Shown here: positions 1 to 21,284 of the stretch, piece after piece
Position numbering within the stretch: the first letter of the stretch is position 1
How the letters are laid out: each line of letters opens with the position of its first letter
Source: a virus
Length of the DNA stretch: 21,284 bases
Virus record (IMG/VR): IMGVR_UViG_3300030450_000810
Location: 1 to 21,284 of that record
Strand: one strand, 5' to 3'
Program-made: the position numbers and the translations under genes
The notes under the pieces: model-generated
What the model was told of the DNA's origin: nothing
The model's input: only the letters and a program-made list of their open reading frames with translations
Database searches by the model: none

Positions 1-804
1 GAAGTTAGTAGAGATTTAATAAGGCCATATATGGGTAACTATGAAGTAATACCTGCTAATACAAGAGTTAATGTAACTTTTGATGTAGAAATGGCGGGGT
101 CTGGGACAGGCGGTGTAGCTCCAAAATACGGAAGTGTTTTAAAAGCGTGTGGACTTAGTGAAACAATAAGCGGTGGTAATACAGTTACTTATGCACCTGT
201 AGCAACACCATCAGACAGCGTTACATTATTTGTTAATTATGATGGTATTAGACATATTGTTAAAGGCTGTAGAGGTACATTTAGCATTTCTGCTGAGGTA
301 AACAACATACCCCGCATTTCTTTTAATTTGACAGGATTATTTACAGCCCCTACTGATGATGCTTCACCAACTGTAACAGTAAGCAACCAAGCATCACCAC
401 TTATATTTAAAAATGGAAGTACTTCTGCTTTCTCTATATTTGGTTATGGTGCAGCATTACAATCATGGAACTTAGACTTTAATAATGAAGTAATTTATAG
501 AGAATTAGTAGGTGGTACAAAAGAAGTATTAATTACGGATCGTAAACCTTCTGGTACTGCTGTTGTAGAAGCTGTTGCTTTATCTGCTCATAACTTTTTT
601 ACTGACTATACTAATACCTCTACTGGCACAAACACTTGGTTACATGGAACAACTGCAGGTAATAAGGTCACAGTATCTTGCCCACAATCTGATTTAGGAC
701 AGCCAGCATATGAAGATTCAGATGGTATAACAATGCTATCTTTACCATTTATGGCAGTACCTACATCTGCAGGGCAGAATGAATTTTCTTTAATTTATAC
801 CTAA
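1..804 (+). CDS. Phage major tail tube protein, 5' end cut by the window
   Basis: Probable siphovirus tail tube subunit, which polymerises into the hollow tube through which DNA passes. The reading frame is open from the first base, and the residues before the first ATG at 31 (ending IRPYMGN) read like the family N-terminal strand, so the gene very likely starts outside the window. Visible family features are the EMAGSG segment, then a PKYG...LKACGLSE block, the TVTYAP strand, the VNYDGIRHIVKGCRGT block and a second beta-rich half. The length of at least 267 residues suits a tube protein with an added Ig-like portion. It is followed by a 54-nt gap and the tail assembly chaperone, the usual lambda order. 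The family call is from remembered motifs. Confidence 0.82.
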   Translation, partial: EVSRDLIRPYMGNYEVIPANTRVNVTFDVEMAGSGTGGVAPKYGSVLKACGLSETISGGNTVTYAPVATPSDSVTLFVNYDGIRHIVKGCRGTFSISAEVNNIPRISFNLTGLFTAPTDDASPTVTVSNQASPLIFKNGSTSAFSIFGYGAALQSWNLDFNNEVIYRELVGGTKEVLITDRKPSGTAVVEAVALSAHNFFTDYTNTSTGTNTWLHGTTAGNKVTVSCPQSDLGQPAYEDSDGITMLSLPFMAVPTSAGQNEFSLIYT

Positions 805-823
805 AGTTGCATAGATTATAAAA

Positions 824-835
824 AGGGTTTACCCT
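824..835. promoter_or_regulatory. Operator-like dyad AGGGT-TT-ACCCT
   Basis: A 5-bp inverted repeat around a TT centre in the gap between the tail tube and gpG genes. It matches the dyads at 12353 and 13681 and the partial copy at 19040. A TTGCAT lies upstream at 807-812. The two-base loop is too tight for a good RNA hairpin, which favours a protein-binding site. An alternative hairpin, TTTACC (828-833) with GGTAAA (840-845), overlaps it and is the competing explanation. Confidence 0.45.
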
Positions 836-858
836 AGTTGGTAAATACTCTTAATTAA

Positions 859-1203
859 ATGGCTTTTGTTTTAGATCAAAGCGATACCTACAAATGCAAA
901 GTAGAAATAGAAGTACCTGTTGGTAAAAAAACAGAGACACAGGATTTTTATGCAGAATTTAAAAACATTTCACAATCAAGGCTTCAGGAAATGATGAACC
1001 AGGTGGCAAATCAAGAAATGTTAGATGTAGATGTTGCCAAAGAAATATTAATGGGGTGGGAAGGTTTAGAAATGTCAGATGGTTCTGAAGTACCTTTCAA
1101 CAAAACTAATAGAAATAAATTACTTGATGTAAGAGGTGTTGCTACTGCAATTTCTTATGCATTTGTAGAGTCTTGTAAAAATAAGAACATAAAAAACTTA
1201 TAG
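859..1203 (+). CDS. Tail assembly chaperone, gpG-like zero-frame product
   Basis: 114-residue protein in the position of lambda gpG, between tail tube and tape measure. Such chaperones coat the tape measure protein during tail assembly and are not in the mature virion. The sequence is acidic and soluble (YAEFKNISQSRLQEMMNQ, then a VDVAKEILMGWEGL segment) and ends in a Lys/Asn-rich tail that carries the slippery sequence just before the TAG stop. The start is the only ATG that fits. No Shine-Dalgarno is seen; an AT-rich leader (TTAATTAA) precedes it. The assignment rests mainly on position, size and the frameshift arrangement. Confidence 0.75.
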   Translation: MAFVLDQSDTYKCKVEIEVPVGKKTETQDFYAEFKNISQSRLQEMMNQVANQEMLDVDVAKEILMGWEGLEMSDGSEVPFNKTNRNKLLDVRGVATAISYAFVESCKNKNIKNL

Positions 1204-1523
1204 GGGCAGGTGAATATTGGGCTTCTGGTTCAACTGTCATTGATAAAACAGCAGAAGATGATGCAGTATTAGGTATTACTGTTGAAAAAAAAGAAGAAGT
1301 AGATAAAGATTTTTATATTTACCCTGATAATTGGGAAGCTGTAAATATGTTTTTAAAGGTACAGACGCAATGGCGTGTAGGAATGGGTGGAATTATTGGT
1401 TTAGACTATACATCTGTGATAGAAATGATTAAACTGTATACAGATAAACCTGCAGAATTAATGGAAAGCATACAAGTTATAGAAGCTGCAGTATTACAGA
1501 CAATGAGTAAGGAGAATAAATAG
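859..1523 (+). CDS. Tail assembly chaperone gpGT-like fusion made by -1 frameshift
   Basis: The 113 codons from 859 to 1197 are joined by a -1 shift to the frame running from 1197 to the TAG at 1521-1523, giving a fusion of about 221 residues. The second frame has no plausible start: it opens only after a TAA at 1182-1184 and its first ATG comes about 150 nt later. It encodes a real domain (IGAGEYWASGS near its start, then FLKVQTQWRVGMGGIIGLDY), which I recognise as DUF1799-like, the T domain that follows G in many lambdoid phages. In lambda the minor gpGT product bridges the tape measure and tail tube subunits. The stop abuts the tape measure ATG at 1524. Frameshift efficiency cannot be judged from sequence. 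Confidence 0.78.
1191..1197 (+). promoter_or_regulatory. Slippery heptamer A AAA AAC for -1 frameshifting
   Basis: In the zero frame the codons are ATA AAA AAC TTA TAG, which gives the canonical X XXY YYZ heptamer at 1191-1197, two codons before the stop. The -1 frame is open only from 1185, so the two frames overlap for just 19 nt, and the heptamer sits in that overlap. I see no strong downstream hairpin by eye. Confidence 0.75.
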
Positions 1524-3158
1524 ATGGCTGCAAAGTTTGATTTAATAGTAGCCGCAAAAACTGTAGGGGCAGGTTCTTTAAAACGTCTTGGTAATTCTAT
1601 GCAAGGCGTACAGGGAAGGGTTAAAAACCTACGTATGGCAATGTCTGGACTTAATAAGACATTTGCAGCATTAGGTTTGATCTTATCTACAGGTGCTTTT
1701 GTACGTATGGTCAAAGGTTCTATTGATGCTGCAGATGCTTTTGGTAAATTAGAGACACAAACAGGAATAGCAGCTAATACATTACAGGCATATGTAAACG
1801 CAGGTAAATTAGCAGGTGTTGAACAGGCAACTATAGAAAAAGGTTTAAGAAGATTAGCACAATCAATGCGAGAAGCAGATCAGGGTGTTGCTACATATAA
1901 AGATGCTTTTGATTCTTTAGGTATATCTGTAAGGACAACTGATGGCATATTAAAAACAAATCAACAGTTATTAGGTGAAATAGCAGATAGATTTTCTCAA
2001 ATGGAAGATGGTGCAACTAAATCTGCTATTGCAATGGAAATATTCGGTAGGTCTGGGTCGCAAATGGTTAATCTTCTTAATGATGGTAAAGCAAAACTAG
2101 AAGAATTTAATTTTGAAGTATCGGATAGATTTGCAGCGAACTCGGAATATTTTAATGACCAAATGACTGCTTTAGTTATTAAGTTGCAAGGTTTTACTAT
2201 GCAAATGGCAGATCATTTATTGCCTACTCTAAATAATCTTGCAGAAATGTTTAGCAATATAACTGAAAATGGAGCAGATCTAACTTTACTTTTTCAATCT
2301 ATTGCTGTTGTATTAAAAATAACGGCTAGTACTCTATTTACTGTTGTTGCAGGTTTTAGATTTCTTGGCACAACTGTAGTACAAGTAGCAAAGGCAGCAT
2401 GGAAAGCAGCTAAGTTTGATTTTAATGGTGCATGGGAAGAATTGCAAAATGGTTTAACTACAACTAGAGAGCAATTTGAAAAAGACATGAAAATATTTGA
2501 AAATATTTGGAAAGGATCTTCAGAAGCAAGTGAAGATTATGGTAAAAAAACTGGCAATATGCTTAATAGGACTTTTGGACAAGCTATGGTTGCAAAACTT
2601 GATGCTTTTAAGAAAAGTATAAAAGGTGTTGGTGATGCTATGGGTGATGTTGTTGTTAAAGGGATAAAAGGTATGGAAGATGCATTAGTAGATTTTGTTA
2701 TGAAAGGTACTATTAGTTTTAGAAACTTAGCAAACTCTATAATTTCAGATATGGTAAGAATTGCAATACAGCAAACAATAACAGCACCATTAACAGGTTG
2801 GTTTAAAGGATTATTTAGTGCAAAAGGTAATGTATTAGAAAATGGCAAACATCTAACAGCTTATGCAAAAGGTGGTGTTATTGATAGTCCACATTTTAAA
2901 TATATGGCAAATGGTGGTGTAGCTGTTGCAGGTGAAGCAATGGGGGCAGAAGCTATTCTTCCATTATCTAGGGGTAGTGATGGTAAATTAGGCGTAAAGG
3001 CACAAGGAGGAGGTACTAATATTGTTGTTAATGTAGATGCTTCTGGTAGCAATGTAGAAGGTGATGAAAATGAAGGTAGAGCATTAGGATTAGCATTATC
3101 AGTAGCTATAGAAACTGAACTTATTAAACAAAAAAGACCAGGAGGTTTATTAGCATAA
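1524..3158 (+). CDS. Tail tape measure protein
   Basis: 544-residue tape measure protein, homologous in role to lambda gpH. It sets tail length and takes part in DNA delivery through the envelope. The N-terminus has helical repeats and the segment SIDAADAFGKLETQTGIAAN, typical of the family. Long amphipathic helices follow, then a hydrophobic stretch at about residues 255-295 (SIAVVLKITASTLFTVVAG...) that could insert into membrane. A lambda tape-measure C-terminal-like region (about 390-430, with GTISFRNLANSIISDMVRIA) is followed by a Gly-rich tail with a GEAMGAEAILPL motif common in these proteins. At the rule-of-thumb 1.5 Angstrom per residue it predicts a short tail near 80 nm. It starts directly after the gpGT stop and shares 1 nt with gpM (TAATG). 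Confidence 0.9.
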   Translation: MAAKFDLIVAAKTVGAGSLKRLGNSMQGVQGRVKNLRMAMSGLNKTFAALGLILSTGAFVRMVKGSIDAADAFGKLETQTGIAANTLQAYVNAGKLAGVEQATIEKGLRRLAQSMREADQGVATYKDAFDSLGISVRTTDGILKTNQQLLGEIADRFSQMEDGATKSAIAMEIFGRSGSQMVNLLNDGKAKLEEFNFEVSDRFAANSEYFNDQMTALVIKLQGFTMQMADHLLPTLNNLAEMFSNITENGADLTLLFQSIAVVLKITASTLFTVVAGFRFLGTTVVQVAKAAWKAAKFDFNGAWEELQNGLTTTREQFEKDMKIFENIWKGSSEASEDYGKKTGNMLNRTFGQAMVAKLDAFKKSIKGVGDAMGDVVVKGIKGMEDALVDFVMKGTISFRNLANSIISDMVRIAIQQTITAPLTGWFKGLFSAKGNVLENGKHLTAYAKGGVIDSPHFKYMANGGVAVAGEAMGAEAILPLSRGSDGKLGVKAQGGGTNIVVNVDASGSNVEGDENEGRALGLALSVAIETELIKQKRPGGLLA

Positions 3159-3727
3159 TGGCAACATTTCCATCAATAGAACCTAGCTATGGGTTAACAA
3201 AAACTTCTGCACCTAAAACACGTATTGTACAGTTTGCAGATGGTTATGAACATAGAATTTTATTTGGTTTAGCTAGTCATCAAAACCCAGAAACTTATAA
3301 TCTTGCTTTTAACAATATTACAGAATCGGATTCAGATGTTATAGAAGGATTCTTAAGAAGTAGAGCTAATGACAATGAAAGTTTTACATATAGTCCACCA
3401 TCAGAAGGTTTTACAAAAACAGGTACTTATTCACAATCAGGTACAACAGTCACAATAACTATTACAGATCATGGTGTTGCTATAAATGATGTATTAACTA
3501 TTGATTACACATCTGGTAGTGCTGTAGATGGTACTTTTGTAGTCGCTTCTGTAACTAGTGAAGATGTATTTACTGTAGTGGCTGCTGCTAGTGCCACAAA
3601 TAGCGGTAATGTATCAATTACGTTAGCAGGTGCTAAAAAGTTTGTATGTGAGAGATGGAATAAAAGAATAAATTATCCTAATAGAGCAACAATTACAGCA
3701 ACATTTAGGCAGGTATTTGAACCATGA
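3158..3727 (+). CDS. Minor tail protein, lambda gpM family
   Basis: 189-residue distal tail-tip protein of the lambda gpM type, which helps close the tail tip around the tape measure. The N-terminus (FPSIEPSYGLTKTSAPKTRIVQFADGYEHR) and C-terminus (KKFVCERWNKRINYPNRATITATFRQVFEP) match the family; lambda gpM is only about 109 residues. The extra length is a Thr/Val-rich beta segment inserted at about residues 90-158 (finding below). It overlaps the tape measure gene by 1 nt and gpL by 4 nt (ATGA), so translational coupling is likely. Confidence 0.85.
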   Translation: MATFPSIEPSYGLTKTSAPKTRIVQFADGYEHRILFGLASHQNPETYNLAFNNITESDSDVIEGFLRSRANDNESFTYSPPSEGFTKTGTYSQSGTTVTITITDHGVAINDVLTIDYTSGSAVDGTFVVASVTSEDVFTVVAAASATNSGNVSITLAGAKKFVCERWNKRINYPNRATITATFRQVFEP

Positions 3728-4302
3728 GTAGTGATGCCATTGTTAGCAATCTTCAGAATACAAACCCTTCAGCAATAATTGAACTTTTTACACTTGCTTT
3801 AGATAATTCATTACATGGTGCTACTACTGTTTATAGGTTTCATGCAGGTACTAGCCTAAAAGATAATGGTGAAATAGTTTGGGCAGGTAATAGTTACCAA
3901 AGATTCCCAATACAAGCAGAAGGTTTTGCATTTCAAAGAGGGCAATTACCAAGACCTACATTAACTGTTAGCAATGCATTAGGAACAATTACAGCTATTT
4001 TATTAAGTGTAAATAATACAACAACAGGTAATGATCTTACAGGGGCAACAGTTACACGTATTAGAACTCTTGCAAAATTCTTAGATGCTGTTAATTTTGC
4101 TAGTAATGTTAATCCTTATGGTACGCCAGACCCTACCGCAGAATTTCCTCAAGAAATATACAAAATAGATAGAAAGTCAGCAGAAAATAGGGAAGTTGTA
4201 AAGTTTGAATTGGCTGCTGTATTTGATCTTGCAGGTATAAGATCACCTAAAAGACAATGCACAAGGGCGGAATTTCCTTCTATTGGTACTATTGCAACAT
4301 GA
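3724..4302 (+). CDS. Minor tail protein, lambda gpL family
   Basis: 192-residue tail-tip protein of the gpL type. The core (NPSAIIELFTLALDN, then a WAGNSYQRFPIQAEGFAFQRGQLPRPTLTVSNALGT region and EIYKIDRKSAENREVVKFELAAVFDLAGI) is characteristic. Lambda gpL is about 232 residues and has a C-terminal four-cysteine iron-sulfur domain. Here the protein ends soon after SPKRQC with a single cysteine in that region, so the metal-binding part seems absent. The gene overlaps gpM and gpK by ATGA junctions. Confidence 0.83.
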   Translation: MSSDAIVSNLQNTNPSAIIELFTLALDNSLHGATTVYRFHAGTSLKDNGEIVWAGNSYQRFPIQAEGFAFQRGQLPRPTLTVSNALGTITAILLSVNNTTTGNDLTGATVTRIRTLAKFLDAVNFASNVNPYGTPDPTAEFPQEIYKIDRKSAENREVVKFELAAVFDLAGIRSPKRQCTRAEFPSIGTIAT

Positions 4303-5000
4303 ATTGGAAAGAAGCTGCACTTAACCATGCAATACAGGAAGATCCAAAAGAATGTGTAGGTCTTTTGTTAAATATTAGAGGAAAGGAAAGATACTATCCC
4401 TGCCGTAATTTATCTATGACAGCACACCAATGCTTTATTCTTGATCCAGAAGATTATGTAAAGGCTACAAATATAGGTGAAGTTTCTGCTGTTGTACATA
4501 GTCACCCCACAACACCACCTGTAGCTAGTCAAGCAGATAAAGTTGCTTGTGAACAAAGTAAATTACCTTGGCATATTGTTAATCCTAAAACAAAACAATG
4601 GGGGTATTATGAACCACAGGGATATGAAGCACCTTTATTAGGTAGACAATGGGTATGGGGTGTCACAGATTGTTGGTCATTAGTAAGAGATTATTATAAA
4701 AAAGAAAAGAAGATAGATTTAACTGATTATGAAAGGCCGATAACACCAGAAGAATTTATGAAAGCACCCTTATTTGAAAAATATGCAATAGAAACAGGTT
4801 TTAGAGAATTAGAACCCAACGAAAAATTACAAAGTGGTGATGTTTTATTAATGAGTATTTTGGATAGCACTTTAAATCATGTGGCTATTTTTCTTGGTGA
4901 TGATGTATTGCATCATTTAACAGATAGACTAAGTTGTAGAGAACCTTATTCTCAATGGTTGTTAAAATGTACAGGAAAGAGGTATAGGTATGTTACGTAA
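4299..5000 (+). CDS. Tail tip assembly protein gpK: JAMM plus NlpC/P60 peptidase
   Basis: Two-domain tail protein like lambda gpK. The N-terminal JAMM/MPN+ metalloprotease shows Glu18 (KECVGLL) and the zinc motif His67-Ser-His69-Pro with Ser77 and Asp80. The C-terminal NlpC/P60 papain-like domain shows Cys125 (TDCWSLV) and His194 (NHVAIF), with His205/His206 as possible third residues. Such proteins act in tail-tip maturation, and the NlpC/P60 half may cut host peptidoglycan. I chose ATG 4299, which overlaps the gpL stop (ATGA) and gives 233 residues. An in-frame ATG at 4257 would add 14 residues but lies deep inside gpL. All predicted catalytic residues appear intact. Confidence 0.9.
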   Translation: MNWKEAALNHAIQEDPKECVGLLLNIRGKERYYPCRNLSMTAHQCFILDPEDYVKATNIGEVSAVVHSHPTTPPVASQADKVACEQSKLPWHIVNPKTKQWGYYEPQGYEAPLLGRQWVWGVTDCWSLVRDYYKKEKKIDLTDYERPITPEEFMKAPLFEKYAIETGFRELEPNEKLQSGDVLLMSILDSTLNHVAIFLGDDVLHHLTDRLSCREPYSQWLLKCTGKRYRYVT

Positions 5001-5601
5001 AATAAAATTATATGGTGAACTTGCAGAGTTTGTAGGCCATAAAGAATTTGAAGTAAAGGCAGATACATTAGCCCATGCTGTTAGTTTTTTAATTAATAAC
5101 TTTCAGGGAATTGAAAGGTTTATGAGTCCTAAATATTACCAGCTAAAAGTTGGTAATTATTCTATAAATGAAGAAGAGTTTGCGCACCCCATAGGAAAAG
5201 AAGATATACATTTTATACCTGTTATAAGTGGTGCAGGTAGAGGTTTTGGAAAAATATTATTAGGTGCTGCAATGATTGGATTAGCTTTTGCAACAGGTGG
5301 TGCAAGTCTTGGGGCTTCGGGTTTAACATTCAAAGCATCAAGTTTAGGTGGAGCTTTTGTGGCTAAAGCTGTAACGGGTATTGGTGCTACTCTTGTATTA
5401 TCAGGTGTATCTGAAATGTTGTTCCCTTTACCAGATGTACCTAAATTTGAATCTACTGAAGATCCTAGACTGTCATTTAGTTTTGGTGGTACACAGCAGA
5501 CAGGCAGGGCAGGTACACCAGTACCTTTAGTTTATGGAGAAATATTTACTGGTAGTGTAGTAATAAGTGGTGGTATTGATACTGAACAGGTGCAAGCATG
5601 A
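4990..5601 (+). CDS. Tail assembly protein, lambda gpI family
   Basis: 203-residue gpI-type protein, needed for tail-tip assembly alongside gpK and gpJ. Residues 1-78 read as a ubiquitin-like beta-grasp fold (KIKLYGELAEFVG, later HFIPVISGAGRG). A Gly/Ala-rich hydrophobic hairpin follows at about residues 82-145 (ILLGAAMIGLAFATGGASLG...). The conserved C-terminus PVPLVYGEIFTGSVVISGGI is diagnostic of the family. It overlaps gpK by 11 nt and gpJ by 4 nt (ATGA). Confidence 0.88.
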   Translation: MLRKIKLYGELAEFVGHKEFEVKADTLAHAVSFLINNFQGIERFMSPKYYQLKVGNYSINEEEFAHPIGKEDIHFIPVISGAGRGFGKILLGAAMIGLAFATGGASLGASGLTFKASSLGGAFVAKAVTGIGATLVLSGVSEMLFPLPDVPKFESTEDPRLSFSFGGTQQTGRAGTPVPLVYGEIFTGSVVISGGIDTEQVQA

Positions 5602-8600
5602 TTGAAAAAAAACATCTTATTCGAGGTGCTAAAGGTAATGATCCACCTCCCGCACCGCCAAAACCAACTAGAGAGCCAGATACTTTACATAGTAGGCAGT
5701 TTGCTACTTTCCTTGACCTTGTTTCTGAAGGTGAAATAGAAGGTTTTGCAACGGCATCTAAAGAAGGTAGAACAAAAGGTACAACTGCTTATAATAATGC
5801 AGCTTTAAAAGATGTTTTTCTTAATAACACACCTGTACTCAGAGCATCAGCCGATAGTGCAAGCCCACAAACAACAGATTATAATTTTCAAGATGTAAAG
5901 TTTACACCTCGTTTTGGTACTGGCAGTCAAACAAAAATATCTGGTATTGAAAGTAGTGTTTCAACTACAAGTGTAGGGGTAGAAGTTACAGCAAGTACTC
6001 CTGTAACAAGGCAGATAACAAATACAAATGTTGATGCAGTAAAGGTCTCAATAACATTTCCACAATTACAAAAAGCTACTGATGCAGGTGATTTATTAGG
6101 TTCAGAAGTTCAACTTAAAGTAGCTGTTCAATATAATTCTGGTGGATACACTGATATTATTACAGACACTATAAAAGGTAGAAGTGGTGATGCATACCAG
6201 AAAGATTACAGAGTTAATATAACTGGTTCTTTTCCTGTTGATATTAGAGTAATTAGGGTTACAGCAGATAGTACAAGTACTAATTTAAGGGATAGTTTTC
6301 AATGGACAAGTTACGGAGAAATTATTGATGATGCTTCTACATATCTAAATAGTGCATATAGTTCAATTAGGCTAGATTCTATGCAGTTTAGTTCTATACC
6401 TGCACGTAGATTTAGAATAAGAGGAATAAAAGTAAGAATACCAGGAGCAGGTGCATCTAGTTCTGGTACGCCAAGTATTGATAATGAAACTGGTCGTATT
6501 GTTTACCCAACTGGATATATTTTTAATGGGGTAATGGGTGCTGCGGTATGGACTACTTGCCCTGCAATGATTTTATTAGACCTGCTTACTAATACACGTT
6601 ATGGTTTTGGTGATCATATAACAGATAGTAATTTAGATTTATTTTCTTTTGTAGCCGCTAGTAAATTTGCTAATACCCTTGTTGATGATGGTTTTGGAGG
6701 TCAAGAACCTAGATTTAGTTGCAATGTTAATATACAAAGTCCACAAGAAGCATTTGACCTTATAAATTCATTAGCGGGTGTAATGCGCTGTATGCCTATA
6801 TGGTCTGCAGGTTCAATTACAATTACACAAGATAAAATTGCTGATCCTAGTTATTTATTTAGCCTGTCTAATGTTGGTGAAGGTGGTTTTTCATATTCTG
6901 GTAGCAGTTTAAAAACTAGACATAGTGTTATATCTGTTGCCTACTTCAATATGGATAGTCAGGAAATAGATTATGAAGTGGTAGAAGATACAACTGCAAT
7001 ATCTAAAATAGGTACTGTTGTTAAACAGATAAGTGCATTTGCGTGTACATCAAGAGGTCAGGCTAGACGTTTAGGTAAAGCTGTATTATTTGCAGAACAA
7101 AATGAATCAGAAATAGTAGCATTTTCTACTTCTATAGATTCTGGTGCAGTAGTGAGACCTGGTGCAATTATAGAAATACAAGACCCAGTAAGGGCAGGTG
7201 CTAGAAGAGGTGGTAGGTTATCTGCTGTTACTTCTACAACTGTAGTTACTGTAGATGATACTGAAGCAACAGATTTAGCCGTAGATGCAAGTGGCAATCC
7301 TGTCGGTGACGCAACTTTAGCTGTAATTTTACCTGATGGTACTTTTGAAAGCCGTACAATCTCAAGTGTCTCAAATGGAACTATTACTGTAAGTTCTGCA
7401 TTTTCTCAAACACCTAATGTAAATGCAAATTACCTTATATCAAACGTAACGATTCAATCTCAACTATTCAGAGTAATAACAATAGAGGAACAAGATGGTA
7501 TAAATTATGCAATTACAGCTTTATCCTATGTAGAAGGTAAATATGCATACATTGAAGATGGTGAAGCTATACCTGCACGTAATACATCAAATCTTACAGA
7601 ATTAAAAGACCCACCATTAGGTTTAGCTGCTTCAGAACAGATATTTCCTATTAATAACCAGGCTGTATCTAAAATTGTTATTAGTTGGCAGCCAATAGTA
7701 GGTGTAACCCAATATCAAGTTAACTACAGATTTGGTAATGATAATTTTATAAGTGAAAAGGTATCTAGACCTGATTTTGAAATAATGAACAGCAGAAAGG
7801 GTACTTATGATATACAAGTATTTTCATATAACGTATTAGATCAATTATCAGCATCATCTAGTTCTATACAGTTTGAAGCACTTGGTAAAACTGCATTACC
7901 AGAAGATGTAACAGGTCTGTTAGTAGAACCAGTATCAGATCAATTTCTTAGATTACGTTTTAATAAAGCTACAGATATTGATGTTACGCATGGTGGAAAC
8001 GTAGTAGTAAGGCATAGTAATTTAACTAATGGGAATGGTACTTTTACTAATTCTGTTGATATTATCCCTGCTCTACCAGGAAACGTATCGGAAACTTTAG
8101 TACCTGCTGTAGATGGTGAGTATATTTTAAAATTTCGTGATGATGGTGGTAGGTTAAGTAGTGGTGAAGCATCTGTTGTTGTAACTAATCCTGATCCATT
8201 TCCAAAACTTGTTGCATTTACAGATAGAGAAGATACAGATTCACCACCTTTTGGTGGTACAAAAGTAGATTGTTTTTATAGTGATGATGTAAATGGTCTT
8301 GTCTTAGGTTCATTAGAAACATTAGATTCTGTTACTGATTTTGATGCTATTGCTGACTTTGATTTCTTAGGTGCTGTAGATATAACAGGTGGCAGTTATG
8401 ATTTCGCAAATATTTTAGATTTAGGTTCCACACACCCTTTAAGACTTACTAGGCATTTTGTAACACAGGGTTTTTATCCTAATGATCTAATTGATAAACG
8501 AACAGCAAATATTGATACTTGGACTGATTTCGATTCTGCAACTGCATTTGATGTTAATGCAAAACTTTTAGTAGCCACAACTACTGCAGCACCTTCTAAT

Positions 8601-9047
8601 GGTTCAAGTTACCAAGATAGTGATTTTTCTGGTAAAACATTTAATACATTTGCTAATGGTACTCATATAGGTAGAGGATTTAAATTCAGGTGTGAAATGG
8701 ATTCTGACGACCCTGCACAATCTATAGAAATAGATCAATTAGGATATACAGCAGAATTAGACAGAAGAACAGAGCAAAAATCTAATGTTGCATCTGGTAC
8801 ATCTGCATCTGGACTTGCTGTAACCTTTGATCATGCCTTCTTTACAGGTGCTAGTGGTACTGCTGTATCTGCAGGTTCACAATTACCTAGTATTGGTATT
8901 ACCGCTAATGATTTAGGTGGTACGGATAAATTTGAAATTACTAATATTTCTGCAACTGGTTTCACAATAAAATTTACTAATGCGGGTAATGCTGTACAAG
9001 ATAAAACATTTAGTTATACTGCTGTTGGCTTTGGTCGTGGTAGTTAA
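5598..9047 (+). CDS. Host specificity / central tail tip protein, gpJ family
   Basis: 1149-residue central tail fibre and tail-tip hub protein that contacts the host receptor. The N-terminus is typical (IRGAKGNDPPPAPPKPTRE, then FLDLVSEGEIEGF), followed by the tip-attachment region with EAFDLINSLAGVMRCMPIWSAG at about residue 390 and an SRGQARRLGKAVLFAEQNE segment near 485. Fibronectin type III-like strands follow from about residue 685 (VSKIVISWQPIVGVTQYQV). The last 250 residues are Asp/Thr/Ser-rich and probably the variable receptor-binding part. The protein ends in a compact beta module (GITANDLGGTDKFEI... to AVGFGRGS) of a kind I associate with cyanophage fibres. It is the last gene of the coupled tail operon. 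Confidence 0.92.
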   Translation: MIEKKHLIRGAKGNDPPPAPPKPTREPDTLHSRQFATFLDLVSEGEIEGFATASKEGRTKGTTAYNNAALKDVFLNNTPVLRASADSASPQTTDYNFQDVKFTPRFGTGSQTKISGIESSVSTTSVGVEVTASTPVTRQITNTNVDAVKVSITFPQLQKATDAGDLLGSEVQLKVAVQYNSGGYTDIITDTIKGRSGDAYQKDYRVNITGSFPVDIRVIRVTADSTSTNLRDSFQWTSYGEIIDDASTYLNSAYSSIRLDSMQFSSIPARRFRIRGIKVRIPGAGASSSGTPSIDNETGRIVYPTGYIFNGVMGAAVWTTCPAMILLDLLTNTRYGFGDHITDSNLDLFSFVAASKFANTLVDDGFGGQEPRFSCNVNIQSPQEAFDLINSLAGVMRCMPIWSAGSITITQDKIADPSYLFSLSNVGEGGFSYSGSSLKTRHSVISVAYFNMDSQEIDYEVVEDTTAISKIGTVVKQISAFACTSRGQARRLGKAVLFAEQNESEIVAFSTSIDSGAVVRPGAIIEIQDPVRAGARRGGRLSAVTSTTVVTVDDTEATDLAVDASGNPVGDATLAVILPDGTFESRTISSVSNGTITVSSAFSQTPNVNANYLISNVTIQSQLFRVITIEEQDGINYAITALSYVEGKYAYIEDGEAIPARNTSNLTELKDPPLGLAASEQIFPINNQAVSKIVISWQPIVGVTQYQVNYRFGNDNFISEKVSRPDFEIMNSRKGTYDIQVFSYNVLDQLSASSSSIQFEALGKTALPEDVTGLLVEPVSDQFLRLRFNKATDIDVTHGGNVVVRHSNLTNGNGTFTNSVDIIPALPGNVSETLVPAVDGEYILKFRDDGGRLSSGEASVVVTNPDPFPKLVAFTDREDTDSPPFGGTKVDCFYSDDVNGLVLGSLETLDSVTDFDAIADFDFLGAVDITGGSYDFANILDLGSTHPLRLTRHFVTQGFYPNDLIDKRTANIDTWTDFDSATAFDVNAKLLVATTTAAPSNGSSYQDSDFSGKTFNTFANGTHIGRGFKFRCEMDSDDPAQSIEIDQLGYTAELDRRTEQKSNVASGTSASGLAVTFDHAFFTGASGTAVSAGSQLPSIGITANDLGGTDKFEITNISATGFTIKFTNAGNAVQDKTFSYTAVGFGRGS

Positions 9048-9193
9048 GAAATCCTGTTTAGCTTGGAAAATATTAGTAAAATGGGTAGAATATGTACAAA
9101 TGATTTTTTATTTTTAATTGTTATTACTTTTTGTTTGTAATTTACTTTTAAAAATATAATTAAATAACTTTCAAATCCATTGGTATAACTGCG
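9048..9193. other. AT-rich gap between gpJ and fibre genes
   Basis: No coding frame of useful length on either strand. The stretch is extremely AT-rich with T-runs near 9104-9118. It contains the promoter listed separately. No stable terminator hairpin was found. Confidence 0.6.
9131..9160 (+). promoter_or_regulatory. Sigma-70-like promoter for the tail fibre gene
   Basis: A perfect -10 box TATAAT (9155-9160) lies 18 nt downstream of TTGTTT (9131-9136), a moderate -35. Transcription would start near 9167, about 27 nt before the fibre ATG at 9194. The surrounding DNA is very AT-rich, so chance matches are more likely than usual. Confidence 0.5.
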
Positions 9194-10753
9194 ATGTCTC
9201 CAACTCATGATATGATAATTGACAACTCCACAGGAGCAAATGTCAGGGCAGATATAAATAACGCATTAGCAGCATTAGTAAGTAATAGCAGTTCTAGTTC
9301 TGAACCATCTACAAAATATGCCTATCAATTTTGGGCAGATACTACAACTGGAATATTAAAAATTAGAAATGCAGCAAATAACGCATGGGTAGAACTTTTG
9401 CAACTTGACGGAACTTTAACCCTTGAAGATGGCTCTGCAAGTACACCAGGACTAGCCTTTAGAGATGATTTAAACACAGGTATTTATAGTTCTGCTGCTG
9501 ATACTTTTGATATCGCAACAGCAGGTACACAACGATTGACTGTAGATTCGTCTGGAAGGTTGCTACAAGGCAAAGGTGCAACTAAAGCTAGTACTGGAGA
9601 GGTTGTTCCTACTTTCTGTAATGAGATTGCCTCAAACAATCCAAACGTTTTTGAAATTGCCAACAATGGCACTAACGCAGCTAATTCATATTCAGCCCTT
9701 GTGCTTTCAAGATCTGATTCTACATCAGTAAATGGACATACTGCAGTTGATAGTGGCGATCAAATTGGTGAGGTATGTTTTATTGGTGCTGATGGTTCTG
9801 ATAGGTTTAATACTGCTGCTGCAATAAAAGCATTCGCGAATGCAGATTTTACCGCAAATAATTGTCCCGCTTTTCTTACTTTCCATACAAATGGGGGGTC
9901 TGCAAGTGCATCAGAACGTCTTAGAATAGATTCGTCTGGACACGTAGGAATAGGCACAACGAGTCCTTCCTCTTTTGATGTAGAAGGAGATGACTTGGTT
10001 GTTTCTACGTCAGGTCATACAGGTATAACAATAAATTCTGGAAGTGCTGGTTCGACTTCACGGGGTAGTATATATTTTGCTGAAGGAACTGCTGGTAGTG
10101 CTGATAAAACTAGAGCTGCTATCCAATATCAACATGGCGATGATTTCATGCGTTTTATTACAAACACATCAGAACGTTTGCGTATAGACTCGTCTGGGAG
10201 AATCCTTGTAGGACGAACTTCTAATATGACTTCTAATAGTGTTGCAACCTGTCATGTACTTGAACAAATTACTGACTTTAATTGGACTTTTGGTCTTCAT
10301 TGTAATCAAACCAATAAAGTTGGAATGACAGTTTATTATACAGATACAACTAATAATTTGGATTGTTTTCGTTTTATGGTTGCCAGTTCCACAAAATTTG
10401 TTGTTTCTGGAAATGGTGATGTTTCAAATGCTAATAACTCTTATGGTTCTGTTTCAGATGTAGCTTTAAAAGAAAATATTGTAGATGCAAAATCACAATG
10501 GAATGATATTAAGAATATAAAAGTAAGAAATTTTAATTTTAAGGAATCAACAGGTAATCATGAAAAAACTATGATTGGTGTTGTGGCACAAGAAGTAGAA
10601 ACTGTGAGTCCAAAACTTGTACATACAAATGATGATGGATTTAAAGAAGTAAGTTATTCTGTTCTTTATATGAAAGCTATCAAAGCATTACAGGAAGCAA
10701 TAGCCAAAATAGAGGTGTTGGAAACCAAAGTTGCAGCATTAGAAGCAGCTTAG
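9194..10753 (+). CDS. Tail fibre with C-terminal S74 intramolecular chaperone
   Basis: 519-residue fibre. The N-terminus (MSPTHDMIIDNSTGANVRAD, then YQFWADTTTGILKIRNAANNAWVEL) is an attachment and shaft region of a type I associate with cyanophage fibres. The shaft has repeated RL(R/T)xDSSG units. The C-terminus is an S74 chaperone domain: SDVALKENI with a Ser421/Lys426 catalytic dyad, then GVVAQEVE...SYSVLYMKAIKAL and a trimeric coiled coil to the end. In this family the chaperone drives trimerisation and then cuts itself off just before the serine, which would release the last 99 residues. It has its own promoter. No Shine-Dalgarno is seen before the ATG. Confidence 0.9.
   Translation: MSPTHDMIIDNSTGANVRADINNALAALVSNSSSSSEPSTKYAYQFWADTTTGILKIRNAANNAWVELLQLDGTLTLEDGSASTPGLAFRDDLNTGIYSSAADTFDIATAGTQRLTVDSSGRLLQGKGATKASTGEVVPTFCNEIASNNPNVFEIANNGTNAANSYSALVLSRSDSTSVNGHTAVDSGDQIGEVCFIGADGSDRFNTAAAIKAFANADFTANNCPAFLTFHTNGGSASASERLRIDSSGHVGIGTTSPSSFDVEGDDLVVSTSGHTGITINSGSAGSTSRGSIYFAEGTAGSADKTRAAIQYQHGDDFMRFITNTSERLRIDSSGRILVGRTSNMTSNSVATCHVLEQITDFNWTFGLHCNQTNKVGMTVYYTDTTNNLDCFRFMVASSTKFVVSGNGDVSNANNSYGSVSDVALKENIVDAKSQWNDIKNIKVRNFNFKESTGNHEKTMIGVVAQEVETVSPKLVHTNDDGFKEVSYSVLYMKAIKALQEAIAKIEVLETKVAALEAA
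9532..10198 (+). repeat. Three dispersed copies of the fibre-shaft motif RL-x-x-DSSG
   Basis: Near-identical stretches of about 27 nt occur at about 9532-9559, 9914-9940 and 10172-10198, encoding QRLTVDSSGR, ERLRIDSSGH and ERLRIDSSGR. The copies share AGA(T/C)TCGTCTGG. They are probably structural repeats of the fibre shaft, and the DNA identity could also promote recombination between fibre modules. Confidence 0.7.
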
Positions 10754-10780
10754 TAATATTGGATAACTTAAATTAATTTT

Positions 10781-10981
10781 ATGGCTACACCACAAGAAAT
10801 TTATGATGAGACAAAAACACGTCTTGATTTAAATATTGCAAAAGCACAAGTCCTTGAAAGGGAAATACAGGAAAAAGTTGCAGAAAAAAACCAACTTATG
10901 CAGCCAATAATTGAAGATCAAGGTGCTTTAAAACAACTTGAAAAACTAAGTGATATTGTTCAACCTGTAGAATCAAAGTAA
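10781..10981 (+). CDS. Small coiled-coil protein of unknown function
   Basis: 66-residue, highly charged protein predicted to be almost all helix, with heptad-like spacing (LNIAKAQVLEREIQEKVAEKNQL). No signal peptide or membrane segment. It lies 27 nt after the fibre gene and is probably cotranscribed with it; small coiled-coil proteins after fibre genes can be fibre accessory proteins or chaperones, but nothing in the sequence proves this. Not recognised as a named family. Confidence 0.6.
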   Translation: MATPQEIYDETKTRLDLNIAKAQVLEREIQEKVAEKNQLMQPIIEDQGALKQLEKLSDIVQPVESK

Positions 10982-11004
10982 AATAATACTAAACACTTAT
11001 TATC

Positions 11005-11293
11005 ATGGCTGTAACTTGGAATGTTGTTTCATTAGATGCAACAAAAACTGTAGGAAGTTTATCTGATGTAGTTACTACTGTTCATTGGACTGCAAACGAT
11101 TCTGAAACTGTAGGCAATTGCTGAAGCTGATTCTAAATCATTTACTGCATATAAAGATATAACAAAAGATAATGCTATTGCATGGGCTAAAGCTGCAATT
11201 GGTTCTGATGAAGTTACAGCTATTGAAACATCTATCGCTGCACAGATATCAGCATCTAAAACACCTACTAAAACTTCTGGTGTACCTTGGTAG
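11005..11293 (+). pseudogene. Frame-disrupted small phage protein gene
   Basis: The frame from ATG 11005 encodes MAVTWNVVSLDATKTVGSLS and about 19 more residues, ending at TGA 11122-11124. The +1 frame is open from 11114 and continues in coding style (EADSKSFTAYKDITKDNAIA and on) to KTSGVPW and the TAG at 11291-11293. Together they match the start and end of a roughly 100-residue family I remember from marine phages (MAVTW... to ...GVPW), with perhaps 15-20 residues missing at the junction. The most likely cause is an internal deletion that changed frame; a sequencing or assembly error or a +1 frameshift are alternatives. The family call is from memory. Confidence 0.6.
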
Positions 11294-11299
11294 AAATTA

Positions 11300-11328
11300 T
11301 TGACAGCCCCACATAAAGGGGAGCTAAT
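11300..11328 (+). promoter_or_regulatory. Possible promoter before the small membrane protein gene
   Basis: Consensus -35 TTGACA (11300-11305), 17-nt spacer, and a weaker -10 GCTAAT (11323-11328). The spacer holds a CCCC/GGGG dyad. A second perfect TATAAT (11349-11354) overlaps the region of the GTG start; use of that box would favour the downstream ATG at 11395. Confidence 0.4.
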
Positions 11329-11355
11329 GCACAGATCCCGCAGAAAGTTATAATA

Positions 11356-11628
11356 GTGACAGGCACTAATGCCTTCAAAAATGCTTCTTTAATCATGCAA
11401 AAATTAATAAACGGATTAGCCTGTTTAACATTTCTGTTAACAATAGGTGCTATAGGTTCAGCATACTTTGGTTATAAGTACATCACAAGTCCAGAAGGAC
11501 AAGAGAAAATAAAGAAACAAATAATGGACGAATTAACAGGCAATATGCCTGATTTAATAAATAAAGAACTACCTAGTTTTACACAACCTGCATCACCTAC
11601 TAAGTCGAAATCATCACTTAGTCTTTAA
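11356..11628 (+). CDS. Small single-pass membrane protein, cyanophage-like
   Basis: 90 residues from a GTG start, or 77 from the in-frame ATG at 11395 (MQKLINGLACL). A clear transmembrane helix (LACLTFLLTIGAIGSAYFGY) is followed by a basic-acidic amphipathic stretch (EGQEKIKKQIMDELTGNMPD) and a Pro/Ser tail. The arrangement INGLA-hydrophobic-GY resembles a small membrane protein I remember from marine cyanophages; its role is unknown to me. A consensus TATAAT just before the GTG supports the ATG start, so the N-terminus is uncertain. It overlaps the next gene by 1 nt (TAATG). Confidence 0.7.
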   Translation: MTGTNAFKNASLIMQKLINGLACLTFLLTIGAIGSAYFGYKYITSPEGQEKIKKQIMDELTGNMPDLINKELPSFTQPASPTKSKSSLSL

Positions 11629-12326
11629 TGCCAGAAATAAATTTAATACCTAGTTCAGCAATACCACGTATACCAATAATAAACATACCTGTAGAACAGT
11701 CTTTACCTAATACAAGACATATAACAAGAACATTATCACCAACGCTTACAATGCCTTGTGTGACCCTAAGAAATGATGGTACAAAGAACAACCAATTATT
11801 TATAGATGATCCTTCAGGAAATAGAATAGTATGCCCATTGCCTTATTATGTACCCATTCAATATGACAAAAAAAAGATATTACTGGTAGAAGAATCAAAA
11901 CCACCTACTGATGTCAATACACCTGAAACAGATGTAGAGCAACCAGAAGTACCAAAAATACCAGAAGAAGAAAAGGTAGATTGTCCTGATCCTAATAAAA
12001 ATAATCCTAGAATTGGTGATTTAAATAGTGCGGGTACAGAAAAAGTAGTTGGTTTTAAATATATAGAAGAAACAAAAGAATGTGTTGTGCAATATGAACC
12101 AACAACAGCAGTTGAAAAATATCTTCCAAGCGGAAATACAGTATCCACTACATTTGCAATAACAATAGTAGCAACCACCGCAGCCACATTAACACCATTG
12201 TTAAATAGAGCGCTTAAACCATTATTTAAACAGATTATTGGTAAGGTCAAAAAACTATTAGGTAAGAAAGGTACAAAGTTTGAAGGTAAAAAACCAATAA
12301 AAAGTAAATTAAATAAAAGTAGCTAA
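11628..12326 (+). CDS. Proline-rich protein with C-terminal membrane and basic tail
   Basis: 232 residues. The N-terminus MPEINLIPSSAIPRIPIINI is Pro/Ile-rich. A cysteine-bearing middle (MPCVTLRNDG, then RIVCPLPYYVP) leads to an acidic Pro-rich linker at about 90-120 and a CPDPNKNNPRIGDL motif. A conserved-looking block (EKYLPSGNTVSTTFAITIVA) precedes one hydrophobic segment at about 173-190 and a strongly basic tail (VKKLLGKKGTKFEGKKPIKS). It resembles proteins I recall from marine cyanophages where a similar small membrane gene is its neighbour. Function unknown; virion or membrane association is possible. Translationally coupled to the preceding gene. Confidence 0.75.
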   Translation: MPEINLIPSSAIPRIPIINIPVEQSLPNTRHITRTLSPTLTMPCVTLRNDGTKNNQLFIDDPSGNRIVCPLPYYVPIQYDKKKILLVEESKPPTDVNTPETDVEQPEVPKIPEEEKVDCPDPNKNNPRIGDLNSAGTEKVVGFKYIEETKECVVQYEPTTAVEKYLPSGNTVSTTFAITIVATTAATLTPLLNRALKPLFKQIIGKVKKLLGKKGTKFEGKKPIKSKLNKSS

Positions 12327-12340
12327 TGTTAAAATATGGC

Positions 12341-12369
12341 TTGCATAATAAAGGGGTAAACCCCATACT
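12341..12369 (+). promoter_or_regulatory. Promoter with palindromic operator in its spacer
   Basis: TTGCAT (12341-12346), 17-nt spacer, CATACT (12364-12369); an alternative -10 TACTAT (12366-12371) gives 19 nt. The spacer contains the dyad GGGGTAAACCCC, whose last C is the first base of the proposed -10. A bound protein there would block RNA polymerase. It would drive the five-gene small-protein operon beginning at 12404. Confidence 0.5.
12353..12364. promoter_or_regulatory. Operator-like dyad GGGGT-AA-ACCCC
   Basis: 5-bp inverted repeat with an AA centre, sharing its arms with the perfect palindrome at 13681 and close to those of the 824 copy. It lies in a non-coding gap 40 nt before a gene start. 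Confidence 0.55.
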
Positions 12370-12403
12370 ATAGAAAAGCTGTTATTCTTTACCTTACACA
12401 ACT

Positions 12404-12562
12404 ATGTCATTTGAAGAAGAATTTGAAAAAATGGAAAGGTTAGAATGGTTAGCTAAGTTTGATGATCGTCAAGTTATGAACGCTGCAAGAATGTATCTTG
12501 AATGGCTATTCCATTTACCAGATGATTACCAACCTCCTGTACATAGCGAATTTACTCTTTAA
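12404..12562 (+). CDS. Small acidic protein, 52 residues
   Basis: Short open frame MSFEEEFEKMERLEWLAKFD, then MNAARMYLEWLFHLPDDYQP, ending HSEFTL. It is acidic and probably helical with no membrane segment. It starts about 35 nt after the promoter at 12341 and ends two bases before the next ATG at 12565, so it fits as first gene of the operon. I do not recognise the family. The regular spacing and lack of competing frames support it being real. Confidence 0.65.
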   Translation: MSFEEEFEKMERLEWLAKFDDRQVMNAARMYLEWLFHLPDDYQPPVHSEFTL

Positions 12563-12564
12563 AT

Positions 12565-12879
12565 ATGAAACCACAACCAGAACAACTACTTAAACAACTC
12601 AAAGATTGGCAAAATAAAAAGAAAGTATGTCAAGAACAAATAGATGCAAGAAAGGTAATTTTAGAAGATTATTTTAATGATGGTTATGTTATGTCTGCTT
12701 TTGAAATAGATGGTGTTAAGGCTACTAGAAGGCGTAAACCTGAAAAGTGGAAATATACAGACGAACTAAATAGTTATAGAAAAGATATATTAGATGCTTT
12801 AGAAGATCGTGAACAACAGGAAAGGGAAGAAGGTCTAGCTACTAAAATAGATACAGGCTTTACATGGGCAATTAGATGA
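12565..12879 (+). CDS. Conserved-looking helical protein of unknown function
   Basis: 104 residues. Helical N-terminus (EQLLKQLKDWQNKKKVCQEQ), a short basic segment (FEIDGVKATRRRKPEKWKYT), then a helix with LEDREQQEREEGLAT and a C-terminal strand TGFTWAIR. The pattern resembles an uncharacterised phage family I recall beside recombination genes, with a terminal ATxxxxxxxTWxIR-type strand. No catalytic motif is evident. It overlaps the next gene by ATGA, within a coupled operon that leads to a resolvase-like nuclease. Confidence 0.7.
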   Translation: MKPQPEQLLKQLKDWQNKKKVCQEQIDARKVILEDYFNDGYVMSAFEIDGVKATRRRKPEKWKYTDELNSYRKDILDALEDREQQEREEGLATKIDTGFTWAIR

Positions 12880-13142
12880 AAACAACAGAACGTGTAGAAC
12901 AGGCGTTTAAACGCATGAAAGAGTTACTAACCTTAGTAGCTGATTGGACTAAAAATCCTAAAGAAGATGAGTTGACAAAAGAATTTAGAGAGAAGAAATT
13001 ACAAATGATAGAAGATTTATATACACAATTAGGCGAACTTAATGACAGGTTTATGTTTACCCATGAATCAGAATTTAAAACTAAGGAATATGTAGTTGAA
13101 TATGAAAAGATTAAAACACAAATTAATGATTTAGAAAAATGA
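12876..13142 (+). CDS. Small helical protein of unknown function
   Basis: 88 residues, mostly charged helix (RVEQAFKRMKELLTLVADWT; KLQMIEDLYTQLGELNDRF), with no cysteine, membrane segment or recognisable motif. It overlaps the genes on both sides by ATGA junctions, so it is translated as part of the 12404-13644 operon. The antisense frame over the same interval is a shadow. Confidence 0.65.
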   Translation: MKTTERVEQAFKRMKELLTLVADWTKNPKEDELTKEFREKKLQMIEDLYTQLGELNDRFMFTHESEFKTKEYVVEYEKIKTQINDLEK

Positions 13143-13480
13143 ACCCACAAAAAAACAAAGGCGATAGGGCAGAACGTGAAGCCTGTATATACCTAACAGC
13201 AGCCACAGGGCATATAGTTGAACGCAGATTCGGGGCAGGTGCAGAGTTGGATAAGGGAGATCTTGTTGGTATTCCTAATACGATTGTGCAGGTTACAGAT
13301 ATGAAGAATAAAAGTGATGCAGTACTTAGGAAACCTAGAGAAGCAGAACAGCAACGATTAAACGCAGGTGCTAAACACGCTATTACTATGGTCAGGTTTA
13401 ATAAAAGACCTGGTTGTGCAGAAGGTGATAATTGGCGTGTTGTTATGACTATTGAGCAATTTGCAAGATTAATTAGATGA
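13139..13480 (+). CDS. Resolvase-like PD-(D/E)XK nuclease with altered active site
   Basis: 113 residues resembling small phage and actinobacterial Holliday-junction-resolvase-like proteins. KGDRAEREA (Glu12), RRFGAGAELDKGDLVGIP (Asp41), then the strand IVQV, and a C-terminal block NWRVVMTIEQFARLIR follow the family pattern. The expected (E/Q)-x-K of the catalytic strand reads Q51-V-T53 here, so the usual lysine is missing unless Lys56 substitutes. It could be an inactive or modified member. It overlaps its neighbours on both sides by ATGA. A role in processing branched replication or recombination DNA is inferred from family only. Confidence 0.7.
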   Translation: MNPQKNKGDRAEREACIYLTAATGHIVERRFGAGAELDKGDLVGIPNTIVQVTDMKNKSDAVLRKPREAEQQRLNAGAKHAITMVRFNKRPGCAEGDNWRVVMTIEQFARLIR

Positions 13481-13644
13481 ATTGTTATTGGTGTAATACA
13501 CAATTAATAGTTGGAGGTGATATAGATACTGATGAAAGTATGCACCCTAATTTATATGCAGAATATTCAGTAATAACTAATTTATCTTGTCCTAAGTGCT
13601 TTGCAAATGTAGAGGTATTAAAAAAGAGGGACTCTTACGATTAG
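13477..13644 (+). CDS. Small zinc-ribbon protein, 55 residues
   Basis: Short frame with CYWC near the N-terminus (MNCYWCNTQLIVGGD) and CPKC later (VITNLSCPKCFANVEVL), a four-cysteine zinc ribbon with about 35 residues between knuckles. The pattern CxxCNTxLIxGGD...YSxxTNLSCPxC is one I associate with small phage proteins of unknown role. It overlaps the resolvase-like gene by ATGA and closes the operon. Zinc binding is inferred from the cysteines. Confidence 0.75.
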   Translation: MNCYWCNTQLIVGGDIDTDESMHPNLYAEYSVITNLSCPKCFANVEVLKKRDSYD

Positions 13645-13674
13645 AAGGAATTGTTACTTTTACTTAACAAACCC

Positions 13675-13703
13675 TTAACAGGGGTATACCCCAGATATAC
13701 ACT
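13675..13703 (+). promoter_or_regulatory. Promoter overlapped by a perfect operator palindrome
   Basis: TTAACA (13675-13680), 17-nt spacer, TACACT (13698-13703). The 12-bp palindrome starts at the base after the -35 box, and an extra ACCC half-site (13671-13674) flanks it upstream. It would drive the small-gene cluster from 13737. Confidence 0.5.
13681..13692. promoter_or_regulatory. Perfect 12-bp palindrome GGGGTATACCCC
   Basis: Exact inverted repeat in a non-coding gap, best member of the family also seen at 824, 12353 and (partly) 19040. As RNA it would have almost no loop, so a dimeric DNA-binding protein is the likely reader. Confidence 0.6.
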
Positions 13704-13736
13704 AAGAATGTACCAAACAACCGAGAGGTTTTCCAA

Positions 13737-13931
13737 ATGACAAAAAGAACACTTACAGCTACTTTTCCAAACGGAGAGCAAGTAACAAGAACAACCCACA
13801 GAACATATACACACGTTGTGAAAGGTGTAGATAAGTGGGGTAACAGATATACAAAATGGTGCGGTAGATTCGATTTAGCTACAAAACAAGCATCAAAATT
13901 AAAAACTTACATCATAGGGGAGGTAGCATAA
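13737..13931 (+). CDS. Small basic beta-rich protein
   Basis: 64 residues, basic, with alternating Thr/hydrophobic strands (RTLTATFPNGEQVTRTTHRT), a YTHVVKGVDKWGNRYTKWCG segment and a helical end (LATKQASKLKTYI). It is soluble, with no known motif I can name; small basic phage proteins of this kind often bind nucleic acid or a host enzyme, but that is a guess. A GAGAGG sequence about 11 nt before the ATG may serve as ribosome binding site. It shares 1 nt with the next short gene (TAATG). Confidence 0.65.
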   Translation: MTKRTLTATFPNGEQVTRTTHRTYTHVVKGVDKWGNRYTKWCGRFDLATKQASKLKTYIIGEVA

Positions 13932-14062
13932 TGCAAAACTTTCTAATGATGTTAGCAGCGTCAGGGTTGTTTTATACAGCCCTCTCATCAACCCTATATG
14001 ATATGACAGTTACAGATTGCAATGCAGGTATAGAATTAGCTTGTAAGGAGGTTAACAAATGA
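13931..14062 (+). CDS. Tiny N-terminally hydrophobic protein, 43 residues
   Basis: Short frame starting MQNFLMMLAASGLFYTALSS, a single hydrophobic segment that could be a membrane anchor or signal peptide, followed by a short tail with two cysteines (DCNAGIELACKE). It overlaps genes on both sides (TAATG upstream, ATGA downstream), and the strong ribosome binding site of the next gene is inside its 3' end. The regular overlaps are the main support. Confidence 0.55.
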   Translation: MQNFLMMLAASGLFYTALSSTLYDMTVTDCNAGIELACKEVNK

Positions 14063-14063
14063 A
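14045..14063 (+). promoter_or_regulatory. Strong Shine-Dalgarno AAGGAGG before a short gene
   Basis: AAGGAGG at 14045-14051, 7 nt before ATG 14059, is a full match to the anti-Shine-Dalgarno core. The wider stretch AAGGAGGTTAACAAATGAA closely resembles the initiation regions at 14326 and 14580. Most other genes in the window have no comparable site. Confidence 0.7.
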
Positions 14064-14199
14064 GTTTACCCATGAACAACTAAAAGAAATCTATTCAGCA
14101 CTTAAAAAAGGTTGTTGGAGAGATCCAGAAATAAAAGAAGATTTAATTCAAAGGCTAGAAAATTATTTTATCCAATACGTTTTAGAACAGGATAAATAA
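14059..14199 (+). CDS. Tiny charged helical protein, 46 residues
   Basis: Short frame MKFTHEQLKEIYSALKKGCW, then REDxx-like charged helix ending YVLEQDK. Preceded by the best Shine-Dalgarno in the window with 7-nt spacing and an ATGA overlap with the upstream gene, so translation is very likely. No motif recognised. The structured RNA region begins 5 nt after its stop. Confidence 0.65.
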   Translation: MKFTHEQLKEIYSALKKGCWRDPEIKEDLIQRLENYFIQYVLEQDK

Positions 14200-14203
14200 A
14201 AAT

Positions 14204-14314
14204 AGTCGGGAAGCCTGATAGTTGGGTTGTAAGATTTCCTAACTTGAAAGTTATACAACACCTACTCATCTAGGGAAAACAGGGCAAGTATTGGACTTGA
14301 TCTATCTCCCGACT
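14204..14314 (+). ncRNA. Structured, probably pseudoknotted RNA leader or small RNA
   Basis: A closing helix AGTCGGGA (14204-14211) with TCCCGACT (14307-14314) continues, after a 5-nt one-sided bulge, as GATAG (14217-14221) with CTATC (14302-14306). Inside is a hairpin GTTGTA (14226-14231)/TACAAC (14254-14259), topped by TAACT (14240-14244)/AGTTA (14249-14253) with a TGAA loop, and a second hairpin CAAGT (14285-14289)/ACTTG (14295-14299). TTTCC (14235-14239) can pair with GGAAA (14274-14278) as a pseudoknot. It lies 25 nt before the ATG at 14340 and has no T-run, so it is not a terminator. It fits a riboswitch-like leader or stable RNA; I cannot assign a known class. Confidence 0.6.
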
Positions 14315-14325
14315 TAATCCCATAA

Positions 14326-14344
14326 AAGGAGTTAAAGTAATGAA
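14326..14344 (+). promoter_or_regulatory. Ribosome binding site and start, first copy
   Basis: AAGGAGTTAAAGTAATGAA: strong Shine-Dalgarno AAGGAG 8 nt before ATG 14340. It is 18/19 identical to 14580-14598. It lies just below the structured RNA, so structure could control access to it. Confidence 0.7.
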
Positions 14345-14594
14345 TACTTTATCTGATGAATTGTATGTAGAAATTCTTAAAGAGAAATTAGATGACATAC
14401 AAAAAGAGATAAAAAAAGCAAAAGACCTTATTAATTTGCATAAGAATTGGCATTTAGGTTCACCACATCAACAAAGAACTAGAAAAAAATCTTTTGAAAG
14501 AAATACAGAAAAATTACTAATACTACAAAGTAAGGCTAAACTTATTAAAAATATTTTAGGAGAGTATGAATCTAACTCTAAGGAGTTAAAATAA
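14340..14594 (+). CDS. Small basic coiled-coil protein downstream of structured RNA
   Basis: 84 residues: helix (VEILKEKLDDIQKEIKKAKD), a basic loop (SPHQQRTRKKSFERN), and a second Leu/Lys helix (LLILQSKAKLIKNILGEYE). Probably a helical hairpin; the basic loop might contact nucleic acid, but no known family is recognised. A strong ribosome binding site precedes it, and the structured RNA lies directly upstream, so its expression is the obvious candidate for control. It shares 1 nt with the next gene (TAATG). Confidence 0.7.
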   Translation: MNTLSDELYVEILKEKLDDIQKEIKKAKDLINLHKNWHLGSPHQQRTRKKSFERNTEKLLILQSKAKLIKNILGEYESNSKELK

Positions 14595-14598
14595 TGAA
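14580..14598 (+). promoter_or_regulatory. Ribosome binding site and start, second copy
   Basis: AAGGAGTTAAAATAATGAA, one mismatch from the copy at 14326. It encodes the C-terminal KELK of the upstream protein as well as the ribosome binding site of the 14594 gene. Confidence 0.7.
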
Positions 14599-14845
14599 CT
14601 ATGCTTCAACTATAAGTTATTTTGCTGCAGCAATATTGACAGGAGGAATGATATTTCTAGGCAATAGTTATTACAGACTTGCAAATAGTAATAAAGCACT
14701 ATCAGCAGATATTCAATCACTTATTGAGGCATATCTAACAAGTGATAAAGATTGCTTTTTATTAGCACCTACACCAAAGGATTGGCTTATATGGGAAGAA
14801 ATGCCATACAAAACAAGACCAAAACAAAGGATTTTAAAAAATTAG
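14594..14845 (+). CDS. Small membrane-anchored protein
   Basis: 83 residues with an N-terminal membrane segment (ISYFAAAILTGGMIFLGNSY), a helical region with SADIQSLIEAYLTSDKDCFL, and a polar Trp-rich end (PKDWLIWEEMPYKTRPKQR). A strong Shine-Dalgarno and a TAATG overlap tie it to the upstream gene. Its TAG stop overlaps, by two bases, the stop of a leftward gene on the other strand, so the two transcripts converge. No family recognised. Confidence 0.65.
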   Translation: MNYASTISYFAAAILTGGMIFLGNSYYRLANSNKALSADIQSLIEAYLTSDKDCFLLAPTPKDWLIWEEMPYKTRPKQRILKN

Positions 14846-15006
14846 TTTAATTTAGGAAATAGTTTTTGCTCTAACAAATCAACAGCCCTATCATCTAATG
14901 TGTTTGTTGTCTGTTTACAAATAGCCCTTAATAAGTCAACAACTAAACGCTTACAGCCAGTAGTGGAAAGAAAGCGTAATAGTATAGGTTTAAGAATTTT
15001 GTACAT
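14842..15006 (-). CDS. Small leftward protein, 54 residues, conserved-looking
   Basis: Leftward frame MYKILKPILLRFLSTTGCKR, then VVDLLRAICKQTTNTLDDRA and a short tail. An amphipathic or hydrophobic N-terminal helix precedes a block (hhDLL+Ah-xQTxNTLDDxAV) that I recall from short proteins in marine phages; function unknown to me. On its own strand AAAGGA lies about 9 nt before the ATG, a reasonable ribosome binding site. It and the next gene leftward-upstream are the only coding content on either strand between 14846 and 15323. Confidence 0.65.
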   Translation of the reverse strand: MYKILKPILLRFLSTTGCKRLVVDLLRAICKQTTNTLDDRAVDLLEQKLFPKLN

Positions 15007-15051
15007 AATTTGTTTTCCTTTACAAACATATTGTAGACGTTAAATTGAAAT

Positions 15052-15093
15052 ATAGGTTACCTAATCCCCATTGCCAAGCATAGGTAGCCTTTT
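15052..15093 (+). terminator. Possible rho-independent terminator, rightward
   Basis: AGGTTACC pairs with GGTAGCCT (one G-U) across a loop of about 21 nt and is followed by TTTTT. It would stop rightward transcripts arriving from the 13737-14845 cluster before the divergent region. The long loop makes it weak; on the other strand it would lie in the leader of the 54-residue gene. Confidence 0.35.
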
Positions 15094-15323
15094 TACCTTC
15101 TTGGTTTGATTTCTACAACAGCCAGTTCTACTTCTTTCAATCTATGAAAAACTTCTTTCATATCGTCGTGCATATCATCTATTTTTGTTGTTAATAATTC
15201 TATTGCTGTTGTATTCCTAACTAAATCGTCCCTAGATTGTCTACCTCTATAAGACACAGAACCTACAGAGACAAAACAAGCTGTTAATAATGCTCCACCA
15301 ACTGCTGCCCCTATTTCAATCAC
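15093..15323 (-). CDS. Membrane-anchored coiled-coil protein, holin/spanin-like size
   Basis: 76 residues from a GTG start: one N-terminal hydrophobic segment (IGAAVGGALLTACFVSVGSV), a basic bend (YRGRQSRDD), then a coiled coil (IELLTTKIDDMHDDMKEVFH RLKEVE) and a basic end. The plan, a membrane anchor plus a coiled coil, occurs in small phage membrane proteins including some lysis proteins, but no lysis gene is adjacent, so I give no function. It faces the rightward gene at 15367 across 43 nt and probably shares a transcript with the 54-residue gene downstream. Confidence 0.65.
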   Translation of the reverse strand: MIEIGAAVGGALLTACFVSVGSVSYRGRQSRDDLVRNTTAIELLTTKIDDMHDDMKEVFHRLKEVELAVVEIKPRR

Positions 15324-15366
15324 TTTTCTGTTAACTGTTCTATAGCTATTATGACATTAAAAAGCC

Positions 15367-15750
15367 ATGCCAGAACAAAATTCTAAAAATCCTCTACAAA
15401 AACTAAAAGAAAAGTTTGATGATAAAGAAGAACAACTAGAAATATTAGGCACGTTTATTAGGCTAGGCGTTATGGTTTGGGCAGGTTTCATTATTAGCTT
15501 AAACTACATAACCATACCAGGATTAACAGAAGGCAGAGAGGTTAAAGATATAACCTTTATCGCCAGCGTCTTTACGGGGTGTCTTGCTTCTTTTAATATC
15601 ACACCTGGAGGTAAGAAAAAGAAAGGAGAAAAAGAAGAAGGGGGTAAAGGTGTTGCAAACTCTAGCGAAAACGTGCAAACTATAAGAATAGTCCAAGAAC
15701 CTCTTAAAATCATTGGTGTAAAAGAAGTAGACCCCAAAACCAAAACATGA
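15367..15750 (+). CDS. Small two-pass membrane protein with charged tail
   Basis: 127 residues. After a charged start (LQKLKEKFDDKEEQLEILG) come two hydrophobic segments, about 31-46 (LGVMVWAGFIISLNYI) and 62-77 (ITFIASVFTGCLASFN). A Lys/Glu/Gly-rich linker (GGKKKKGEKEEGGKG) and a polar C-terminal part follow. Two membrane passes and a charged tail recall holins, but the same features fit other phage membrane proteins. It opens a tightly packed operon (ATGA overlap with the next gene) whose other three products have signal peptides. A weak TTTTCT-17-TATTAT promoter lies upstream (15324-15352). Confidence 0.7.
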   Translation: MPEQNSKNPLQKLKEKFDDKEEQLEILGTFIRLGVMVWAGFIISLNYITIPGLTEGREVKDITFIASVFTGCLASFNITPGGKKKKGEKEEGGKGVANSSENVQTIRIVQEPLKIIGVKEVDPKTKT

Positions 15751-16244
15751 AAAAACTAATTGCACTTGCATTTTTGTTAACTACACCTGCCTGTTATGCT
15801 GACCTAAGCCACAGTATTACTAGCTCAACAAAGATAACAGTAGGAGGCGCTAGTACATCTGCAGATAGGGTAGGGTCAAGCTACTCAGTTAGCGGTACTG
15901 GTGTTGATACAACTTACACAGCAGGTGGAAATGCAGTTGCTAATGGAGTAGGGTCTTTAACCATAAGTTCAGGTATTGGTACAGCACCAGATTTAACTGT
16001 TACCCAAGATGTGCCTGCCAATAGCTTTTCCTTTAGTCAGTCATTCACTCAAGGTGATGCTATAGCAGGTAGCGCAGTTACTACAGGTTCTAGTCCAAAC
16101 TTTTCAGATGTAACTTCTATAGCAGGTGGCACAGCGGGAAATTTAGCAGGTACGATTACCTCAGCAGGGGTAATAACATTAACAGCAGGTGGTCATAACA
16201 CAGAAGCACTTGGGCAGGTAACATCTACATTAATAGTTGATTAG
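15747..16244 (+). CDS. Secreted Gly/Ser/Thr-rich beta protein, cyanophage-like
   Basis: 165 residues. A classical Sec signal peptide (MKKLIALAFLLTTPACYA, cleavage before DLSHS) is followed by a low-complexity beta-rich body without cysteine (TKITVGGASTSADRVGSSYS; SQSFTQGDAIAGSAVTTG; AGGTAGNLAGTITSAGVITL). The composition suggests a beta-solenoid or fibre-like fold. I remember very similar exported proteins in marine cyanophages. Export to the host periplasm is predicted; whether it ends up in the virion, the envelope or outside is unknown. It overlaps the upstream gene by ATGA and lies 8 nt before the next. Confidence 0.8.
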   Translation: MKKLIALAFLLTTPACYADLSHSITSSTKITVGGASTSADRVGSSYSVSGTGVDTTYTAGGNAVANGVGSLTISSGIGTAPDLTVTQDVPANSFSFSQSFTQGDAIAGSAVTTGSSPNFSDVTSIAGGTAGNLAGTITSAGVITLTAGGHNTEALGQVTSTLIVD

Positions 16245-16252
16245 CTATAGCC

Positions 16253-16681
16253 ATGTATAGGTTTATATTGCTGTTTAGTTTCTTTAGCGCACCTGTATAT
16301 GCTCAAAGTGTGATTCCTAATTTTCAACAAGGAGTTTTAAACCAAAGAAGCGAAACCAAAAGTACAACAGTTGAAGATATAAAAAGTTTTGATATACGTA
16401 ATGGATACCAACTGACAATAGGCGGTGAAAATGTAGAGAGTTCTACAGGTAATGTAGCCCCTGCAGGTTGGACTAAATTAGATACAACAATACAAGGTGT
16501 AGGAACTACATATGTTTCGCCAAATTTAGACAATAAGCCTACTTTTAGTATCGTAAATCAAGGCCAGAGCTTCCAATATTATGAGACATTAGAAACACCA
16601 GGAATTACAAATTTTACTCATATTCAGCGCACTACTCAGATTGAGAATATAACGGATACAACGTCTACGTTTAGTCAATGA
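16253..16681 (+). CDS. Secreted protein of unknown function, cyanophage-like
   Basis: 142 residues with a Sec signal peptide (MYRFILLFSFFSAPVYA, cleavage before QSVIPN). The body has VEDIKSFDIRNGYQLTIGGE, SIVNQGQSFQYYETLETPGI and a terminal TQIENITDTTSTFSQ, which match my memory of a cyanophage family always exported and paired with the genes on each side. No cysteine remains after cleavage, and no enzymatic motif is visible. It ends by ATGA overlap with the next gene. Confidence 0.8.
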   Translation: MYRFILLFSFFSAPVYAQSVIPNFQQGVLNQRSETKSTTVEDIKSFDIRNGYQLTIGGENVESSTGNVAPAGWTKLDTTIQGVGTTYVSPNLDNKPTFSIVNQGQSFQYYETLETPGITNFTHIQRTTQIENITDTTSTFSQ

Positions 16682-17328
16682 AAAAATATTTGTTGTTGCT
16701 GCTTATATTTAATAACCCTGTTTTTGCTAATTCTGTTAATACAACGTCCAACAGTTCTGGAAGTGTTGTGAATCAAGCTGTACAAGTAGTCCCTTCAAGA
16801 AATTTTAACTACCAAATGAACACTATTCAATGTCAAGGCGCAACATTAAATATATCTCCTTTTGTCTCTACTACCTACGGATTTGCAACCCCTTTTGAAA
16901 CACATTATGACAGACCAGTATATTCAAGGCGTGATATAGAAGGTGATTTTGATGATGAAAATAATGCAATAGGTGATGGTGATGTAGATGCAGGTTATAG
17001 AGGTGAAATTTTATATTTTGAATCAGTCAGAACAGGGCAAAAACAATCCAATGTTTCTATCAATGGAGGTATTACTGCTACATTCAGTATTCCCTTAGAT
17101 CGTGAGCCTATCAGACAATGCCGTAAGGCCATGAAAAAACAAAATGAACTATATGAAGCATCATTAGCTGCAAAGCGTCTAAACTTTGAAATGAGTAGAG
17201 CTAAAACGTGTATAGATAATCTAAAGCAGGGTATAAGATTTAAACCTGGTACTGAAATGGCAAAAATATGTGCAGATGTAGAACTAATAACACCACCTAA
17301 TGTTGAACATACTCACAAAATTAAATAG
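16678..17328 (+). CDS. Secreted protein with C-terminal paired cysteines, cyanophage-like
   Basis: 216 residues with a Sec signal peptide (MKKYLLLLLIFNNPVFA, cleavage before NSVNTT). The mature N-terminus has SSGSVVNQAVQVVPSRNFNY, and a central Asp/Gly stretch (DGDVDAGYRG) could bind calcium. A beta block (SINGGITATFSIPLDREPIR) precedes a helical C-terminus with CRKAMKKQNELYEASLAA and TCIDNLKQGIRFKPGT. Cysteines at the CRKA, TCID and KICAD positions could form disulfides in the periplasm. The family is one I recall from marine cyanophages. The gene's end overlaps the convergent exonuclease by 8 nt. Confidence 0.8.
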   Translation: MKKYLLLLLIFNNPVFANSVNTTSNSSGSVVNQAVQVVPSRNFNYQMNTIQCQGATLNISPFVSTTYGFATPFETHYDRPVYSRRDIEGDFDDENNAIGDGDVDAGYRGEILYFESVRTGQKQSNVSINGGITATFSIPLDREPIRQCRKAMKKQNELYEASLAAKRLNFEMSRAKTCIDNLKQGIRFKPGTEMAKICADVELITPPNVEHTHKIK

Positions 17329-17944
17329 ATTTTTCAAAATATAAACTTCTTGCCTGTTCATAATCAAACATACATTCAGCAGGGTTATATTCTTGTGTCT
17401 TTATTCCATCTGGTGTTATATAAATCACTCTACAAGTAAATAAATTTATAGATGGATAGTTTTGATTTAACAAAGACACATAACCACCTATCTGCAACCT
17501 ATGGTTTTTCTTTCTGTATTTAACTTGTGTTTTAAAGTCTGCTAAACATAATACACCTGTCTCTTTATGTTGTAATACTGCATCTAAACTACCTGCTATA
17601 TCTCTCTTCCTATCTACCATACGTAATTCATTAGCAACACATTCCCATGTATCCCACATACGATAATTAATTAAATGTTCAACCCATTGTCTATATTCTT
17701 TTGCATACGCTAACGCTAGGGTTTTATCTTTTGTTTCGCACCATATTTGTGCAGCTTCATGTATTGCTGTTCCTCTTTTTGCAGCAACTTCCATATTTTT
17801 ACTAACAAAATCAGATGTTCTAACAACATCACTAACAGACCTGGCTACATAACATTTACGTTTTAAGTCGTAGTATTTATGTGGTTCTGGGTAAAACGTT
17901 ACAAACGGATCTTGTACAAGAATATCTTTAATTTCGTTCTTCAT
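17321..17944 (-). CDS. PD-(D/E)XK exonuclease, RecB/Cas4-like
   Basis: 207 residues from ATG 17944; an upstream TTG could add five. Visible motifs are KRGTAIHEAAQ (His62), NEL (Glu106), IAGSLDAVL (Asp121), LADFKT (Asp136-x-Lys138) and LQIGGYVSLL (Gln151), in the order of the RecB/Cas4 nuclease family. Phage members are usually 5'-3' exonucleases that make 3' single-strand tails for an annealing protein, and an ERF-type annealase lies 1.4 kb away on the other strand. It is the last gene of the leftward operon, overlaps the upstream gene by 17 nt and has no terminator before the convergent gene. All expected catalytic residues are present. Confidence 0.85.
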   Translation of the reverse strand: MKNEIKDILVQDPFVTFYPEPHKYYDLKRKCYVARSVSDVVRTSDFVSKNMEVAAKRGTAIHEAAQIWCETKDKTLALAYAKEYRQWVEHLINYRMWDTWECVANELRMVDRKRDIAGSLDAVLQHKETGVLCLADFKTQVKYRKKNHRLQIGGYVSLLNQNYPSINLFTCRVIYITPDGIKTQEYNPAECMFDYEQARSLYFEKSI

Positions 17945-18200
17945 ATGCCACAGGATCAAAAGTTACTTTACCTGTAAGACTATTTCTATATTTTGGCAAT
18001 TTATGTAAAGGTAATGACGGCCTTGCACCCGCTTTTGTACGTAGTATGCGCTTCCATTTACCAGTACCAATTTCTCTTTCATAACCCATACATATAAACC
18101 AACCATCAGGCGGTGTATCTAGATCCTTTTCTGTTATAAGACCTTTTTTAATCATTTTACGTAGTGTTCTAATGCCACTAGCACCAAATAAACTATCCAT
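17928..18200 (-). CDS. Small basic protein in the leftward operon
   Basis: 90 residues: a helix-turn-helix-compatible start (FGASGIRTLRKMIKKGLITE), then PPDGWFICMGYEREIGTGKW and a basic Arg/Lys-rich C-terminal half (KRILRTKAGARPSLPLHKLP). DNA binding is plausible from charge and the helical start, but I do not recognise the family. It starts inside the stop of the upstream gene (TAATG) and overlaps the exonuclease gene, so all three are coupled. Confidence 0.65.
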   Translation of the reverse strand: MDSLFGASGIRTLRKMIKKGLITEKDLDTPPDGWFICMGYEREIGTGKWKRILRTKAGARPSLPLHKLPKYRNSLTGKVTFDPVAYEERN

Positions 18201-18748
18201 TATACTAAATTCCCCATGCCATCAAATTGTACATACTTAGGAGCCTTAGTTTCTGTTTCTGGTTCTTTAGCAAACCTTGTTACTCGTTTAAGCTGTTCTT
18301 CATAATTGCTTATTTTTAACCCCTTCCAAGTCCCTGCAAGTATCCCTGCTTCTAACTGGTCTCTTAATACCTGTTCACCATACTTTTCAATAAACTTTCT
18401 ATATTCTGTTAATTGTAATTTCCAAGCCTGTATTGATTTAGACCCTTTCTTAACCTTCCAGAAATCATCTATAAGAGGTTGAAAGTGTTTTAAATCATCT
18501 GGTATTATCTTTTCTTGTTTTTCTTTTTTATTAATTTTTTCTTTTTGTTCTTTTCTTTCTAAACCCTCTTTGTCTAATTCTTTATCTTTATATATATATT
18601 GTGCCATATTATTTTCTTCTTTGTATTTCTGTAAAATGCCTAAAAGAATTAATTCATTGATAAATGCTTGCCTGGACAGGTGAGTTGGCTGTAACTTCTT
18701 GATCTTTTCTGTTACGTTGTCATCTATGCGGGTACGTAATGGGGTCAT
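18200..18748 (-). CDS. Protein with RHH-like N-terminus and a helical C-terminal domain
   Basis: 182 residues from ATG 18748. The N-terminus (PLRTRIDDNVTEKIKKLQPT then LSRQAFINELILLGILQ) reads as strand-helix-helix, the ribbon-helix-helix pattern of CopG/Arc-type DNA-binding proteins. A very charged coiled linker follows (KEQKEKINKKEKQEK), then a domain with PLIDDFWKVKKGSKSIQAWK and AGILAGTWKGLKISNYEEQL. I recall such C-terminal domains in phage replication-region proteins of unknown role. The longer ATG at 18811 is rejected because a strong promoter lies inside that extension. A phased GGGT array covers its start, so autoregulation is plausible. Confidence 0.72.
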   Translation of the reverse strand: MTPLRTRIDDNVTEKIKKLQPTHLSRQAFINELILLGILQKYKEENNMAQYIYKDKELDKEGLERKEQKEKINKKEKQEKIIPDDLKHFQPLIDDFWKVKKGSKSIQAWKLQLTEYRKFIEKYGEQVLRDQLEAGILAGTWKGLKISNYEEQLKRVTRFAKEPETETKAPKYVQFDGMGNLV

Positions 18749-18790
18749 TTTGGGTACTGAATGGGTACTGAATGGGTTCAATATAGACCC
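18742..18790. promoter_or_regulatory. Helically phased GGGT half-site array over the leftward promoter
   Basis: GGGT occurs at 18742, 18752, 18763 and 18774, a spacing of 10-11 bp, with an inverted ACCC at 18787-18790. Two copies are exact 11-bp repeats (TGGGTACTGAA at 18751-18761 and 18762-18772). The array spans the start codon, predicted transcription start and -10 box of the leftward operon. Confidence 0.6.
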
Positions 18791-18807
18791 TAATGAAACA
18801 ATGTCAA
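18780..18807 (-). promoter_or_regulatory. Strong sigma-70-like leftward promoter
   Basis: On the minus strand: TTGACA (plus 18802-18807), 16-nt spacer, TATATT (plus 18780-18785). It predicts a start near 18772, about 25 nt upstream of ATG 18748, and excludes the ATG at 18811 as the usual start. Confidence 0.7.
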
Positions 18808-18827
18808 CCACCTATGTACTATGTATA

Positions 18828-18856
18828 TTGTATTAAATCTTTACAGACGCTATATA
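18828..18856 (+). promoter_or_regulatory. Divergent rightward promoter
   Basis: TTGTAT (18828-18833), 17-nt spacer, TATATA (18851-18856). The predicted start near 18863 lies after ATG 18858, which supports ATG 18891 as the start of the first rightward gene. AT-rich DNA lowers confidence. Confidence 0.5.
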
Positions 18857-18890
18857 TATGTTATTGTTAGCTCATAAGTCTACTAATGCT

Positions 18891-19052
18891 ATGTCTCGCA
18901 CATTAGCTAATAAGAATAGACGTATAAAAATGCTAAGAGCCGAGTTAGCAGGGATAAATGACCCATTTGATTTATTAGCAGAAGTGATAGCTGATAATGA
19001 ACGATTAAGACAAATTATTAACAGCCATGATTGTCATAAGGGTAAACCATAG
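18891..19052 (+). CDS. Small basic helical protein
   Basis: 53 residues from ATG 18891 (MSRTLANKNRRIKMLRAELA, then NDPFDLLAEVIADNERLRQI and a His/Cys end). The frame extends up to ATG 18858, but the predicted promoter makes the inner start more likely. Basic N-terminal helix and acidic second helix; no motif recognised. First gene of the rightward recombination operon. Its 3' end carries a -35-like TTGTCA and a partial GGGTAAACC operator for the next gene. Confidence 0.55.
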   Translation: MSRTLANKNRRIKMLRAELAGINDPFDLLAEVIADNERLRQIINSHDCHKGKP

Positions 19053-19059
19053 CTATACT
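19031..19059 (+). promoter_or_regulatory. Promoter with partial GGGTAAACC operator in spacer
   Basis: TTGTCA (19031-19036), 17-nt spacer, TATACT (19054-19059). Both boxes are near consensus. The spacer contains GGGTAAACC (19040-19048), a slightly degenerate copy of the 12353 dyad. The start near 19066 is about 15 nt before ATG 19081. Confidence 0.6.
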
Positions 19060-19080
19060 AAGGCCAAATATATTTAATAA

Positions 19081-19368
19081 ATGACAGAACAAGAAAGTAA
19101 AGAGTTACAAGAACTGAAAGACGCTGTTAACTTTTTAAAAAAAGGTTTTAATGATTTGGCTTCTGAAAACAAACAATTAAAAATAGATTTATTAGAAGCG
19201 TTAGATTATATAAAAGGCAAAAATCCGTTCAAAGAATTTTTAGACCATGATGCAGTAATTAAACAACAAACAGCACAAATATTAACTGAAATATCTAAGA
19301 CAAGTTTATTTAATGCAAACTTTATATCAAGATTACATAAAAGAATTAAGAGGTTAGAGAAAAAGTAA
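19081..19368 (+). CDS. Small coiled-coil protein upstream of the annealase
   Basis: 95 residues, almost entirely helix with long heptad stretches (ELQELKDAVNFLKKGFNDLA SENKQLKIDLLEAL) and a basic C-terminus (RLHKRIKRLEKK). No enzymatic motif and no membrane segment. It is driven by the promoter at 19031 and shares 1 nt with the annealase gene (TAATG). An accessory role in recombination is possible from position only. Confidence 0.65.
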   Translation: MTEQESKELQELKDAVNFLKKGFNDLASENKQLKIDLLEALDYIKGKNPFKEFLDHDAVIKQQTAQILTEISKTSLFNANFISRLHKRIKRLEKK

Positions 19369-20003
19369 TGACAAAAGAAATAACAGCAGCCTTATGTAAA
19401 TTCATTCAGCAAGTAGGCACTATTGAAGAAAAAGATAATGCTCAATTTGGTAAATTTGCTGATCTTTCTACTGTACTTTCAACAATTAACCCTGCCTTAT
19501 CTGCTAATGGCCTTGCCGTAATCCATACAACAAAGATATATGAAGATAGAAACGTATTAGTAACCAACCTAATGCATACATCTGGTGAAGTAATAACATC
19601 TGAATACTTATTACCCATTGCTAATAATGTTAGAGGTAATCCCATGCATGCAGAAGGCGGTGCTTTAACTTATTTCCGTAGATACTGCGAATTAGCAATA
19701 TTAGGACTTAATGCAGGTATTCCCGACAATGATGGTGATTTTGCAGATCCTAAAACAACAAAAGTTACACCAATAACAAAAAACAAGGCCGTAGGAATGC
19801 CAACAATATTAGATGATGAAACTAAACAATATTATCTAAAACTTGTAGGTGAATTACTTGTTAAAGATAAAAAGCTATACAACACTTTGGCAGATGCCCT
19901 ATATATAGAATTTGATTTTAAAAGAAACAAAAAGTTATCAGAAAATATAACCCTGCCAAAACACGTTACTTTTATAGAAGAATGGATTTCTGCTAACCAA
20001 TGA
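19368..20003 (+). CDS. ERF-family single-strand annealing recombinase
   Basis: 211 residues. The pattern GKFADLSTVLSTINPALSANGLAVIHTT, a VTNLMHTSGEV strand, then AEGGALTYFRRYCELAILGL and DNDGDFA is the ERF core. ERF proteins form rings on single-stranded DNA and anneal complementary strands during phage recombination or circularisation. The usual G-S-A-x-T-Y-x-R-R-Y signature reads G-G-A-L-T-Y-F-R-R-Y here. The C-terminal 60 residues are variable. It is coupled by TAATG to the gene before it and by ATGA to the gene after, with SSB two genes on, the expected partner set. Confidence 0.88.
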   Translation: MTKEITAALCKFIQQVGTIEEKDNAQFGKFADLSTVLSTINPALSANGLAVIHTTKIYEDRNVLVTNLMHTSGEVITSEYLLPIANNVRGNPMHAEGGALTYFRRYCELAILGLNAGIPDNDGDFADPKTTKVTPITKNKAVGMPTILDDETKQYYLKLVGELLVKDKKLYNTLADALYIEFDFKRNKKLSENITLPKHVTFIEEWISANQ

Positions 20004-20194
20004 CTAATGATCCAATTGAAACTAGACCAGATGACGTTGCAGCATCTAATTGGAAAAACCGCTTTCTGGTATCTTCTAAACTTACACCTGTTAATTACAA
20101 AGCATTTAGAGCATTTTGTAAGGCCAATAACTTTTCCTACTCATCAGGTATTAACAACCTGATAGCAAACTATTTAACTAATCACAATGTTTAA
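20000..20194 (+). CDS. Small RHH-like protein between annealase and SSB
   Basis: 64 residues: a short N-terminal tail, then RFLVSSKLTPVNYKAFRAFC and NNFSYSSGINNLIANYL. A strand followed by two helices is what a minimal ribbon-helix-helix domain looks like. It could be a DNA-binding regulator, or a partner of the recombination proteins. It overlaps the annealase by ATGA and SSB by 8 nt. The call is by pattern only. Confidence 0.6.
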   Translation: MTNDPIETRPDDVAASNWKNRFLVSSKLTPVNYKAFRAFCKANNFSYSSGINNLIANYLTNHNV

Positions 20195-20519
20195 TGTATC
20201 AATCGCAGGGCGTTTAACCAAAGACGCTGAATATAAAAAAGCAGGGGCATATGATCTTGCAGCCTTCACAATAGCCGTATCTCATGGCAGAGATAGAACT
20301 TCATTTATTGATTGTCAGGTATGGGGCAAAAGATGGGAATTAATAGTTGAAGCCTATAAAAAAGGTTGTCTTGTAGCAATATCAGGTGATGCTGAATATA
20401 CGACCTATGAAACAGATGATGGACAGAAAAGAAAACAATTAAGAGTTAATGTAAACAATTTTGTATTTCCAGAAAAAAGAGAATCAGCTAAAGTAGAAGA
20501 AACAGCGATACCCTTCTAA
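20187..20519 (+). CDS. ssb: Single-stranded DNA-binding protein
   Basis: 110 residues. An OB-fold from the start (FNVSIAGRLTKDAEYKKAGA, then AAFTIAVSH and FIDCQVWGKRWELIVEAYKK, GCLVAISGDAEYTTYE) and the strand KQLRVNVNNFVFPEK are typical SSB signatures. A short linker ends in EETAIPF, a shortened form of the acidic SSB tail (DDDIPF) that recruits partner proteins. It is shorter than cellular SSBs (about 170 residues) as is usual in phages. It protects single-stranded DNA for ERF annealing and replication. Coupled to its neighbours by overlaps (8 nt before, TAATG after). Confidence 0.92.
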   Translation: MFNVSIAGRLTKDAEYKKAGAYDLAAFTIAVSHGRDRTSFIDCQVWGKRWELIVEAYKKGCLVAISGDAEYTTYETDDGQKRKQLRVNVNNFVFPEKRESAKVEETAIPF

Positions 20520-21247
20520 TGGCAATAAAGTTAGACATTAAATCAGAATTACCTACTGCTATTAAATGGACTAACCAACATACTAAACAATTACCTTATT
20601 CCATATCCCAAGCAATAAACGCTTCTGTTCAAGGCTCTAAATTTATAAATGGTAGTAAAGGTAGGTCTGCATTACACGTACTTGCTGTTAAATCTAGAAG
20701 GTATTTAGACAATCCTAAACCACAAACACAGAAAGGTTTTAGAGCAACAGTAGCTAAGAAGTCCACACTAACATCTGTTATAACACCTAAAGATAGACCA
20801 TATAATCAGAATAGATATTTAAGTGGCAGTATCCTAGGTGGATATAACAAACAGAAGTATGACGCATTATTTGTTAGACATAGCACAGCAAAGAATATCC
20901 CATCTAACTCAAGACTTGTACCAACACCCGCAGTTAAGCGTGATAAGTATGGCAACATAACTAAGGCAACTATCAATAAATTATATAAATCTATTGGTAC
21001 AGGTAACACAAGTGGTAACAATATATTTATTGGTAAACCAATAGGTGGCGGTAGACCCGCAGGTGTATACAGAAGGGAAAAGAACTTTAAGCTACGACCA
21101 TTGTTTATTGCACAATCTACTGTCAGTTACAACGCTATATTCCCTGCTAAGAAAGAAGCAGAAAATATTATTACAAGAACATTTGGTATGTACCTTAGAA
21201 ATCAATTACAAGTCAACGTATCTAAGGAGATTAAACGCAAGCAATAG
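20519..21247 (+). CDS. Unknown protein with a structural-type (tail-Z-like) pattern
   Basis: 242 residues, basic. The N-terminal helix (LPYSISQAINASVQGSKF), a middle with Arg/Lys/Gly-rich loops, and a C-terminal block GRPAGVYRRE...FKLRPLFIAQSTVSYNAIF...F resemble a phage family I loosely associate with minor tail protein Z or head-tail connector proteins (G-x-W/Y-RR ... L-x-P-L-F/Y ... Y-x-x-x-F). If so it is out of place next to SSB; it could also be a DNA-binding protein, given the positive charge. It starts by TAATG overlap with ssb. The assignment is weak. Confidence 0.6.
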   Translation: MAIKLDIKSELPTAIKWTNQHTKQLPYSISQAINASVQGSKFINGSKGRSALHVLAVKSRRYLDNPKPQTQKGFRATVAKKSTLTSVITPKDRPYNQNRYLSGSILGGYNKQKYDALFVRHSTAKNIPSNSRLVPTPAVKRDKYGNITKATINKLYKSIGTGNTSGNNIFIGKPIGGGRPAGVYRREKNFKLRPLFIAQSTVSYNAIFPAKKEAENIITRTFGMYLRNQLQVNVSKEIKRKQ

Positions 21248-21284
21248 GTTCTTTCTAGCTATATCTACGTGGGTCATCTGAAAG

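What the first reader, a model, noticed from the sequence alone, without database searches (positions are those of the whole stretch)
14204..14314. A 111-nt structured, probably pseudoknotted RNA before a small gene
Seen: a nested 8-bp plus 5-bp closing helix with a one-sided bulge, two internal hairpins (one with a TGAA loop) and a possible TTTCC/GGAAA pseudoknot. The arrangement is a three-way junction. It fills a non-coding gap in a region where genes otherwise overlap, and it ends shortly before a strong ribosome binding site. I checked tRNA, hammerhead and intron-like patterns without a match. It may be a new riboswitch-like leader, a stable phage RNA, or a divergent member of a known class.
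Basis: partly seen in the sequence, partly recalled or inferred. Interest (0 to 1): 0.65.

Follow-up and report, generated by a model that had tools for sequence, protein, structure and literature searches.

The report
Phage antisense RNA targeting start codons
The stretch encodes a real, conserved small RNA of uncultured marine phages whose loop matches, and co-evolves with, the translation start of the phage's own early genes, so it probably switches those genes off, much like the classic C4 antisense RNA of phage P1.

Summary
The 111-nt structured RNA is real and its ends are right (14204-14314). It has at least 82 distinct relatives in a group of marine tailed phages. A five-helix model (P1, P5, P2, P3, P4) pairs in 99.2% of cells with compensatory changes.

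It is not a leader of one gene. It usually lies after the last stop codon of a variable early operon, often followed at once by a terminator. That operon starts with a shared promoter, a GGGGTATACCCC palindrome and the 5' UTR CCGAGAGG..UCCAAAUG (window 13675-13739). The P4 loop (window UAUUGGA) is complementary to UCCAA before the AUG and co-varies with it: UUGGA/UCCAA, UUAGA/UCUAA, UCGGA/UCCGA.

Intermediates connect it to Rfam sRNA-Xcc1 (RF02221), which itself does not score on the window. In most of 67 Xcc1-type RNAs from viral contigs the same loop is complementary to the next gene's Shine-Dalgarno and to an upstream site, the layout of C4 antisense RNA of phage P1.

Verdict: a new variant of a known kind, a phage antisense RNA blocking translation initiation. 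Repression, processing and expression are inferred, not shown.

The parts
13675..13703 (+). promoter of the early operon that carries the RNA: -35 TTAACA (13675-13680), palindromic operator-like GGGGTATACCCC (13681-13692), -10 TACACT (13698-13703), 17-bp spacer
   Evidence: sequence; same promoter-palindrome unit at many early operons of relatives
13720..13739 (+). target site: ACCGAGAGG (SD 13723-13728) TTT TCCAA (13732-13736) ATG (13737-13739)
   Evidence: shared 5' UTR of several operons per genome; UCCAA complementary to and co-varying with the P4 loop of the RNA
13737..13931 (+). first gene of the operon, 64 aa, unknown function (weak PHROG 32956/5873); inferred translational target
13931..14199 (+). 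two small ORFs (13931-14062, 14059-14199) between target and RNA; the second ends 4 nt before the RNA
14204..14314 (+). the antisense-type structured RNA
   Evidence: 64 relatives by blastn, 140 loci and 82 distinct cores by nhmmer and grouping; covariation
14205..14211 (+). P1 5' strand GTCGGGA, pairs with 14307-14313 TCCCGAC
14307..14313 (+). P1 3' strand
14214..14217 (+). P5 5' strand CCTG, pairs with 14280-14284 CAGGG (A14281 bulged); encloses P2 and P3
   Evidence: U-G/U-A change kept in 5 sequences; same helix in bridge L290
14280..14284 (+). P5 3' strand
14220..14244 (+). P2 hairpin AGTTGGG (14220-14226) / CCTAACT (14238-14244); absent from sRNA-Xcc1 and from bridge L290
   Evidence: 4 pairs with changes on both sides
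14245..14260 (+). conserved core TGAAAGTTATACAACA; counterpart of AAUACAA in sRNA-Xcc1
14261..14274 (+). P3 hairpin CCTA/TAGG; counterpart of CCC-GNAA-GGG in sRNA-Xcc1
14285..14299 (+). P4 hairpin CAAG/CTTG carrying the antisense loop
   Evidence: two pairs co-vary (AU/GC/UA and GC/AU)
14289..14295 (+). antisense loop TATTGGA (TTGGA complementary to TCCAA at 13732-13736)
14327..14342 (+). ordinary SD (AGGAG) and start of the next gene (14340-14594); replaces the terminator found here in many relatives; not a match to the loop

Best explanation
The RNA is a phage-encoded antisense regulator. It is transcribed as the distal part of an early operon, folds into a compact domain closed by P1, and displays the P4 loop. 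That loop base-pairs with the UCCAA(A) stretch between the Shine-Dalgarno and the AUG of early mRNAs, including the first gene of its own operon and, in many relatives, of a second operon just downstream. This blocks translation initiation, giving a post-transcriptional feedback on early genes that also share one operator-like palindrome. SHOWN here: conservation, secondary structure, recurring position, shared target UTR, loop-target complementarity with compensatory changes, and a chain of intermediates to sRNA-Xcc1. INFERRED: that pairing represses (rather than activates), that it acts in trans, that the RNA is cut out of the mRNA or separately transcribed, and the role in lysis/lysogeny control.
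For: Structure: model pairs in 99.2% of cells, 8 pairs with changes on both sides, against 3.9 in column shuffles and 0-5 when helices are slid. Position: variable neighbours, abrupt ends, terminator right after the RNA in many genomes. Target: same promoter-palindrome-CCGAGAGG-UCCAAAUG unit at up to three sites per locus, before unrelated genes. Loop-target co-variation: 106 sites UUGG-type loop with UCCAA, 12 sites UUAG loop with UCUAA, 1 mixed (G-U tolerated), Fisher 1.4e-15; mean perfect run 5.53 against 4.93 permuted (max 5.18 of 500). Orthologous gene with UCCAAUG in L003, L016, L202, L211 and L237 (loop UUGGA) but UCCGAUG in L222 (loop UCGGA). L078 loop AUUUUAGA with UCUAAAAUG, 8 nt; L243 AUUGGG/CCCAAU; L244 AAUUGG/CCAAUU. 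Loop-type changes scattered on the RNA-body tree, 7 for the UUAG type. Family: R1, built from the marine RNAs alone, finds L290 at E 7e-6, and L290 matches RF02221 at E 3e-5; the next six R1 hits all fall on Xcc1-type sites (sites). Xcc1-type RNAs: loop vs downstream 150 nt own mean 6.8 nt against 5.3 permuted (max 5.6), >=7 nt in 43 of 67, 49 of 67 near SD and start; a second complementary site upstream, 7.2 against 5.5.
Against: In the window the loop-target match is only 5 nt, too short to mean anything without the comparison. Co-variation tests are not fully corrected for shared descent, and the RNA-body tree is short and weakly resolved. Four contigs with the UCGGA loop hold no matching target in the DNA fetched; L222 also keeps two sites (UCCAA, UACAA) that its loop does not match well. 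L002 lacks a normal P4 and L072 a normal 3' half. No expression data; no Hfq, RNase P or host information. The CACC seen after P1 in C4 and most Xcc1-type RNAs, which would favour RNase P, is not present after P1 here.
Confidence: 0.75

Rival explanations
1. Cis-acting leader or riboswitch: the RNA senses a ligand or state and controls the gene immediately downstream, its P4 loop masking that gene's start.
For: Compact conserved core with invariant unpaired bases; in many relatives a gene with the matching start lies 180-200 nt downstream of the RNA's start, and Xcc1-type RNAs usually sit just upstream of the gene they match.
Against: Many relatives have a terminator or a convergent gene directly after the RNA; downstream genes are unrelated; the downstream operon has its own promoter between RNA and gene; the upstream operon carries the same target. 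In the window the next gene has no matching start.
Confidence: 0.1
2. A 3'-end element: the domain stabilises or processes the operon mRNA against 3' exonucleases, and the loop-start match is a by-product of shared module evolution.
For: Sits between last stop codon and terminator or convergent gene in most relatives.
Against: Does not explain compensatory loop-target changes nor the same relation in Xcc1 RNAs placed upstream of their genes. In the window it lies mid-operon.
Confidence: 0.08
3. A self-cleaving ribozyme of a new class.
For: Size, multi-helix junction, conserved single-stranded core, phage setting; inference only.
Against: No match to any Rfam ribozyme even at E 10; CCUGAUA..UUGAAAG resembles a hammerhead core superficially but lacks the second conserved G-A and the third stem (sequence, own knowledge); the loop-target relation is unexplained.
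Confidence: 0.02
4. The resemblance to sRNA-Xcc1 is convergence: same working principle, separate origin.
For: The window fails RF02221; GNRA tetraloop and C-rich P3 are absent; an extra P2 hairpin is present.
Against: Graded intermediates L243, L244, L311 (with P2) and L290 (without P2, scores on both models), and weak R1 hits only at Xcc1-type sites.
Confidence: 0.15

Closest known systems
sRNA-Xcc1 (Rfam RF02221; Xanthomonas, integron cassettes, many prophages)
   Same: P1 with GUCGGGA-type strands, an inner helix enclosing an asymmetric AUACAA..GGGAAA internal loop and a small hairpin, then a P4 hairpin, a linker and P1 again; P4 loop complementary to a translation start (found here for both). 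Published as a trans-acting sRNA and found next to symE in integron cassettes (PMC2996969, PMC12444791).
   Different: Window RNA scores below detection on the Rfam model; it has an extra P2 hairpin, no GNRA-capped CCC/GGG, no CACC after P1; its target is the UCCAA spacer before AUG rather than the SD, and it usually lies downstream of the operon it matches.
C4 antisense RNA of phages P1 and P7 (Rfam RF01695) with its a1/b1 and a2/b2 target sites
   Same: Phage RNA within the transcript it regulates, closed by P1, with a target-specific loop in its last hairpin, one complementary site upstream and one at the translation start downstream; represses an early gene (P1 annotation; PMC5320573, PMC12197685).
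   Different: No sequence or model match; P1 of C4 is longer, its second hairpin is a simple tetraloop stem; C4 uses two contact regions (a', b') and RNase P processing, of which the second contact and processing are unproven here.
sar RNA of phage P22 and similar anti-ant antisense RNAs
   Same: Represses translation of a phage gene by pairing at its start (PMC12197685).
   Different: sar is transcribed opposite its target (own knowledge); this RNA is encoded elsewhere on the same strand and uses one short loop.

Membership tests
sRNA-Xcc1 (RF02221) | covariance-model score at or above the gathering score of 53 bits | tested here: not met
   window: no match even at E 10; L243 21.2 bits; L290 44.9 bits, E 3e-5, below gathering
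sRNA-Xcc1 (RF02221) | helix order: P1, inner helix with asymmetric internal loop and hairpin, P4 hairpin, linker, P1 | tested here: met
   CS line of RF02221 compared with the counted model and the R1-L290 alignment; an extra P2 is inserted
sRNA-Xcc1 (RF02221) | AAUACAAnACCC-GNAA-GGGGAA core | tested here: inconclusive
   AUACAA kept (UUAUACAACACC), tetraloop and C3/G3 stem replaced in the marine group, but present in L243 and L311
sRNA-Xcc1 (RF02221) | continuity of intermediates | tested here: met
   R1 hits L244, L311, L243 at 5e-19 to 8e-14 and L290 at 7e-6; the next hits are all Xcc1-type sites
sRNA-Xcc1 (RF02221) | loop complementary to a translation start (property found here, not part of the published definition) | tested here: met
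C4 antisense RNA (RF01695) | model score at or above gathering | tested here: not met
   no match in the window; the P1 c4 region scores 68.8 bits in the same tool, and R1 does not hit it
C4 antisense RNA (RF01695) | a1/b1 target region (RF03163) | tested here: not met
   no match in the window; but a complementary site does lie upstream at 13732-13736
C4 antisense RNA (RF01695) | pairing with and repression of a phage early gene's translation start | tested here: inconclusive
   complementarity and co-variation found; repression not testable here
C4 antisense RNA (RF01695) | RNase P processing of a precursor at P1 | not testable with these tools
   no RNA data; CACC after P1 is absent
riboswitch | one conserved gene or pathway downstream | tested here: not met
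   downstream genes unrelated or absent

The most novel reading that the evidence does not exclude
One conserved phage RNA acts in trans on several early operons at once, each with the same operator and the same start region, so that a single loop-target code (UUGGA/UCCAA, UUAGA/UCUAA, UCGGA/UCCGA) gives each phage lineage its own RNA-level immunity type; and the whole of sRNA-Xcc1, so far filed as a virulence or integron sRNA, belongs to the same superfamily of start-site antisense RNAs in phages and cassettes.
Probability: 0.5. Interest if true: 0.78.

Novelty: new variant of a known kind. Interest (0 to 1): 0.66.

Why it matters
It gives a mechanism to a conserved RNA with no database family, and it suggests a plain function for sRNA-Xcc1, found here in 53 of 299 sampled genomes of one phylum (Pseudomonadota, judging by the MAG's name) and in at least 120 viral contigs. 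Papers read here discuss sRNA-Xcc1 as a virulence or integron-borne regulator, and one predicts plant mRNA targets for it (PMC12189769); a built-in target, the next gene's ribosome-binding site, would change how those results are read. The loop-target code is directly testable with two-plasmid reporters, and could make RNA-level superinfection immunity predictable from sequence in uncultured phages.

Tried and rejected
blastn of the region against 50,697 cultured phages: only chance matches. Search with the 84-aa downstream protein: none. Exact 17-nt pattern from the window: no loci carrying the RNA. Genome-contig scan for the RNA: none. Rfam near-misses at E 6-8 (SpF01, SNORD74) do not lie on the RNA. 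The TTTCC/GGAAA pseudoknot, GATAG/CTATC and the TGAA hairpin: rejected by pair counts. tRNA. A second contact between the linker after P4 (AUCUCC) and the SD (GAGAGG), in the manner of C4 b', was considered: linker variants do not change with the target, so unsupported. Pairing of the conserved AAAACCU with AGGUUUU of the target: not kept where the UTR reads AGGUAA, so unsupported. Host: two MAG contigs with a related tail protein (Maricaulis, Flavobacterium) are probably binned viral contigs, so the host stays unknown. R1 against P1 c4: no match.

Full report
OBSERVATION. The window is a whole IMG/VR record of 21,284 bases, a phage fragment. Between the stop codon ending at 14199 and the start at 14340 lies a non-coding gap. 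Its folding energy beats dinucleotide shuffles (z -2.98). No tRNA and no Rfam family reach threshold, and a permissive search of 14100-14450 gives only two chance hits off the RNA.

HOMOLOGS. Neighbouring proteins brought in relatives. blastn of the gap finds the RNA in 64 of them at 72-97% identity, with abrupt ends at AGTCGGG and CCCGACT while the flanks change. A pattern scan adds more; nhmmer then finds it in 140 loci, one copy each, which group into 82 distinct cores. No match in the bacterial and archaeal genome contigs for the pattern used.

STRUCTURE. On 67 distinct sequences (A1) RNAalifold and a covariation scan agree on P1, P2, P3 and P4. With P5 (CCUG/CARGG) added, 99.2% of cells pair, 8 pairs have changes on both sides, and slid controls fall to 18-51%. 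The strongest signals are in P4 (AU/GC/UA; GC/AU) and P2 (UA/AU). P1, P5 and P3 hardly vary, so their support is consistency rather than covariation; P5 rests on one U-G/U-A change and on its presence in the bridge sequence L290. The window's own minimum-energy fold is nevertheless the other one.

CONTEXT. The RNA starts a few bases after the stop of a variable small gene and ends shortly before an intrinsic terminator, a convergent gene, or a second promoter. In the window the terminator sequence is replaced by ACTTAATCCCATAAAAGGAG..ATG, so two more small genes follow.

TARGET. The operon that carries the RNA begins with TTGACA/TTAACA, the palindrome GGGGTATACCCC, TATACT and a 5' UTR ending CCGAGAGGNNNUCCAAAUG; this unit recurs before unrelated genes, up to three times per locus. 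In the window it is at 13675-13739, in front of ORF 13737-13931. The P4 loop is the complement of UCCAA. Across genomes, 106 sites combine a UUGG-type loop with UCCAA and 12 combine a UUAG loop with UCUAA; one site is mixed and G-U compatible. One orthologous downstream gene reads UCCAAUG in five genomes with UUGGA loops and UCCGAUG in L222 with a UCGGA loop. L078 matches over 8 nt, and the distant L243 and L244 match with their own changes. On a tree of the RNA body without P4, the UUAG loop needs 7 changes, so it does not look like one lineage, but that tree is short and weakly resolved. The window match alone is 5 nt and would mean nothing by itself.

FAMILY. L243, found by pattern, gives a sub-threshold hit to RF02221 sRNA-Xcc1 on the core (21.2 bits, E 0.18). 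RF02221 itself occurs in 53 of 299 genomes sampled from the phylum of G001, a Maricaulis MAG, i.e. Pseudomonadota by that name. A core pattern finds at least 120 viral contigs. Among them L311 is of the marine type and L290 is intermediate: no P2, otherwise the same P1, P5, core and P4. L290 scores 44.9 bits (E 3e-5) on RF02221 and 37.1 bits (E 7e-6) on R1, a model built only from the marine RNAs; R1's next six hits in 529 kb all lie on Xcc1-type sites. I therefore favour common origin, while noting that the window itself fails the Rfam model.

XCC1 AND C4. In 67 Xcc1-type RNAs the P4 region matches the downstream 150 nt better than permuted partners (6.8 vs 5.3 nt), mostly at the SD, and also matches a site upstream (7.2 vs 5.5). 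Phage P1 has the same order: a1/b1 sites, c4 RNA, a2/b2 sites, icd-ant (Rfam C4 68.8 bits and c4-a1b1). C4 is known to repress translation and to be cut out by RNase P (PMC5320573, citing the original work). I found no paper linking Xcc1 to C4 in the library searched; one paper holds both terms and lists them as separate families. The 2011 Xcc1 paper was not readable here, so a prior statement cannot be excluded.

CONCLUSION. A phage antisense RNA that works like C4 and is probably a distant, P2-bearing relative of sRNA-Xcc1. Not a member of RF02221 or RF01695 by their own thresholds. Repression, trans action and processing remain to be shown.

Noticed in passing
window 13675-13703 and relatives: A palindrome GGGGTATACCCC lies between -35 and -10 of several early promoters per phage genome, which looks like a repressor operator shared by a regulon.
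   Followed up: partly
L276-L355 (Xcc1-type RNAs in viral contigs): Most sRNA-Xcc1-type RNAs have a loop complementary to the next gene's Shine-Dalgarno and a second complementary site about 60-120 nt upstream of the RNA.
   Followed up: yes
window 14842-15006 (-): Small leftward gene of PHROG 2738 (unknown function), with relatives in 84 of 91 contigs; in many relatives the RNA sits where the rightward operon meets it.
   Followed up: partly
L008/L224 (contig 3300030090_000193) and L143: The block with the RNA is inverted relative to the nuclease or tail genes; a real inversion or an assembly artefact.
   Followed up: no
L072/L219 6277-6355 and L002 6001-6102: RNAs with a degenerate 3' half or a deleted P4, perhaps decaying copies without the antisense loop.
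   Followed up: no
L328 near 3126-3234: A tandem expansion of ACTAATACA inside the core of one Xcc1-type RNA.
   Followed up: no
window 13737-14199 and relatives: The operon between the shared promoter and the RNA holds a different set of tiny genes in almost every genome, like an accessory cassette region.
   Followed up: no
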